This document shows positions 1 through 64,000 of a DNA stretch of 64,000 nucleotides, piece after piece. The stretch lies in NCBI RefSeq assembly GCF_900112025.1, contig NZ_FOKL01000001.1, positions 484,762-548,761 on the forward strand, in the 5' to 3' direction. How positions within the stretch are numbered: position 1 is the first letter of the stretch; each line of letters opens with the position of its first letter. The translations under genes and the position numbers were made by a program. The DNA is from Janthinobacterium sp. 344. GTDB lineage: Bacteria; Pseudomonadota; Gammaproteobacteria; Burkholderiales; Burkholderiaceae_D. The notes below the pieces were generated by a model. It worked only from the letters and a program-made list of their open reading frames with translations, was not told where the DNA came from and did not search any database.

Positions 1-448
1 GCATGCGCGCGCCCGACACTGCCTCGTAGGCGTCGAACAAGTCTTCGCGGTCGCGGAAGCAGTACAGGAACGGGCCCATGGCGCCAACGTCCAGCGCGTG
101 GGTGCCGAGCCACATCAGGTGGTTCAGGATGCGCGTCATCTCGTCGAACATGACGCGGATGTATTGCGCGCGCAGCGGCACTTCCAGGCCCAGCATCTTT
201 TCGATGGCCATCACGTAGGCGTGTTCATTGCACATCATCGACACATAGTCGAGACGATCCATGTACGGCACGGATTGCAGGTAGGTCTTCTGTTCGGCCA
301 GCTTTTCGGTGGCGCGGTGCAGCAGGCCGATATGCGGGTCGGCGCGCTGGATGACTTCGCCATCCATCTCCAGCACCAGGCGCAGCACGCCGTGCGCGGC
401 CGGATGCTGCGGCCCAAAGTTCAGGGTGTAGTTCTTAATCTCAGCCAT
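1..448 (-). CDS. nuoD: NADH-quinone oxidoreductase subunit D (N-terminal part, cut by window edge)
   Basis: This is the first ~149 residues of the 49-kDa subunit of respiratory complex I, which with NuoB lines the quinone site in the peripheral arm. The reverse-strand translation opens [20 protein letters not shown], the signature start of NuoD, and continues through the conserved [15 protein letters not shown] and NEHAY stretches. The remainder lies left of the window. The start ATG shares one base with the nuoC stop (TAATG), so the two are probably translationally coupled. NuoC and NuoD are separate proteins here, not fused as in E. coli. Identification is secure; only the length is unknown. 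Confidence 0.97.
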
Positions 449-1041
449 TATTTCATCCCGTAATGTTCTTCGCGGATCACGCGCGGCACGTTTTCCCGCG
501 GCTCGATCGTCACGGGCTGGTAAATCACGCGCTTTTGTTCCGGATCGTAACGCATCTCGACATAGCCGGAGACGGGGAAATCCTTGCGGAACGGATGGCC
601 GATGAAACCGTAGTCGGTCAGCAGGCGGCGCAAGTCGTTGTGGCCTTCGAAGAGGATGCCCAGCAGGTCGAACGCTTCGCGCTCGTACCAGTTGACGGCG
701 CGCCAGATGCCGACCACGGAGGGCAGCAGCGGCATGTCGTCATCGGGCGCGAACACGCGCACGCGCACGCGCCAGTTGTGCTTGACCGACAGCAAGTGCG
801 AAACGGCCGCGAAACGCAGGCCGTCCCAGCTGCCGTCGCCATAGGTCGAGTAATCGACGCCGCACAGATCGATCAATTGCTCGAAGTGCAGGGTCGGATC
901 GTCGCGCAGGGTCTGCATCACGCCCAGGTAGTCTTGCGCCTTGACCAGCAAGGTGACTTCGCCCAGGGTAACCGTCGTGCTAACGCGCTCGCCCAGGGCG
1001 GTGCCGAGGGCGTTTTGCAATACTTCTAAATGTGTTGTCAT
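448..1041 (-). CDS. nuoC: NADH-quinone oxidoreductase subunit C
   Basis: A 197-residue 30-kDa subunit of complex I, part of the hydrophilic Q-module next to NuoB and NuoD. The family signature is clear: a [16 protein letters not shown] segment followed by [21 protein letters not shown]-type sequence near residues 115-155. The length matches stand-alone NuoC of betaproteobacteria. It sits third in a nuoA-B-C-D run, 17 nt after nuoB, and its stop overlaps the nuoD start by one base. Nothing unusual is seen. Confidence 0.97.
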
Positions 1042-1058
1042 AATCTGAAGCGGCCCGG

Positions 1059-1535
1059 TTAGCGTGCGATCGTGCTGGTACGCTTGATCTTGTTCTGCAA
1101 CTGCATGATGCCGTACAGCAGGGCTTCAGCGGTCGGAGGACAGCCAGGCACATACACGTCGACGGGCACGATGCGGTCGCAGCCGCGCACCACGGAGTAG
1201 GAATAATGGTAGTACCCGCCGCCATTGGCGCAGGAACCCATCGAGATGACCCAGCGTGGCTCTGCCATCTGGTCGTAGACCTTGCGCAGGGCCGGCGCCA
1301 TCTTGTTGCACAGGGTACCGGCAACGATCATGACGTCGGACTGACGCGGCGACGGACGGAACACGACGCCGAAACGGTCCATATCGTAGCGGGCTGCGCC
1401 CACGTGCATCATTTCGACCGCACAGCAGGCCAGACCGAACGTCATCGGGAACATAGACCCGGTGCGCGCCCAGTTGATCAGCTTGTCGGCCGAGGTGGTG
1501 ATGAAACCTTCGCTTAATACGCCTTCAATAGCCAT
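1059..1535 (-). CDS. nuoB: NADH-quinone oxidoreductase subunit B
   Basis: A 158-residue complex I subunit that carries the terminal [4Fe-4S] cluster N2, the direct electron donor to quinone. The four expected ligands are present: the adjacent pair Cys37-Cys38 in [10 protein letters not shown], Cys102 in [10 protein letters not shown] and Cys132 in VPGCPPT. It starts 3 nt after the nuoA stop, so it is in the same transcript. Its cluster would be delivered by the isc system encoded 30 kb away. Full length with no anomalies. Confidence 0.98.
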
Positions 1536-1538
1536 GGC

Positions 1539-1898
1539 TTATTCCCAGTCAAGGGCACCTTTCTTCCAAATGTACCAAAATCCGACCACGAATTCAGCGA
1601 TGAACACCATCATCGTGACGAAACCGGCCCAACCCAGGTCGCGCATTGCAACGCCCCACGGGAAAAAGAATGCCGTTTCCAGATCGAACAAAATAAACAG
1701 GATTGCGACCAGATAGTAGCGCACATCAAATTTCATGCGCGCGTCTTCGAATGCTTCAAAGCCACATTCGTACGGGGAGAGTTTTGCTGCGTCAGGCTTG
1801 TTAGGACCTAACAGGCGCCCCAGGAGCTGGGGAGCGATACCGACACCGAGGCCGATAAGAATGAACAGCAGGACGGGGAAGTAATTTTCGAGGTTCAC
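1539..1898 (-). CDS. nuoA: NADH-quinone oxidoreductase subunit A
   Basis: A 119-residue membrane subunit of complex I with three predicted transmembrane helices: N-terminal [15 protein letters not shown], central [20 protein letters not shown], and C-terminal [17 protein letters not shown]. The loop SPYECGFE with its redox-sensitive Cys is conserved. The reading frame stays open upstream, but homology begins at VNLENYFPV, so I place the start at a GTG at 1898. No good ribosome-binding site is visible in front of it. This is the first gene of the nuo operon; a strong terminator (2015-2066) isolates it from the upstream tRNA gene, so the nuo promoter should lie between 1899 and 2014. Confidence 0.93.
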
Positions 1899-2014
1899 GA
1901 TTGATAAGCTTATATTGAACGATCGGTTAAATGAGGACACTGCGATCATTTGCAGCGTATCTAACGCACGACCCCAATCAAAGCTAAGACCAGGATCGAA
2001 CGACACATCCTCGT

Positions 2015-2066
2015 AAAAAAAGCCAGCAACTTTGTACGAGCCATGGCTCGTGCGCCGTTGCTGGCT
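2015..2066 (-). terminator. Rho-independent terminator after tRNA-Leu
   Basis: Read on the minus strand, arms AGCCAGCAAC (2021-2030) and GTTGCTGGCT (2057-2066) pair perfectly. A second palindrome, CGAGCCATGGCTCG, lies inside the loop, and seven T follow on the transcript (2015-2021). It lies just after the 3' end of tRNA-Leu and before nuoA, so it should end the tRNA transcript. Confidence 0.9.
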
Positions 2067-2075
2067 TCTGATTTC

Positions 2076-2160
2076 TGGTGCCGACGACGAGACTCGAACT
2101 CGTACAGCTTTCGCCACTACCCCCTCAAGATAGCGTGTCTACCAATTTCACCACGTCGGC
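2076..2160 (-). tRNA. tRNA-Leu (anticodon GAG)
   Basis: The 85-nt minus-strand sequence begins GCCGACG and ends CGTCGGC-ACCA, giving a perfect 7-bp acceptor stem with an encoded CCA. The anticodon arm is CTATC-TTGAGGG-GGTAG, a 7-nt loop with anticodon GAG, preceded by the class II D-arm AATTGGTAGACACGC. A short variable arm (TGGCGAAAGCTGTA) and the T-loop GTTCGAGTC are visible. It closely resembles E. coli tRNA-Leu(GAG). It is transcribed towards nuoA but ends at its own terminator. Confidence 0.96.
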
Positions 2161-2172
2161 GGTAAGGCCCGT

Positions 2173-2201
2173 ATTCTACTCTGCTTTGCCGCTAAAGTTA
2201 A
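2173..2201 (-). promoter_or_regulatory. Candidate sigma-70 promoter of tRNA-Leu
   Basis: On the minus strand TTAACT (2196-2201) and TAGAAT (2173-2178) are 17 nt apart. The -10 box ends 12 nt before the tRNA 5' end. A GC-rich discriminator (CGGGCC) follows, as in growth-rate-controlled stable-RNA promoters, and A/T-rich sequence lies upstream. The -35 box is a weak match. Confidence 0.6.
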
Positions 2202-2362
2202 TGCACAAATGCATCAAAACACAGATAAAAACGATAAATTTTTACAGCTTACAGCGCGCCATGATTTTTTCCTGCCGCGCTGCCAAAACATTGAGCAATA
2301 ATCTGCCCGTAATGAGAATTACTCTCGATGAGGTATCGAGTCACTACCCGGTAAAGACCAAA

Positions 2363-2764
2363 TTACTTCGGAATCGCGCCGGCCGGGGTGCTGGCAACCG
2401 GTGCCGCCGCTGCCGGAGCGCTGGCGGCCGGAGCCGCAGGCACCGTCGTCGGGATCGCGCCCGCGCCAGTGACCGGCACCCGCTTGACGACCTTGTCCAT
2501 CACGCCGCCGCCAACCGTCGTGGCGCGCTGGTTGGCCATCAGCGACAGGGCCAGGGTGGCGCCGAAGAAGATCGCGGCGGCGACGCCCGTCGACTTCGAC
2601 ATGAAGTTCGACGAACCCGTCGCACCAAACAGGCTGCCCGAGGCGCCCGAACCGAAGGCGGCACCCATGTCGGCGCCCTTGCCGTGCTGCAGCAACACCA
2701 GCGCGATAATCGACAATGCCGAAATAACCTGTACCACCACTACCAGATTGAACATCATGTTCAT
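2363..2764 (-). CDS. secG: Preprotein translocase subunit SecG
   Basis: A 133-residue inner-membrane protein of the SecYEG channel, where SecG assists SecA-driven export. It has two hydrophobic helices: FNLVVVVQVISALSIIALVLLQ near residues 5-26, and AAAIFFGATLALSLMA near 60-77. The typical polar loop GKGADMGAAFGSGASGSLFG lies between them. The C-terminal ~45 residues form an Ala/Pro-rich tail, common in betaproteobacterial SecG. It starts 28 nt after the tpiA stop and is probably co-transcribed with it. Confidence 0.95.
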   Translation of the reverse strand: MNMMFNLVVVVQVISALSIIALVLLQHGKGADMGAAFGSGASGSLFGATGSSNFMSKSTGVAAAIFFGATLALSLMANQRATTVGGGVMDKVVKRVPVTGAGAIPTTVPAAPAASAPAAAAPVASTPAGAIPK

Positions 2765-2792
2765 TGCAATTCCATTCTTAGTTTAAATTAAT

Positions 2793-3542
2793 TCAATCAG
2801 CGGCGTGAATAATTGCCAGGAAATCCGCCGCCTTCAATGCTGCTCCACCGATCAGACCGCCATCGATATCCGGCATCGCCATCAATTCTTTTGCGTTCTC
2901 TGGCTTCATGCTGCCGCCGTACAGGATTTGCACGCCGGCCGCCGCTACCGCATTCTTTGCCGCCAGCTGGGCGCGCAATACCTGATGCACGTCCTGCGCC
3001 ATCTGCGGCGTGGCCGTCTTGCCCGTGCCGATGGCCCAGACCGGCTCGTAGGCCAGCACCAGTTTCGCCACGTCGGCGGCGGAAATCGCCGCCAGCACGG
3101 CACCCAGCTGCTGCGCCACCACTGCGTCGGTCTGGCCCGCCTCGCGCTGCGCCAGCGTTTCACCGATGCAGACGATCGGCGTGATGCCGGCCGCCAGCGC
3201 CGCCACCGTCTTGGCCGCCACGTGCGCATCGTTCTCGCCATGGTAGGCGCGGCGCTCGGAATGCCCGATCACCACATAGCTGCAGCCGAAATCCTGCAGC
3301 ATGGCGGTCGAGATTTCTCCCGTGTACGCGCCGCCAGCATGGGCGGACACGTCTTGCGCGCCCCATGCAAGGGCCGTGCCTGCCAATTGCGCCTGGCACT
3401 GCGCCAGATACGGCGCGGGCACACAGACGGCGCTGGCGGCGCCAGAGGCAGCCAGGCCAGCAACTATTTCAGACAATAACACCGCGTTCGAGGTGCGACT
3501 GCCGTTCATTTTCCAATTTCCGACGACGAGTTTGCGACGCAT
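2793..3542 (-). CDS. tpiA: Triose-phosphate isomerase
   Basis: A 249-residue cytosolic glycolytic enzyme interconverting dihydroxyacetone phosphate and glyceraldehyde 3-phosphate. Catalytic residues are all in place: Asn9 and Lys11 in GNWKMNG, His94 in VIGHSERR, and Glu166 in the loop-6 motif [12 protein letters not shown]. The phosphate-binding GGSMKPEN and [10 protein letters not shown] segments follow. The length is standard. It is followed closely by secG, the usual arrangement in Burkholderiales. Nothing odd seen. Confidence 0.98.
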
Positions 3543-3614
3543 AGTAGCCTAAATTCTAATAACCCGTCATTCTAACTCCAGCACCGATGCCGGTCAAACA
3601 GGCAGTGCCCCGTT

Positions 3615-4595
3615 TCAGGCAACTTGCAACATGATCTTGCCCACGTGCGTGCTCGCCTCCATCAGCGCATGCGCCTCGTTGGCTTTGTCCAGAGGGAAGG
3701 TTTTGTAGATGACGGGCTTGATCTTGCCCGCCTCGATCAGCGGCCAGACGGTGCTGCGCAAATGGTTCGCGATGGCGGCCTTGAAGGCGACCGAGCGGGG
3801 ACGCAGGGTGGAACCTGTCACCGTCAGGCGGCGGCGCAGCAAGGTGCCCAGGTCCAGTTCCGCCCTGGTGCCGCCCTGCACCGCGATCAGGCCGATGCGG
3901 CCATCGTCGGCCAGGCAGGCAATCTCGCGCGGCAGGTAGTCGCCGCCCACCATGTCGAGGATGACATCGACGCCTTTGCCATCAGTCAACTGCTTGACGA
4001 CGGCAACAAAATCTTCCGTGCGGTAATTGATGCCCCGTTCGGCGCCCAGCGCCTCGCAGGCACGCGCCTTCTCGTCGCTGCCCGCCGTGGCGAACACGCG
4101 GTGGCCCAGAGCGGCCGCCAGCTGGATGGCCGTCACGCCGATGCCGGAGGTGCCGCCCTGCACCAGCAGGGTTTCGCCGTCGGCCAGCGCGCAGCGGTCG
4201 AAGACATTGCTCCAGACGGTAAAGAAGTTTTCCGGCAAGGACGCGCCTTCCAGCGCCGTCAAGCCCTTCGGCAAGGGCAGGCACTGGCCGGCGGGCGCGG
4301 CGCAGTATTCGGCATAGCCGCCGCCCTGCACCAGCGCGCAGACCAGGTCGCCCTTGCTGAATGCGGCATCGGTAAAATCGCCATCGACGATTTCGCCCGC
4401 CACTTCCAGGCCCGGCAAGTCCGACGCGCCGGCCGGCGGCGCGTATTTGCCCAGGCGCTGCAGCACGTCGGGACGGTTGATGCCGGCCGCGTGCACCTTG
4501 ATCAGCAGTTCACCCGCCTTGAAGGCGGGAACGGGACGTTCGGCAATCTGCAAAACGTCGGCGGGACCTGGCTGGCTGATGGCAACTGCGCGCAT
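3615..4595 (-). CDS. NAD(P)H-quinone oxidoreductase, zinc-free MDR family
   Basis: A 326-residue medium-chain dehydrogenase/reductase of the PIG3/QorA-like group, expected to reduce quinones or related carbonyl substrates with NADPH in the cytosol. The N-terminal GroES-like half contains HAAGINRPDVLQRLGKY and the PGLEVAGEIV motif. The Rossmann half begins with VQGGTSGIGVTAIQLA (glycine motif at about 147-154). Catalytic-zinc cysteine clusters are absent, as expected for this branch. It is upstream of tpiA on the same strand, 72 nt away; a shared transcript is possible. The exact substrate cannot be read from the sequence. Confidence 0.88.
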   Translation of the reverse strand: MRAVAISQPGPADVLQIAERPVPAFKAGELLIKVHAAGINRPDVLQRLGKYAPPAGASDLPGLEVAGEIVDGDFTDAAFSKGDLVCALVQGGGYAEYCAAPAGQCLPLPKGLTALEGASLPENFFTVWSNVFDRCALADGETLLVQGGTSGIGVTAIQLAAALGHRVFATAGSDEKARACEALGAERGINYRTEDFVAVVKQLTDGKGVDVILDMVGGDYLPREIACLADDGRIGLIAVQGGTRAELDLGTLLRRRLTVTGSTLRPRSVAFKAAIANHLRSTVWPLIEAGKIKPVIYKTFPLDKANEAHALMEASTHVGKIMLQVA

Positions 4596-4664
4596 GGGGG
4601 GACTCTTTCAAGGGAAAACGGCGATTGTACGCCAAGCCGCCCGCCCTTGCAGATCACCACCCTG

Positions 4665-5273
4665 TCAGCCGCCGCCCGTTTTCGATTGCCGCGGCAAGGG
4701 CGTGCCCGGCTTCCACTTGGCCGACAAGGCCTGCCCCTCCTCGACTTGCTCATGCGTCATCTTGCGCACCACGGCGGCGCGCTGGTCAGCCGCGTTGGCA
4801 TTGCCATTCGCCGCCGCCAGGTTCCACAGCATGTAGGCAATCACATCATCCTGCGGCACGCCGCCCATGTGGTAGCGGTACATCAGGCCCAGCACCTGCT
4901 GCGCCTCGGCATGGTTTTGCTCGGCGGCCTTGCGGAACCAGGCCACGGCCTGCTTGTGGTCCTGCAGCACGGCGTTGCCCGTGTAATACATGGCGCCCAC
5001 CACGTACTGGGCATCGGCCTTGCCCTGGTCGGCCGCCTTGCGGTGCCAGAACATGGCTTGCTTGTAATCCTGCGGCAAGCCCCGGCCCATGTAATACATC
5101 AAGCCCAGCAAATGCTGGGCATCGGCATTGCCGGCCTTGGCCAGGGGCAGGATTTCCTTGTAGGCCAGGGCATAATTCTTGTTGTTGTAGGCGCTGGCGC
5201 CTTCGACGAAGCCCGCCCGCGCGGGCAGCTGTATCGCCAGCAGCATGAGTAATGTAATGATCAGTTTTTTCAT
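4665..5273 (-). CDS. Secreted Sel1-repeat (TPR-like) protein
   Basis: A 202-residue protein with a clear signal peptide (MKKLIITLLMLLAIQLPARA) followed by three Sel1-like repeats of about 36 residues. Examples are AKAGNADAQHLLGLMYYMGRGLPQDYKQA and AADQGKADAQYVVGAMYYTGNAVLQDHKQA. Sel1 repeats form helical solenoids that bind partner proteins; no catalytic residue is expected. The frame stays open upstream, but the signal peptide fixes the start at 5273. It is most likely periplasmic. Function is unknown, and the neighbours do not point to a pathway. Confidence 0.85.
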   Translation of the reverse strand: MKKLIITLLMLLAIQLPARAGFVEGASAYNNKNYALAYKEILPLAKAGNADAQHLLGLMYYMGRGLPQDYKQAMFWHRKAADQGKADAQYVVGAMYYTGNAVLQDHKQAVAWFRKAAEQNHAEAQQVLGLMYRYHMGGVPQDDVIAYMLWNLAAANGNANAADQRAAVVRKMTHEQVEEGQALSAKWKPGTPLPRQSKTGGG

Positions 5274-5341
5274 CGGATTGGGATGTGGTCTGACTGCTTT
5301 TTCTTTTCTTATCCTGCCCAAGGCAGGAGCCCCTTATGTCC

Positions 5342-6103
5342 TTACTTCCAGCTCACCTTGCCCAGGCCCTCGACGCTGACATCGCGGTTGGCCGGCTTGC
5401 CGTACACCACCACCGAACCGAGTCCACTCAGGTTCAGCTTGGCATTCGTGCGGGCACTCACCGTGGCATTGCCCAGGCCGCTCAATTCAAGATTGACGGC
5501 ATCGGCTTCGAATTGCTGCGCATTCAGGCTGCCCAGGCCACCCAGGCTGGCTTTCAGCATGCGCCCGCGCCCGCCGAGCACGACGGAGCCGGCGCCCTGC
5601 AGGTCGAGCTCCGCCTTTTCATTGTTGCCGACCCAGATATGCATGCTGCCCACGCCGCCCAGGCTGGCATTGAGCTTGCGGTAGTCGCCCACCACCTTGA
5701 TGCTGCCCGCCCCTTCCAGCGAGAGGGTCAGCTCCTCGCCCGTGAACCCCGTGACGTCCGTGCTGCCGAAGCCCTCCGAACTCACTTCGCGCAGGTTCGG
5801 CAAGACCAGGTCGGCCCGGATCGACGACGGATTGATCTTGAAGCCGCGCACTTCCGTTTCGATATGCAGGGTGTCGCCGCTTTGCGCCGTGCTGACATCG
5901 GCGATATAGCGCTTGTCGGCCGTGATGCTCAGCGAGGGCACATTGCCCTGGCGAATGCGCACTTCCATCACGCCATCGAGCTTGACCCGCACCACGCGGG
6001 CGTCGATGGTGCGCATTTCCAGCAAGCGGGTCTCGGCGGCCGCAGCGCGCACCAGGCCCAGTGTCGCCAGGAACAGCAGCGCCAGTTGCAGTGTCTTTTT
6101 CAT
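5342..6103 (-). CDS. Exported DUF2807 (head GIN-type) beta-helix protein
   Basis: A 253-residue protein with signal peptide MKKTLQLALLFLATLGLVRAAAA. The body is the DUF2807 fold, recognisable from repeated short strands with glycine turns (LSLEGAGSIKV, ASLGGVGSMHI, LDLQGAGSVVL, ASLGGLGSLNA, LELSGLGNATV, LNLSGLGSVVV) spaced about 20 residues apart, giving a solenoid. An upstream ATG nine bases earlier sits directly against GAGG, so the ATG at 6103, nine bases from that ribosome-binding site, is preferred. The family is sometimes called a putative autotransporter adhesin, but there is no autotransporter barrel here. Role unknown; envelope location inferred. Confidence 0.82.
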   Translation of the reverse strand: MKKTLQLALLFLATLGLVRAAAAETRLLEMRTIDARVVRVKLDGVMEVRIRQGNVPSLSITADKRYIADVSTAQSGDTLHIETEVRGFKINPSSIRADLVLPNLREVSSEGFGSTDVTGFTGEELTLSLEGAGSIKVVGDYRKLNASLGGVGSMHIWVGNNEKAELDLQGAGSVVLGGRGRMLKASLGGLGSLNAQQFEADAVNLELSGLGNATVSARTNAKLNLSGLGSVVVYGKPANRDVSVEGLGKVSWK

Positions 6104-6228
6104 GTATTGCATCCTCGGTATCTTGTTTTTATCTGCCAGGGCAACCGTCCGGGGGACGCCTGCACTGCATCACGCCTTGCCACTCTAGCAGCGTGGAAAA
6201 TGACTGACAATGGCTTTGACAGGCGCGC

Positions 6229-6444
6229 TTATGCGAAACGGGCTTTTTCGGCGGCGCTCAGGCGCTTGGCCTTGACTTGCACCACGTGCATGGACATGGC
6301 GGCCTTGCCGGCTGGCGCGGCCAGGGTGGCCGTGGAGCTGGCCACCTGCAGGGCTGGCGCGGCAGGGGCGATGGCGTAGCAGCTGGCGCCCAGCAGGATG
6401 GCGGCGGCAACGGCAATGACTTCCATGTTTTTAGCGACGTTCAT
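6229..6444 (-). CDS. Small exported or membrane protein, 71 residues, unidentified
   Basis: I do not recognise this protein. It begins MNVAKNMEVIAVAAAILLGASCYA, a hydrophobic segment that could be a signal peptide or single membrane anchor. An Ala-rich stretch follows, then a basic C-terminus (VVQVKAKRLSAAEKARFA). The start is well supported by GAGGAG six bases upstream. It lies between the DUF2807 gene and a chemoreceptor, all on the same strand, with separate spacing of 125-154 nt. The good ribosome-binding site and sensible composition support a real gene. Confidence 0.6.
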   Translation of the reverse strand: MNVAKNMEVIAVAAAILLGASCYAIAPAAPALQVASSTATLAAPAGKAAMSMHVVQVKAKRLSAAEKARFA

Positions 6445-6598
6445 GTTGTTCTCCTCGGGTATCTGGCAGTGGGCTTGCGGTATGGTGTGACTATAGCCAT
6501 ACCGCCCCCGGCCGGCACGCCGATTGCGACGAACTGCGCTTTTGGCAGGCTGGCCTGACAAAAACGCGGATGAACGTGCGGATCGCTACGCTTGCCGC

Positions 6599-8557
6599 TT
6601 AAAACTCTTCCCACTCGTCGGCGCCGGACCTGGCCGCCTTGGCCGGCTTGGTCAGCTTGGTCGGCTTGGCTGGCGACAGCGCGCGGGCCGGCGCGCGCGG
6701 CGCGGGAGCGGCCGGCTTCGCCTTGAGGCGCGCGACGGGCGCCGATGCCGCACCCGCATCGCCCAGACGGAACATGCCGACGGCCTGCGCCAGGTCCACG
6801 GCCTGCTCCTGCAGGCTTTCCGCGGCGGCGGCCGCCTGCTCGACGAGGGCCGCGTTTTGCTGCGTCATGGTATCCATGTGCGTGACGGCCGTATTGATCT
6901 CGCCGATGCCGGCGCTCTGTTCGCGGCTGGCCACCGTGATCTCGCTCATGATGGCGGTCAGTTGCTGCACCGATGCCACCACCTGATCCATGGTCTGGCC
7001 CGCTTCGTCGACGAGGCGTCCGCCCGCATCGACCTTGTCGACCGAATCGCCGATCAATTCCTTGATTTCCTTGGCCGCACCGGCCGAGCGCTGCGCCAGG
7101 TTGCGCACTTCGGACGCCACCACGGCAAAGCCCCTGCCCTGCTCGCCCGCGCGCGCCGCCTCGACGGCCGCGTTCAAGGCCAGGATATTCGTCTGGAAGG
7201 CGATGCCGTCGATCACGCCGATGATGTCGACGATCTTGCGCGAGCTTTCCTGGATGCCCGCCATGGTGCCCACCACCTGCTGCACCACGCGGCCGCCCTT
7301 GGCCGCCACTTCAGAAGCGGACACGGCCAGCTCGTTGGCCGCATGCGCGTTTTCCGCGTTCTGCTTGACGGTCGAGGTCAGCTCATCCATCGAACTGGCC
7401 GTCTCTTCCAGCGCGCCCGCCTGCGCTTCCGTGCGCGAGGACAGGTCGGCATTGCCGGCGGCGATATCGGCCGATTCGCTGCGCACCAGGGTGCTGATGC
7501 TGCGGATCTGCACCAGCACGGTGGCGATCTTTTCGACGAACAAGTTAAACGCCTTGGCGATCTGCGCCAATTCGTCCGAGCCCTCCGCGTCGAGGCGGCT
7601 GGTCAGGTCACCGTCGCCCGTGGCGATGGCTTCCATCGCATCGCGCACCAGGCCCAGGCGGCGCAAGGCGCGCGCCACCAGCACGCTCAGGACGGTGGCG
7701 GCCAGCACCAGGACCAGCAAGGCCGTCAGGGCCGAGGCGCGCAGCATGGCAGTGAGCGCCTGCGTCGCTTCCGCGCGGTCGAGCACGGTCGCCAGCAGCC
7801 AGTCGCTGCCCGGCACTTTGCTGACATGCAAGATACCGTCGCGCCCGCCGAGGCGGATGCTCGCGCCTTCGCCGCTCTTTTCGATATCGGCCAGGGCTTG
7901 CGCGCTCAGGCCGGCATCGAGTTCCGCCAGCGGTTTCAGGGTCAGCTTGCCATCCGGATGGGCGATGATCTTGCCGCCACCATCGACAAGAAAGCCATAG
8001 CTGGCCGGCGTCGGCTTGATCGAGGCGACGTTTTGCACGACGGCATCCATCATCACGTCCGCCGCCAGCACGCCCGTCACGCTGCCCTTGCCGCCCAGCG
8101 GCTCGGCAAACGTCACCACCAGCTTGCCCGTGCTGGCGCCGATATACGGCGCCGTGATGATGGGGCCGCCCACTTCGGACGCCAGCTTGTACCACGGACG
8201 CGCCGTGGGATCGTAGTCGGCCGCGCGCTTGCGCTCCTGCGAGAAGACGGCGTGCTTGTCGGCAAAGCCGATATACGCCATATCGAACGTGCCTGCCTGC
8301 TCGGCCGCCTTCAGGGCCGGCAGCGGATCGGCCGCCGTGGCGCCCTGCTTCAGCGAGCCCACGACGGCTTGCTTGGAACGCAGCCATTCGGCAATCGCCT
8401 GCGCATGGCTGTGCGACAACTGCAGCATTTGCGTGTCGAGCGCCGCCAGGGTGCTGGAACGCGTGGTAAAGAAGTTGGCGATGGCCACGGCCAGCATGGC
8501 CAGCACGACGATGGAAACGGCGATGGCGATCAGCCGTGCCTTAAGGGAGGACAACAT
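6599..8557 (-). CDS. Methyl-accepting chemotaxis protein with periplasmic dCACHE-type sensor
   Basis: A 652-residue transmembrane chemoreceptor. The order is: TM1 at about residues 10-30; a periplasmic sensor of ~250 residues resembling dCACHE ([37 protein letters not shown]); TM2 around 290-310; a HAMP segment; and the cytoplasmic signalling hairpin with its conserved tip [20 protein letters not shown], which binds CheA and CheW. The C-terminus is a Lys/Ala/Pro linker ending ADEWEEF, which looks like the xWxxF-type tether for CheR/CheB. I chose the start at 8557 because the TM begins just after it; an upstream in-frame start adds 25 non-conserved residues. The ligand cannot be predicted. Confidence 0.93.
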
Positions 8558-8689
8558 GGTGCATCCAATAAAAAAAGAGAAAATCGGGAGGGATGCGCCA
8601 TGGTCGATGAATAAGATTTTGTCGTCAAGCAATACCGACTATCAATTACCCATAAACAACAATTGATACCATGTATCTATGCGCGAGCG

Positions 8690-8989
8690 CTAGGAAGCCT
8701 CGCCGCGCAGCTTGCGCAAGGCCGGCGATGCGCCGCCCGTGGCTTCGATGCGGAAACGCGCAAACGCCTGCTCCAGCTCGGCATACTGGCGCAAGCCGCC
8801 TTCCGTGAAATAGCGCCCGCCCGGAATGTCGCCCCACGGCAGCGGCGCGGCCAGGGCGCCGCTGGCGGCCAGGGCCAGCAGCGGCTCGAGCGCGCTGCGC
8901 AGGTCGGCCACTTCCGCATCGGCGGGCGCCAGGCGCGCCAGCAGTTGCTGCAATTCGGCAGTACAGGCCTGCAAACGCTGCTGGTCCAT
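8690..8989 (-). CDS. Hypothetical protein, 99 residues
   Basis: I do not recognise this protein. It looks cytosolic and alpha-helical (DQQRLQACTAELQQLLARLAPADAEV at the N-terminus) and contains an odd PWGDIPGGRYFTEGGLRQYAELEQAFARFR segment. The ATG at 8989 lies 5 nt after GAGGAG, which itself overlaps the stop codon of the gene upstream; a GTG two codons earlier is the alternative. The tight coupling (9 nt) says it is co-expressed with the exported protein at 8999-9694. No function inferred. Confidence 0.6.
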   Translation of the reverse strand: MDQQRLQACTAELQQLLARLAPADAEVADLRSALEPLLALAASGALAAPLPWGDIPGGRYFTEGGLRQYAELEQAFARFRIEATGGASPALRKLRGEAS

Positions 8990-8998
8990 GCTCACTCC

Positions 8999-9694
8999 TC
9001 AATTCTTGATGGTGCCGATCAGCACGGGTGCCGACCACAGGCTGCGGTTCGGCAATAAATACTGCTGCGCGCCGCCACGGCGTCGTACCAGGCCACCCAG
9101 TTCCTGCGTCGGCGCCACTTGGCTGACAAACACGTTGACGGGGCCCTTGGGCATGATTTGATACACATCATACAGCGGCGCTTCGCTCTTCAAGGGCAAG
9201 CCGAAGCAGTCGGCCAGGGTGGCGCAGCGGCCCGACGCCAGCTGCAACTGCGCGCTGGTGGTGAAATACGGCGAATACGGCGAGACACGCTGGCCATGCG
9301 GCACGATCTTCACCAGCGCGGCCGACATCGTCTGCAAGTCCGGCAAGGTACTGCCGGACGCCAGCTGCTCGACGGCGCGCGCATACACGGTGTCGGCGGA
9401 GGCGGCCGGGTCGGCGGCGCGCAATTCGCGCAGCAATTGCTGGCCCGGCGCGCTGTCGAGATAGGGATCGATCACTTCCCGCTGCACCCCTGCCGTCTTG
9501 AAGGTGCTGAGGTCGTTGATTTCGCGCGCATGCACGGCGCGCAGGGCGTCGAGGTCCTGCGGCGGCATGGCCGTGGACGCGGCGGCGATGGGAATCGGCA
9601 GCGGCACCGGCGTGGGGGCGTTGTCGGGCTGCGCCCAGGCACCGGGCGAAACGGCAAGCAAAAAGGCGGCGGCCAGCCGGCATAGTGTGCGCAT
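8999..9694 (-). CDS. Exported hypothetical protein, 231 residues
   Basis: No family recognised. A signal peptide is clear (MRTLCRLAAAFLLAVSPGAWA, cleavage after AWA), followed by a Pro-rich stretch and a soluble domain of ~185 residues with one Cys pair (GRCATLADCFGLPL). The start has AAGGAG seven bases upstream. It heads a two-gene unit with the 99-residue protein. It is probably periplasmic. There is no membrane segment after the signal peptide and no catalytic motif I can name. Confidence 0.7.
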   Translation of the reverse strand: MRTLCRLAAAFLLAVSPGAWAQPDNAPTPVPLPIPIAAASTAMPPQDLDALRAVHAREINDLSTFKTAGVQREVIDPYLDSAPGQQLLRELRAADPAASADTVYARAVEQLASGSTLPDLQTMSAALVKIVPHGQRVSPYSPYFTTSAQLQLASGRCATLADCFGLPLKSEAPLYDVYQIMPKGPVNVFVSQVAPTQELGGLVRRRGGAQQYLLPNRSLWSAPVLIGTIKN

Positions 9695-9830
9695 GCTGCA
9701 TCTCCTTGGAGGACAGGTTCAGGGGAGTATCCCCATCCGAATCTACAAGGAGCGCCAGTCACCGGGACGAGCTGCATCAAGGCCGGCGCACCCACCTGCC
9801 CCCACCTTCGATACAGCGCAAGCCAGGCGT

Positions 9831-9861
9831 AAAAAAACCGCCAGGGCTTGCGCGCTGGCGG
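9831..9861 (-). terminator. Rho-independent terminator of pnp
   Basis: On the minus strand CCGCCAG (9855-9861) pairs with CTGGCGG (9838-9844), with GC-rich pairing extending into the loop and seven T following (9831-9837). It starts 39 nt after the pnp stop. Confidence 0.9.
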
Positions 9862-9899
9862 TTTGTGGAGATGGCGGACCAAGCCGCCGTCAGGCGAAC

Positions 9900-12017
9900 T
9901 TAAGCGGCTGGCGCTTCGTTGCCTTCAGCAGCTTTCATCGACAGCTTCAGGCGGCCGCGGTCGTCCGTTTCCAGCACTTTGACGCGCACCAGCTGGCCTT
10001 CTTTCAGGTAGTCGGCCACGGCGTTGACGCGCTCGTTGGCGATCTGCGAGATGTGCAGCAGGCCATCCTTGCCTGGCATGACTTGCACGATGGCGCCGAA
10101 GTCCAGCAGTTTCAGCACGGTGCCTTCGTAGGTCTTGCCCACTTCGACGGAGGCCGTCAGTTCCTCGATGCGGCGCTTGGCTTCCTGGCCGGCAGCAGCA
10201 TCGACGGAAGCAATGGTGACCACGCCTTCGTCGCTGATGTCGATCTGGGTGCCCGTCTCTTCGGTCAGCGCGCGGATCACGGCGCCGCCCTTGCCGATCA
10301 CGTCACGGATTTTTTCCGGGTTGATCTTGATGGTGATCAGACGCGGTGCGAAATCGGACAGTTCGGTTTTGACGTGCGGCATGGCTTTTTGCATTTCGCC
10401 CAGGATGTGCTCGCGGCCTTCCTTGGCTTGCGCCAGCGCCACTTGCATGATTTCCTTGGTGATGCCCATGATCTTGATGTCCATCTGCAGCGCCGTGATA
10501 CCGTTGCGGGTACCGGCTACCTTGAAGTCCATGTCGCCCAGGTGATCTTCGTCACCCAGGATGTCGGACAGCACGGCAAACTTGCCGCCTTCCTTGATCA
10601 GGCCCATGGCGATACCGGCCACGTGCTCTTTCATCGGCACGCCGGCGTCCATCAGTGCCAGGCAGCCGCCGCAGACGGAAGCCATCGACGAGGAGCCGTT
10701 CGATTCCGTGATTTCCGATACCAGGCGCACCGAGTAGCTGAACTCTTCAGCGGCTGGCAGGGCGGCGATCAGCGCGCGCTTGGCCAGGCGGCCGTGGCCG
10801 ATTTCGCGGCGCTTTGGCGTACCGACACGGCCCGTTTCGCCGGTGGCGAACGGAGGCATGTTGTAATGCAGCATGAACGAATCGGTGAACTCGCCCATCA
10901 GTGCATCGATCTTCTGGCTGTCGCGGGCGGTGCCCAGGGTAGCGACGACCAGCGCCTGCGTTTCGCCGCGCGTAAACAGGGCCGAACCGTGGGTGCGTGG
11001 CAGCACGCTGGTGCGGATCGAGATCGGACGCACGGTGCGCGTGTCGCGGCCGTCGATGCGTGGCTCGCCGTCCAGGATCTGCGTACGCACGATCTTGGCT
11101 TCGATGTCGAACAGGATGTTGTTCACTTCAGCGCTGTCGATGGACGCGCCGCCGGCGGCAGCCGCTTCAGCCGTCAGGTCGGCGATCACTTCCGACGTCG
11201 CCGCCTTCAGCTTGGCCGTACGCTCTTGCTTGTCCTTGGTTTGATACGCATCATTGATCTTGGCGTTGGCGAAATGCGCGACGCGGGCGATCAGTGCTTC
11301 GTTTTTCGGCGCAGGCGCCCATTCCACTTCCGGCTTGCCGCCGTCGCGCACCAGGTCGTGAATCGCGTCGATGACGACTTTCATCTGGTCGTGGCCGAAG
11401 ACCACGGCGCCCAGCATGACTTCTTCGGACAGCTGTTTCGCTTCCGATTCGACCATCAGCACGGCCGTTTCGGTACCGGCGACCACCAGGTCCATTTCCG
11501 ACGTTTTCAGTTGCTGCACGGTCGGGTTCAGGATGTACTGGCCGTTGGCGTAACCGACGCGCGCGGCGCCGATCGGGCCGTTGAAAGGCACGCCCGATAC
11601 GCACAGGGCAGCCGATGCGCCGATCATGGCGGCGATGTCCGGATCGATTTCAGGATTGACCGACAGCACGTGAATGATGACTTGCACTTCATTCAGGTAG
11701 CCTTCCGGGAACAATGGACGGATAGGACGGTCGATCAAACGGGAAGTCAGTGTTTCTTTTTCGGAAGGACGGCCTTCGCGCTTGAAAAAACCGCCCGGGA
11801 TTTTACCGGCAGCATAGGTTTTCTCGACATAATCAACCGTCAAAGGGAAGAAATCCTGGCCTGGCTTGGCATCTTTGCGTGCCACCACCGTTGCCAGAAC
11901 GACGGTATCTTCGATCGACACCAGCACTGCGCCGGATGCCTGACGTGCGATTTCGCCGGTTTCCAGGGTCACTTGATGTTGACCGTACTGGAAGGTTTTC
12001 GTAACTTTGTTAAACAT
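9900..12017 (-). CDS. pnp: Polyribonucleotide nucleotidyltransferase (PNPase)
   Basis: A 705-residue phosphorolytic 3'-5' exoribonuclease, a core part of the RNA degradosome. Two RNase PH-like halves are visible: first [27 protein letters not shown], then [22 protein letters not shown] with [14 protein letters not shown]. The second half includes the [19 protein letters not shown] stretch with catalytic acidic residues. A KH domain follows ([20 protein letters not shown]), then an S1 domain ([33 protein letters not shown]). It lies downstream of rpsO, separated by the rpsO terminator, as in E. coli where read-through and a second promoter feed pnp. Length is normal. Confidence 0.98.
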
Positions 12018-12187
12018 GGGGTATCCCTTTTCTAATTGCCGACAGATTTTCAGGGGCTGTCGTTCACCTCACCACAGGCGGCGTAAAAATGCTGCCTTTA
12101 CTTGTTACCACCTTTGCTACATTGCTGCTAAAACATGATATCGGCAAGAGAATACTGTACTTACCGACATAAATCCGGAATTCAAAT

Positions 12188-12224
12188 GACAAAATGCCCG
12201 CGTCAGCGAACTGGCGCAGGCATT
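12188..12224 (-). terminator. rpsO terminator with UUCG loop
   Basis: On the minus strand AATGCC (12219-12224) pairs with GGCATT (12193-12198). Inside, GCG pairs with CGC and CAG-TTCG-CTG caps the stem with a stable UUCG tetraloop; the transcript then runs TTTTGT. It lies 26 nt after the rpsO stop, so it should partly separate rpsO from pnp. Confidence 0.85.
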
Positions 12225-12250
12225 TCTGTATAAACCTTGTACGGCAAAAA

Positions 12251-12520
12251 TTACTTGCGCAGACCAAGTTTAGCGATCAGGTCGCGATAACGGGTAGCGT
12301 CTTTAGCCTTCAGGTAGGACAACAGGCTCTTACGACGGTTGACCATCATGATCAGGCCGCGGCGGGAGTGGTGATCTTTCGAGTGGGCTTTGAAGTGGCC
12401 GTTCAGTTCGTTGATACGAGCCGTCAGCAGTGCAACTTGCACTTCAGGGGAGCCGGTGTCGTTTTGACCACGAGCGTTGTCCGCGATGATAGCGGCTTTG
12501 TTGATGTTTTCTACTGTCAT
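12251..12520 (-). CDS. rpsO: 30S ribosomal protein S15
   Basis: An 89-residue primary 16S rRNA-binding protein of the small-subunit platform. Family landmarks are [50 protein letters not shown] and the C-terminal [12 protein letters not shown]. The start at 12520 follows AAAGG at a normal distance and gives exactly the standard length; the frame is open further upstream but without homology. It forms the conserved rpsO-pnp pair with the gene to its left. Confidence 0.98.
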
Positions 12521-12617
12521 GATAAACCTTTCACATGCGGTGCACAGAGTCTGAACCCTATCCACCGTGAACTACGATTATTAAAAGACTGGCCTAGTGC
12601 TGCCAACCAGACGCGCA

Positions 12618-12646
12618 AGTATATCGGAAAAATGCCCGCCTGTATC
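12618..12646 (-). promoter_or_regulatory. Candidate sigma-70 promoter of rpsO
   Basis: On the minus strand a near-perfect -10 box TATACT (12618-12623) lies 17 nt after GATACA (12641-12646), a half-matching -35. Transcription would start about 90 nt before the rpsO ATG, leaving room for a leader. Confidence 0.55.
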
Positions 12647-12706
12647 CTGCCGTGCGGCCTTTTCTCGGTGCATGATAGGATTTTCCTGCATTTCAGGAGC
12701 ACAAAC

Positions 12707-13204
12707 ATGAAAAATATACTCAAATTAGCAACACCGATGCTGTTTGCCGCGCTGGCCGGCTGCGCCAGCTGGAACGTCCCGCCGCCGCAGCCGGGCGAAC
12801 CGCGCGCCGCCGTGGAGGCGCGCCTGGGCCGGCCGACGAATGTCTACCAGTTGCCCACGGGCCCCGAACTGGAATACGCCACGGGCCCATATGGCCAGGC
12901 CACCTACATGGCCCGCTTCGGCCCCGACGACAAGCTGATTTCCTATGAGCAAGTCCTCGACACGGCAGGCTTCGCCCGGGTCAAGGTCGGCGTTTCAACC
13001 GAGCAGGACGTCCTGCACTTGTTGGGCAGGCCGACGGAAACCTCGTATCTGTCGATCCCGAAACTGCACGTCTGGTCCTACCGCTACAAGGAATCGGGCG
13101 TGTGGGATTCCATGATGCACGTGCACTTCGACCAGGACGGCATCGTGCGCATGATGATGAACGGGCCCGATCCTGCCAAAGAAGAGCGCCGCTTCTTCTG
13201 GTAA
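12707..13204 (+). CDS. Outer-membrane lipoprotein, SmpA/OmlA (BamE)-like
   Basis: A 165-residue lipoprotein. The signal sequence MKNILKLATPMLFAALAGC ends in a lipobox (LAGC, lipidated Cys19). The mature part contains two copies of a BamE-like pattern: PGEPRAAVEARLGRPTNVYQLPTG with GQATYMARFGPDDKLISYEQVL, and VGVSTEQDVLHLLGRPTETSYL with HVHFDQDGIVRMMM. AGGAG precedes the ATG by eight bases. BamE itself is shorter (~110-130 residues), so this is a two-repeat relative rather than a certain BamE. It is convergent with leuA, and one hairpin repeat lies between them. Confidence 0.83.
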   Translation: MKNILKLATPMLFAALAGCASWNVPPPQPGEPRAAVEARLGRPTNVYQLPTGPELEYATGPYGQATYMARFGPDDKLISYEQVLDTAGFARVKVGVSTEQDVLHLLGRPTETSYLSIPKLHVWSYRYKESGVWDSMMHVHFDQDGIVRMMMNGPDPAKEERRFFW

Positions 13205-13222
13205 GACATTACTGGCGCAACA

Positions 13223-13340
13223 ACGCCTGATAAAACCGTAGCGAGCGGAAGAGAGAGGTGGCCAAGAAGCGCAACCGTACTCTAGTACGGTGAGCATCGC
13301 AGGCCACCTATACCGACGCGTAGTAGGTTGAATCAGGCGT
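13223..13340 (-). repeat. Dispersed intergenic hairpin element, copy A (after leuA)
   Basis: Outer arms ACGCCTGAT (13223-13231) and ATCAGGCGT (13332-13340) pair perfectly. Inside are AGGTGGCC/GGCCACCT and, innermost, ACCGTAC-TCTA-GTACGGT. The core (AACCGTAGCGAGCGG on one side, ACGCGTAGTAGGTT on the other) recurs in the elements at 30751-30872 and 32273-32392. The element begins 3 nt after the leuA stop. It has no coding potential and no poly-T tail. Confidence 0.85.
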
Positions 13341-13343
13341 CCT

Positions 13344-14891
13344 TCACTCAGGTTGCGGGTCGATGCGCTCATCCTTCGCGTGTAATTTGTTGAGCGCCGA
13401 CAAATACGCCTTGGCCGAGGCGACGATGATGTCCGGGTCGGCGCCCACGCCGTTGACGATGCGTCCGTCGCGCGACAGGCGCATCGTCACTTCGCCCTGC
13501 GACTGCGTGCCCGTGCTGATGGCGTTGACGGAGAACAAGACCAGCTCCGCGCCGCTGGCGGCCGCGCTTTCGATGGCGTTGACGGTGGCGTCGACGGGGC
13601 CGTCGCCCTCCCCCACACAGCTGCGCTGTTCGCCGCCGACGAGAAACTCCACGCGGGCGCGCGGCACGGCGCCCGTCGTCGATTGCTGCGTCAGCGAAAT
13701 GAAACGGTAGTGCTCACTCTCCTGCGCCTGCTGTTCCTCGCTGACGAGAGCCATGATGTCTTCGTCGAAAATCTCGGATTTCCGGTCCGCCAGCTCCTTG
13801 AAGCGGAGAAAAGCCGCGTTGACTTCCGCCTCGGAGTCGAGCGCGATGCCCAGCTCCTGCAGGCGCTGCTTGAAGGCGTTGCGGCCCGACAGTTTTCCCA
13901 GCACGATCTTGTTGGCCGTCCAGCCCACGTCCTCGGCGCGCATGATTTCATACGTCTCGCGCGCCTTTAAGATGCCGTCCTGGTGGATGCCGGGCGCGTG
14001 CGCAAAGGCGTTCGCGCCCACGACGGCCTTGTTCGGCTGCACGGCAAAGCCCGTGATCTGCGACACCATCTTGGATGCCGCCACGATTTGCGTTGTATCG
14101 ATGCCCACCGTCAGGTTGTAGTAGGCGGCGCGCGTGCGCAGCGCCATCACCACTTCTTCCAGCGCCGTATTGCCGGCCCGCTCGCCCAGGCCATTGACCG
14201 TGCACTCGATCTGCCGCGCGCCGCCGATCATGACGCCGGCCAGCGAATTGGCCACGGCCAGGCCCAGGTCGTTATGGCAATGAACAGACCAGATGGCCTT
14301 ATCGGAATTCGGTATGCGTTCGCGCAAGCGCTTGATGGTCGCGCCGAAGATCTCGGGCACGGCATAGCCCACCGTATCGGGGAAGTTGATGGTGGTGGCG
14401 CCCTCGGCGATCACGCCCTCCAGCACGCGGCAGAGGAAATCCTCGTCGGAGCGGCTGCCGTCCTCAGGGCTGAATTCGATGTCGTCCGTAAACTGGCGCG
14501 CGTAGCGCACGGCGTTTTGCGCCTGTAATAACACTTGCTCGGGCGTCATGCGCAGCTTCATCTGCATGTGCAGCGGCGACGTGGCGATGAAGGTGTGGAT
14601 GCGCTTGCGTTCGGCCGGCGCCAGCGCTTCGGCGGCGCGGGCGATGTCACGGTCGTTGGCGCGCGACAGCGAGCAGATGGTCGATTCGCGCACGGCGCCG
14701 GCAATCGCCCGGATCGACTCGAAGTCGCCTTGCGAGGCGGCCGCGAAGCCCGCCTCGATCACGTCGACCTTCATGCGCTCGAGCTGCCTGGCGATGCGCA
14801 GCTTTTCCTCGCGCGTCATGGACGCGCCCGGCGATTGCTCGCCGTCGCGCAAGGTGGTGTCAAAAATGATGAGCCGGTTACTGGTATGCAT
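13344..14891 (-). CDS. leuA: 2-isopropylmalate synthase
   Basis: A 515-residue enzyme condensing acetyl-CoA with 2-oxoisovalerate, the first committed step of leucine synthesis. The metal-dependent TIM barrel shows [14 protein letters not shown] (residues 9-22), [30 protein letters not shown] and [19 protein letters not shown]. The C-terminal LeuA allosteric domain, which binds leucine, covers roughly residues 385-515 ([29 protein letters not shown]). Substrate comes from the ilv pathway encoded at 19.7-23.1 kb. The gene ends within 3 nt of hairpin element A. Length and motifs are normal for the long-form enzyme. Confidence 0.97.
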
Positions 14892-14939
14892 GGCTGCTCC
14901 TCGCTGATGGAAAGAAGTGGCTACCGGCCCAGGGTATCG

Positions 14940-15791
14940 TCAGTGCTCCGGGTCCGTCTGGATGATGCTGACCGGCTTGCCCTTCGCCATGCGCCAGAAG
15001 AACACGGCATAGCCGGACAAGCCATAGGCGACGAAAATCGGGAACAGCACTTTCGGCGGGTCGATGGAAATGAGCGCGAAGAACAGTGCCAGCAGGAACA
15101 CCACGATGAAGGGCACGGACTTGCGGAAGTTCACATCCTTGAAGCTGTAGAACGGCACGTTGGTGACCATGGTCAGGCCGGCGAACAGGGCGATCGTCCA
15201 CGAGACCCAGGCCAGCTGGTTGCCGGCGAATTCCAGGTCGTTCATGAGCAGGATGAAGCCGGCCACCATGGCCGCCGCAGCCGGGCTGGGCAAGCCCTGG
15301 AAGAAACGCTTGTCGACCACCTGGATATTCGTGTTGAAGCGCGCCAGGCGCAGCGCGGCGCCGGCGCAATACACGAAGGCGGCCAGCCAGCCCAGCTTGC
15401 CCATGCCGCGCAGCGACCATTCGTAGATCACCAGCGCCGGCGCGGCGCCAAAGGACACCATGTCGGACAGGCTGTCGTACTGGGCGCCAAATTCGCTCTG
15501 CGTGTTCGTCAGGCGCGCGATGCGGCCATCGAGGCCGTCGAGAATCATGGCGATGAAGATGGCCCAGGCCGCATGTTCGAATTTCTGGTTCATGGCCATG
15601 ACGATGGCGTAGAAACCGCAGAACAGGGCCGCCGTCGTGAAAGCATTCGGCAACAGATAGATGCCGCGGCGGCGCAAGGTTTTCTTGCCCGCGCCGTCGG
15701 CGACCGGCTGGCGCACGAATTTGCTGAAGCGCGAAGCCTTGGAGGTTGCGGGAGTGCCGTTCTTGCCTCTACGACGGGGGAAGTTTGCCAT
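14940..15791 (-). CDS. pssA: CDP-diacylglycerol--serine O-phosphatidyltransferase
   Basis: A 283-residue integral membrane enzyme making phosphatidylserine, precursor of phosphatidylethanolamine. The CDP-alcohol phosphotransferase motif is exact: D88-G89-x2-A92-R93-x8-G102-x3-D106-x3-D110. Several transmembrane helices follow (LGWLAAFVYCAGAALRLA, WTIALFAGLTMVTNVPF, FIVVFLLALFFALISI). A basic N-terminal extension of about 40 residues precedes the first helix. It lies just upstream of leuA on the same strand with 48 nt between them, an arrangement I recall from other Burkholderiales. Confidence 0.95.
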   Translation of the reverse strand: MANFPRRRGKNGTPATSKASRFSKFVRQPVADGAGKKTLRRRGIYLLPNAFTTAALFCGFYAIVMAMNQKFEHAAWAIFIAMILDGLDGRIARLTNTQSEFGAQYDSLSDMVSFGAAPALVIYEWSLRGMGKLGWLAAFVYCAGAALRLARFNTNIQVVDKRFFQGLPSPAAAAMVAGFILLMNDLEFAGNQLAWVSWTIALFAGLTMVTNVPFYSFKDVNFRKSVPFIVVFLLALFFALISIDPPKVLFPIFVAYGLSGYAVFFWRMAKGKPVSIIQTDPEH

Positions 15792-15947
15792 GTTGTTCCA
15801 TTTCTTGTGTACTGCAGGGGATTCGGTGCCAGATGGCAGGCGGCTTGGTCAAACACACACACCTGCCGATGTTGCCATTATAGAGGAGCCGCCGCCAAAG
15901 AAAAGCGCGGCGGCGTCAAGCCGGCAATATTGACACCAATACTAACC

Positions 15948-16703
15948 TTATTTGAACTTGACCTTGGCCACCAAGCCCATGTTCAAGGTGGTTTCGCCCG
16001 GTTCGAAGCTCGGTTCGGCCACCTGGCTGCCGCCATAGGCCATGGCATCGGCGCTCATGTTGCGCGCACCGGTCACGTTGACGCGCTGCGCGTAGTTGCC
16101 GGAACCTTCGAAGTCGATGGTATCGATCACCGCATCGCTGACCTTGCGGCCCATGGCGCCGGCGATGGCCGCCACGCGCTCGTTCAGGTTCTGGTACGCG
16201 GCGGCGATGCGCTGGTCATCGAGCTTGCGCACGGTGGCCGGCGCCAGGCTGAAATTCAAGCGGTTCAGGGTCAGCACGCCTTGCGCGGCGGACACTGTTT
16301 TCGGCAGGGCCGCCAGGTTGGTCGTCGTCACCTGCAGATACTGGCCGACCCTCCAGCCCGTGGCGACGCGCGGCTTGGCGGCTACGCCGGGCGGCAGGGG
16401 CGCCGTTTCCGGGTACACGGCATACGTGTAGTAGCCCTGGGTTTTCAGCACGGCTTGGGGATCGGCCTTCTTGACGATGGCCACGCCCTGGTTCATCTTC
16501 TGGTTCACGCGCGAGGCGGCAGCGGCCTTGTCCTTGTCCTGCTCCTCGATGGCCAGGGTGACGGTGACCTGGTCGTTCGCATGCACCACTTCACCGTTGG
16601 CCGGCACGACCACCAGGGTGCCGGAAGTTGGCAGGCTTTGCGCCTGGGCGGACAGGGCAACGGTGGCGACGGCCGCGGCCAGCATCGATTTCATGACTGT
16701 CAT
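15948..16703 (-). CDS. Periplasmic SIMPL-domain protein (paralogue 1)
   Basis: A 251-residue exported protein of the SIMPL (DUF541, BP26/OMP28-like) family. A signal peptide (MTVMKSMLAAAVATVALSAQAQ) is followed by the family pattern: GTLVVVPANGEVVHANDQVTVTLAIEEQDKDKAAAASRVNQKMNQG, a central GYYTYAVYPE-WRVGQYLQVTT segment, and LDDQRIAAAYQNLNERVAAIA. AGGAG lies six bases before the ATG. It is about 75 % identical by eye to the gene at 16803-17558, so the two arose by tandem duplication. Family members have been linked to oxidative-stress tolerance and ring-shaped assemblies, but no specific role can be read here. Confidence 0.85.
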   Translation of the reverse strand: MTVMKSMLAAAVATVALSAQAQSLPTSGTLVVVPANGEVVHANDQVTVTLAIEEQDKDKAAAASRVNQKMNQGVAIVKKADPQAVLKTQGYYTYAVYPETAPLPPGVAAKPRVATGWRVGQYLQVTTTNLAALPKTVSAAQGVLTLNRLNFSLAPATVRKLDDQRIAAAYQNLNERVAAIAGAMGRKVSDAVIDTIDFEGSGNYAQRVNVTGARNMSADAMAYGGSQVAEPSFEPGETTLNMGLVAKVKFK

Positions 16704-16727
16704 GGATTTCTCCTGGAAAATAATCGG

Positions 16728-16760
16728 GTAAAAACAAGCATGGGGCCAACAAGCCCCATG
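16728..16760 (-). terminator. Hairpin with T-rich tail between the SIMPL paralogues
   Basis: On the minus strand CATGGGGC and GCCCCATG (16753-16760 and 16739-16746) form an 8-bp stem with a 6-nt loop, followed by CTTGTTTTT. It lies 42 nt after the stop of the upstream paralogue and 25 nt before the start of the downstream one, so it may terminate or attenuate transcription between them. Confidence 0.65.
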
Positions 16761-16802
16761 ATTTAAAACATGCTAATGCGGGAATTTCCCACGCAAGTGC
16801 AC

Positions 16803-17558
16803 TTACTTGAACTTGACCTTGCCGACGACGCGCATGTCGAGCGTGGTTTCGCCTGGTTCGAAGCTCGGTTCGGCGACGGCGCTGTCGTCGGCCATCTTGG
16901 CGCTGCGCATCATCATCGGTGCGGCGGCAGGACGGCTTTCGTTGGCGTAATTGCCGGAACCTTCGAAGTCCACCGTATCGAGCACGGCGTCGGCCACATT
17001 GCGGCCCATGGCCTTGGCAATGGCGGCCACGCGCTCGTTCAGGTTCTTATACGTGGCGGCGATGCGCTGGTCGTCCAGCACGCGGATGGTTTCCGGCTTC
17101 AGGCCGAAATTCAAGCCATTCAGGGTCAGCACGCCTTGCGCCGCGGAGACGGTCTTTGGCAGGGCCGCCAGGTTGGCCGTCGTCACTTCCAGGTACTGGC
17201 CAACACGCCAGGCCGTTGGCAAACGCGGCTTGGCCACGGCGCCGGCAGGCAATGGGCGCTCTTCCGGATACACGGGATAGGTGTAGTAACCGTACGATTT
17301 CAGTGCCGCCGACGGGTCGGCCTGCTTGACGATGGCGATACCCTTGTTCATCTTCTGGTTGACGCGCGAGGCGGCGGCAGCCTTGTCCTTGTCCTGCTCT
17401 TCGACGGCCAGGGTGGCAACGACCTGGTCGTTGGCATGCTTGACTTCGCCATATGCGGGTACGACCACCAGGGTGCCGGAAGTCGGCAAGGTTTGAGCTT
17501 GTGCGCTCAAGGCAACGGTAGCTGCGGCAGCAACAAGTACGGATTTCATCACGGTCAT
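16803..17558 (-). CDS. Periplasmic SIMPL-domain protein (paralogue 2)
   Basis: A 251-residue paralogue of the downstream gene with the same layout: signal peptide MTVMKSVLVAAAATVALSAQAQ, the EEQDKDKAAAASRVNQKMN motif and LNERVAAIAKAMGR. The copies diverge most near the C-terminus, where this one has a Met/Ala-rich insert (SRPAAAPMMMRSAKMADD) before the shared VAEPSFEPGETTLDM ending. AGGAG is seven bases upstream of the ATG. It is the first gene of the pair; the AT-rich segment at 17640-17760 is the likely promoter area. Duplication followed by local divergence suggests partly separate roles. Confidence 0.85.
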   Translation of the reverse strand: MTVMKSVLVAAAATVALSAQAQTLPTSGTLVVVPAYGEVKHANDQVVATLAVEEQDKDKAAAASRVNQKMNKGIAIVKQADPSAALKSYGYYTYPVYPEERPLPAGAVAKPRLPTAWRVGQYLEVTTANLAALPKTVSAAQGVLTLNGLNFGLKPETIRVLDDQRIAATYKNLNERVAAIAKAMGRNVADAVLDTVDFEGSGNYANESRPAAAPMMMRSAKMADDSAVAEPSFEPGETTLDMRVVGKVKFK

Positions 17559-17734
17559 GGGGGTACTCCTAGGTGGTTAAAGTGGCTGACAATCAGGAAC
17601 GGGGCAGTGCGTGCCGCCCCGTTTCGCTTGAGAAACTTGTCAAACTGTGTAGATTCTAACGCCTCAAAAATTCCCGTGGCGCAAATTAACAAATCGTCAC
17701 AAAATGCGCCGCCCGGTCACATCTGCTCACATTT

Positions 17735-17760
17735 AAATAACAACGTTATTTTATATAACG
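17735..17760. promoter_or_regulatory. Overlapping AT-rich palindromes, possible operator
   Basis: Two inverted repeats share sequence: AAATAAC-AAC-GTTATTT (17735-17751) and CGTTAT-TTTAT-ATAACG (17744-17760). They stand out in a GC-rich setting between the MFS gene stop and the SIMPL operon start. They could be a regulator site for the SIMPL genes or a weak bidirectional terminator; no T-tract decides it. Confidence 0.4.
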
Positions 17761-17766
17761 ACGCTA

Positions 17767-19005
17767 TCAATGGCCCGCCACCACGCCGCCGCTGCGGCGG
17801 CCCGGCTTGAAGCTGTAGCGGCGCGCGCGCCAGGCGATGGCCAGCGCCACCAGCAGCAAGGCCAGCATGGCCCACGGGAACGATGCCGCGCCATAACCAT
17901 CGAGCAGCATGCCGCCGGCCAGGCCGCCGCCCGCGATGGCCACGTTCCAGATGGTGGCCACCATCGCCTGCGCCACGTCCATGCCGTCGCCGGCCGCGTC
18001 CGCCGACGCCGTCTGCAGCAGGGTGCCGGCGCCGCCAAAGGTGATGCCCCAGATGGCCATGCTGATGTAGATCACGGCCGGCGCATCCATCGCCAGCCCC
18101 AGCGCGACCACCACCACGGCAAAGGCCGCGATGCAGCCCAGCACCAGGGCGCGCAGCCAGCGGTCGATCAGCTGGCTGATCAGCCAGATGCCGGCCAGCG
18201 AGCCCACGCCATACACGAGCAGCACCAGGTCGACGCGTGGGCGCAAGCCCGATGGCGCCAGGAACGGCGCGATATACGTATATAAAATATTGTGCGCCAA
18301 CATCCAGGCGACGATCACCGCCAGGATGGGCCGCACGCCCGGCGTCATGAATACTTGGCGGATGGACAGGCGCTCGCCATTCTTTTGCCCCGGATAATCG
18401 GGTACGGCCAGCAGCACCCAGGCGATCAGCACCACGGCCAGGCCCGACATGATGCCGAAGATGCTGCGCCAGCCCAGCACGCCGCCCATCAGGGTACCCA
18501 GCGGCACGCCCAGCGACAGGGCCAGTGGCGTGCCGATCATGGCGATGGCCATCGCCCTGCCCTGCTGCTCGACGCTCACCATGCGGCGCGCATAACCGGC
18601 CATCAAGCCCCAGGCCAGGCCGGCGGCCATGCCGGCGAGGAAACGCGAAACCAGGGTGATGACGTAGTGCGGCGACAGGGCCGTCACCGTATTGAAAATC
18701 AGGAAGCCGACGATGGCCAGCAGCAATACATTGCGCCGGCGCCAGCCGCTCGTCAGCGCCGTCAGGGGAATCGCCGTCAAGATGGAACCGATGGCGTACA
18801 CGGTCACGAGCTGGCCCGTCATGACTTCGGAAATGCCCAGGCCCTGGGCGATCTGCGGCAGCAGGCCGGCCGGCAAGGTTTCCGTCAGGATGGCAATGAA
18901 ACTCGTCATCGCCAGGGCCAGCAGGGCCAGCACGGGAAGGCGTTGGGGAATGGGAGCGGCAACAGCGGCCGATGGCGGCACTGTGGCGGTAAAGCGGTCA
19001 GTCAT
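17767..19005 (-). CDS. MFS transporter, drug:H+ antiporter-1 type
   Basis: A 412-residue inner-membrane protein with about 12 hydrophobic helices, of the DHA1 group that exports drugs, sugars or arabinose-like compounds. The typical motif-A-like loop is LTSGWRRRNVLLLA after TM2; FLAGMAAGLAWGLMAGYARRMV and GTPLALSLGVPLGTLMGGVLGWRSIF match motifs B and C of this group. The C-terminus is basic (RARRYSFKPGRRSGGVVAGH). No adjacent regulator is present. Substrate cannot be assigned. Confidence 0.9.
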   Translation of the reverse strand: MTDRFTATVPPSAAVAAPIPQRLPVLALLALAMTSFIAILTETLPAGLLPQIAQGLGISEVMTGQLVTVYAIGSILTAIPLTALTSGWRRRNVLLLAIVGFLIFNTVTALSPHYVITLVSRFLAGMAAGLAWGLMAGYARRMVSVEQQGRAMAIAMIGTPLALSLGVPLGTLMGGVLGWRSIFGIMSGLAVVLIAWVLLAVPDYPGQKNGERLSIRQVFMTPGVRPILAVIVAWMLAHNILYTYIAPFLAPSGLRPRVDLVLLVYGVGSLAGIWLISQLIDRWLRALVLGCIAAFAVVVVALGLAMDAPAVIYISMAIWGITFGGAGTLLQTASADAAGDGMDVAQAMVATIWNVAIAGGGLAGGMLLDGYGAASFPWAMLALLLVALAIAWRARRYSFKPGRRSGGVVAGH

Positions 19006-19196
19006 GGAAGTCCTTCTGGTGGCGCAGGCGGCGAATGGTTTGCGCCTGGCGTGCTACGAAAGCGGTGATGCGCGTTGCGGTCGGCAGATACCGAAACAGA
19101 TGCAGGACAGATGACACTGCAAAGGAAGGGCGGAATTATATAGGAGGCGGGCGCAAAGCGTGCGCGCCAAGACAGCCGTGCTTCAAGCAGCCGTGC

Positions 19197-19646
19197 TCAA
19201 GCCGGGGTCATGCAGGCATCATTGGCCGCCTTGCGCGGCGAAAACCAGGCATTCGATTTCGGACTGTACAGGAAGGCGCAGAGGACGGCGAACAAGAGCG
19301 CGCCAGGCAGCACGTCCATCTTCAGCGGCAAGGTCGCCAGACAGAACGCTATGTCGATCACGCCCCACACCAGATACACCGTGCGCGCGCCACGCCGCCT
19401 TTGCAGCATGGCCAGCGCCGCCACCAGGGTAATGCCCTGGCTGAAGAGCAAAATCGCGTATTGCACCTCGACGGGAATGGCGCCGTGCGCCATCCCGGCC
19501 AGCATGGCGGGATCGTTGCGGCCGAGATAAACCGAGGTCAGCGAGAACAGCGCGCTGAGGACCAGAATCCAGCAGCTGACGGCAACCTGGACGGGACGCT
19601 TGAGCACATGAAGATTGCCTACAAAAACTTTAGAGAAAACAAGCAT
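19197..19646 (-). CDS. Four-helix inner-membrane protein, unidentified
   Basis: A 149-residue hydrophobic protein with four likely transmembrane helices: VAVSCWILVLSALFSLTSVYL, VQYAILLFSQGITLVAALAML, VYLVWGVIDIAFCLATLPL and LPGALLFAVLCAFLYS. A basic QRRRGAR loop gives inside-positive topology. I do not recognise the family. The start at 19646 has no convincing ribosome-binding site, so a later start is possible. It lies between the MFS gene and ilvC, on the same strand as both, without evidence for a shared role. Confidence 0.6.
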   Translation of the reverse strand: MLVFSKVFVGNLHVLKRPVQVAVSCWILVLSALFSLTSVYLGRNDPAMLAGMAHGAIPVEVQYAILLFSQGITLVAALAMLQRRRGARTVYLVWGVIDIAFCLATLPLKMDVLPGALLFAVLCAFLYSPKSNAWFSPRKAANDACMTPA

Positions 19647-19711
19647 GGTGCCGACGGTATCGTTGAATGGGCCTGATTGTAACGGATGTTGGCTGGCGAA
19701 CGCCCGCGCAC

Positions 19712-19736
19712 AAAAAAAGCCGGCTTGCGCCGGCTT
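19712..19736 (-). terminator. Rho-independent terminator of ilvC
   Basis: On the minus strand AAGCCGGC (19729-19736) and GCCGGCTT (19717-19724) form an 8-bp stem with loop GCAA, followed by an uninterrupted run of T (19712-19718). It starts 22 nt after the ilvC stop and should end the ilv transcript. Confidence 0.93.
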
Positions 19737-19757
19737 CCTGTGAAGAACGGTAAATGC

Positions 19758-20840
<1,083 letters not shown>

Positions 20841-20848
20841 TTATATTT

Positions 20849-21340
20849 TTATACTTTGAGGATGCGTTCGCCGCGGCCGATGCCGGAACCGCCCGTGCGG
20901 ACGGTTTCCAGGATGGCGGCGCGGTCGATCGAATCGATGAACGCGTCCAGCTTGACCTTGTTGCCGGTCAGTTCGATCGTGTACGTCTTTTCGGTGACAT
21001 CGATGATGCGGCCACGGAAGATATCGGCGGTGCGCTTCATTTCCTCGCGCTCCTTGCCCACGGCACGAACCTTGATCAGCATCAACTCGCGTTCGATATG
21101 CTGGCCTTCGGTCAGGTCCACCACCTTCACCACCTCGATGAGGCGGTTGAGGTGCTTGGTGATCTGCTCGATGATGTCATCCGAACCGCTGGTGACGATG
21201 GTCATGCGCGACAGAGTCGAGTCTTCCGTCGGCGCCACGGTCAAGGTTTCGATGTTGTAGCCGCGTGCCGAGAACAGGCCCACCACGCGCGACAGGGCGC
21301 CCGCTTCGTTTTCCAGCAAGACAGAAATAATATGGCGCAT
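20849..21340 (-). CDS. ilvN: Acetolactate synthase small (regulatory) subunit
   Basis: A 163-residue regulatory subunit (IlvH/IlvN type) that binds valine through an N-terminal ACT domain (MRHIISVLLENEAGALSRVVGLFSARGYNIETLTV) and activates the catalytic subunit. The C-terminal ALS_ss domain is present (RELMLIKVRAVGKEREEMKRTADIFRGRIID). The start at 21340 lies 2 nt after the ilvI stop, which indicates coupling; the frame is open further upstream inside ilvI but without homology. It could equally be called ilvH. Confidence 0.96.
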   Translation of the reverse strand: MRHIISVLLENEAGALSRVVGLFSARGYNIETLTVAPTEDSTLSRMTIVTSGSDDIIEQITKHLNRLIEVVKVVDLTEGQHIERELMLIKVRAVGKEREEMKRTADIFRGRIIDVTEKTYTIELTGNKVKLDAFIDSIDRAAILETVRTGGSGIGRGERILKV

Positions 21341-21342
21341 GA

Positions 21343-23073
21343 TCAGAGGTCCTCCGAGCCGAGCATCATTTCGGACAGGCCCTTGCCGGCTTTCACCATT
21401 GGCCACACGTTTTCCGACTGGTCGGTAATGAAGTTCATGAATACCAGCCTGTCTTTCATGCCGAACGCCTCTTTCAGGGCGCCGTCAACGTCGCCCGGTT
21501 TTTCAATTTTCATGCCCACGTGGCCGTATGCTTCGGCCAACTTTTCAAAGTCGGGCAGCGAATCCATGTACGACTCGGAATAGCGCGAACCGTAATCGAT
21601 TTCCTGCCACTGGCGCACCATGCCGAGGAAACGGTTGTTGAGCATGATGATCTTCGGCGTCAGGTGATACTGCTTGCACGTGGCGAGCTCCTGGATGCAC
21701 ATCTGGATCGAGCCTTCGCCGGTAATACAAGCAACGGTGGCGTCCGGATTGGCCATCTGCACGCCCATGGCGTACGGCAAGCCGACACCCATGGTGCCCA
21801 GGCCGCCGGAATTGATCCAGCGGCGCGGCTTGTCGAAGCCGTAATATTGCGCGGCCCACATCTGGTGCTGGCCCACGTCGGAGGTGATGAAGGCGTCGCC
21901 CTTGGTGATCTGGAACACTTTCTCCACCACCGCTTGCGGCTTGATGACCAGGTCGGACGTTGGATATTTCAGGCATTCGCGGCCGCGCCATTCGGCGATC
22001 TGCTTCCACCAGTTGCTCAAGGCATTGACGTTCGGCTTGGCTTCGGCCGCGTCGAGTTGCGCGAGGAACTCGATCAGCACGTCCTTGACGTTGCCGACGA
22101 TGGGAATATCGACCTTCACGCGCTTGGAAATCGACGATGGATCGATGTCCACGTGGATGATCTTGCGCGGGTGCGAGGCGAAATGCTTGGGGTTGCCGAT
22201 CACGCGGTCATCGAAACGGGCGCCGATGGCGATCAGCACGTCGCAGTTCTGCATCGCCATGTTCGCTTCATAGGTGCCGTGCATGCCGGGCATGCCGACA
22301 TACTGCTCGCTCGAGGCGCGGTAGCCGCCCAGGCCCATCAAGGTATTGGTGCAAGGGAAACCCAGGCGGTCGACCAGCTTGTTCAGCTCGGGAGCCGCAT
22401 GCGCCAGGATCACGCCGCCGCCCGTGTAGATCATCGGACGTTCCGCCTGCAGCAGCAGTTGCACGGCCTTGCGGATCTGGCCCGAGTGGCCCTTGTCGAC
22501 GGGACGGTAGGAACGCATCTCGACTTCCTTCGGATAGTCAAAGTTGCATTTGTGCATGCTGATATCCTTGGGGATATCCACCAGCACGGGTCCCGGACGG
22601 CCGGTGCGGGCGATGAAGAAGGCTTTCTTGATCGTCGCTGCCAGGTCCTTGACGTCCTTGACGAGGAAGTTGTGCTTGACGACGGGGCGCGTGATGCCGA
22701 CCGTGTCGCATTCCTGGAACGCATCCTGCCCGATGGCGTGGCTCGGCACCTGGCCGGAGATCACGACCATGGGAATCGAGTCCATGTAGGCGGTCGACAG
22801 GCCCGTGACGGCATTCGTGACGCCCGGACCGGACGTGACGATGGCGACACCGACTTTGTTCGAGCTGCGCGAATAGGCATCGGCGGCGTGGATCGCGGCC
22901 TGCTCGTGGCGTACCAGGATATGCTGGAATTTGTTTTGCTGGAAGATGGCGTCGTAGATGTAGAGTACGGCTCCGCCCGGATATCCAAAGACGTGCTCGA
23001 CGCCCTCTTCAGCCAGACAGCGCACGACAATTTCCGCGCCGGTAATAGGTCCTGCTGTTGCTTCGGTATTCAT
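21343..23073 (-). CDS. ilvI: Acetolactate synthase large (catalytic) subunit
   Basis: A 576-residue thiamine-diphosphate enzyme forming 2-acetolactate (or 2-aceto-2-hydroxybutyrate), the first step of branched-chain amino-acid synthesis. The catalytic Glu57 in LVRHEQAAIHAADAYSR is present, as are GYPGGAVLYIYDA, the FAD-related middle domain, and the ThDP/Mg motif region GEGSIQMCIQELATCKQYHLTP-MLNN. The motif begins GEG rather than the commoner GDG, a conservative change I recall from other betaproteobacteria. The name ilvB is also used. It heads the ilv operon with a 496-nt upstream region. Confidence 0.96.
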   Translation of the reverse strand: MNTEATAGPITGAEIVVRCLAEEGVEHVFGYPGGAVLYIYDAIFQQNKFQHILVRHEQAAIHAADAYSRSSNKVGVAIVTSGPGVTNAVTGLSTAYMDSIPMVVISGQVPSHAIGQDAFQECDTVGITRPVVKHNFLVKDVKDLAATIKKAFFIARTGRPGPVLVDIPKDISMHKCNFDYPKEVEMRSYRPVDKGHSGQIRKAVQLLLQAERPMIYTGGGVILAHAAPELNKLVDRLGFPCTNTLMGLGGYRASSEQYVGMPGMHGTYEANMAMQNCDVLIAIGARFDDRVIGNPKHFASHPRKIIHVDIDPSSISKRVKVDIPIVGNVKDVLIEFLAQLDAAEAKPNVNALSNWWKQIAEWRGRECLKYPTSDLVIKPQAVVEKVFQITKGDAFITSDVGQHQMWAAQYYGFDKPRRWINSGGLGTMGVGLPYAMGVQMANPDATVACITGEGSIQMCIQELATCKQYHLTPKIIMLNNRFLGMVRQWQEIDYGSRYSESYMDSLPDFEKLAEAYGHVGMKIEKPGDVDGALKEAFGMKDRLVFMNFITDQSENVWPMVKAGKGLSEMMLGSEDL

Positions 23074-23569
23074 GAAACATTCCTTTCAAGGTCCATTGGA
23101 GATTGATCGGATGTTCTTTCCTGACGAGGTACGCCTAACGCAACAGTGCTCCTGCTTCCCTTTTCATGCGGTCACGACATTTCTTTGGGCACCCATAGAT
23201 ACCTTACAAAACAACGCTTAACGCAACTCGTTTGGCCGGAGTTTCTGTGGCGCCTGTACGAACCGCTCGCGCTTGTGGCGCGGGTTAGAACAAACTGCCT
23301 ACAAATGAAAGCGCGTCTTGTCGCTGGTGGCGTTGTGTGCCAGTTGCAACTTGACCATAGAGCTTTGGGGTGTTCAAAGCGTCCCATACGTTATCGCGTC
23401 GCACCATTATGGTCAAGGAAAATGTCAGCCGAATGCCCTTTTTGCTCACACGCAGTGCAAAAACGCTGCGGAAACGCACATTTTTTGCTAGCATGCTCAG
23501 GGTTGCAAAAAGCATACCCGCCTCCATTTCGCCCACAGCACACGCAGCCGCAAGCTCACCCCATACCGC
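23074..23569. other. 496-nt divergent intergenic region between ilvI and the sigma-factor gene
   Basis: No gene is supported here. It must hold the promoters of both divergent units. On the ilv side I looked for a leader peptide rich in Leu, Val or Ile with an attenuator and found none; the only small frame of note is ten codons without such residues. A loose stem (GCGCC near 23250, GGCGC near 23276) lies in the middle. On the sigma side the sequence is A/T-richer around 23400-23500. No operator is recognisable. Confidence 0.5.
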
Positions 23570-24139
23570 ATGGCAACAGACAAAGAATTATCCGACTTTC
23601 TAGAAAATGTCGAGCGGCGTGCTTTCAAGCAAGCCGCCTACGCGGTCCGCAAGGATGAATCGGCGCTCGACATCGTGCAGGATGCGATGATCAAGCTGGC
23701 CGAGAAATACGGCGACAAGCCGGCGGCGGAACTGCCGATGCTGTTCCAGCGTATCTTGCAGAACACCATACTCGATTATTTCCGTCGCGAAAAAGTACGC
23801 AATACCTGGGTCAGCCTGTTTTCCGGCATGAAATCCTCGGGCGACGAGCATGACGATTTTGAATTACTGGACACGTATGAGGCGGAACAGGGCTCCAGCG
23901 CCGCAGAATCTTCGGCCGATCAGGTCGAACGCGCGCAAATCCTTGATTTGATTGATGAAGAGGTACAAAAACTGCCTGCGCGTCAACGCGAAGCGTTCCT
24001 CATGCGTTATTGGCAGGACATGGATGTGGCTGAAACAGCGGAGGCGATGGGTTGCTCCGAAGGTAGCGTGAAAACACATTGCTCCAGAGCTACCCACACG
24101 CTCGCCGAATCGCTGAAAGCCAAGGGAATAAAACTATGA
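23570..24139 (+). CDS. RNA polymerase ECF-type sigma factor
   Basis: A 189-residue sigma-70 family protein. Region 2 covers about residues 10-80 (DIVQDAMIKLAEKY ... LPMLFQRILQNTILDYFRREKVRN), matching the -10-binding and melting segment. Region 4 lies at about 130-185 (LPARQREAFLMRYWQDMDVAETAEAMGCSEGSVKTHCSRATHTLAESL), a helix-turn-helix for the -35 element. It overlaps the next gene by an ATGA and leads a conserved Burkholderiales cluster with DUF3619, DUF3106 and RDD proteins. Target genes are unknown; the overlapping membrane protein may be its regulator. Confidence 0.92.
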   Translation: MATDKELSDFLENVERRAFKQAAYAVRKDESALDIVQDAMIKLAEKYGDKPAAELPMLFQRILQNTILDYFRREKVRNTWVSLFSGMKSSGDEHDDFELLDTYEAEQGSSAAESSADQVERAQILDLIDEEVQKLPARQREAFLMRYWQDMDVAETAEAMGCSEGSVKTHCSRATHTLAESLKAKGIKL

Positions 24140-24540
24140 ACACCGACGATCTCAATTTCGCTTACAAAGTGCGCCATGCACTGAACGAAAAACTCGACGA
24201 CCTGCCCGCATCGACCACCGATCGCCTGGCGGCGGCACGCAAACTGGCCCTGGCGCGCAAGAAGGCGGACGCGCCTGCGGCCGTCGCCGTGCGCAAGGAC
24301 GTCTTCGCCGGCATCGCCAGCAGCCTGTTTGTCGAACCGCTGTCGTGGCTGGGCCGCATGAGCGTCATCATCCCGCTGGTGCTGCTGGTGGGCGGCATGG
24401 TGGGCATTTACCAGTTTGAGCAAGAACAACATATTGCCGAACTGGCAGAAATCGATGCCGCCGTGCTGTCGGATGAATTGCCGCTGTCGGCCTATATGGA
24501 CCATGGCTTCAACGCCTACCTGACGAAACGCGAGCAATAA
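24136..24540 (+). CDS. DUF3619 single-pass membrane protein (possible sigma-factor regulator)
   Basis: A 134-residue protein. The N-terminal ~70 residues are soluble and basic (YKVRHALNEKLDDLPASTTDRLAAARKLALARKKAD). One transmembrane helix follows (MSVIIPLVLLVGGMVGIYQF, about 75-95), then a short acidic C-terminal part (AELAEIDAAVLSDELPLSAYMDHGF). This matches DUF3619 as I know it. The ATG overlaps the sigma-factor stop (ATGA), so translation is coupled. The order sigma factor then cytoplasmic-domain-plus-TM protein is the usual layout of sigma/anti-sigma pairs. That role is inference; no zinc-binding anti-sigma motif is present. Confidence 0.8.
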   Translation: MNTDDLNFAYKVRHALNEKLDDLPASTTDRLAAARKLALARKKADAPAAVAVRKDVFAGIASSLFVEPLSWLGRMSVIIPLVLLVGGMVGIYQFEQEQHIAELAEIDAAVLSDELPLSAYMDHGFNAYLTKREQ

Positions 24541-24542
24541 GC

Positions 24543-25316
24543 ATGGTACGTATCAGCAAACGCACTGGCTGGCTTGCCGCCGGCATCGGCCTGGGCGCCT
24601 GCGCCCTGGCTGGCGCCGCCTGGATGGGCCAGCACGCCGCGCCCCCGGCCGCCGTTCCCGTGACGGCAGCGCCGGCAGCGGCCGTGGCGCCTGCCCCACC
24701 CGCCAAACCGGGCTCGCCCCGCACGGCGGGCAAGGGTGGCACGCCGCCCAAGGCCAGCGACAATCCATCCTGGAACAAGCTGTCGCGCACGCAGCAGGAA
24801 GCCCTGCAGCCGCTGGCGGGCGAATGGAACAAGCTGGAAGCCTTGCGCAAGCAAAAATGGCTCGATATCGCCGCCCGCTTCGCTTCCATGTCGCCGGACG
24901 AGCAAGCCCGCGTGCATGAACGCATGCGCGAATGGATCAAGCTGACGCCGGAACAGCGCCGCCTCGTGCGCGAAAACTATACGCGCACGAAGAAGATTGA
25001 TCCTGGTCAAAAAACCGCGCAATGGGAGCAATACCAGCAATTGCCGGAAGATCAAAAGAAGAAACTGGCCACGGAGCTGGTGCCGAAAAAGCCGCTGGGC
25101 AAAGTACCGGCGATCAATTCGAACACCAGCAAACCGGCCGTGATCCTGCCGCCAGCGGTACCAGTTGCCGCCGCGCCCCTTGCCCCGGCTCCCGCCGCGC
25201 CAGCCCTGACGCCGGCGACGCCGTCCGCCGCCGATGCCGCCATGGCAGCGCCGGCCACCACCGTGCCCGTCACGCCGCCCACCACGCCTGCCCCACTACC
25301 CGCCAATGCCAAATAG
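24543..25316 (+). CDS. DUF3106 protein, membrane-anchored or exported
   Basis: A 257-residue protein beginning with a hydrophobic segment (TGWLAAGIGLGACALAGAAWMG), then a Pro/Ala linker. A charged helical core at about 75-165 (WNKLSRTQQEALQPLAGEWNKLEALRKQKWLDIAARFASMSPDEQARVHERMREWIKLTPEQRRLVRENY) is typical of DUF3106. The last ~80 residues are low-complexity Pro/Ala/Thr. It starts 2 nt after the DUF3619 stop and overlaps the RDD gene by 11 nt, so all four genes form one operon. The core resembles periplasmic Spy/CpxP-like helical proteins in character, but I cannot assign a function. Confidence 0.8.
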   Translation: MVRISKRTGWLAAGIGLGACALAGAAWMGQHAAPPAAVPVTAAPAAAVAPAPPAKPGSPRTAGKGGTPPKASDNPSWNKLSRTQQEALQPLAGEWNKLEALRKQKWLDIAARFASMSPDEQARVHERMREWIKLTPEQRRLVRENYTRTKKIDPGQKTAQWEQYQQLPEDQKKKLATELVPKKPLGKVPAINSNTSKPAVILPPAVPVAAAPLAPAPAAPALTPATPSAADAAMAAPATTVPVTPPTTPAPLPANAK

Positions 25317-25842
25317 CACGCCTGCCGCCAGCACCACTTCCCTGCCCACGATCAAGCGCCGCCTGATTTCCATGGTGTACGAGTCGCTGCTGGCCCTGGC
25401 CGTGCTGTTCCTGCCCTTCCTGGTATTTGAATTGGTCGTGCAAGGCGCGCATACGCCCTTGACGGAACACATGCGCCAGTGCCTGGCCTTCCTCGTCATG
25501 GGCGCATATTTCATCCATCAATGGAGCCGCGAAGGGCAAACCCTGGCCATGAAGACATGGCGTCTGAAAGTGGTGCTGCCGGGCCACGCCCACGTGCCGC
25601 TGCGCGTGGCCGCCTGCCGCTACGTGCTTGCCTGGATGTGGCTGCTGCCTGCCCTGCTGGTGGCGTATAGCTTCGACCTGCAGCACTGGACGGCGCTGGG
25701 CGCCATCGGCATCGGCATGCTGGCGTGGTCAAGCACCGCCCTGTTCACGGGCAATGGCCAGTTCCTGCACGACAAACTGCTGGGCACGCAGATCGTGCAA
25801 TTGCCCGCCCCGGCAAAGAAGTCCAAGAAAGTCGCCGCCTGA
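25306..25842 (+). CDS. RDD-family membrane protein
   Basis: A 178-residue protein with the RDD pattern: a first helix preceded by IKRRLISMVYESLLALAVLFLPFLVFEL, a second helix FLVMGAYFIHQWSREGQTLAMKTWRLKVV (the GQTLAMKTW motif is diagnostic), then AWMWLLPALLVAYSF and LGAIGIGMLAWSS and the ending DKLLGTQIVQLP. The start at 25306 lies inside the end of the DUF3106 gene; upstream codons in this frame have no homology. It is the last gene of the sigma-factor operon. RDD proteins are putative small-molecule or ion transporters; no substrate is evident. Confidence 0.87.
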   Translation: MPNSTPAASTTSLPTIKRRLISMVYESLLALAVLFLPFLVFELVVQGAHTPLTEHMRQCLAFLVMGAYFIHQWSREGQTLAMKTWRLKVVLPGHAHVPLRVAACRYVLAWMWLLPALLVAYSFDLQHWTALGAIGIGMLAWSSTALFTGNGQFLHDKLLGTQIVQLPAPAKKSKKVAA

Positions 25843-25905
25843 GATTTCAAGCGGCTTGACCTGCGTCATTGAAGCACCGCTGGGGGCCTGCGATCATGGC
25901 ATGCC

Positions 25906-26334
25906 ATGAACAATACCGCTCCCCCACCCCACATCCATATCATCAAATCCCGCCCGGACGTCTGCAGCGAAGACGAAGTCCGGCATCTCGTGCACACCTT
26001 CTATGCGGCCGCGCGCGAAGACGCCATGCTCGGTCCCATCTTTGCCGCCGAGGTCGAGGACTGGGATGCACACCTGGCGACCCTGGTGGATTTCTGGTCC
26101 GGCTTGCTGCGCGGCACCATGCGCTACCACGGCAAACCGCTGGCGCAGCACGCGCAGATGACAAACCTGACGCCGTGCATGTTCCGCCGCTGGCTGACCC
26201 TGTTCTTCGCCACCACGGAAAGCATGGGCAATGCCGCCCTGCAAGAGAAGGCCGACACCATCGCCCTGAATATCGCCGAACGGCTATGGAAAAGCTTTGC
26301 GGAAAGCCACGCCATCGTGGCGCCGCAGATTTAG
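25906..26334 (+). CDS. Group III truncated haemoglobin
   Basis: A 142-residue globin of the trHbP (group III) type. The family signature is clear: FYAAAREDAMLGPIFAAEVEDWDAHLATLVDFWSGLLRGTMRYHGKPLAQHAQM, with proximal haem ligand His82 in LAQHAQM. WLTLFFATTESM follows. Such proteins bind oxygen or NO and are linked to nitrosative-stress handling or oxygen supply. It ends inside the stop region of a convergent pseudouridine-synthase-like gene (4-nt overlap). The ribosome-binding site is weak. No regulatory neighbour is obvious. Confidence 0.88.
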   Translation: MNNTAPPPHIHIIKSRPDVCSEDEVRHLVHTFYAAAREDAMLGPIFAAEVEDWDAHLATLVDFWSGLLRGTMRYHGKPLAQHAQMTNLTPCMFRRWLTLFFATTESMGNAALQEKADTIALNIAERLWKSFAESHAIVAPQI

Positions 26335-27089
26335 AAGCGCTCGTAGCCTTGCAGGTAGCGCCATTGCCCCACGGGCATGGCGCCCATCGAAATGCGGCCG
26401 ATGCGCAGGCGCTTCATGCCGACGACATCCAGGCCCACCATCTTGCACATGTGGGCGATCTGGCCCGGCTGCACGTTTTTCAGGGCGAAACGCAACCGCG
26501 TTTCATTCTGCCAGCTGACTTTGATCGGCGGCAAAGGCTTGCCATTGAAGGGCAAACCGTGATTCAGCAGCGCCAGGCCGTTTTCCATGATGTCGCCCGA
26601 CACTTCGACGATGAATTCCTGCTCCACCGTTTTCGCTTCATCGACCAGCTTGCGGGCCACGCGGAAATCCTGCGTGAACACCAGCAGGCCCGAGGCCATG
26701 GTTTCCAGCGGATTGGTGATGGTCAGGCCAATCAGGTGACGTTTCAGGAAGCGCGTGACGGAGCTGGGCGCCACGTTCTCGGGCGTAAAAATTTCTTCCG
26801 GACGCAGGCAGCTCAAGGCCGGCTTGCCTTCCGCGCCCACGCCGCCATTGATGCCGGCCGGCTTGTGCAGCAGGATCGTCACGGGCGGCATTTCATCGAG
26901 CGTCGCGTTCGGCAGCAGCAACACTTCCTGGTTGTCCGCCACACGCGCACCGGCCTCTTCCACCAGCACGCCATCGACCGTCACCCAGCCGCCCTCGATG
27001 TACAGCTCGGCCTCGCGGCGTGAGCAGGGCACGTCTTCGGACAGGCGCTTGGCCAGGCGGACGGTGGGCATTTCGTGTGGTGTGGTCAT
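26331..27089 (-). CDS. S4-domain rRNA pseudouridine synthase family protein (catalytic Asp apparently replaced)
   Basis: A 252-residue RsuA/RluF-type protein. An S4 RNA-binding domain (VRLAKRLSEDVPCSRREAELYIEGGWVTVDG, residues 10-40) precedes the synthase domain (VTILLHKPAGINGG, then QEFIVEVSGD, VKVSWQNETRLRFALKNVQPGQIAHMC and RLRIGRISMGAMPVGQWRYL). In the family the catalytic aspartate sits in an RLDxxTxGLL-like motif. Here the aligned stretch is TNPLETMASGLLVFTQ with Glu129 instead of Asp. Whether it still isomerises uridine is open. The ATG at 27089 is preferred over a TTG four codons earlier. It is convergent with the globin gene. Confidence 0.8.
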   Translation of the reverse strand: MTTPHEMPTVRLAKRLSEDVPCSRREAELYIEGGWVTVDGVLVEEAGARVADNQEVLLLPNATLDEMPPVTILLHKPAGINGGVGAEGKPALSCLRPEEIFTPENVAPSSVTRFLKRHLIGLTITNPLETMASGLLVFTQDFRVARKLVDEAKTVEQEFIVEVSGDIMENGLALLNHGLPFNGKPLPPIKVSWQNETRLRFALKNVQPGQIAHMCKMVGLDVVGMKRLRIGRISMGAMPVGQWRYLQGYERF

Positions 27090-27173
27090 GGGGGTGCGCA
27101 AAAAGCAAGAGGAGGAGAAAGCCGGTATTGTAACCGACCCGCTCCTCCCCTTTTACGACTTGCGCTGATGACT

Positions 27174-27239
27174 GTCAGATTACGCTGCTGATTGTCGGAT
27201 TACGCTGCGCTAATCCGACCTGCGCGGCAAAAGGCCGCG
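27174..27239 (-). repeat. Palindromic cluster downstream of the methyltransferase gene
   Basis: GTCGGATTA (27194-27202) and TAATCCGAC (27211-27219) form a 9-bp stem. A truncated copy, GTCAGATTACGCTGC, lies 20 nt upstream at 27174-27188, so the sequence is partly duplicated. Next to it CGCGGC (27223-27228) pairs with GCCGCG (27234-27239). Similar GTCGGATTA palindromes occur between genes in many Proteobacteria. The location, 12 nt after the methyltransferase stop, suits transcript termination or 3'-end protection. Confidence 0.7.
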
Positions 27240-27251
27240 GTCATCCACCAA

Positions 27252-28169
27252 TCAGGCTTGCGCCTTGGCCAACTCCTCGGCAAAGAAGCGGTGGCCCATC
27301 TCTTCCAGGCCCAGGGTCTGCAGCACTTCCTGCAGGCGCTCGGTGGGACGCTGGCGCGGCAGGTTTTTGTAGCTGGCGATGATGAGCTCATTCTTCATCG
27401 AATGTTCCCAGCCCACCAGCTCCGTCACGCTGACCTGGTAGCCATGGGCTTCGAGCTGCAGGCAGCGCAGCACGTTGGTGATCTGGCTGCCGAACTCGCG
27501 CGTGTGCAGCGGGTGGCGCCACAGCTCCGTCAAGACATTCTTGCCCAGGCTCTTGCCCTTGTTCTTCTTCAGGACGGAGGCCACTTCCGCCTGGCAGCAT
27601 GGTACCAGCACCATGAATTTCGCCTTTTTCTTCAGCGCGAAGTGGATGGCGTCATCGGTGGCCGTATTGCACGCATGCAAGGCCGTGACGATGTCGATCT
27701 GCTGCGGCAGCAAGGTCGATTCCGTCGATTCGGCCACGGACAACGGTAAAAACGACATGCCGGGGAAGTTGAATTTCTTCGCCAGTTCCTGGGAGCGCTG
27801 CACCAGTTCTTCGCGCGTCTCGATGCCGTAGATGTGCGAACCGTCGTTGCCATTCTTGAAGAACAGGTCGTACAGGATGAAACCCAGGTAGGACTTGCCG
27901 GCGCCGTGGTCGACCAGCGACACGCCGGGGTGGTCCAGCTGCACTTCGCGCAGCAACGGCTCGATGAACTGCGTCAGGTGGTACACCTGCTTGAGCTTGC
28001 GGCGGCTGTCCTGGTTCATCTTGCCGTCGCGCGTCAGGATGTGCAATTCCTGCAGCAAGGCGACCGACTGGCCATCCTTAATCTCGGGCATGTTGCTGGC
28101 GGCCGTGATGACGTCTTTCGGCGCAGCGGCTGCGGTGGCGGCGGGTGCCGCGCCCTTAGCGCGCTTCAT
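27252..28169 (-). CDS. SAM-dependent methyltransferase (methyltransferase_32 type)
   Basis: A 305-residue protein with a class I SAM-binding core. Motif I is VDHGAGKSYLGFILYDL (about 86-102), followed by IYGIETREELVQRSQELAKKFNFPGMSFLP and a TALHACNTATDDAIHFALKKKAKFMVLVPCCQAEV segment, whose ALHACNTATD and PCCQ motifs typify the PF13679-like group. A low-complexity Ala/Lys N-terminus precedes it. The start at 28169 overlaps the end of iscX by 14 nt, so it is probably read from the isc transcript. Substrate unknown; eukaryotic relatives act on RNA or protein. Confidence 0.83.
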   Translation of the reverse strand: MKRAKGAAPAATAAAAPKDVITAASNMPEIKDGQSVALLQELHILTRDGKMNQDSRRKLKQVYHLTQFIEPLLREVQLDHPGVSLVDHGAGKSYLGFILYDLFFKNGNDGSHIYGIETREELVQRSQELAKKFNFPGMSFLPLSVAESTESTLLPQQIDIVTALHACNTATDDAIHFALKKKAKFMVLVPCCQAEVASVLKKNKGKSLGKNVLTELWRHPLHTREFGSQITNVLRCLQLEAHGYQVSVTELVGWEHSMKNELIIASYKNLPRQRPTERLQEVLQTLGLEEMGHRFFAEELAKAQA

Positions 28170-28362
28170 CGATCCACGCCATCTGTATCGCTTCGAGCAC
28201 TTTTTCGCCGCCGCGCGTGTGGTCATCGTCGAAGCCGTCCAGTTCCACCACCCAGTTGTGCAGGTCGGTGAAACGCACGGTCAGCGGATCAATGTCCGGA
28301 TGCGCGTCATACAGCGCTTCGGCGATCGCGTGTATGTCGGACCATTTCATCTTAGTTGCCAT
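28156..28362 (-). CDS. iscX: Fe-S cluster assembly protein IscX
   Basis: A 68-residue acidic protein, the usual last member of isc operons. It binds IscS and iron and tunes cluster assembly. The match is full length: MKWSDIHAIAEALYDAHPDIDPLTVRFTDLHNWVVELDGFDDD, with the acidic patch and a C-terminal helix (EKVLEAIQMAWIDEAR). It starts 1 nt after the fdx stop and overlaps the methyltransferase start, so translation is coupled on both sides. Confidence 0.95.
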   Translation of the reverse strand: MATKMKWSDIHAIAEALYDAHPDIDPLTVRFTDLHNWVVELDGFDDDHTRGGEKVLEAIQMAWIDEAR

Positions 28363-28363
28363 A

Positions 28364-28705
28364 TTAGTGGCTGCCTTCGCTGACCTGGTTGATCGTGTAT
28401 TTCGGGATTTCGACGACGAGGTCGGCCTCGGCCACGATGGATTGGCACGACAGGCGCGACACGGCTTCCAGGCCCCAGGCCTTGTCCAGCATGTCTTCTT
28501 CCAGTTCCGTCGCTTCGTTCAGCGATTCGATGCCCTCGCGCACCAGCACGTGGCAGGTGGTGCAGGCGCACGATTTTTCGCAGGCGTGCTCGATGTCGAT
28601 GTCGTTTTCCAGCAGGATGTCGCAGATGGACTTGCCGGCCGGGGCTTCGATGACGGCGCCGTCCGGGCAAAGCTTGGCGTGCGGCAGGATAACGATTTGT
28701 GGCAT
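28364..28705 (-). CDS. fdx: ISC-type [2Fe-2S] ferredoxin
   Basis: A 113-residue adrenodoxin-type ferredoxin that supplies electrons to cluster assembly on IscU. Cluster ligands are Cys42, Cys48, Cys51 and Cys87 (HACEKSCACTTCHV and RLSCQS). The extra Cys46 is also conserved in E. coli Fdx, where it contributes to function. The start at 28705 is the conserved MPQIVILPH; the frame is open upstream without homology. It lies 71 nt after hscA and 1 nt before iscX. Confidence 0.96.
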   Translation of the reverse strand: MPQIVILPHAKLCPDGAVIEAPAGKSICDILLENDIDIEHACEKSCACTTCHVLVREGIESLNEATELEEDMLDKAWGLEAVSRLSCQSIVAEADLVVEIPKYTINQVSEGSH

Positions 28706-28776
28706 GGTGTCTTCTTTCAGTCTGTCATTCGGGGCGCGGCCGCGGCGAGTGCCTGCGGCGCGCATGTCAATTATTC

Positions 28777-30657
<1,881 letters not shown>

Positions 30658-30750
30658 TGTATTCGTGCCTCGATTAATTTTTTGCGTGTTGCAGCAGATG
30701 CCTGGTGCGCATTATAAGACGCGCGCGTATCACACGCTCGCCACAGTCCC

Positions 30751-30872
30751 GAGTGTCGGACAGAAGCGCAGCGCGCGGCAGTGATTTGCGGCCGGGAAGC
30801 GCAACCGCACTCTGGTACGGCGGGCATCGCCGGCCGCGCAGCGCGACGCGCGGCAGCTGGTGTCCGGCACTC
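30751..30872 (-). repeat. Dispersed intergenic hairpin element, copy B (between hscB and hscA)
   Basis: Outer arms GAGTGTCGGACA (30751-30762) and TGTCCGGCACTC (30861-30872) pair over 12 bp with one G-U. Inside, GCGGCC pairs with GGCCGC, and the innermost CCGCAC-TCTG-GTACGG has one mismatch. The core matches copies A and C (GGGAAGCGCAACCG, GGGCATCGCCGGCC, GCGACGCG). The right arm abuts the hscB stop codon with no spacing. Confidence 0.85.
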
Positions 30873-31388
30873 TCAGGCCTCGATGGCCTCGTAGGCAAAA
30901 CGCACTTCCTCGCCGAATTTGTCGAGGAACATCAGGGCGCGCACGCTTTGCGCGGCATTCACGTAGTCGCCGCCATCGAGCTGGGCGGCCACCTGGGCCA
31001 GCAAGGCCTTGCGTTCGCCGCGCAGCTGGCGGTCCAGGGCGTCGAGCGCGTCGGCATCCTTGCCGGCACGCGCATCGCCCAATTCCTCGCGCCATTCCAT
31101 CTGCTGCATCAGGAAGCTGACCGGCATGGCCGTGTTCGACTCCGTCTGCAGGTCGACGCCATTGATCTCGCACAGGTACTGCGCGCGCTTTTGCGGGCTT
31201 TTCAGGGTCTGGTAGGCTTCATTGGCGCGCGTGGCCCACTGCATGGCGACGCGCTTTTCGGCGCTGCCGGCATTGATGAAGCGGTCGGGATGGACCTTGC
31301 CCTGCACGTCGCGGTAAGCCGCGTCGAGCGCATGCATGTCGAGCGCGAACTGCGCCGGCAACTGGAATAATTCGAAGTGGTTTTGCAT
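30873..31388 (-). CDS. hscB: Fe-S assembly co-chaperone HscB
   Basis: A 171-residue J-protein that brings IscU to HscA and stimulates its ATPase. The J-domain starts MQNHFELFQLPAQFALD and carries the HPD triad at residues 33-35 (KVHPDRF). The C-terminal helical domain that binds IscU follows (AMPVSFLMQQMEWREELGDA ... VRALMFLDKFGEEVRFAYEAIEA). The start at 31388 gives the standard length; upstream codons in frame lack homology. It is followed directly by hairpin element B. Confidence 0.96.
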   Translation of the reverse strand: MQNHFELFQLPAQFALDMHALDAAYRDVQGKVHPDRFINAGSAEKRVAMQWATRANEAYQTLKSPQKRAQYLCEINGVDLQTESNTAMPVSFLMQQMEWREELGDARAGKDADALDALDRQLRGERKALLAQVAAQLDGGDYVNAAQSVRALMFLDKFGEEVRFAYEAIEA

Positions 31389-31455
31389 AATTTGTCGGTG
31401 GTCGCTGTACCGCAATCGATGGGTACAGCGCACCGACCGGGGTCTTGCCAGCTGT

Positions 31456-31776
31456 TTAAATCCTGAACGATTCGCCGCAGCCGCAGGCGTCCTTCTCGTT
31501 CGGATTGTGGAACTTGAAGCCTTCATTCAAGCCTTCGCGCGCGAAATCGAGTTCCGTGCCATCGATGTAAGGCAGGCTTTTCGGGTCGACGAAGACCTTC
31601 ACGCCATGCGATTCGAAGACGCTGTCTTCGGCCGCCGCTTCATCGACATATTCGAGCTTGTAGGCCAGGCCCGAGCAGCCCGTGGTGCGCACGCCGAAGC
31701 GCAAGCCCATGCCCTTGCCGCGCCGTTCGATATAACGGTTGATGTGTTTCGCCGCTTTTTCGGTCAGTGTGATCAT
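31456..31776 (-). CDS. iscA: Fe-S cluster assembly protein IscA (A-type carrier)
   Basis: A 106-residue A-type carrier that transfers clusters to target proteins. The three conserved cysteines are Cys34 ([10 protein letters not shown]), Cys98 and Cys100 (DACGCGESF). [19 protein letters not shown] is also typical. The start at 31776 gives the expected length. It lies 51 nt after iscU and 67 nt before hscB in the isc operon. Confidence 0.97.
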
Positions 31777-31827
31777 GTATTTCTCCGCAACTGCCCCGGC
31801 CTTGCGGCCGGAGCGGGCTGCCAACGT

Positions 31828-32217
31828 TTAAGCTGCTACTGGATGGCGGGTCTGGTAATCCAGCACTGCCGCCTTGATGGCGTCTTCCGCCAGGATGGAG
31901 CAGTGGATCTTCACTGGCGGCAGGGCCAGTTCTTCGGCGATCTGCGTGTTCTTGATGGCCAGCGCCTGGTCCAGGGTCTTGCCCTTGACCCATTCGGTCA
32001 CCAGCGAGCTCGATGCGATGGCCGAACCGCAGCCGTAGGTCTTGAATTTCGCATCTTCGATCAGGCCATCGGCGCCGACCTTGATCTGCAGTTTCATCAC
32101 GTCGCCGCAGGCGGGCGCGCCCACCATGCCGGTGCCGATGGTTTCATCACCCTTGTCGAAAGCGCCCACGTTGCGCGGGTTTTCGTAGTGATCGAGTACT
32201 TTGTCCGAGTAAGCCAT
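31828..32217 (-). CDS. iscU: Fe-S cluster assembly scaffold IscU
   Basis: A 129-residue scaffold on which [2Fe-2S] clusters are built from IscS sulfur. Active cysteines are Cys37 (APACGDVM, with Asp39), Cys63 (TYGCGSAIAS) and Cys106 (VKIHCSIL). The HscA recognition motif LPPVK is intact at 99-103. The start has the conserved MAYSDKVLDHYENPRNVG. The gap to iscS upstream is 175 nt, enlarged by hairpin element C. Confidence 0.98.
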   Translation of the reverse strand: MAYSDKVLDHYENPRNVGAFDKGDETIGTGMVGAPACGDVMKLQIKVGADGLIEDAKFKTYGCGSAIASSSLVTEWVKGKTLDQALAIKNTQIAEELALPPVKIHCSILAEDAIKAAVLDYQTRHPVAA

Positions 32218-32272
32218 TTTGATGCTCCTTTAATATTCTTGCCGGCCCCGTTCACGAGGCAAATTGATCTTC

Positions 32273-32392
32273 AAGTGCCTGGAAAACCGTAGCGAGCGGC
32301 AGTGAGTTGTGGCCGAGAAGCGGAACTGTGCCGGGGCACAGTGAGCATCGCAGGCCGCAAATCGCGACGCGCAGTAGGTTTAACAGGTGCTT
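32273..32392 (-). repeat. Dispersed intergenic hairpin element, copy C (between iscS and iscU)
   Basis: Outer arms AAGTGCCTG (32273-32281) and CAGGTGCTT (32384-32392) pair over 9 bp with two G-U pairs. Inside, TTGTGGCC pairs with GGCCGCAA, and the innermost ACTGTGC-CGGG-GCACAGT is perfect. The core AAAACCGTAGCGAGCGG and GTGAGCATCGCAGGCC are identical or nearly so to copy A. The right arm touches the iscS stop codon. Confidence 0.87.
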
Positions 32393-33649
32393 TTAGTGGG
32401 CTGCCCATTGGATGGAGTTAATGTCGATTCCCTCTTTGAACATGTCCCACAGCGGCGACAGTTCGCGCAATTTGTGTACTTTCGATTTCAGCAGGTTCAC
32501 GGCGAAGTCGATGTCTTCCTCGGTCGAGAAGCGGCCGATGGTGAAGCGGATCGAGCTGTGCGCCAGTTCGTCACTGCGGCCCAGGGCGCGCAGCACGTAC
32601 GATGGTTCCAGGCTGGCCGAGGTGCAGGCCGAACCGGACGACACGGCGATATCCTTGATCGCCATGATCAGCGACTCGCCTTCGACGTAGTTGAAGCTGA
32701 CGTTCAGGTTGTGCGGCACGCGGTGGTCCATGTCGCCGTTGATGTAGACTTCTTCGATCTCCTGCAAGCCCTTGGCCAGGCGGTCGCGCAAGGCCTGGAT
32801 GCGGCCGATTTCGCTGTCCATCTCTTCCTTGGCGATGCGGAAGCTCTCGCCCATGCCGACGATCTGGTGCGTCGGCAGGGTGCCCGAACGCAGGCCGCGC
32901 TCGTGGCCGCCACCGTGCATCTGCGCTTCCAGGCGCACGCGCGGCTTGCGGCAGACGTACAGGGCGCCCACGCCTTTCGGGCCGTAGGTTTTGTGCGCCG
33001 TGAAGGTCATCAGGTCGACCTTGGTCTTTTGCAGGTCGATGACGACCTTGCCCGTCGCTTGCGCGGCGTCGCAATGGAAGATGATGCCTTTCGAGCGGCA
33101 GAACGCGCCGATCTCGTCGATCGGCTGGATCACGCCGATTTCGTTGTTCACCAGCATGACCGACACGAGGATGGTATCCGGGCGCACGGCCGCGGCCAGC
33201 TGCTCGACGGTGATCAGGCCGTTGTCCTGCGGTTCCAGGTAGGTCGCCTCGAAGCCGATGCGTTCCAGTTCGCGCACCGTGTCGAGCACCGATTTATGCT
33301 CGGTCTTGACGGTGATGATGTGCTTGCCCTTGGTCTTGTAGAACTGTGCCGCGCCCTTGATGGCCAGGTTGTTGCTTTCCGTCGCGCCGGAGGTCCAGAT
33401 GATTTCGCGCGGATCGGCGTTCACCAGGGCCGCCACGTGGCCGCGTGCCTCTTCCACGGCTTTTTCCGCCGTCCAGCCGTACATGTGGCTGCGCGATGCC
33501 GGATTGCCGAACTGCTCGCGCAGGTAGGGAATCATCTTGTCGGCGACGCGTGGATCGATCGGCGTCGTGGCCGAGTAATCCATGTAGATCGGGAAATGCG
33601 GTGCGGTTTCAAAGTGCACTTGGCCTACGTTTTTTTCTGGGGCGTTCAT
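32393..33649 (-). CDS. iscS: Cysteine desulfurase IscS
   Basis: A 418-residue PLP enzyme that takes sulfur from cysteine for Fe-S clusters and tRNA thiolation. The PLP lysine is Lys220 ([11 protein letters not shown]) and the persulfide Cys342 lies in [10 protein letters not shown]. The cofactor motif [11 protein letters not shown] and the C-terminal SIQWAAH are present. It is 14 residues longer than E. coli IscS because of an N-terminal extension. The ATG at 33649 has AGGAG six bases upstream; an in-frame start five codons earlier lacks support. It lies 40 nt after iscR. Confidence 0.97.
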
Positions 33650-33689
33650 CAATAACTCCTGCAATCAGCAACTGGTATTTTTGTCATTA

Positions 33690-34166
33690 TCAACCGAGGG
33701 CGGCGTGGTTACGGTGCATCACCATCACGCTTTGCTCGGCGTTCTTTTGTCTCTGCTGGTCGACCAGGTCCTGCAAGGACACAGAATCCAGATAATCGAC
33801 CATTTTTTCGTTGAGTGTGGACCACAATTCATGCGTCATGCAGCGCGCGCCCGTGGCCGCGTCGGCGCCGTGGCAATGTTCCTTGCCGCCGCACTGCGTG
33901 GCGTCGAGCGGTTCGTCGACGGCGATGATGATGTCGGCCACCGTCACCTTGTCGGCGCGGCGCGCCAGGCTGTAGCCGCCGCCCGGGCCGCGGATCGATT
34001 CGACGATCTCATGCCGGCGCAGCTTGCCGAACAGCTGTTCCAGGTAGGACAGGGAAATCGACTGGCGCTGGCTGATGCCGGACAAGGTGACCGGTCCCTT
34101 GCCCTGGCGCAGGGCAAGATCGATCATCGCTGTCACGGCAAAACGGCCTTTTGTAGTCAGACGCAT
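33690..34166 (-). CDS. iscR: Fe-S cluster-sensing regulator IscR
   Basis: A 158-residue Rrf2-family repressor/activator that represses the isc operon when loaded with a [2Fe-2S] cluster. The winged HTH covers MRLTTKGRFAVTAMIDLALR to GPGGGYSLAR. Cluster ligands are Cys92, Cys98, Cys109 and His112. The spacing between the second and third cysteine is five residues longer than in E. coli (Cys104, His107). It heads the operon, and an IscR type 1 box overlaps its promoter, predicting autorepression. Confidence 0.96.
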   Translation of the reverse strand: MRLTTKGRFAVTAMIDLALRQGKGPVTLSGISQRQSISLSYLEQLFGKLRRHEIVESIRGPGGGYSLARRADKVTVADIIIAVDEPLDATQCGGKEHCHGADAATGARCMTHELWSTLNEKMVDYLDSVSLQDLVDQQRQKNAEQSVMVMHRNHAALG

Positions 34167-34233
34167 ACATCCTCGGTCAACTGTTCAATAACTGGTTTAA
34201 AATATTGCGGCTTTTCAACTCCTCAAACCCCGA

Positions 34234-34282
34234 GTAGTTGAATGATTTAGTCAAGTATAACAAATTCGGCGGGGTTTGTCAG
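34234..34282 (-). promoter_or_regulatory. isc operon promoter overlapped by an IscR type 1 box
   Basis: On the minus strand CTGACA (34277-34282) and TATACT (34254-34259) are exactly 17 nt apart. A 25-nt site at 34234-34258, from ATACTTGACTAAATC through ATTCAACTAC, agrees with the E. coli type 1 IscR consensus as I recall it at 23 of 25 positions, and it overlaps the -10 box. Bound holo-IscR would block transcription of iscR and the isc genes behind it. Confidence 0.85.
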
Positions 34283-34392
34283 AGCGCCCCTCGATGACCA
34301 CAGGGCTGGCAGGGGCATGGCCGGCCGCGCCAGGCGCGGCGGCATCAGGAAAACAACAGGCGGGAAAGCACGGGCATGCGCAGCGTCGATTC

Positions 34393-34944
34393 TCAGCCCC
34401 GTAAAGCGCTTCGTACTTTCATCAGTTCAAAGCCCAGCAGGTTCAAGCCATCCCAGGTGGCGGGGTCGCCGATGCGCGGATTGTCCGACGCCAGGCCCAC
34501 GCCCCAGATGCGGTCGACGGGACTGGCTTCGACGATGACGCGCTCGCCCGTGCCCAGCAAAAACTTGCGCAGCGCCGCCTTTTGCGAAAACTTGGCGAAA
34601 TTCCCATCGAAAACGATGCCGGCCCGCGCCGCTTCCCATGCCTTGGCGTCAAAGTTCGCCACTTCGCGCCCCAGCTTCTTCACTTCCGACGGCCGCTCGG
34701 CCGCCACGATGCGCGCCTGGACTGAGGTGTCGCCGAACAGGGCCGCCTTTTGCGCCATCATGTAGTGCTCGGCAGTGGCATACGTCACGCCAGCCAGGCT
34801 GAACGGCGACGGAAACCACTGGCTGAAGCAGCTTTTATCAGGCACTTGCGGTTGCGCCGGCGTGTGGCCCCAGAAATACAGATAGTCGGGCACGCCGCCC
34901 GCCGCGATCCATTGCTTCAATTCTTCAACGTTACTGATTTGCAT
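34393..34944 (-). CDS. NADAR-family protein (YbiA-like)
   Basis: A 183-residue protein of the NADAR/DUF1768 superfamily (YbiA-like), whose members act on riboflavin-precursor N-glycosides or on ADP-ribose-linked metabolites. Family landmarks: LYFWGHTP, CFSQWFPSPFSLAGVTYATAEHYMMAQKAALFGD, WEAARAGIVFDGNFAKFSQKAALRKFLLGTGERVIVEASPVDRIWGVGL and NLLGFELMKVR. The ATG at 34944 is preferred to an upstream TTG because homology begins near it. It follows the uracil-glycosylase-like gene by 38 nt and is probably co-transcribed; a link to nucleotide damage is possible but unproven. Confidence 0.85.
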   Translation of the reverse strand: MQISNVEELKQWIAAGGVPDYLYFWGHTPAQPQVPDKSCFSQWFPSPFSLAGVTYATAEHYMMAQKAALFGDTSVQARIVAAERPSEVKKLGREVANFDAKAWEAARAGIVFDGNFAKFSQKAALRKFLLGTGERVIVEASPVDRIWGVGLASDNPRIGDPATWDGLNLLGFELMKVRSALRG

Positions 34945-34982
34945 ATTCCCCGGACTTCCGCCACACAGGCGCCAATTCAATG

Positions 34983-35762
34983 TCAAGCACGCAATAGGTG
35001 CATCGGGCCGAACAAGGCCTGCATGTCACGATTGCCGATAAAGGACAGATTATACGGATGTTCGGCCGTTACCTGCGGCAACATTGCCGCCACGGGCAGG
35101 CGTTTGATCAGCTCGGCAATCTTGCCCCACAGGACCAGTTGCGGCAAAGCGACTCCGTCCGGCTGCGCCAGCGCTTCCAGCACCACTTGCAGGAAAGGCA
35201 GCCAGCCGCGCGCATCCTGCACGGGCGGCACGTGGGCGCGGAACACCAGCGCCGCGTTGAGCAGCAAGAAACCCTGCTCCGTCATCTTGCGCTGCAGCTC
35301 GGGCAGGGTCTGGACGACGCCGCTGTCCGCCTGCAGCGCGGCGGCCGCCACGGGCGCCATGGCCGCGCCGGACGTGTCGCCCGCCTGCAGCTGGCCGTCG
35401 GCCACCAGCAGCATCTTCATGAAGTTGCGCAGGGAGGTGGCGCGGTTGACGGGCTTCGACAGCCCGGTCGCCGACCACAGGCTGCCCACGGCGCCATCCA
35501 TGAAGCACACGCCCGTGGCGCTGTCGGCGCGCGGATACGGCCCCTCGCCCACCAGCACATGGCGCACCTGCGCCAGCGGCAGGGCGAAGGCGGCGAACAA
35601 CCGGCCCTGCGTGGGCAGGTAATCGTCGGCGGCCAGCGCCGGCAAATAGGCGGGATCGGCCGCCATCACGGCGTGCAAGCCGCGCAGCAGGATGGGCCGC
35701 CAGGAAGCATGCGCCAGGGACAAGGCATCGGTGATGCTGGCAGGAACGGTTGTTGCGGTCAT
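34983..35762 (-). CDS. Uracil-DNA glycosylase-like protein with altered active-site motif
   Basis: A 259-residue protein with the family 1 uracil-DNA glycosylase pattern: a water-activating motif at 72-77, GFLLLNAALVF at 164-174, LVLWGKIAE at 209-217 and HPYNLSF at 235-241. In true UNG the first motif is GQDPYH, with the catalytic Asp; here it is GEGPYP, so Asp is Gly74 and the motif's His is Pro77. The HPS motif keeps its His (235) but reads HPYNLS instead of HPSPLS. A diverged glycosylase with changed substrate, or an inactive DNA-binding relative, are both possible. Confidence 0.72.
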   Translation of the reverse strand: MTATTVPASITDALSLAHASWRPILLRGLHAVMAADPAYLPALAADDYLPTQGRLFAAFALPLAQVRHVLVGEGPYPRADSATGVCFMDGAVGSLWSATGLSKPVNRATSLRNFMKMLLVADGQLQAGDTSGAAMAPVAAAALQADSGVVQTLPELQRKMTEQGFLLLNAALVFRAHVPPVQDARGWLPFLQVVLEALAQPDGVALPQLVLWGKIAELIKRLPVAAMLPQVTAEHPYNLSFIGNRDMQALFGPMHLLRA

Positions 35763-35844
35763 GGCGCGTCAGTAAAATATTTGGGCAAACGCAAATTGTA
35801 GCCTAACGGCAAGCGGGCATTGACTGCCCAAAATCAATTCCGCA

Positions 35845-35877
35845 TAAAAAAGCCCCGGCCTGCATGCTGGCCGGGGC
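35845..35877 (-). terminator. Rho-independent terminator of the maiA-fahA unit
   Basis: On the minus strand GCCCCGGCC (35869-35877) pairs with GGCCGGGGC (35852-35860) around loop AGCATGCA, followed by a run of T (35845-35851). It starts 26 nt after the maiA stop. Confidence 0.93.
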
Positions 35878-35902
35878 GGCTTACGTTTGATACGGCTCAA
35901 AC

Positions 35903-36553
35903 TTACTCGGCGTCAGGCTGCCGCGACGGATGGGCGGCGGCAAACGCCGGCAAGGCGGCGCAATGCGCATGGATGCGCGCCACGCGCGGGTACGGCGCCA
36001 GGTCAATGGCGAAGCGCTGCGCATTGAACACTTGCGGCACCAGGCAGCAGTCGGCCATCGTCGCCCTGTCGCCGTGGCAGAACAGGTTTTTACCCTCCGG
36101 GTCGCCCTGCGCCAGCAGCGCCTCGACGGCCGCCAGCCCTTCGGCCATCCAGTGGCGGTACCACTCCTGCTTGGCCTCGTCCGACAGCCCCAGGGTGTTT
36201 TTCAGGTACTTCAGCACGCGCAGATTCGTCAGCGGATGGGCGTCGCAGGCAATCGCCAGCGCCAGCGCACGCACGCGGGCACGGCCCAGCGCATCGGCCG
36301 GCAGCAGCGGCACGGCTGGCCGCGTCTCCTCAAGATACTCGAGCATGGCCAGCGACTGCGTCAAGATGGCGCCCTCGTCATCGAGCGCCGGCACCAGCGC
36401 CGACGGATTGACGGCGCGGTAGGCCGGCAGCAGCTGCTGGCCGCCATCCTGCAGCAGATGCACGGGGATGCTGTCGTAGGCGATGCCCTTCAAATTGAGG
36501 GCGATGCGCACGCGGTAGGCGGCCGAACTGCGAAAGTAGGTGTACAGCTTCAT
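35903..36553 (-). CDS. maiA: Maleylacetoacetate isomerase (zeta-class GST)
   Basis: A 216-residue glutathione-dependent cis-trans isomerase of tyrosine/homogentisate breakdown, converting maleylacetoacetate to fumarylacetoacetate. The thioredoxin-fold N-terminus has the zeta signature FRSSAAYRVRIALNLKG with the catalytic serines. The motif NPSALVPALDDEGAILTQSLAMLEYLEE follows, and the helical domain ends with CLVPQVFNAQRFAIDLAPYP. It lies 14 nt after fahA, the next enzyme in the pathway. Maleylpyruvate isomerase of the gentisate pathway is a close alternative that sequence alone does not exclude. Confidence 0.88.
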   Translation of the reverse strand: MKLYTYFRSSAAYRVRIALNLKGIAYDSIPVHLLQDGGQQLLPAYRAVNPSALVPALDDEGAILTQSLAMLEYLEETRPAVPLLPADALGRARVRALALAIACDAHPLTNLRVLKYLKNTLGLSDEAKQEWYRHWMAEGLAAVEALLAQGDPEGKNLFCHGDRATMADCCLVPQVFNAQRFAIDLAPYPRVARIHAHCAALPAFAAAHPSRQPDAE

Positions 36554-36567
36554 GGGGCGCCCTCCCC

Positions 36568-37596
36568 TCAGGCGCGTGTGGCGCCGGCGTACAGGGCCAC
36601 GGTCTGCTCGATGCTGCCGAAGATGCTGGCGCCGGCCGCGTCGCGCATCTCGATGCGCACCGTGTCACCGAACCTCAGGAAACCCGTCTTCGGCGCGCCG
36701 TGTTCGATGGTTTCATACATGCGCACTTCGGCCAGGCAGCAGTAGCCCACGCCGCCATTCTCGATGCTGGAACCGAACAGGTTGCCCTGCTTGTTCGACA
36801 CGGTGCCCGAGCCGACGATGCTGCCGGCGCCCAGCTCGCGCGTCTTCGCCGCATGGGCGACGAGCTGCGCAAAATTGAAGGTCATGTCTTCGCCCGCATT
36901 CGGCTTGCCGAACGGCTTGTCGTTCAAGTCCACCAGCAGCGGCAGGTGCAATTTGCTGTCCACCCAGTGGCTTTCAAGTTCATCGGGCGTGACGGCGACG
37001 GGCGAAAAGGCGCTGGCCGCCTTCGACTGGAAGAAGCCAAAGCCCTTGGCCAGTTCGCCCGGGATCAGGTTGCGCAAGGAGACGTCGTTGACCAGCATGA
37101 CCAGGCGAATCGCCTTCGCCGCCTCGTCCACGCTGGCGCCCATGGCGACGTCGCCCGTAATCACGGCCACTTCCGCCTCCAGGTCGATGCCCCACTCTTC
37201 CGACAGGGCGAAGATGGGATCGCGCGGGCCGATGAAACTGTCCGAGCCGCCCTGGTACATCAGCGGATCCGTGTAGAACGAAGCCGGCACTTCCGCATTG
37301 CGCGCCTTGCGCACCAGCTCCACGTGGTTGATGTAGGCGGAACCGTCGGCCCACTGGTAGGCGCGCGGCAGCGGCGAGTGGCACAGGCTGGCGGCAAAGG
37401 GCTGGGCGCCAGCCGCCGTGCCCGCGTTCAGGGCCGCGTAGGCCTGCTCCAGCTTCGGCGCCACGGCGTCCCAGTCGTCCAGCGCCGCCTGCAGCGTGGG
37501 CGCGATATCGGCCACGAGGAGGCATTGGCGCAGGTCGCGGCTGACGAGGATCAGGGCGCCGTCACGGCTGCCGTTTTTCAGGGTTGCGAGTTTCAT
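36568..37596 (-). CDS. fahA: Fumarylacetoacetate hydrolase family protein
   Basis: A 342-residue enzyme of the FAH superfamily expected to split fumarylacetoacetate to fumarate and acetoacetate. Metal-site acidic residues appear in WGIDLEAEVAVITGD (E-x-E pattern), and LVMLVNDVSLRNL and GFGFFQSKAASAFSPVAVTPDEL are typical. The C-terminal GSGTVSNKQGNLFGSSIENGG is strongly conserved. It precedes maiA by 14 nt and follows a VOC-family gene; the three form one unit. Homogentisate dioxygenase is not in the window. Confidence 0.88.
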   Translation of the reverse strand: MKLATLKNGSRDGALILVSRDLRQCLLVADIAPTLQAALDDWDAVAPKLEQAYAALNAGTAAGAQPFAASLCHSPLPRAYQWADGSAYINHVELVRKARNAEVPASFYTDPLMYQGGSDSFIGPRDPIFALSEEWGIDLEAEVAVITGDVAMGASVDEAAKAIRLVMLVNDVSLRNLIPGELAKGFGFFQSKAASAFSPVAVTPDELESHWVDSKLHLPLLVDLNDKPFGKPNAGEDMTFNFAQLVAHAAKTRELGAGSIVGSGTVSNKQGNLFGSSIENGGVGYCCLAEVRMYETIEHGAPKTGFLRFGDTVRIEMRDAAGASIFGSIEQTVALYAGATRA

Positions 37597-37644
37597 GTTA
37601 TTCCTTGTTCGGTGTATTTTTCAGTTGGCATCAAGCTGCGGCAC

Positions 37645-38178
37645 TCAGGCGTCGGCCGGCGCATGCATCCAGGCGGCGTGTTTCGGCGCGCGGCGCGTCT
37701 GCGACCATTCTTCCAGCATTTCCCATTTGACGGCGTCCAGTTTGGCCATCATCTCGGGCGTGCCCACGTTGGCCGCCAGTTCCAGGCGGTGGCCGTTGGG
37801 GTCGAAGAAATAAATCGACTGGAAGATGGCGTGGTTCACGGGACCCAGCACCTCGATGCCGGCGGCCACCAGGCGCTCCTTGGCGGCCAGCAGCTCCTCC
37901 ATGCTGGCCACTTCCAGTGCCAGATGCTGCACCCAGGCCGGGGTATTGCGGTCGCGGTCCATCGGCGGCTGCGTCGGCAGTTCGAAAAAGGCCAGCACAT
38001 TGCCCTGGCCCGCGTCGAGGAAGACGTGCATGTACGGATCCGGCGCCTTGGTCGACGGCACCAGGTCTTCGGCGATGGCGAGGACGAAATTCATGTTCAA
38101 ATGCTTGACGTACCACTCGACGGTCTTTTTCGCGTCGATGCAGCGGTAGGCGACGTGGTGGATTTGCTTGATTTTCAT
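37645..38178 (-). CDS. VOC-family (glyoxalase/dioxygenase fold) protein
   Basis: A 177-residue single-chain VOC protein. Two beta-alpha modules are visible: IHHVAYRCIDAKKTVEWYVKHLNMNFVLA with MHVFLDAGQGNVLAFFELP, and WVQHLALEVASMEELLAAKERLVAAGIEVLG with SIYFFDPNGHRLELAANVG. Likely metal ligands are His8, Glu (in FFELP), His (in VQHLAL) and Glu (in RLELA). GGAG lies nine bases before the ATG at 38178. It is first in the unit with fahA and maiA, so a ring-cleavage or isomerase role in the same aromatic route is plausible; substrate unproven. Confidence 0.82.
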   Translation of the reverse strand: MKIKQIHHVAYRCIDAKKTVEWYVKHLNMNFVLAIAEDLVPSTKAPDPYMHVFLDAGQGNVLAFFELPTQPPMDRDRNTPAWVQHLALEVASMEELLAAKERLVAAGIEVLGPVNHAIFQSIYFFDPNGHRLELAANVGTPEMMAKLDAVKWEMLEEWSQTRRAPKHAAWMHAPADA

Positions 38179-38304
38179 ACTGTCTGTCTCCAATGGATGC
38201 GCGCACGGCGCGATGGCTGGCGTGTTTTTCAGCTTTTCACCATTAGAATCGAGTTGCAGCTATCATACAAACAATTTTTATCCATTGATTTATCGGATTA
38301 TCTT

Positions 38305-39267
38305 ATGAGTCCCAGCTTGCGACAAATGCGCGCCTTCGTGGCGCTGGCCAAGACCGGCAGCTTTACCCTGGCCGCCGAATACCTGCACGTGACGCAGTCC
38401 GCGCTGAGCGGCTTGATCAAGGAACTGGAAAGCGTGCTGGGCGTGCGCGTGGTCGAGCGCAGCACGCGCAAGACGCAGCTGTCGGAGATCGGCCGCGAAC
38501 TGTATCCGCTGTTTGAAAAGATGATCGAGGACCTCGACGGCGCCATGGCCGGCATCGCCCAGCGCAAGGCCCTCAAGACGGGCATGGTGCGCATCGCCGC
38601 GCCGCAGATGATGGCCTGCACCCTGCTGCCGGAAGTGATCGCCGCCTACCGCCAGGCGCACCCGGAGGTGCAATTGCGCCTGGTCGACTGTCCCGTGGAG
38701 AATGTCTCGGCACGCGTCTTCAGCGGCGAAGTCGATTTCGGCATCGGCCCCGAGCGCGATCCGACGGCGGAAATCGCCGCCCAAGTGCTGTTCGAGATGC
38801 CGTTCGTGCTGGTCTACCCCGAGCGGCACCCGCTGCAACAGAAGGAACGGGTCACCTGGGCCGACGTGGGCGACTACCCGTTCATCTCGCTGCAGGGGCA
38901 GTTCACGGAGCGCCTGCTGCGCGACATGCATGGCAGCTTCCGCGACCTGTCGCTCAATCCCTACAATGAGGTAACGTTCATGACGACGGCGCTGGCCATG
39001 GTCAGCGCCAACCTGGGCATCACGGTCTGCCTGCCGTACGCGGAACCGATGGTCAAGTTATACCGGCTGCAGATGCGCGCCCTGCACGAGCCGGAGCTGA
39101 CGCGGCGCTTTTTCGTCTACACGAAGACGGGACGTTCACTGTCGCCGGCCGCCGAAAGCTTCATGGCCTTCCTGTTCCAGTTCGTCGAGACACACGAGTG
39201 GAACGTGAGCGGCACCGGCGCGCGCGATACCCTGCCCGCGGGCGGCGCGGCTGCCAGCCCTTTATAA
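38305..39267 (+). CDS. LysR-family transcriptional regulator
   Basis: A 320-residue LTTR. The N-terminal winged HTH (SLRQMRAFVALAKTGSFTLAAEYLHVTQSALSGLIKELESVLGVRVVERSTRKTQLSEIG) is canonical. The periplasmic-binding-like effector domain follows (GMVRIAAPQMMACTLLPEVIAAYRQAHPEVQLRL ... PFVLVYPERHPL). The start at 38305 is set by the HTH; the frame is open far upstream but that part is antisense to other genes. It diverges from the VOC-fahA-maiA unit across 126 nt of relatively AT-rich sequence, the usual placement of an LTTR next to its target operon. Confidence 0.94.
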   Translation: MSPSLRQMRAFVALAKTGSFTLAAEYLHVTQSALSGLIKELESVLGVRVVERSTRKTQLSEIGRELYPLFEKMIEDLDGAMAGIAQRKALKTGMVRIAAPQMMACTLLPEVIAAYRQAHPEVQLRLVDCPVENVSARVFSGEVDFGIGPERDPTAEIAAQVLFEMPFVLVYPERHPLQQKERVTWADVGDYPFISLQGQFTERLLRDMHGSFRDLSLNPYNEVTFMTTALAMVSANLGITVCLPYAEPMVKLYRLQMRALHEPELTRRFFVYTKTGRSLSPAAESFMAFLFQFVETHEWNVSGTGARDTLPAGGAAASPL

Positions 39268-39296
39268 TCGATCATCGCCCTCTCACCGCCTACGCC

Positions 39297-39923
39297 ATGA
39301 CCCAGCCTGACCTGTCGTCCATCGACGCCACCACCATCGCCATCAACCAGCGCATGAACAAATTCGACGGCCACGACCAGGTCTGGCTGTTCGGCTATGG
39401 CTCGCTGATCTACAAGGCGGACTTCCCCTACATCGAACGGCGGCCCGCCAGCATCGCAGGCTGGACGCGGCGCTTCTGGCAAGGCTCGCATGACCATCGC
39501 GGCACGCCGATGGCCCCTGGCCGGGTCGTCACCCTCGTGCCGCAGGCGGGCGCCGTGTGCGACGGCATGGCTTACCTGATCACGCCCGAAGTCTTCGCCC
39601 ACCTCGACCACCGCGAAAAGAACGGCTATCTGCGCCTGGCCACCGACATCACCTTCGACGACGGCGGCAAGGTCGAAGGCCTGGTGTACATCGCCAACGA
39701 GGAAAACGCCGCCTTCCTGGGCGCCGCGTCCGAACTCGACATCGCGCGCCAGATCGCCAGATCCGCCGGCCCCAGCGGCCCGAACAGCGACTACCTGCTG
39801 CATCTGGCCAGCGCCCTGCGCGAGCTGGGCAAGAGTGACCCGCACGTCTTCGCCATCGAGCAGCATCTGGCGCAACTCCAGACACCTGGCCAGGACAGTG
39901 CTGCGGCGCCCTCCGGCGCTTGA
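39297..39923 (+). CDS. Glutathione-specific gamma-glutamylcyclotransferase (ChaC-like)
   Basis: A 208-residue ChaC-family enzyme that cleaves glutathione to 5-oxoproline and Cys-Gly in the cytosol. GYGSLIYK (33-40) forms the substrate loop, RRFWQGSHDHRGTPMAPGRVVTL is diagnostic, and Glu107 in DHREKNGY is the expected catalytic acid. It follows the LysR gene by 29 nt, but a TATAAT (39263-39268) overlapping the LysR stop suggests its own promoter; no good -35 is seen. The stop codon lies in the first unit of a short tandem repeat. Confidence 0.9.
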   Translation: MTQPDLSSIDATTIAINQRMNKFDGHDQVWLFGYGSLIYKADFPYIERRPASIAGWTRRFWQGSHDHRGTPMAPGRVVTLVPQAGAVCDGMAYLITPEVFAHLDHREKNGYLRLATDITFDDGGKVEGLVYIANEENAAFLGAASELDIARQIARSAGPSGPNSDYLLHLASALRELGKSDPHVFAIEQHLAQLQTPGQDSAAAPSGA

Positions 39924-39949
39924 GGCAGACTGAGGCAGACTGAGGCAGC
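39921..39949. repeat. 10-nt tandem repeat, three units
   Basis: TGAGGCAGAC occurs twice, followed by TGAGGCAGCC. The first TGA is the stop codon of the ChaC-like gene, and each unit again offers TGA. The rest of the gap to 40105 is GC-rich with no gene. It looks like replication slippage. Confidence 0.8.
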
Positions 39950-40105
39950 CCGAGGTGGCCTGGGTTCAGATCCTGCCTCCCCGTTCCCGGACGCCGGCGC
40001 GGCGCCACTTCCGGCGGGCGGCGGCAGGCCCCGGCGGCGGGCCAGCGCCATCCGCCTTACGGCACATGAGCGCCCGTGCGGCAGCAGCGATGACGACGGT
40101 TTAAT

Positions 40106-41296
40106 TTAAAACAAATCCAGCTGTCCCGCATTGCCCCCTTTCGCCTTGTTGCCCAGCGGTGGCACGACCAGCGGCCGGCGGAACTGCGTGCAGTCGAGCT
40201 GCTTGAAGCGCCCGCCCTTGCCATGCAAGCCCAGGCGGTGCACGGCCTTTTCAAAACGCTGGCGGATGAGGTCAGCCCACACGCCTTCGCCGCGCATGCG
40301 CGTGCCGAACGCGCTGTCGTAATCCTTGCCCCCCCGCATTTCGCGCACCCGGTTCATCACACGCTGGGCCCGTTCCGGGAAATGCGCTTCCAGCCACTGC
40401 TGGAACAGTGGACTCACTTCCCACGGCAGGCGCAGCACCACGTAGTGGGCATGGATGGCGCCCGCATCGCGCACGGCTTCGAGCAGCTGTTCGATTTCCG
40501 GTTCCGTCACAAATGGGATGATGGGCGCGATGCTCACGCCCACGGGAATGCCCGCCTCCGTCAGGGTGCGGATGGTGCGCAGGCGCCGCGCCGGGGCCGC
40601 CGCGCGCGGTTCCAAGGTGCGCGCGATGGCGGGATCGAGGGTGGTCACGGTGACGGCCACGGCCGCCAGGCGCCTGGCCGCCATGGGCGCCAGCAAGTCG
40701 ATGTCGCGCTCGATCAGCGACGATTTGGTGATCAGCGCCACCGGGTGATCGCACTCGTTCAGCACTTCCAGCACGCGCCGCGTCAGCTGGCGTTCGCGTT
40801 CGCACGGCTGATACGCATCGGTATTCACGCCCAGCGCGATCGGTTCGGGCACATACGACGGCTTGGCCAGTTCGCGCCGCAACAGTTCCGGCGCATTCAC
40901 CTTGGCGTAGATGCGGCTTTCAAAGTCGAGGCCCGGCGACAGGCCCAGATAGCTGTGCGTGGGGCGCGCAAAGCAATAAATGCAGCCATGTTCACAACCG
41001 CGATAGGGATTGAGCGACACATTGAACGGCAAATCAGGCGAGGCGTTGCGCGTGAGAATGGTGCGCGCCTGCTCGTCGCTGACCTGCGTCTTCCAGGCTG
41101 GCGTGCTCGCCTCCCCGCCTGGCGCATCCAGGCCGCCCACGCTCCAGCCATCATCGAAACCGTCGCGCGCATGCAATTCGTAGCGTCCTTGCAGGTTGGA
41201 TACGGCGCCACGGCCTTTCTGCGCCTTCGGCGATTGCGGCGGCAGCATGGCTTGCCCGGCAAAGCTGTCACCGTGCTCTGGAATGATTGCTTTCAT
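40106..41296 (-). CDS. PA0069-family radical SAM protein
   Basis: A 396-residue radical SAM enzyme related to the spore-photoproduct-lyase-like (SplB) group. The cluster motif is C101-x3-C105-x2-C108 in YRGCEHGCIYCFARP, followed by ALGVNTDAYQPCERERQLTRRVLEVL and VALITKSSLIERDIDLLAPMAARRL. The C-terminus has the family's YDSAFGTRMRGEGVWADLI. I chose the ATG at 41296, six bases after GGGG; a second ATG lies four codons upstream. A LexA box covers the transcription start region, so it should be SOS-induced. Chemistry is unknown; DNA or nucleotide repair is the obvious guess from the regulation. Confidence 0.9.
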   Translation of the reverse strand: MKAIIPEHGDSFAGQAMLPPQSPKAQKGRGAVSNLQGRYELHARDGFDDGWSVGGLDAPGGEASTPAWKTQVSDEQARTILTRNASPDLPFNVSLNPYRGCEHGCIYCFARPTHSYLGLSPGLDFESRIYAKVNAPELLRRELAKPSYVPEPIALGVNTDAYQPCERERQLTRRVLEVLNECDHPVALITKSSLIERDIDLLAPMAARRLAAVAVTVTTLDPAIARTLEPRAAAPARRLRTIRTLTEAGIPVGVSIAPIIPFVTEPEIEQLLEAVRDAGAIHAHYVVLRLPWEVSPLFQQWLEAHFPERAQRVMNRVREMRGGKDYDSAFGTRMRGEGVWADLIRQRFEKAVHRLGLHGKGGRFKQLDCTQFRRPLVVPPLGNKAKGGNAGQLDLF

Positions 41297-41311
41297 GAAC
41301 GGCCCCATCAA

Positions 41312-41357
41312 CTGTATATACGTACAGTATACTATGCCGCTCGCGGGGCAAGATCAA
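41312..41357 (-). promoter_or_regulatory. Sigma-70 promoter with LexA (SOS) box
   Basis: CTGTATATACGTACAG at 41312-41327 is a full CTGT-N8-ACAG LexA site. On the minus strand TTGATC (41352-41357) and TAGTAT (41329-41334) are exactly 17 nt apart, and the box starts directly after the -10. LexA bound there would cover the start site of the radical SAM gene. The DTW gene ends 20 nt upstream, so the promoter serves only the downstream gene. Confidence 0.88.
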
Positions 41358-41376
41358 GGGCTACCGTGCCACCAAT

Positions 41377-42051
41377 TCAAGCTTTTTCACCAGGCGGCAT
41401 GACATAACTCAACTGCTGCGCGACAAATCCGTCAAAGGCCGCAATCAGGGGAACGAAACGCGGCACGTCCTGCTCCAACTGCATCAGGGCGTAGCAAGTC
41501 GCTTCCAGGGTCGACAACTGGTCCGGCGCATGCGCCTTGCGGATCAGGTAATGGGAAGCGGGCATGTCGCGCAGCGGCAGGCGCGGCAATTGTTGCAATA
41601 GCGGGTTTTGATACAGCATCTTGCGGCTTTTGCGCCAGGTGCCATCGAGTACCACCAGCCGCAGCTGCGCAGGGTCGAGCAGGATGGCCGGGTCGAGCGT
41701 GGGCGGCGGCGCGATGCCCAGCGAGCGGTCGCCAGGCGTATCGGGATACAGCAAGACATTGTGCTTGCCGGCCAGCAGCGCGGCAAGGCGGTCGGGAGTG
41801 AACTGTTCGCCTGTCAGCAACTGGCTGTTGGGCAGGCTCAGGTGCAGCAAACGGGCGCTCCCCTTGGCGTTGTGCACTTCCAGTGGATGCTGCAGGATCA
41901 GCACATCGACGGTGTGGGCGACGGGGGCCATCCAGCGGCAAATGCAACTGGCGGTCGCGCGCAGGCAAATGGCGCAGCGCGCGCGTTTAGCCGGTGCCGC
42001 TGGCTTGGCGGCTTCAGTACGGGAGGGATCAATGGTGCGGCGGGTAGTCAT
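41377..42051 (-). CDS. DTW-domain tRNA-uridine aminocarboxypropyltransferase
   Basis: A 224-residue TapT/YfiP-like protein that adds an aminocarboxypropyl group to uridine in tRNA using SAM. The family landmarks are present: the Cys cluster (Cys26, Cys29, Cys36, Cys38 in RCAICLRATASCICRW), VDVLILQHPLEVHNAKGSARLLHLSL, and DGTW at 136-139 in VVLDGTWRKSRKMLYQNP. SHYLIRKAHAPDQLSTLEATCYAL follows. Upstream of it is a repeat-rich stretch of 293 nt. It is separated functionally from the next gene by a LexA-controlled promoter. Confidence 0.9.
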   Translation of the reverse strand: MTTRRTIDPSRTEAAKPAAPAKRARCAICLRATASCICRWMAPVAHTVDVLILQHPLEVHNAKGSARLLHLSLPNSQLLTGEQFTPDRLAALLAGKHNVLLYPDTPGDRSLGIAPPPTLDPAILLDPAQLRLVVLDGTWRKSRKMLYQNPLLQQLPRLPLRDMPASHYLIRKAHAPDQLSTLEATCYALMQLEQDVPRFVPLIAAFDGFVAQQLSYVMPPGEKA

Positions 42052-42209
42052 GGCGGGGCGCGTTCGCGGGATTCTTCAAGCCGCGATTGTAGCGCCCGCG
42101 CCACGTCAAGCAGAAACGCTGCTTGAAAAGTCCGTGCAGCAAGCCCGTGCAGGACGGGCTTTACAGCGAAGGGAGACGATCAATCAATCGATCCGATGTC
42201 TTATAGCGT

Positions 42210-42273
42210 GCTTGAAAAAGAGTGCTTGAAAAGAGTGCTTGAAACGAGCGCTTGAAAAAGAGTGTTTGAAAAA
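42210..42273. repeat. 13-14-nt tandem repeat in the DTW-chemoreceptor gap
   Basis: Five successive units run GCTTGAAAAAGAGT, GCTTGAAAAGAGT, GCTTGAAACGAGC, GCTTGAAAAAGAGT and GTTTGAAAAA. A degenerate relative (GCTTGAAAAGTCCGT) lies at about 42119-42133, and another short direct repeat (CCCAAGGYTCCTT, twice) lies just before the chemoreceptor stop. The units have no spacers of equal length, so this is not CRISPR. The gap 42052-42344 holds nothing else I can identify. Confidence 0.8.
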
Positions 42274-42344
42274 CCCGGCAAAGAACCAGGCGCGACGCGC
42301 GTCCCGGCCCAGGGTTCCATCCCAAGGCTCCTTCCCAAGGTTCC

Positions 42345-44153
42345 TTAAAACTCTTCCCACTCATCGGCACCAGTCGTCGCGGGGGCGCGCGGCTTGCTGG
42401 CGCGTACCGGATCGGGCTGCGCCACCTTGGCAGCTTGCCCGGCTACCGTACGGGCACCTGCGGCGGCGGACTGCGCCGCATGGGCAGGGACAGGGCCGGA
42501 CGCGGAGGCTGGGCCAAGCGTGCGCCGCGTGGCAGGCGCGGCGGATTGGGCAGGCCTGGCGGCGGCCGTGCGCACCACCTTGCTGGAAACACTGTCGGCC
42601 GCATATTGCTGTGCAGCGTCGAGCTTGAACAAGCCCACCACGTCGGCCAGCCTGGCCGCCTGTTCCTGCATCGATTCGGCCGCGGCGGCAGCCTGTTCCA
42701 CCAGTGCTGCGTTTTGCTGCGTCACCTGGTCCATCTGGCCGATGGCCTGGTTGACTTGTTCGATGCCCGTGCGCTGTTCGTCGCTGGCGTCGGTGATCTG
42801 GTTCATGATCTGCGTCACATGGCTGATGCTTTGCACGATTTCATCCATGGTGCGGCCCGCCTTGTCCACCAATTGCGAACCGGCCTCGACCTTTTGCACG
42901 GAATCGTCGATCAAGCCTTTGATTTCCTTGGCTGCCTGGCTGGAGCGCTGCGCCAGGTTGCGCACCTCGGATGCCACCACGGCGAAGCCCCTGCCCTGCT
43001 CGCCTGCCCTGGCCGCTTCGACGGCCGCGTTCAGGGCCAGGATATTCGTCTGGAAGGCGATGGCGTCGATGACGCTGATGATGTCGACGATCTTGCGCGA
43101 GGAGTCATTGATCGAGCCCATGGTGCTGACCACTTCCGAGACCACCGCGCCGCCCTTGCTGGCGATTTGCGAAGCGTCGATGGCCAGCTGGTTGGCGCTG
43201 CGCGCATTGTCGGCGTTGAGTTTCACGGTGGACGTCAGCTCTTCCATGGAAGATGCCGTCTCTTCCAGCGAACTGGCCTGTTCTTCCGTGCGCGACGACA
43301 GGTCCAGATTGCCGGCGGCAATTTCGCTCGACGCCGTGCTGATGGCATCGGTGCCGGCACGCACCTGGCCGACAATGCTGATCAACTTGTCGTTCATGTT
43401 TTTCAGCGCATGCATCAATTGCCCCGTCTCATCGCGGCTTTCCACCACGATATGGCTGGTCAGGTCGCCAGCGGAAACAGCTTCGGCCACCTCGACGGCG
43501 CGGGTGATGGGCCGCGTGATCGAGCGCGTGATCCAGTACGCGCAGGCGATGCCGAGCAGGATGGCGGCCACGCCAAGCGAGATCAGCAGCAAACGGCCAT
43601 TTTCATAGCGCGAACGGATTTGCGCGGCCGATTCGTCGAGCAATTTGGCTTCCAGCATTTCCAGTTTCTTCAGCGCCGCCAGGTAAATATCGCGCTTGAC
43701 GGCCATGTCGCCCTCGTACAGGCGCTTGCCCAGTTCCAGGTCGCCCGCGTTCTTGGCCTTGAAGACGTTCTTGCGCACTTCCGTGTATGCCTTGCGCGTG
43801 CTCAGCACTTCCTGGTACAGCGCCTGCTCTTCCGCATTCAGCTGGCTCTTGCCGATAGCGTTCTGGATTTCCGTGGCGCGGGCGGACGAGGCCGCCATTT
43901 CCGTCTCGAATTGTTTTTGATGGCCAGGATCGCTGACCTTCCAGGCGGCGGCCGTGCGCGCCGCGTTGACCTCGATGACCTTGGTCCACTCGCCGATCAG
44001 GCGCTCGTTGCGCACCTTGACGTTGACGAGGGCATCGGTTTCCTTGCTGGCGCCTTGCATCTGCACGATGCCCACCACGGTCAGGGACGTCAGCAGGAAC
44101 AATACCGCGGCGAAACCACCACCGAGACGCACGCCAATCTTGAGGTTTTTCAT
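42345..44153 (-). CDS. Methyl-accepting chemotaxis protein with four-helix-bundle sensor
   Basis: A 602-residue chemoreceptor. TM1 is at about 11-30 ([20 protein letters not shown]). A periplasmic helical sensor of ~155 residues (4HB_MCP type) follows, then TM2 near 190-210 ([21 protein letters not shown]), HAMP ([22 protein letters not shown]), and the signalling tip [20 protein letters not shown]. The tail is Ala/Pro-rich and ends TGADEWEEF, nearly the same terminus as the receptor at 6599-8557. AGGA precedes the ATG at 44153 by eight bases. The last ~70 nt before the stop lie close to repeats. Ligand unknown. Confidence 0.93.
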
Positions 44154-44383
44154 TGCGCTATTCCTATCTGAAAAAGCTATGCACGCTTGCCGCCGACCCG
44201 ATGCCGCTACCATTCACTATAGCAAGCATTTGTCGGCAGACAATCGCGAAAGTGGGACGACACCATGCAGCCATGCCCGGCGCCACAAGCGCCACGCACG
44301 CACTACTTTGGTGCTGATTGTGAGTGAATCAGGAGGGTATTGCAAGAAATAACATGCAGAAAAGCAACAACCAGAAGACAATA

Positions 44384-44404
44384 TGCCGCCACGCGCGGGC
44401 GGCA
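44384..44404 (-). terminator. Hairpin after the lipocalin gene, weak terminator
   Basis: TGCCGCC (44384-44390) and GGCGGCA (44398-44404) form a 7-bp GC-rich stem 11 nt after the lipocalin stop. The following transcript sequence is only moderately T-rich. The rest of the 44154-44415 gap shows no gene. Confidence 0.45.
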
Positions 44405-44415
44405 CTGGGGAATAC

Positions 44416-44928
44416 TCAGTTTTGTTTCACATAGATCAATTTTGACGTATCAAAACCCAGCGCTGTCGCCTTCTCGATCAAACGCTGCTGCAATGCGGGA
44501 TCCATCGTGGGCGTGCGCGACAGCAACCACAAGTAGGACTTGTCGGGGCCGCTGATCAGGGAATAACTATAGTCCTGCTGATCCAGGTCGAAGACGATGT
44601 AGGAACCATAGAAGGGGCCGAAAAACGACACTTTCAGATAGCCCTCGTCTTTCTTGTCAACAAAATACGCCTTGCCTTCGGCTTCCTTCCACTTCGCATC
44701 CGCATCCTTGTAGCCACGGTTGAGCACTTTCAGGCCGCCATCCTGGCGCAGGCTGTAGTCGGCCGTCACGTGGCTCAAGCCCCGTTCGAAGGAATGGTCG
44801 AGGCGTGCGATTTCATACCATTTACCCAGGTATTTGGTGGTATTGAAATTGCTGACAGGTTCAATATTCTCGGGACGGCCCACGCAGCCGGCCAGCAGCA
44901 CCACGCACAGGAACAGCAGTTTTTTCAT
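44416..44928 (-). CDS. blc: Outer-membrane lipocalin (Blc-like)
   Basis: A 170-residue lipoprotein. The signal MKKLLFLCVVLLAGC ends in a lipobox (LAGC, Cys15). The lipocalin first motif NFNTTKYLGKWYEIARLDHSFERGL is clear, as are LKVSFFGPFYGSYIVFDLDQQDYSYSLISGP and the C-terminal LWLLSRTPTMD-FDTSKLIYVKQ. Bacterial lipocalins carry fatty acids or lysophospholipids at the outer membrane under stress. GGAG lies five bases before the ATG at 44928. It is 21 nt after the binding-protein gene and may share its transcript. Confidence 0.93.
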   Translation of the reverse strand: MKKLLFLCVVLLAGCVGRPENIEPVSNFNTTKYLGKWYEIARLDHSFERGLSHVTADYSLRQDGGLKVLNRGYKDADAKWKEAEGKAYFVDKKDEGYLKVSFFGPFYGSYIVFDLDQQDYSYSLISGPDKSYLWLLSRTPTMDPALQQRLIEKATALGFDTSKLIYVKQN

Positions 44929-44949
44929 GTTTTCTCCAAGGGTCAAATA

Positions 44950-45750
44950 TCAGGGTTGCAGCGCGCGCTCGAGAATGCGGCGAATCGCGCCATTGTTTTG
45001 CATGCGCACGATGGCGGCATTGAACTGGTCGATAAAATCATCGCGGTAGGGATATTTTCCCGGCTGGCGCAAGGTAAATCCCATGTAGCCCTGCTGGCTG
45101 GCCAGCTGCGCCGTTTCGTGGATCGCCTGCATCGGCGTACCGGCCTGGCGGTCGCGCCGGATGCGCTGCAATTCCCACTGCGCCGACAGGCGGTCGCTGA
45201 CATAGCAATCGATACGCCCGCGCATCAGCTTGAGCAAATTCGTGCGCGTTCCCTTCGCCGCATCGAGCACGACTTTCCCGCTGCGCAGCGCTTGCGTCAG
45301 CCCCGCATCGCCCAGCAGGAAGCCCGCATTGATGCCGATGTGCAAGCCACCATAATCGGCGGGCCAGTGCTCCAGCTTGCGCCTGGCCACCACCTCCTGG
45401 TTGCAGAACACCACCATCTGCTCCATCAGCAAGGGCACGGAATAGCGCATGTATGGCCGCTCGTCGCGCCACAAATACGGCGGATACAGGGCAAACGCCT
45501 CGCCCGTCTGCAGCATCAGCACGCCGCGCTTCCACGGCACGGGCCGCAACTGCACCTGGTATTGCGGCATCGCTTGCGCGGCCTCGCGCACGATCTCCGT
45601 ATAGATGCCCTTCAGCTGGCCGTTCTCGACATAGGAATACGGCGGATAGTCGTCGTCGCCATAGATGAGCACTGGCGACGCGGCGCACGCGGCCCCGGTG
45701 GCGAAAATGGACAGGCACAGCGCAACAGGGAGAAAGAACGGTCTGGGCAT
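44950..45750 (-). CDS. Periplasmic substrate-binding protein (SBP_bac_3 type)
   Basis: A 266-residue exported protein. After a signal peptide (MPRPFFLPVALCLSIFATGAACA) comes the amino-acid-binding fold: LIYGDDDYPPYSYVENGQLKGIYTEIVREAA, PVPWKRGVLMLQTGEAFALYP and LMRGRIDCYVSDRLSAQWEL. No ABC permease or ATPase is adjacent, so it may be an orphan binding protein or a sensor; many Oxalobacteraceae have several. It ends 34 nt from the T6SS tssA stop but is transcribed in the same direction downstream of it; a functional link is not implied. Confidence 0.87.
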   Translation of the reverse strand: MPRPFFLPVALCLSIFATGAACAASPVLIYGDDDYPPYSYVENGQLKGIYTEIVREAAQAMPQYQVQLRPVPWKRGVLMLQTGEAFALYPPYLWRDERPYMRYSVPLLMEQMVVFCNQEVVARRKLEHWPADYGGLHIGINAGFLLGDAGLTQALRSGKVVLDAAKGTRTNLLKLMRGRIDCYVSDRLSAQWELQRIRRDRQAGTPMQAIHETAQLASQQGYMGFTLRQPGKYPYRDDFIDQFNAAIVRMQNNGAIRRILERALQP

Positions 45751-45783
45751 GCCGGCAGGGTAGCATGGAAGACGTCAACACCA

Positions 45784-46803
45784 TCATCCGTTCGCACTGC
45801 CCATGCCCAGCATTTCGTCGAGCTGCGCCAGCGTGCCCTGGTCCTTGACGACGGCGCGCAGCCACAGGTGCAAGGGCAATTCCCCCCAGCTGGCGGCCTT
45901 GTCCGCCAGATAGGCGACCGGGCTGTGCGGTTCCGTGCGGCGGAAGAAATCGGCTACCTGGCGCAGCTGGGCCAGCGCCTGCTGGCGCTGCACGATGGCG
46001 CCGCCCTGGCCTGCGCCAGGTGCCGCAACGCCTGGCGCACCGGAGAAGTCCGCCTCGGGCGCCAGCGGCGCGATGAAATGGATGGCGCTTTCCAGCGCTT
46101 CGCGGGCGGCGCGAAAACTCGGGCCTTCGGTGCCGAAGCGCGCATCGACGCTGCGCTCGAGCGCCAGCAGCGATTGCATGCAGTACTGCGCATCGGCCAG
46201 CAAGCCATCGGCAAACTCGCGCGTGTTTTTCTGCCGCGCCGCCTCCATCTGCGCCAACGTCGCCGCGTCATCGCGGATCGACTCGCCCCAACCCTGTTCG
46301 GGCGCGCCCGCGCTGGCGGCGCGCTGGCGCGCCGCCTCGAAATCCTGCAGCGAAAACTGCCCGTCGGCGCCCGCCGTCAGCGGGATCTCGCGCACCAGCT
46401 GCGGCGTGCGCGACAAGAGCCAGAACAGGTTGCCGATGCGCTGTTCATGGTCATCGTCCTCGGCCAGCGGAAACAGGCCATCCCAATAGCGTTCGCACAA
46501 ACCGGCCAGCAGCGCATAGCCATCGCCCAGGCCACGGAAATGCCGCGTCTTGGCGTGCGCCTCGGCCAGCCAGACGGCCACCCGCAGATCCTTGCTGTGC
46601 GAGGCGATCAGCTGCTCGCAGCGCGTCGCCACGAACGGCCAGTCCGCCTCCTTCAATGCCGTCACCCACTCGCCCTGGTCCAGGCTGGGGTCATCGTGCT
46701 GGCGCGCGCGCGCGATGGCGTCGAGCTCCTGGCTGAAGGTGATATCGCCGCCGCAAGGGCTGACGGCGCTGACGGGGTGCAGCAACTGCTCGAGATTGAA
46801 CAT
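45784..46803 (-). CDS. tssA: T6SS protein TssA (ImpA N-terminal domain)
   Basis: A 339-residue cytosolic T6SS protein that primes and caps sheath polymerisation. The ImpA_N domain is plain: LLHPVSAVSPCGGDITFSQELDAIARARQHDDPSLDQGEWVTALKEADWPFVATRCEQLIASHSKDLRVAVWLAEA, then GLGDGYALLAGLCERYWDGLFPL. The C-terminal part ends with SPVAYLADKAASWGELPLHLWLRAVVKD, a VasL/TssA-like ending. The frame is open upstream inside clpV, but homology starts at MFNLEQLLHPVS (46803), 19 nt after the clpV stop. It is the last gene of the tssB-led operon. Confidence 0.92.
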   Translation of the reverse strand: MFNLEQLLHPVSAVSPCGGDITFSQELDAIARARQHDDPSLDQGEWVTALKEADWPFVATRCEQLIASHSKDLRVAVWLAEAHAKTRHFRGLGDGYALLAGLCERYWDGLFPLAEDDDHEQRIGNLFWLLSRTPQLVREIPLTAGADGQFSLQDFEAARQRAASAGAPEQGWGESIRDDAATLAQMEAARQKNTREFADGLLADAQYCMQSLLALERSVDARFGTEGPSFRAAREALESAIHFIAPLAPEADFSGAPGVAAPGAGQGGAIVQRQQALAQLRQVADFFRRTEPHSPVAYLADKAASWGELPLHLWLRAVVKDQGTLAQLDEMLGMGSANG

Positions 46804-46822
46804 GGCATGCTCCGGCGATGAT

Positions 46823-49474
46823 TTATTTGATGGTGTACTTGAACTGCCCCTGCTTGCTGGCGCCGACGCGGATGGAGGCAACCGGTTCGCCCTCGGCCAT
46901 GCGCGCCAGCACGGCTTCGGCGATCGCCGGCAGCACGCTGCCATTGAGGATCTGGTCGACATTGCGCGCGCCCGAATCAACCTCGGTGCAGCGCGCCAGC
47001 ACAGCCTCGACCAGCGCCGCATCGTGGCTGAACTGCGCCTGGTGGTTGCGCGCGATGCGCGCGCCGATGCGCGCCAGCTTCAAGGCGACGATCTCGGCCA
47101 GCACCGCGTCGTTCAGGGGATAGAACGGCAGCACCTTCAGGCGGCCCAGCAAGGCCGGCTTGAAATGCGCCACCAGTTGCGGGCGCACCAGCTCCTCCAG
47201 CGCGTCCGGCGTGGGCAATGCTTCCGCAGTCCGGTTCAGGCAGGCGGCCATCATGGCGCCCGAACCCAGGTTCGAGGTGGCGATGATGATGGTGTTGCGG
47301 AAATCGACTTCGCGGCCTTCCGCGTCATCGAGCACGCCCTTGTCGAACACCTGGAAAAACAATTCCAGCACGTCGGGGTGGGCCTTTTCCGCCTCGTCGA
47401 GCAGCACCACGCTGTAGGGCTGGCGCCGCACGGCTTCCGTCAGCACGCCGCCCTCGCCGTAGCCCACATAGCCGGGCGGCGAACCTTTCAGGCCGGCCAC
47501 GCTGTGCGCTTCCTGGTATTCGCTCATGTTCAAGGTGATCAGCTTGCGCTCGCCGCCGTACAGCAGCTCGGCCAGCGCCAGCGCCATTTCCGTCTTGCCC
47601 GTGCCCGACGGTCCCGTGAACAGGAACACGGCTTGCGGCTTGTTCGGATCATCCAGATTGGCGCGCGCCGTGCGCACGCGCTGCGCCACCGCGGCGATGA
47701 CATGGTCCTGCCCCAGCACCCGTTCGCGCAGCGCCGCATCCAAGGTCAGCACCGTGCGGATCTCGTCCTTGACCATCTTGCCCAGCGGGATGCCGGTCCA
47801 GGCAGCGACGATGCCCGCCACCACCTGCGCGTCGACTTCCAGCGGCGCCAGCGGCGCTTCTCCCTGCAGCGCGGCCAGTTCCTCCTTCAGCGCCAGCAGG
47901 CGCGCCGCGCCGCTTTCGCCCGGACGCTCGTCGCGCAACTGCGTGCGCAAGTCGCCGATCTGCGCCACCAGCGCCTTTTCACGCTGCCAGCGCTGCGCCA
48001 GCCCGGCGACGAATGCCTGCCCGCCCTCATGCTCGCGCCGCAGCTGCGCCAGGCGCGCCGTACCCGCTTTATCGGCCACCTCGCCATCGGCAGCCTCGCG
48101 CTCCAGGGCGGCGATTTCCGCGCCGATGCGCTCCTGCTGGCGGTGCGCGTTTTCCAGCTGCGCCGGCGTGGCGCTCTGGCCCAGGGCCACCTTGGCGCAA
48201 GCCGTATCGAGCACGCTGATGGCCTTGTCGGGCAGCTGGCGCCCGCTGATGTAGCGGTGCGACAGGCGCACGGCGTCGACGATGGCGGCGTCGCGCACGC
48301 GGATGCCGAAATGGCGCTCCATCAATGGCGCCATGGCGCGCAGCATGGCGCAGGCGATATCTTCGCTCGGTTCCTCCACCTTCACCACCTGGAAGCGCCG
48401 CGCCAGCGCCGCATCCTTTTCAAAGTATTTTTTGTACTCGCTCCAGGTGGTGGCGGCGATCGTGCGCAGGGCGCCGCGCGCCAGCGCCGGTTTCAGCAGA
48501 TTGGCCGCGTCGTTCTGCCCCGCCTGGCCGCCGGCGCCGATCATGGTGTGCGCCTCGTCGATGAACAGAATGATGGGGTGCGGGCTTTTCGCCACCTCGT
48601 CGATGACATTTTTCAGGCGGCTTTCGAATTCGCCCTTCACGCTGGCACCCGCCTGCAGCAGTCCCATGTCGAGCGTGTGGATGTGCGCGCCCTGCAGCAC
48701 CTCGGGCACGTCGCCGGTGGCGATGCGCAGGGCCAGGCCTTCCACGACGGCCGTCTTGCCCACGCCCGCCTCGCCCGTCAGGATGGGATTGTTCTGGCGC
48801 CGGCGCAGCAGGATATCGACGGCCTGGCGAATCTCCGCCTCGCGGCCGATCACGGGATCGAGCTTGCCATCGCGCGCCAGCTGCGTCAGGTCGGTGGTGA
48901 ACTGGTCCAGCGCCGGGGTTTTCGTCGCCAGCGTCGTCGCTGGATCGTCAGATCCCTCGGACGATGGCGGCGGCGCCGCACTGTCCTCTTCGGAACCGGC
49001 CGTCAGCTTGTCGGGATGGTGCTTCAACTGCTCCACGCTGAAGCGGGCGAACAGTTTCGAGCCACGGTAGGCCAGCTGCGACAGCTCCGGCTCCGTCAGC
49101 AGCGCCAACAGCAAATGCCGGCTGCGGATGGCGGCCGGCTGCGCGGCATCCGCCGATGCGCCCAGCGAGGCGATCAGCCAGGCGTGTTCGAACAGCAGCG
49201 GCAGATGGGGAGAGAATACAGGCGTGCGCGCGCTGCCCGTCTTGAAGCCGCCGATCTCGCGGCGCAGGTCCGCTTCCAGCGCCGTCAGGCTGATTTCGCT
49301 GCGCCGCGCGATGGTGACGAAATCGCTGCGCTCCTGCTCCAGCAAGGCCAGAAACAGGTGTTCGATATCGACTTCGTACTGGCCCAGTCCCACGCAGATG
49401 CCGGCGGCGCGGGTGGCCGCCGTGCGCGCCGTGTCATTGAGCTTGCTGATCAGCGTTTTCAGGTTATTGCTCAT
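46823..49474 (-). CDS. tssH: T6SS AAA+ ATPase TssH/ClpV
   Basis: An 883-residue ClpB-like unfoldase that disassembles the contracted TssB-TssC sheath. A ClpN domain covers about 1-150, including a linker rich in Ser, Glu and Pro near 160-180. The first AAA domain has Walker A GEAGVGKT (234-241) and Walker B ILFIDEAH (302-309). A coiled-coil middle domain lies at about 430-530. The second AAA domain has Walker A GPSGTGKT (621-628), VVLLDEAEKAHPDV and IIATSNLGS. It overlaps tssE by four bases (ATGA) and is followed by tssA. Confidence 0.96.
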   Translation of the reverse strand: MSNNLKTLISKLNDTARTAATRAAGICVGLGQYEVDIEHLFLALLEQERSDFVTIARRSEISLTALEADLRREIGGFKTGSARTPVFSPHLPLLFEHAWLIASLGASADAAQPAAIRSRHLLLALLTEPELSQLAYRGSKLFARFSVEQLKHHPDKLTAGSEEDSAAPPPSSEGSDDPATTLATKTPALDQFTTDLTQLARDGKLDPVIGREAEIRQAVDILLRRRQNNPILTGEAGVGKTAVVEGLALRIATGDVPEVLQGAHIHTLDMGLLQAGASVKGEFESRLKNVIDEVAKSPHPIILFIDEAHTMIGAGGQAGQNDAANLLKPALARGALRTIAATTWSEYKKYFEKDAALARRFQVVKVEEPSEDIACAMLRAMAPLMERHFGIRVRDAAIVDAVRLSHRYISGRQLPDKAISVLDTACAKVALGQSATPAQLENAHRQQERIGAEIAALEREAADGEVADKAGTARLAQLRREHEGGQAFVAGLAQRWQREKALVAQIGDLRTQLRDERPGESGAARLLALKEELAALQGEAPLAPLEVDAQVVAGIVAAWTGIPLGKMVKDEIRTVLTLDAALRERVLGQDHVIAAVAQRVRTARANLDDPNKPQAVFLFTGPSGTGKTEMALALAELLYGGERKLITLNMSEYQEAHSVAGLKGSPPGYVGYGEGGVLTEAVRRQPYSVVLLDEAEKAHPDVLELFFQVFDKGVLDDAEGREVDFRNTIIIATSNLGSGAMMAACLNRTAEALPTPDALEELVRPQLVAHFKPALLGRLKVLPFYPLNDAVLAEIVALKLARIGARIARNHQAQFSHDAALVEAVLARCTEVDSGARNVDQILNGSVLPAIAEAVLARMAEGEPVASIRVGASKQGQFKYTIK

Positions 49475-49947
49475 ATGGCGGCTCCCTTGCGGTTGATCGA
49501 ATAGCGCAGCGACGACGGTTGCAGCACGGCGTCGAAATTGACCATCTCGCCGCCGCAGGCCACGGCCAAGGTGCCGCTGATGACGAAGCCGACCTTGTTG
49601 ATGGCGCCCGCCTCGCGCTCCAGGCGCGCGCGCACATTGCGCAGGCGCGGCTCGTGGCGTTCGATGGCCGCCTTGAGCGCGGCGCAGATGCGCGCGCGGT
49701 CATCGCTGCTGGACAGGCACATGCCGGCAAAGTCGATCAGGCCATAGTTGACGATGGAGGCGGCGCATTCGGGATAGGCGTCGAGGGCACCCGGTGGCAG
49801 GGCGACGCGCGTGTTGAGCAATTCCTCCAGGTCGCGCGCCACCGCATCTTTCAGCTGCTCAAGCGAGAGGCGCGCCGCCACGCCGCCCTGCCCGCTGCCG
49901 CCATCGCCCATCAGGCGGTCGAACAAACCGGGTACATAACTGTCCAT
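49471..49947 (-). CDS. tssE: T6SS baseplate protein TssE (gp25-like)
   Basis: A 158-residue gp25/TssE protein of the T6SS baseplate wedge. It opens GLFDRLMGDG and shows LEQLKDAVARDLEELLNTRVALPPG, VNYGLIDFAGM and EPRLRNVRARLEREAGAINKVGFVISGTL, all typical. Its partners TssF and TssG normally follow directly, but here the next gene is clpV, joined by a four-base overlap. It starts 64 nt after the hcp stop. Confidence 0.93.
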   Translation of the reverse strand: MDSYVPGLFDRLMGDGGSGQGGVAARLSLEQLKDAVARDLEELLNTRVALPPGALDAYPECAASIVNYGLIDFAGMCLSSSDDRARICAALKAAIERHEPRLRNVRARLEREAGAINKVGFVISGTLAVACGGEMVNFDAVLQPSSLRYSINRKGAAI

Positions 49948-50011
49948 GCATGCTCCTCAAAAGTCAGCGGCACGCGCCGGAGGCTATCCGCCGCGTGCCG
50001 CGCACAATGGA

Positions 50012-50503
50012 TCAAGCCACGCGGTTCGCGGCCAGGTCCCAGCCGCCCGAGGTATTGCCGCCGGCGCCGCCCGTGACTTTTTGCTGCGTGTATTTCCACT
50101 TCACTTTCGAGAATTTGAAGCCGACGTGTTCACCCAGGATGTCGCCTTCCTCCACGTTCGGCGTGACGGCGCCGATCAGCACATTCTCGATCTCGATTTC
50201 AAAGTACTTGACGCGCTCGCCCTGGCCGTCGGCGCGCATGAATTCGAAACGCGCCTTGGGGATGGTCTTGCCGGCCGAGCAGGTCTGCAGCAGCACCGGC
50301 GAGGCCAGGTCGGCCAGCTTGGAGATGACGATATCCTTGTGCTCGCAGCGCTCGGCCGTGTGGCCGCCACCCGTCGAGGCGGTGGCCGATTTCGGTTGCT
50401 CGACGCTCCAGCTGACCGATTTGCACTCGATCCAGTCCTTGTGCTTGTCATCGGTGGACTCGCCCTTGATGCCGTCTATCTGCAGATATACATCGATTGC
50501 CAT
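50012..50503 (-). CDS. hcp: T6SS tube protein Hcp (TssD)
   Basis: A 163-residue Hcp that stacks as hexamers to form the inner tube and is itself exported. MAIDVYLQIDGIKGESTDDKHKDWIECKSVSWSVEQP is the canonical N-terminus. It continues with CEHKDIVISKLADLASPVLLQTCSAGKTIPKARFEFMRADGQGERVKYFEIEIENVLI and ends KVKWKYTQQKVTGGAGGNTSGGWDLAANRVA. It lies between tssC (35 nt) and tssE (64 nt) in the operon, so it is the structural tube protein. No effector fusion is seen. Confidence 0.96.
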   Translation of the reverse strand: MAIDVYLQIDGIKGESTDDKHKDWIECKSVSWSVEQPKSATASTGGGHTAERCEHKDIVISKLADLASPVLLQTCSAGKTIPKARFEFMRADGQGERVKYFEIEIENVLIGAVTPNVEEGDILGEHVGFKFSKVKWKYTQQKVTGGAGGNTSGGWDLAANRVA

Positions 50504-50538
50504 GGTGTGCTCCTCTGGTTGAAAGATGATCCACTGGA

Positions 50539-52035
50539 TCAGGAATTGGTCGACTTCGGCAACTCCGCGACCAGTCGGAGCGAAACGGATAATTCGTCGA
50601 GCTGGAAGTGCGGGCGCAGGAAGGAGACGGCGCGGTACACGCCGGGGCGGCCCGCAACTTCATGCACCTGCACCGACGCCTCGCGCAGGGGAAACTGCGC
50701 CTTTTGCTCCTGGCTGGCGTTATCGTCGAGCAGCACGTACTGCATCAGCCAGCGGTTCAGGAAATCCTCCACGTTGGAGGCGGCGGCAAAGCTGCCGATC
50801 TTGTCGCGCATCATGGCCTTCATGTAGTGGGCGATGCGCGAGACGGCGAAGATGTACTGCAGCTGCGACGACAGCACCGCATTCGCATTGGCCGCGTCGC
50901 TGTTGTACTTGCGGCTTTTCTGCGCCGACTGGGCGCCGAAAAACGCCGCATACGCCGTATTCTTGCAGTGCACCAGCGAGATGAACCCCAGGTCGCTCAA
51001 TTCCTTTTCGCGCCGGTCGGTAATCGCCACTTCGGCCGGACATTTCAGGGCCACGTCGCCCTCGTCCGTCTTGAATGTGTGGGTCGGCAGGTCGTCCACC
51101 AGGCCGCCGCCTTCCACGCCGCGGATGGCGGCGCACCAGCCGTAGTCGGCGAAGGCGCGCGTCAGCTTGCTGCCAAACGCATACGCGGCGTTACACCACA
51201 AGTATTTATGGTGGTCGCTGCCGTCGACTTCCTCGACGAAGTTGAAGCCTTCGACGGTGGTGCCGTCGAGGGGATTGAATGGCAGCCGGCCCAGGAAGCG
51301 GGGCAAGGTCAGGCCCACATAGCGCGCATCCTCGGACTCGCGGAAGGCTTTCCATTTCGCATACTCGATGGTGTCGAAGACTTTCGCCAGATCGCGCGGC
51401 TTGCCCAGGTCGCCGTAGCTTTCCAGGCCAAACAGTTCCGGCGCGGCCGAGGCGATGAACGGCGCGTGGGCCGCGGCGGCGATGTGCGACATCTGCTCGA
51501 CAAAATACATGTCTTCCGGCTGGCGCGAAATGGCGAAGTCGCCCAGCAGCGCGGCGAACGGCGCGCCGCCGAAGGTGCCGAATTCCTCTTCGTAGACCTT
51601 CTTGAACATGCTGCTCTGGTCGAACTCCAGCGCCGCCTGGAAATCCTTCACCAGCTCGCGCTTGGTGGCGTTGAACATGCGGATCTGCAGCCGCGTGCCC
51701 GTGTCGGAATTGCCGACCAGGTAGCGCAGTCCCGTCCAGCTTTGCTCCAGTTGCTGGAACGGCGCCGCGTGCATGATTTCACTGAGCTGGGCGGAAATCA
51801 GGCCGTCGATTTCGGCCACCCGCGCGTCCAAGGTAGCCGACAGGCTGTGCGACATCAGCACCGTGCCATCGAGCACCTGCGCCACCAGTTCCGAGATCAG
51901 GTCGCGCGCGCGCGCATGTTCCGCGCCGGACTTGGCGACGCGGCTTTGTTCGACGATCTGGTCGAGCAGATCGGTCGCCTGGGCCGGCGCGCTGGCCGCC
52001 GCCTGCACTGCGTGATCTTCTGCCTGTGCATTCAT
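50539..52035 (-). CDS. tssC: T6SS sheath large subunit TssC
   Basis: A 498-residue protein that with TssB forms the contractile sheath. Landmarks are FQQLEQSWTGLRYLVGNSDTGTRLQIRMFNATKRELVKDF, GTFGGAPFAALLGDFAISR, FRESEDARYVGLTLPRFLGRLPF, and a C-terminal QYVLLDDNASQEQKAQFPLREASVQVHEVAGRPGVYRAV. The length is standard. It starts 1 nt after the tssB stop, the usual coupling of the two sheath genes. Confidence 0.97.
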   Translation of the reverse strand: MNAQAEDHAVQAAASAPAQATDLLDQIVEQSRVAKSGAEHARARDLISELVAQVLDGTVLMSHSLSATLDARVAEIDGLISAQLSEIMHAAPFQQLEQSWTGLRYLVGNSDTGTRLQIRMFNATKRELVKDFQAALEFDQSSMFKKVYEEEFGTFGGAPFAALLGDFAISRQPEDMYFVEQMSHIAAAAHAPFIASAAPELFGLESYGDLGKPRDLAKVFDTIEYAKWKAFRESEDARYVGLTLPRFLGRLPFNPLDGTTVEGFNFVEEVDGSDHHKYLWCNAAYAFGSKLTRAFADYGWCAAIRGVEGGGLVDDLPTHTFKTDEGDVALKCPAEVAITDRREKELSDLGFISLVHCKNTAYAAFFGAQSAQKSRKYNSDAANANAVLSSQLQYIFAVSRIAHYMKAMMRDKIGSFAAASNVEDFLNRWLMQYVLLDDNASQEQKAQFPLREASVQVHEVAGRPGVYRAVSFLRPHFQLDELSVSLRLVAELPKSTNS

Positions 52036-52036
52036 C

Positions 52037-52546
52037 TCAATCCTCCTGCGCCGGGAACTGCGGTTTCAGGGTGGCCAGGCTGTCGGTGTTGTTCAGCACT
52101 TCCGTCAGCAGGTCTTCCAGCTTGTCGTTGCCGGCCAGCTTGTTGCGCAGGTCGGCCAGCTTGGTGCGCGCGTCGAGCAGCTTGCGCAAGGGATCGACCT
52201 GGCGCACCACCGATTCCGGGCGAAAGTCATCCATTGAACGGAAATGCAGGTCGACGGCGAAGGTGCCGCCCGCCTCGCTGAGACGATTCTGCACGGCGAA
52301 ACGCGCCACCGGCTCCACGCCGGCCAGCACTTCGTCGAAATTGTCGCGGTCGAGGGCAACGAACTTGCGGTCCTTCAGACGCTTTTTCTCGCTATCGGGA
52401 TTGCCGCCGAAGTCGCCCAGCACGCCGACGACGAAGGGCAGCTCCTTGTTTTCAATGGCGTCGCCGATTTCGACGTCGTAGGTCATTTGCACGCGCGGCG
52501 CGCGTATTTTTTGCAGGCGTTTCTGGACGCTGTCGGACTTGGGCAT
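52037..52546 (-). CDS. tssB: T6SS sheath small subunit TssB
   Basis: A 169-residue sheath protein. SDSVQKRLQKIRAPRVQMTYDVEIGDAIENKELPFVVGVLGDFGG is diagnostic, followed by LKDRKFVALDRDNFDEVLAGVEP and FRSMDDFRPESVVRQVDPLRKLLDARTKLADLRNKLAGNDKLEDLLTEVL. It couples to tssC with 1 nt between them and lies 37 nt after the TPR-like lipoprotein gene. Normal length. Confidence 0.97.
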   Translation of the reverse strand: MPKSDSVQKRLQKIRAPRVQMTYDVEIGDAIENKELPFVVGVLGDFGGNPDSEKKRLKDRKFVALDRDNFDEVLAGVEPVARFAVQNRLSEAGGTFAVDLHFRSMDDFRPESVVRQVDPLRKLLDARTKLADLRNKLAGNDKLEDLLTEVLNNTDSLATLKPQFPAQED

Positions 52547-52583
52547 GTCGCTTCCTTTGCAAGGGGGTGAGGGAGTCGCCGGC

Positions 52584-53180
52584 TTATTTCAGGCCGCTGA
52601 ACGGGTCGGCCGTGCCGCTCGCCGCTGGCGCGCCTTTGGAGGCCGCCGCCGGCGCGCCCGCGCCCGTGGCGCGCTTGCCGGCAGCTGGCGGGCGCTTGGC
52701 CGGCGGCACCAGCACTTCCTCGCCGATGCTCACGCGCAGCAACTTGGCCAGGTCCTGCGCTTCCGAGCGCAGCGAGCCATTCAGGTTGTTTTGCCGCGAC
52801 AGGTCGGTCAGGGCCTTGCCAGACAGGCGCAAGCCGCTGACGGCGACGATGCTGTTGGCCACCTTGTCGTCCGGGTCGCGCTCGAGCGCCTCGAGCGCAT
52901 GGCCGATGGCGTCGCCGTACTGGCCGCGGTCGAACTTCATCTGCGCCATTTGCAGCCACGGCGCCTTGTCGGCCGGATAGCTGGTGCCGCCCCCCTTGAG
53001 CAAGGTCATGGCCCGTTCGTACTGGCCGGCGCGCGCGGCCGCATCGGCATCGCTCATGACTTGCGCCAGGGTCGGCGCGGCAGGTTTTTTGGGCGCCACC
53101 GGTTCCGGCGTGGCGCAGGCGGCCAGCAGCAAGGCGCTGGCGAGACAGGCTATACGGGGCAAGGTCATGGCTGGCTTCAT
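52584..53180 (-). CDS. T6SS-associated lipoprotein with TPR-like region
   Basis: A 198-residue lipoprotein. The signal ends in a lipobox (LLLAAC, Cys22). A TPR-like helical region at about 38-110 (LAQVMSDADAAARAGQYERAMTLLKGGGTSYPADKAPWLQMAQMKFDRGQYGDAIGHALEALERDPDD) is followed by an Ala/Pro/Gly-rich tail. AAGGA lies eight bases before the ATG. It leads the tssB-tssC-hcp-tssE-tssH-tssA operon and diverges from tssJ. I know similar lipoproteins from other T6SS loci but no settled name; a role in assembly or in anchoring to the outer membrane is inference. Confidence 0.83.
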   Translation of the reverse strand: MKPAMTLPRIACLASALLLAACATPEPVAPKKPAAPTLAQVMSDADAAARAGQYERAMTLLKGGGTSYPADKAPWLQMAQMKFDRGQYGDAIGHALEALERDPDDKVANSIVAVSGLRLSGKALTDLSRQNNLNGSLRSEAQDLAKLLRVSIGEEVLVPPAKRPPAAGKRATGAGAPAAASKGAPAASGTADPFSGLK

Positions 53181-53460
53181 CTGGGCATTCCTTCACGAGG
53201 AGGACGCTACCGCTGGGAAAGATGGGCGGCGCCGTGGTGGAGGCCATTATTGATCGCCAATTTTTTTGCCAGGTTGAGATTAATCAGCAAAGAAGAAGTT
53301 CCACTCGACAGCGTGCCGCAAGGCGAACAATCCTGATCTGGCACAGTAATTTCTTCGATCACGGACGGTCTTTGCGCCACCGCAAGCAGGCCGCTGGCAC
53401 ATGCGATTAAATGGCTGCAGCACTTTCTTTCCCCATGTAATTTTCTGCGAAGGCAGGCCC

Positions 53461-54048
53461 ATGCGATATCCCCTTCCGTTCCGCCTGCCGCTCATGCACC
53501 TCCTTTTGCTGCTGCCGCTGACCGGCTGCGCGGGCGGCGCCATCGGCTCCCTGGCCAGCGCGGCGCTGCAAATGGCGGGCGTGGCCAAGCCGCCAGCGGA
53601 GCTGCCCGACGCGCAAAAGCCGCCGCGCAATGTCCGCATCCACCTGCACGCGGCGCAGCGCCTGAACACCGATGCCGAAGGCCGTCCGCTGGCGCTGGTG
53701 GCGCGCATCTACAAGCTGCGCCAGAGCGCCGCCTTCGAACAGGCCGCCTACGACAGCTTCCTCGATGCGCAGAAGGAAAAAGCCGCGCTGGGCGCCGATC
53801 TGATGGAAGTCAAGGAAGTGCTGCTGGTGCCTGGCCAGCGCTACGAGATCGAGGAAAAAGTCAGCAAGGAAGCGTATTTCATCGGCGTCGTGGCCCTGTT
53901 CCGCGCGCCCGCGGCGCAGCGCTGGCGCGCCACCTTTGCCGCCGCCGACGCGGAGCGTGGCGGCATCACGGTCGGCCTGCATGCCTGCGCGCTGAGCGTG
54001 GGCGGCGGCGGCGCCATGGCCGCGCTGTCGTCCGTACGCTGCCAGTAA
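53461..54048 (+). CDS. tssJ: T6SS outer-membrane lipoprotein TssJ
   Basis: A 195-residue lipoprotein of the membrane complex that contacts TssM. The signal (LPLMHLLLLLPLTGC) ends in a lipobox with the lipidated Cys at about 23. The transthyretin-like domain shows RNVRIHLHAAQRLNTDAEGRPLALVARIYKLRQSAAFEQAAYDSFL, LMEVKEVLLVPGQRYEIEEKVSKEAYFIGVVALFR and a Cys near each end of the C-terminal part. The start MRYPLPF is chosen from the signal peptide. It is first in the tssJ-tssK-tssL operon, divergent from the tssB operon. Confidence 0.92.
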   Translation: MRYPLPFRLPLMHLLLLLPLTGCAGGAIGSLASAALQMAGVAKPPAELPDAQKPPRNVRIHLHAAQRLNTDAEGRPLALVARIYKLRQSAAFEQAAYDSFLDAQKEKAALGADLMEVKEVLLVPGQRYEIEEKVSKEAYFIGVVALFRAPAAQRWRATFAAADAERGGITVGLHACALSVGGGGAMAALSSVRCQ

Positions 54049-54085
54049 GCCATTCATCACACCGCCACACACGAGGAGAAACGAC

Positions 54086-55468
54086 ATGGGCATGGCAGCG
54101 AAAGTCTTGTGGGGAGAAGGCCTGTTCCTGCGGCCGCAGCACTTCCAGCGCCAGGATCAATATCATGAAATGCGCTTGCATCACACGGCCAGCGCGCTGC
54201 ATCCGTATCTGTGGGGCGTGGCGCACATGGAATGGGACCTGGCGGCGCTGCAGACGGGCACCTTGCGCCTGCTGGCGCTGTCGGCCATCTTCCGCGACGG
54301 CGAAGTATTCGAGGCGGCCGGCGACGGCGCGCCGGGCAGCGACGCCCTGCCGGCGCCGGTGGACCTGGAAGCCCTGCCGCCCTCCGTGCAGGAAGTGACC
54401 TACTACGCGGCCCTGCCGGTGCTGAACCGCGAAGGCGTGAACTACACGGCGCAGCCGGCGACCGGCACCGGCGCCGCCAGCACGCCGCCGAACACCCGCT
54501 ATGTGCACAGCATGCGCGCCACGCCCGACCTGTTTACGGAGTCCGCCGTGGCCGACGTGGCCTACCTGAAAAAGACCTTGCGCCTGCTTCCCGACAGCGA
54601 GGCGCGCGGCTCCTACGACTGCCTGCCGCTGATCGCCCTGCGGCGCACGGTGTCGGGTGGTTTCGAAGCCGTGCCCGCGTTCATGGCGCCCAGCCTGGCG
54701 ATTGCCGGCGCGCCGCGCCTGCAAGGCGTGCTGGAACACCTGCTCGACGCGCTGCAGGCCAAGGTGGGCGCGCTGCACGGCCACCACCGCGAACCGAGCC
54801 GCAACGTGATCGAGTTCCGTTCGGGCGACGTGTCCTCGTTCTGGCTGCTGCACACGGTCAGCACGGCCGCCACCACCCTGATGCACTATGTGCGCCATCC
54901 TGCCCTGCATCCGGAGCGCCTGTACGAAGCGCTGCTGGGTCTGGCGGGCGGCCTGCTCAGCTACTCCAGGCACTACACGCTGGCCAGCCTGCCCGCCTAC
55001 GACCATGCGCAGCCGGGCGCCTGTTTCGACGCCATCGACGGCATCATCCGCGAACTGCTCGACACGGTCATCTCGTCCAAGTATTTTTCCATCGCCCTGC
55101 TCGAGGACAAGCCATCGTACTACCTGGGCAAGCTCGATTCGGGCAAGATCGACCAGCACACCACCTTGTACCTGGCCATCCGCGCCGCCATGCCGGCCAT
55201 CGAACTGGTCGACGTGGTGCCGCTGCGCGTCAAGGTGGGCGCGCCCGACGACGTGGAGAAATGCGTGCTGTCAGCCATGCCCGGCGTGAAGCTGTCGCAC
55301 GCGCCACAGGTTCCCGCCGCCATCCCCGTGCGCCCTGATACGTATTATTTTGCGATCGACAACCGCGGCGCGCTGTACGAGCAAATGCGCAAGGCGCAGT
55401 CGATCTCCGTGTACGTGCCGGCCGGCATACGCGACCTGCAGCTGGAACTGATCGCGGTGACGGCATGA
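54086..55468 (+). CDS. tssK: T6SS baseplate-membrane connector TssK
   Basis: A 460-residue cytosolic protein linking the baseplate to the TssL-TssM membrane complex. The N-terminal KVLWGEGLFLRPQHFQRQDQYHE is the family signature. Further landmarks are EVTYYAALPVLNREGVNY, SRNVIEFRSGDVSSFWLLHTVSTAATTLMHYVRHPALHPERLYEALLGLAGGL and PDTYYFAIDNRGALYEQMRKAQSISVYVPAGI. It starts 37 nt after tssJ and overlaps tssL by four bases. Full length. Confidence 0.96.
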   Translation: MGMAAKVLWGEGLFLRPQHFQRQDQYHEMRLHHTASALHPYLWGVAHMEWDLAALQTGTLRLLALSAIFRDGEVFEAAGDGAPGSDALPAPVDLEALPPSVQEVTYYAALPVLNREGVNYTAQPATGTGAASTPPNTRYVHSMRATPDLFTESAVADVAYLKKTLRLLPDSEARGSYDCLPLIALRRTVSGGFEAVPAFMAPSLAIAGAPRLQGVLEHLLDALQAKVGALHGHHREPSRNVIEFRSGDVSSFWLLHTVSTAATTLMHYVRHPALHPERLYEALLGLAGGLLSYSRHYTLASLPAYDHAQPGACFDAIDGIIRELLDTVISSKYFSIALLEDKPSYYLGKLDSGKIDQHTTLYLAIRAAMPAIELVDVVPLRVKVGAPDDVEKCVLSAMPGVKLSHAPQVPAAIPVRPDTYYFAIDNRGALYEQMRKAQSISVYVPAGIRDLQLELIAVTA

Positions 55469-56250
55469 GCCAGCTCATCGAACGGCGCGCGGCGCCCTCC
55501 CTGCTGGGTCCTCGCGGCCCCGCCCCGGCAAACAGCAGCCGGCATGCCGGCAGCGCCCTGCTGGACCTGATGCACGAAGGCTTCTACATGCTGTTCATGC
55601 TGAAGAATGGTTCGTCGCCCGGCGATGAGCAAAGCTTCATGGAGCGCATCACGGCCTTTCTCGGCGACTTCGAACGCGAAGCGAAAAAGATCCGCGCCGA
55701 CGGCGATGATATCGAGGCGGCCAAATATGCGTTTTGCTCGGCCGTCGATGAAATCATCCTGGCCTCGCCCTTCTCCTTGCGCAAGCAGTGGGAGCGGCGC
55801 CCGCTGCAGTTGCTGATCTTCGGCGACCAGCTGGCCGGCGAACACTTTTTCGACCGTCTCGACGCCTTGCGCGGCAAGGGCGCCATGCGCGTGCAGGCGC
55901 TGCAGGTCTTCCACATGTGCCTGTTGCTGGGCTTCCAGGGAAAATATGCGATCGACGGCGGCGAGAAACTCAGCTATCTGACCAGCCGCCTGGGCGACGA
56001 GATCGCCCACATCAAGGGCAAGAGCCGGGGCTTCGCGCCGCGCGCCGAGCGCCCCGACCAGGTGGTCAACAAGCGCCGCAGCGACGTGCCGCTATGGGCC
56101 TTGTCCAGCATCTTCGCCCTGCTGGCCATCTGCGCCTACCTGGGCCTGAAAACGCATCTGACACATGCCACGCAAACGACGCTGGCGGCCTATGCGGACC
56201 TGGTCAAGCTGGCGCCGCGACCGGCGAACCTGACCATCACGCTGCCTTGA
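55465..56250 (+). CDS. tssL: T6SS inner-membrane protein TssL (DotU family)
   Basis: A 261-residue DotU/TssL protein. The cytoplasmic domain shows LLDLMHEGFYMLFMLKNG, FEREAKKIRADGDDIEAAKYAFCSAVDEIILAS, LQLLIFGDQLAGEHFFDRLD and LQVFHMCLLLGFQGKYAIDGGEKL, all typical. One C-terminal helix (VPLWALSSIFALLAICAYLGL) anchors it, leaving a short periplasmic tail. No peptidoglycan-binding OmpA domain is fused; a separate OmpA-type protein is encoded next to it, convergently. The ATG overlaps the tssK stop. Confidence 0.95.
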   Translation: MSQLIERRAAPSLLGPRGPAPANSSRHAGSALLDLMHEGFYMLFMLKNGSSPGDEQSFMERITAFLGDFEREAKKIRADGDDIEAAKYAFCSAVDEIILASPFSLRKQWERRPLQLLIFGDQLAGEHFFDRLDALRGKGAMRVQALQVFHMCLLLGFQGKYAIDGGEKLSYLTSRLGDEIAHIKGKSRGFAPRAERPDQVVNKRRSDVPLWALSSIFALLAICAYLGLKTHLTHATQTTLAAYADLVKLAPRPANLTITLP

Positions 56251-56264
56251 TCATTGCGCGTTGA

Positions 56265-57053
56265 TCATTGTGCGATCCTGAATTCGATGCGCCGGTTGCG
56301 CGCCCGGCCATCGGCCGTGGCGTTGCTGGCCACGGGGCGGTCCGGTCCCTGGCCCGAGGTCAGCACCATCTCCGCCTTGATGCCTTGCGTGATGAAATAA
56401 CTGCGCACGGCGTCGGCGCGCGCCTGGCTCAGCGCCACATTGCTGGCGCGCAGACCCGTGTTGTCCGTGTGGCCGATCACTTCCACCTTGCGCTCCTTGA
56501 GCTTTTGCATGACAGCCGCCATCTCGTCGAGGATGGCCAGGCCGGCTGGCGTGATGCTCGCCTTGCCGCTGTCGAATTCGATGATGCGCTTGTCCAGCGC
56601 CGCGTCGAGCATGCCCTGCTCCGCCTCGGCCGCCTTGACGCGCAAGCCGTTGTTGACGATGTAGGTGGGATTGAGGCTGGTGGCGATGTCGCTGGCGATC
56701 TGCTGGCGCTGCGCCTCGTTGGCCACTTCACCGCGCACGCTGACGTTGCTGCCGTCGATGCTGATCTGTCCGCGCGAGATGAGCTTCAGGTTCGGCGCGA
56801 TCAGCTTCTGCACATAAGCGTTCCAGTTGGCTGGCACGGCCACGTTGCCGATGGCGATCTGGTCGACCACGCGCTCGGCGCCATACAGTTCGCGCAGGCG
56901 CGCCAGCACGGCCGCCTTGGCCCCTTCATCTGCCAGGGTGCCCGTCACCAGGATCTGTCCCGGCATGGGCGTGGCGGGCGCCTGTGCCTGCACCTGGGCG
57001 CGGCAAGGCATGGCGGCGGCAAGCAGCAGCACGACGATGGCGGAAGATTTCAT
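56265..57053 (-). CDS. OmpA-family peptidoglycan-binding protein of the T6SS locus
   Basis: A 262-residue exported protein (signal MKSSAIVVLLLAAAMPCRA). The middle contains BON-like repeats (ISIDGSNVSVRGEVANEAQRQQIASDIATSLN). The C-terminal OmpA domain runs from about 150 (IEFDSGKASITPAGLAILDEMAAVM ... EVIGHTDNTGLRASNVALSQARADAVRSYFITQGI ... ARNRRIEFRI), with the Asp and Arg that hold diaminopimelate. Because TssL lacks a wall-binding domain, this protein may provide it, like TagN/TagL in other systems. It ends 15 nt from the convergent tssL and lies 9 nt after tagF. Confidence 0.88.
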   Translation of the reverse strand: MKSSAIVVLLLAAAMPCRAQVQAQAPATPMPGQILVTGTLADEGAKAAVLARLRELYGAERVVDQIAIGNVAVPANWNAYVQKLIAPNLKLISRGQISIDGSNVSVRGEVANEAQRQQIASDIATSLNPTYIVNNGLRVKAAEAEQGMLDAALDKRIIEFDSGKASITPAGLAILDEMAAVMQKLKERKVEVIGHTDNTGLRASNVALSQARADAVRSYFITQGIKAEMVLTSGQGPDRPVASNATADGRARNRRIEFRIAQ

Positions 57054-57062
57054 CGCAATCCT

Positions 57063-58043
57063 TCAGGCAAAGGTTTCGGCAAACAGGCTGCAGGCCGAGC
57101 GCAGCGACATCTGTTCCTGCTGCAGGCAGGCGGAGAACCGGCGCAGCGCCGGCTCCGCCCCCAGCTGCTCGTCGACCCAGTCCAGCTGATCGAAGACGAT
57201 CAGCCGCTCGCCGGCCGACTGCGGCTCGATCAGCGCGCGCAAGCCATGCGGATCGGCGCCGCAAAAGCCGATCACCAGCACCGGTGCCTCATCCAGATGG
57301 GCGAAGAACAGCGCCAGTTCGAAATCGGCCTGGCGCAGGAATGGCGTGACCAGGTGCAGCCAGAAGCTGGCCGCCAGTTCGCGCGCGTGCGCGTCCTGCG
57401 GCAGTGGCAGCACCAGGCTTTTTTCCAGGCGCGGGCGGCCGCTCTGGCGCACGGGGCGCAGCAGCAAGCCGAGTCCCAGCAGCAGCTCGCGCACCGTCAC
57501 GGGAAAGGTGGGCGAGGCCAGCATGGCTTGCAGGCTGTGCACCGTCTGCGCCTGTAAAAAATCCGAGAATTGCACCGCATGGCAAGCGGCGCCCGTATCG
57601 ATTTCCACCACGTTGCCGGCCAGCGCCAGCAGCGCCGCCCCCGGTTCGGCGCTGGCCACGATGCCGTGCGACAGCTGCTCCACCCGCTGCCACAGCGGCG
57701 CCAGCACCAGCGGACTGCGGGCAACAAAGGTGCCGGCATCGTCGACCTCCAGCGCCCCCATGGCCATGAAGGGAAAGCGCCGGTGCGACTGGTCGCTGCT
57801 CGCTTCCAGGCGCCCGGCGATGGCGCGCCGGCTGCGCGTGCCGACAAAGGCGAAGCGCAGCGGCGGCAAGGCGTCGTAATTGAGCTTCCAGCGCGGTTCG
57901 GCCGTCAACGCGTTCATGACTTGCGCCAGCCAGTCGTCGAGCAGCTGCACCAGCGCGTGGTTGTCGCAGGCCTTGATGAAGTCGCCGCGCGCGGGGATCT
58001 TGCCAAAGTATCCCAGGCGCACCTGCTGCGGCCCGCGCATCAT
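57063..58043 (-). CDS. tagF: T6SS-associated protein TagF (DUF2094)
   Basis: A 326-residue TagF protein. In Pseudomonas TagF represses T6SS assembly post-translationally. Family motifs: RLGYFGKIPARGDFIKACDNHALVQLLDDWLAQVMNAL, then LRFAFVGTRSRRAIAGRLEASSDQSHRRFPFMAMGAL, and a C-terminal part with FWLHLVTPFLRQADFELALFFAHL. The ATG at 58043 overlaps the tssM stop by four bases. The PpkA/PppA phosphorylation partners are not in the window, which suggests phosphorylation-independent action. Its C-terminus is longer than the minimal family domain. Confidence 0.9.
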   Translation of the reverse strand: MMRGPQQVRLGYFGKIPARGDFIKACDNHALVQLLDDWLAQVMNALTAEPRWKLNYDALPPLRFAFVGTRSRRAIAGRLEASSDQSHRRFPFMAMGALEVDDAGTFVARSPLVLAPLWQRVEQLSHGIVASAEPGAALLALAGNVVEIDTGAACHAVQFSDFLQAQTVHSLQAMLASPTFPVTVRELLLGLGLLLRPVRQSGRPRLEKSLVLPLPQDAHARELAASFWLHLVTPFLRQADFELALFFAHLDEAPVLVIGFCGADPHGLRALIEPQSAGERLIVFDQLDWVDEQLGAEPALRRFSACLQQEQMSLRSACSLFAETFA

Positions 58044-61000
58044 GGCGCCACCCCGCCCGCCACTCCCGCCACCGCGTCCGCGACACCTGCCGCCGGCGGT
58101 GCCGCCACGGCCGTGCCAACGATCGTTTCCGGCAGCTTCATGCCGCGAAAGCCCTGTTCCTGCACGGCCGTCGCGGCGCCGGCGCCCGTGGTTTCGGCGC
58201 TGCTGGTGATTTTCAGGTCCAGCGCCACGGCCACGTCGCCGCGCGTCCAGCGCAGCTCGAACACGCCGCCGTCCTTGCGCTTTTTGCTGGCCGCGTCGAT
58301 CATGCGCTTCAGGCCAAACTGGCCCGCTTCGTTGAACAGTTCCACCGTGCGCCCGTCGAAGGTGACGGCCGTGATCCTTGCTCCCGGCGCGCCCTGCGGG
58401 CTGGGATGGACCATGTTGGTCCACTGCGCCGGCGTATTGCGGTAGCGCAGCTGCTGGCCGTCGATCTCCACCGTGTATTCCAGCGTGCCCGGCGCGGGCG
58501 ATGGCTGGATCTGGAACACGGTTTGCGCCGCCGTCGAGGTGGACGCCACGCCCCCCGCGCCCAGCGGCGCGATCCAGCCGGGGAAGCGCGCCACCACCTG
58601 CGGCGACAGGCTGATGCCCATGTCGGCCCAGGTGCGCGGCGCCAGCACGTCGCCGCGCCGCACCACCAGCGGTCCCATGGCGGTGGTGACGAATTTCGCC
58701 ACCAGCCCTTCCGGGCCGAAGAACTGGCCGATTTCCAGGTTGCTCGCCTCGATGCGCGCCGAGGGCGCAAACGGATATTTGTTCGCCAGCGACTTCTGGA
58801 ACGGCTCATACACCTGCGCCGCCCAGGTCTTGTTGATGTCCAGCTCCGCCGGCGCGACGATGACGGCAAAGGTCTGCATCAATGGCCGCACGAGGATGGG
58901 CCGGATGGCCTGCTTTTGCGCGTCGCTCATCCCCGTGAGCATCTGCTCGTCGACCAGTTTCAAGGTGTCGGCCAGTTCGGAGCCGCTGCCTTCCAGCGTC
59001 TGCTGCATGAACTGGCGCGCGCCTGGCCCGGGATCGCCCTGGTTCTTCAGCTGGTTCAAACGGCTGCGCAGTTTCGACAGCGCCTCCAGGTAGGCGCGCA
59101 TCAGCGACGCATCCTTCTCGTTGGCGGCCATCAGCTTGCCCACGCCCGCAAACTCGCGCCCCACGGGTCCCATGGGCTTGTCCAGGCGGGCCGGGTCGAT
59201 CTGCGCGTTCAGGCCGGGATTGGCCGTCAGCTGCGAGGGCGCCCGGCGCAGCACGGTCTCCTTGAACCAGGCAATGATGCCCCGCTCGGCCTTGCGCAGC
59301 TGCGCATTTTGCAGCGCCGGGTTGTCCCACGACGTCTCCTGGTAGATGGTCGTGAGCAGCTTGGCGATCGGCGAGGACTGCGGGTCGCCCAGCCGGTTCA
59401 TGGCTTGCACGGCGCCGTCGAAGCCTTTCAGGTCGGCGACGGCCACGCCCTGCACGAACTTTTGCCATTCGCGCGCGTAGTCGGCCTTGTACATGGCCAC
59501 CAGGTTTTTCTCGATCTGCTCCGGACTGCCTTCCAGCGTCAGGTCGTCGGTCGACGCGCTTTTCAGCACCCAGTCGGCGCTTTGCAGTTCGCGGTTGGCG
59601 GCATCGCGGAACGCCCCTTCGACGAACTGTTCCCAGGCCTGGCGCGTGTAGGCGCCGGACACGGCATAACTGCCCGCCAGCAGCGCCTGGTCCTGCTCGC
59701 CGACGATGCGCGCCACCGTCATGCCCGGAAAGCGCGTTGACGCGCGCGCGCGGATATCGGCATACACGCGCTCGCGCGCCGGCATGCCGCGCACCACGCG
59801 GCGCAGGTTGTCGCGCGCCTGGTCCACCAGCGCCAGCTTCTGTTCGATGCGCGGCCACGACGGATCGGCCACCTGCGCCAGGTAGAACGTCAGGAGCCGC
59901 TCGGCGCTGCGTATCATCTGCTCGCGCGGCATGGCGCCACGGTTGCCTTCCAGCCAGCCGCGCCAGAAACGCGTCATCTGGTCATTCAGATGGCTGCTTT
60001 CCGCATGCGTTTTATCGGCCAGCATCAGATAGGTTTTCAGCGCGTTGTAGGCGTCTTCCACATTCGTCGGCGACGCGGCCTGGTACTGGAAGGTGCGTGC
60101 GGCGGGCGATGCAGCCGGTGCCGCGGCCGGTGTCTGCGGCGTGCGCGCCGCCGGCTGCAGCTGGTCGGCGCTGGCATTCATCTCGGCCAGCAAGCCCTCC
60201 AGTGCGCCCACCACGGGTTCGAGCATGACGTGGCGCGCGCCGGCAAAATATTCCTCGCGCAGCTTACGTTCGAGCAACTCGCCCTGGTACAAGCCCATGC
60301 GCAAGGACCAGGGCCGTTGCGTGCGGTACGCTTCCAGCTGCTCGATGCGGTCCTGCAAGATCTCCAGCGCTTCCAGGCGCGACTGCAAGTCCAGGCGCTG
60401 CTCCTGCAGGCGCACCACCTTGTTCAGATCGGCCTCGACATTGGCCACCAGTTGCCGGTTGCCCAGGTACGACCAGCTCCAGCCGCCCAGGCAGGCGCCC
60501 AGGGTCACGGTGGCGGCAAAGAATATGGCGTACTTGAAACGCACCTTGTTGCGGCTGGCATAGTTGGCGACCAGGTGTTTATCGGCAAAAATCACCTTGC
60601 GGAACAGGTCGAGCAGGAAATAGCCATGCTGGCGCGCCCCCGTTGGCGCCACGGCGGGCGCAGGCGCGAAGGCCAGATCAAAGCGGCGCGCCACCTGCTG
60701 CGACGATGCGCTGACGGGCTCGCCTTCCTGCAGCGCGCTGGTCAGATAAAAACCACGGAACACGGGCTGGAACTGGAACGGGTTTTCCTCGAACAGGGTG
60801 GCGATGAAGGCGCGCAGGGCGGGCTTGATGGCGGCGAACTCGAGCGGGAAAGTAAACACCCCGGGCGCCATGGTCTGGCGCTGGCGGTGCGCCATGTTGG
60901 CCAGGCTCATTTCCGTCAAGCCATCATGCAATTCGTCAAAACTCTGGTCGAAGAAATTCAGCAGGTCCGCCGTGGGCAGCTTGCGCTGGTAGGGCATGGT

Positions 61001-61864
61001 GGCGCCCCAGACCCGCTCGCGCTCGCTGCGTTCCGCATCCGCGAAAAACTCCGAGAAGCCGGCGATCAGGTCGGCCTTGGTAAACACGATGTACAGGGGC
61101 GCGAATACTTCCAGGCGCTCGATGACGTCCTGCACGCGCTTGCGCAGGCTGCGCGCCAGTTGCATGCCGACATCAGGATCGCCGCCCAGTTCGGCGATGC
61201 TGACGGCGATGAGGATGCCGTTGATGGGCGCCTTGCGCCGGTATTTTTTCAGCAGGTCAAGAAAGCCGAACCATTCGCCGCGGTGCTCGTCGACCACGGA
61301 ATAGCGGCCCGCCGTGTCGAGCACGATGCCGTCCGTGGTAAAGAACCAGTCGCAGTTGCGCGTGCCGCCCACGCCTTGCACGATCTTGCCGTCGGCGAAG
61401 GGAAATTGCAGGCCTGAATGCAGGATGGCGCTGCTCTTGCCGGCGGCCGGATTGCCGATGATCATGTACCACGGTAATTCGTACAGCGCGGCGGCGCCCG
61501 ACTTGAGCCCCAGCTTGGAACTCTTGATGGTATCGATGGCTTCCAGCAAGCCGGTGCGCACGGCGTCGAGCTCGCCATGCTGCGGATGCGCCGTCGTGGA
61601 AGCCGAGGCGGCCTGCGCGGCGGCGATCTCGGCCTGGTTGAGTATCGCCTGCCCCAGCGCCTGCGCATCGCGCCGCGCGCGGCGCCGGCGCCACAGCCAC
61701 ACGCCCAGCCAGATGACAAAGGCGAGCAGCAGCACGGCCACGGCCCAGACCAGCGCCACTTCCAGCATGTCGGCACCCAGGTACAGGAACACGGCCAGAG
61801 CCACGAAGCCGAAGATGGTCAGATGGCGGCTATCGGTAAGGAAATGCCAGATTCTTCGCAGCAT
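58040..61864 (-). CDS. tssM: T6SS inner-membrane protein TssM (IcmF family)
   Basis: A 1274-residue core protein of the membrane complex, spanning from cytosol to periplasm to contact TssJ. Two N-terminal helices lie at about 15-58. The cytoplasmic NTPase-like domain has Walker A GNPAAGKS (137-144) and VLDTAGRY near 181-188. A third helix lies at about 445-463 (YAIFFAATVTLGACLGGWSW). The long periplasmic part includes IcmF-related and C-terminal DUF1215-like regions. The start at 61864 (MLRRIWHFL) is chosen because homology begins there; upstream codons are non-conserved. It is coupled to tagF and preceded by a 219-nt gap. Confidence 0.95.
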   Translation of the reverse strand: MLRRIWHFLTDSRHLTIFGFVALAVFLYLGADMLEVALVWAVAVLLLAFVIWLGVWLWRRRRARRDAQALGQAILNQAEIAAAQAASASTTAHPQHGELDAVRTGLLEAIDTIKSSKLGLKSGAAALYELPWYMIIGNPAAGKSSAILHSGLQFPFADGKIVQGVGGTRNCDWFFTTDGIVLDTAGRYSVVDEHRGEWFGFLDLLKKYRRKAPINGILIAVSIAELGGDPDVGMQLARSLRKRVQDVIERLEVFAPLYIVFTKADLIAGFSEFFADAERSERERVWGATMPYQRKLPTADLLNFFDQSFDELHDGLTEMSLANMAHRQRQTMAPGVFTFPLEFAAIKPALRAFIATLFEENPFQFQPVFRGFYLTSALQEGEPVSASSQQVARRFDLAFAPAPAVAPTGARQHGYFLLDLFRKVIFADKHLVANYASRNKVRFKYAIFFAATVTLGACLGGWSWSYLGNRQLVANVEADLNKVVRLQEQRLDLQSRLEALEILQDRIEQLEAYRTQRPWSLRMGLYQGELLERKLREEYFAGARHVMLEPVVGALEGLLAEMNASADQLQPAARTPQTPAAAPAASPAARTFQYQAASPTNVEDAYNALKTYLMLADKTHAESSHLNDQMTRFWRGWLEGNRGAMPREQMIRSAERLLTFYLAQVADPSWPRIEQKLALVDQARDNLRRVVRGMPARERVYADIRARASTRFPGMTVARIVGEQDQALLAGSYAVSGAYTRQAWEQFVEGAFRDAANRELQSADWVLKSASTDDLTLEGSPEQIEKNLVAMYKADYAREWQKFVQGVAVADLKGFDGAVQAMNRLGDPQSSPIAKLLTTIYQETSWDNPALQNAQLRKAERGIIAWFKETVLRRAPSQLTANPGLNAQIDPARLDKPMGPVGREFAGVGKLMAANEKDASLMRAYLEALSKLRSRLNQLKNQGDPGPGARQFMQQTLEGSGSELADTLKLVDEQMLTGMSDAQKQAIRPILVRPLMQTFAVIVAPAELDINKTWAAQVYEPFQKSLANKYPFAPSARIEASNLEIGQFFGPEGLVAKFVTTAMGPLVVRRGDVLAPRTWADMGISLSPQVVARFPGWIAPLGAGGVASTSTAAQTVFQIQPSPAPGTLEYTVEIDGQQLRYRNTPAQWTNMVHPSPQGAPGARITAVTFDGRTVELFNEAGQFGLKRMIDAASKKRKDGGVFELRWTRGDVAVALDLKITSSAETTGAGAATAVQEQGFRGMKLPETIVGTAVAAPPAAGVADAVAGVAGGVAP

Positions 61865-62083
61865 GGTGAGCCCAGGGTGAGGTCGCAAAGCGGGATGGCC
61901 GCCGCAAGAGCATGAGCGGACCCGGTCGATCCTGACAGCAATGCCGGGAAACTTTGTTGACAAATAACAAGTGTTGAACGGCCGCGCCGTGCAGCGTGCC
62001 GGGCACTATTGACGCCGCGCAAGCATGCTTGCGCCTTTGAAAACACCGCGCGCGGGCGGCGCTAGAATGGCTGGCGCCGCCTG

Positions 62084-62938
62084 TCAGTTCGTCGCTGCCG
62101 ACTTGCCCAGCACCTGGCGCTGCGGCAATTCCGTGTGGCCGAAATCCATCATGGTCCAGCGCCCGCCCCAGCGCAGGCCTACCGATTCGGCCGTCACGCC
62201 ATATAAACGGTAGCCGCGCATGGCCCACGCATTTTTTTCAGAAATGATGAGCTTTCCCTCATGCATGAACGCGCAATCGGCGGCCAGGCCATACTGGTGA
62301 TAACTTTGAAAGGCCCGGGCGTTCGTCACGTTCGGGCCGGCCGCCGCCAGCTGGTTCTGGCGGGCGGGGCTGCGGTAGCCTTCCAGCAAGACCATATCGT
62401 AGCCATGCACCTCCTTCATGATCTTGAACACCAGCAACAGGCGCTGCGCGTAATCATGGTCGAGCAACTGCCAGTTGCGGCTGGCGCCGCCCAGCAGCGG
62501 ACGCAACTGGGTCACCTCCGCCGTGGTAAACAACAGCGGCGGCAGGGTCGGCGGCGGCACCAGCTGCTCGCCTTTCAGCAAGTCGCTGACCTGGTCATTG
62601 ATGGCGTGTTGCCGGTCGGCATAGCCACGCAGGGCAATGCGGTCGCTGGACAGCCAGGCCAGCAGTGGCGGCATGACGATCAGCATGCCGCCTGCCAGCG
62701 ACAGCCAGCGGTGGCGCAGCAGCAGCCGCCAGGCGCGCGCCGTGCCGGAACCCGTGTGCTGCCGCAAGCGCTGCCATTGCGCCCCGCCGCCCTGGTTCAG
62801 GCGCCGGGCGCGCCGCTGCACGCGCCAGCCCAGGTTGACCATGGCGTGCAGCAAGGTGGCGCGCCCGCCGGGAAACAGCAGCAGCCAGCAGGCGAAACAG
62901 GCAAGCAGGAAATACATCAGGACCAGGGCGACGAACAT
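62084..62938 (-). CDS. Membrane-anchored M15-type peptidoglycan peptidase, TagX-like
   Basis: A 284-residue protein. Two hydrophobic helices (residues ~3-22 and ~81-97) flank a basic cytoplasmic loop. The periplasmic domain carries the M15 (VanY/DacY-type) motifs: LLEGYRSPARQN (184-195), SYHQYGLAAD with His214 and Asp221, and MMDFGHTE with His268. These are the usual zinc and catalytic positions of L,D-/D,D-peptidases. Acinetobacter T6SS loci encode TagX, a peptidase of similar type needed for assembly, so a wall-opening role is likely. It lies upstream of tssM on the same strand, 219 nt away. Confidence 0.85.
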   Translation of the reverse strand: MFVALVLMYFLLACFACWLLLFPGGRATLLHAMVNLGWRVQRRARRLNQGGGAQWQRLRQHTGSGTARAWRLLLRHRWLSLAGGMLIVMPPLLAWLSSDRIALRGYADRQHAINDQVSDLLKGEQLVPPPTLPPLLFTTAEVTQLRPLLGGASRNWQLLDHDYAQRLLLVFKIMKEVHGYDMVLLEGYRSPARQNQLAAAGPNVTNARAFQSYHQYGLAADCAFMHEGKLIISEKNAWAMRGYRLYGVTAESVGLRWGGRWTMMDFGHTELPQRQVLGKSAATN

Positions 62939-63067
62939 GGGGCGCTCCGTGACAGGGATCTGCGGGGGTCGGACAGCAATTGCCCGGCGGTATCGCTAGA
63001 TCGTATGCGTGCGCGGCCCACATGAGCGCGGTTTACATCAAGCTCGATCCAGTTCGGAGGTGATATT

Positions 63068-63784
63068 TTGTCTTTGCTGAAAACCGGAGATCAACCGCCG
63101 CGCGGCCCGAACCTGCTGGGCAAGGCAGACATGGCTGCCGCCCATGCCGACGGCAATCGTATTCTGTCCCAGCTCGAACATGGCGCCACCGCGCCCGCCA
63201 CATCGGATGCGGCGCACTGGCGGCCCGGCCGCTGGTATTGGGTGGCAGGCGGCGCCTGCCTGGTGGCGCTTGGCGTGGCCGTGCTGGCCCATGACATGGC
63301 AAGCCTGGGCGCGCCGGACTCCGCAGCGGAGCCGGCAACAACCGTGGCGCGCGCCACCGCAACCGCGCCGGCGCCAGCACCAGCGCCACCGGCGGCGCCG
63401 CCGGCGACGGCCCAGCATGCGGCCACCATCGTCAATGACGCGAGCCCGCCCCTGCCTGTCGTGGTGGCGGCGGCGCCCATGGCCGCGACCACGCCGCGCA
63501 AGGCGCCTGCCGCCGTGCGCCAGGGGGCCACGCGCCCGCCCGCGTCCAGGCCCGCACCGTCCGCCGCGGGCGACAGCGACGTGGCCTTGCTGACGGCCAT
63601 GGTGGCGCATGCGCACCGGCAAGAAGGTCCGGCGGCGCCCGTGCGCGACGTGGTGCTGCGCACGGAAGAAGAGGAAACGGCAAGCCTGCTGCGGCGCTGC
63701 AAGCAACTGGGCATGATCGAAGGCATGCTGTGCCGTTCGCGCATCTGCTCGGGCCGCTGGGACAGCGATGCCGCCTGCCATTGA
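63068..63784 (+). CDS. Single-pass membrane protein with Pro/Ala linker and Cys-rich C-terminus
   Basis: I do not recognise the family by name. The 238-residue protein starts at TTG, seven bases after a full GGAGG; no better ATG is available. Residues 1-55 are soluble, a helix follows at about 57-75 (YWVAGGACLVALGVAVLAH), then a long Pro/Ala-rich linker (~80-165). The ending TASLLRRCKQLGMIEGMLCR ... SRICSGRWDSDAACH holds four cysteines, probably folded in the periplasm by disulfides. It diverges from the TagX-like gene at the edge of the T6SS locus and may be an accessory envelope protein. Confidence 0.68.
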   Translation: MSLLKTGDQPPRGPNLLGKADMAAAHADGNRILSQLEHGATAPATSDAAHWRPGRWYWVAGGACLVALGVAVLAHDMASLGAPDSAAEPATTVARATATAPAPAPAPPAAPPATAQHAATIVNDASPPLPVVVAAAPMAATTPRKAPAAVRQGATRPPASRPAPSAAGDSDVALLTAMVAHAHRQEGPAAPVRDVVLRTEEEETASLLRRCKQLGMIEGMLCRSRICSGRWDSDAACH

Positions 63785-63800
63785 GGCGCGCTGGCGACGC

Positions 63801-64000
<200 letters not shown>

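Follow-up and report, generated by a model that had tools for sequence, protein, structure and literature searches.

Three hairpins of about 120 nt behind leuA, hscB and iscS of Janthinobacterium sp. 344 belong to a family that we regard, with a probability of about 0.6, as miniature mobile elements of the ERIC kind, hairpin-shaped and non-coding. Its members occupy about a hundred dispersed places, their core lies between inverted arms, their presence or absence changes site by site, and in one branch of the family they are flanked by 3-bp TNA duplications. The 120-nt branch follows a strong rule of stop codon and orientation. The three hairpins lie in a stretch of 64,000 nucleotides (the window), of which a first-pass annotation had been made.

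Copies in the window and in the genome

Below, A denotes the plus strand of the window and B the sense strand of leuA, hscB and iscS. Copy 1 (13221..13342, minus or B strand) stands behind leuA (2-isopropylmalate synthase, 13344..14891, minus) and is convergent with a plus-strand ORF ending at 13204; it scored 135.6 bits with R1, a covariance model built from 28 copies. The isc operon holds the other two copies. Copy 2 (30751..30872, minus, 104.2 bits with R1), the most diverged of the three, lies between hscB (30873..31388, minus) and hscA, and copy 3 (32272..32393, minus, 124.5 bits) between iscS (32393..33649, minus) and iscU. We thus recovered the three elements where the first-pass annotation had placed them, all in the same orientation and, as counted there, 3, 0 and 0 nt behind the stops of leuA, hscB and iscS. 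By its iscS, the genome matches Janthinobacterium fluminis at 95%. At the leuA stop (window 13341-13346), the TAG of relatives is GAG and the TGA one codon later is used, closer to the element.

The outer arms pair within each of the three copies. They had been described as fully different in sequence, which holds for these three and fails as a rule, most genomic copies carrying RACRCCTGAC / GTCAGGYGTY or near variants. The left side of the supposedly shared core is degenerate in the hscB copy and reads GAAGCGGAAC in the iscS copy. Folding z-scores of the three copies were -5.3, -3.8 and -3.3 for the minus strand and -6.2, -2.9 and -4.8 for the plus strand; in five of the six cases none of 200 shuffles folded as well, and in the sixth 3 of 200 did. 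On the sense strand, no T run of an intrinsic terminator follows the hairpin, either in the three window copies as read or in the 3'-flank composition of 58 copies. Over the whole window, Rfam at gathering scores returned tRNA alone (a tRNA gene occupies 2079-2160 on the minus strand) and nothing at the element, and a search of the three copies at E <= 5 gave no match at the element and none reaching a family threshold.

The further copies that had been expected in the genome are many: the R1 search returned 125 rows corresponding to 108 distinct places once opposite-strand matches of the same place were merged, and blastn with one copy as query returned 42 genomic matches. The element of the 120-nt branch is a single long hairpin of about 118 nt, with the genus consensus (A orientation) RACRCCTGAC-AAAACCGTAGCGAGCGG..stem..GAGAAGCGCAACCGTAC-loop-GTACGGTGAGCATCGCAGG..stem..CGACGCGCAGTAGGTTT-GTCAGGYGTY and ends of the CGACACCTGAC type. 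Some copies depart from this, such as the one at C8:181399, whose arms are quite unlike the consensus yet well paired. At C13:70907-71373 three copies stand in a row, two of them partial. There is also a subtype with one or two extra GGGGGCGCCGAG-like segments, found in the leuA gap of G029 (L281), in G061 (L331) and in own copies such as C20:262081; in L281 the apical loop region contains one such segment and a bulge contains a near-complementary one, so that the two could pair over a long range.

The relation to stop codons was measured on genes predicted by a simple caller based on codon usage, and was checked by an ORF-only test that had its own null. The stop of the upstream gene was within 15 nt of the 5' end of the sense (B) strand at 88 of the 108 places; among the others, five were near a stop at the other end only and 15 near none. 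The commonest distances were +2 (25 places), -1 (12), 0 (10), +3 (8), +1 (7) and -8 (7), where -1 means that the stop overlaps the first base of the arm and -8 that a TGA lies inside the arm. Both neighbours were called at 107 places, 78 of which had a stop within 3 nt or overlapping; if insertion and orientation were uniform, 12.3 would be expected. Where a single neighbour had its 3' end towards the element, it was the B-side one in 53 of 63 cases; the nearer stop was again the B-side one in 36 of 40 convergent pairs, and divergent gaps numbered four. The ORF-only test found a stop on the B side in 86 of 105 places and on the other side in 25 (null 0.079 per side). Both the 15-nt and the 3-nt counts thus bear out that placement and orientation are non-random, and the initial picture, in which a recurrent element with compensating arms is tied in a single orientation to stop codons, stands. 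Insertion linked to the lagging strand was tried and rejected: 75 places in G030 and 70 in G014 showed no bias, the best values over all origins being 61% and 59%.

Nearness to stops is also a property of REP sequences, and a REP/BIME element that depends on a RAYT (Y1 transposase) for its movement is a conceivable, though very improbable, identity for the family. GTAG occurs twice in the consensus and, according to PMC3733652, GTAG ends of REPs often provide a TAG stop; according to PMC12306157, many REPs of E. coli are no more than 15 nt away from a stop and are said to stall ribosomes. Matches to Y1_Tnp were present in 40 of 40 genus genomes, but these included G013, G027 and G034, where R1 matches nothing, and the occurrence of Y1_Tnp does not follow the number of copies. 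The three own Y1_Tnp matches are each more than 8 kb from all 108 places and so are not flanked by the repeat, and the element is about 118 nt long and has duplications in one branch, all of which speak against a REP.

Filled and empty alleles and the mode of movement

Presence of the element varies among sister genomes. Among 30 genus loci listed for each gap, iscS was filled in eight (the own genome and seven others), and leuA had eight intact copies and two remnants. Filled and empty alleles were also recovered at two more sites, C12:197813 (7 of 30 alleles intact, three remnants or deletion forms) and C17:1086545 (3 of 30 filled). An orthologous 64-kb stretch was compared in 11 genomes; its 21 copies (E <= 1e-4) occupied eight sites, all in B orientation and 0-6 nt behind the native stop. 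Orthologous sites therefore show filled and empty alleles, one of the marks of a non-autonomous DNA transposon (MITE), and the element is mobile, as had been supposed, in the sense that such alleles differ between sister species. The empty alleles that were read keep the native stop and have no element arms. At C17:1086545 the insertion is directly before the native stop and a TAA is supplied by the end of the element.

Several side observations concern these gaps. The leuA matches at G018:C1:4729148-4730688 fall into two overlapping pieces, as if frameshifted. L451 (G017) is a short deletion form with its outer arms kept and most of the core gone, as expected for a deletion within a hairpin. 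In sister species, unrelated palindromic repeats of the GGGGTCAGACCC and GTAGGTCGGATTAG types occur in the same spot behind the stop, both in the leuA gap (L266, L267, L286) and in the C12:197813 gap (L433-L455), as if this spot were a shared niche for hairpin elements.

The first-pass annotation had offered a particular route of movement, in which the core inserts into the loop of an existing terminator hairpin and inherits local arms. Its proposed check for an empty hairpin went against it, element arms being absent from every empty allele read at the orthologous sites compared above. Some gaps do contain other small hairpins, GGCCCC..GGGGCC behind iscS and GCGCCAG-T-CTGGCGC behind hscB in several relatives; in the filled iscS allele of G029 the local hairpin is intact downstream of the element, which consequently lies between stop and hairpin and not in a loop. 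Most genus arms share a single consensus, which indicates that the arms travel with the element. Copies with unlike yet well-paired arms, such as C8:181399, and arms that are specific to a shared site while the cores vary would fit insertion into loops, which we nevertheless hold to be hardly probable at all. At the leuA and G003 sites the arms are alike across the filled species and the core subtype differs, a pattern that we read as gene conversion.

The junctions differ between the two branches of the family. At the G062 site a TGA stands at both ends of the element and a single TGA in the other ten genomes; at C12:197813 a TGA is at both ends in six of the seven intact alleles, with a junction that is not cleanly readable because the empty alleles mostly carry other repeats. 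The G029 and G035 sites each have a stop-like trinucleotide on either side, but not the same one. Among 85 own copies, 31 had TNA at +3..+5 and 23 had it at -5..-3; since both sides had it in only nine and the letters were identical in three, target duplication is not established for the genus. The 142-nt branch gave another result. In G056, for which 27 of 31 matches were counted (30 loci were available, and L335, L347 and L364 were left out as of another type or partial), identical 3-mers flank 22 of the 27 copies, 21 of them TNA, and this branch therefore moves like a DNA transposon. Stops were near its two ends in 8 and 5 of the 27 G056 copies (null 0.046), and in 9 and 7 of 20 loci from other families (null 0.071). 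The 142-nt branch thus behaves like a transposon without an orientation rule. The flanks of the 120-nt branch are TGA/TGA in 3 of 40 and otherwise mixed, those of G056 are TNA, and neither amounts to the TA flanks of ERIC; TA-like flanks were seen, by eye, in the ACATAG-armed copies only. A TNA target fits some IS5-family groups. Such a target does not by itself explain the single orientation of the 120-nt branch, nor the scarcity of copies elsewhere in gaps.

Distribution, paired structure and strand asymmetry

In the genus, 34 of 37 genomes (own included) had at least one match, many of them at least 58; no match occurred in G013, G027 or G034, and a single one in each of G001, G021 and G022. 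In the 40 iscS loci searched, out of 80 from named relatives beyond the near group, R1 gave no copy at E below 0.1. The order-wide and class-wide searches scored 8 or 9 candidates per genome, so their counts are lower bounds: with R1, at least 53 of 399 genomes and at least 32 of 159 genera of the order matched at E <= 1e-5, and with R2, at least 16 of 369 genomes of the class (own included), mostly with a form of 142-155 nt that has an extra nested stem. Among 40 distant loci from 29 genomes and 11 families, picked from the best-scoring order-wide matches and including at least two pairs (L386/L389, L397/L398) that look like the same gene in sister genomes, 32 had a stop within 15 nt of the B start and 13 had one equally close to the other end (null 0.072). 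The distant loci thus keep the stop rule although their arms are unlike those of the genus. In genus g90 (four loci read) the stop is instead 8-9 nt from the opposite end. Plasmids and phages gave zero matches with one genus copy as query, and plasmids zero matches with one distant 120-nt copy. In a PMC subset, core strings retrieved unrelated papers only, and the literature on repeats, palindromes, MITEs and structured RNA at the genus or family level held no description of the element; within that literature we know of no report of it.

The pairing of the arms, which was predicted to persist in additional copies, does so order-wide. Over 44 copies, 96.7% of 1671 cells are paired and 31 of 38 pairs change on both sides, with a covariation score of 0.678 against 0.190 for shuffled and at most 0.118 for slid alignments. 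Several internal-loop letters are invariant or almost so throughout the order. Near-invariant letters and strong covariation are what a functional structured 3'-UTR element, kept behind stops by selection and propagated chiefly through descent and gene conversion, transposition being minor or past, would be expected to have. The stop rule across 11 families with unlike arms, and the leuA and G003 sites with their constant arms and varying core subtypes between species, agree with it as well. It is opposed by the patchy presence at iscS (8 of 30), leuA (8 intact and 2 remnants of 30) and C17:1086545 (3 of 30), by the genus genomes with no match or with one (three of each among 37), and by the better fold of the antisense strand. 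We consider this explanation rather unlikely, and a mobile element of the ERIC kind the better account of the same data.

The strand asymmetry is itself pronounced. The A (antisense) strand is the more stable one in 97 of the 108 copies (mean -64.5 versus -57.5 kcal/mol), which does not favour a role at the mRNA level. In the outer arms, G.T exceeds A.C on the A strand, with 81 versus 36 among the 980 cells of 98 copies and 24 versus 9 among the 400 cells of the 40 distant copies, counts that are not independent because the sequences are related. The models R1, R2 and R3 all derive from a single strand, and the comparison of strands may be skewed by this. Both asymmetries would suit folded single-stranded DNA of the antisense strand as the form recognised or moved, comparable to attC sites or to the ends of IS200/IS605. 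We find this improbable, given that the sequences counted are related and the models share that orientation, that copies show no replication-strand bias (leading strand in 33 of 75 places in G030 and 37 of 70 in G014, with the origin assumed at 0), and that the TNA duplication of G056 points to double-strand transposition. An integron attC reading and an antisense sRNA were considered as well and not adopted.

Possible kinship with ERIC and comparison with known systems

The longer branch provides moderate evidence, from sequence comparison, for a distant kinship with ERIC. A 142-nt copy searched against plasmids gave partial-length matches in two records, from Aeromonas caviae and Yersinia frederiksenii, which R3, the model of the 142-nt branch, scored at 88.6 and 60.1 bits; the same model gave the window copies 55.9, 48.2 and 20.2 bits. 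With filters off, the best R3 match in an E. coli locus was its ERIC, aligned from end to end on the same strand at 19.9 bits (E 4.1e-4). Five further ERIC copies gave 27.1, 14.8, 10.1 (core only) and 8.9 bits (core only) and no match, so that ERIC was the best match of the locus, on the same strand, in five of the six ERIC loci; the best control for R3 reached 13.0 bits in 78,565 bases, and two of the five positive ERIC scores are below it. R3 misses ERIC with default filters, and the scores of R2 at ERIC, 10.4 bits or less, do not exceed those it reaches elsewhere. The first-pass remark that no named family matches has to be qualified for the longer branch, whose model recognises several ERIC copies, if not every one.

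For the mobile element of the ERIC kind we propose that a putative transposase encoded elsewhere moves it into TNA trinucleotides. A hit on a TAA or TGA stop would duplicate the stop and leave the gene whole, and copies elsewhere or in the other orientation would tend to disappear. The base of the hairpin would then be located at the terminating ribosome, which should open it, and the opened hairpin might alter the processing or decay of the upstream mRNA, by analogy with Yersinia ERIC, for whose transcripts an orientation-dependent, ribosome-induced RNase E cleavage is proposed in PMC2229807. If the ribosome does open the base of the hairpin, orientation and distance from the stop would matter; one possibility is that A-oriented copies are purged because the mRNA then receives the more stable hairpin.

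A wider proposal is a class-wide superfamily of mobile hairpins, ERIC included, with one core and exchanged ends, of which one branch would have become a stop-anchored, ribosome-triggered switch of mRNA processing, the antisense fold being separately selected and perhaps recognised during movement. We put it forward tentatively, as having a rather small chance of being correct as a whole. The origin, relatives and placement rules of ERIC-like repeats are unclear, and the relative described here spans Burkholderiales and further gammaproteobacterial families. The family suggests that one structured core can be borne by different transposon ends, and its natural filled and empty alleles, together with the sharp rule of stop and orientation, make the proposed ribosome-coupled effect on mRNA testable at many sites.

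Compared with known systems, REP/BIME sequences are likewise palindromic, intergenic and frequently near stops, but they consist of units of 20-40 bp tied to RAYTs, a tie that we did not find for the element. The ERIC (IRU, RU-1) of enterobacteria resembles it in having about 120-130 nt, one long hairpin, no coding capacity and many dispersed intergenic copies. The R3 alignment runs end to end on the same strand in three of six ERIC copies and covers the core in two more, and an apical hairpin with GGAG / TGA loop letters looks, by eye, common to both. ERIC differs in its largely different core sequence and in its ends, given as TA in PMC2229807; one E. coli copy is found 15 nt downstream of yeiL, its orientation being opposite to the rule of the 120-nt branch. 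With the MITEs of DDE transposons the element shares inverted ends and, in G056, TNA duplications, whereas the core here is conserved while ends and flanks vary between lineages.
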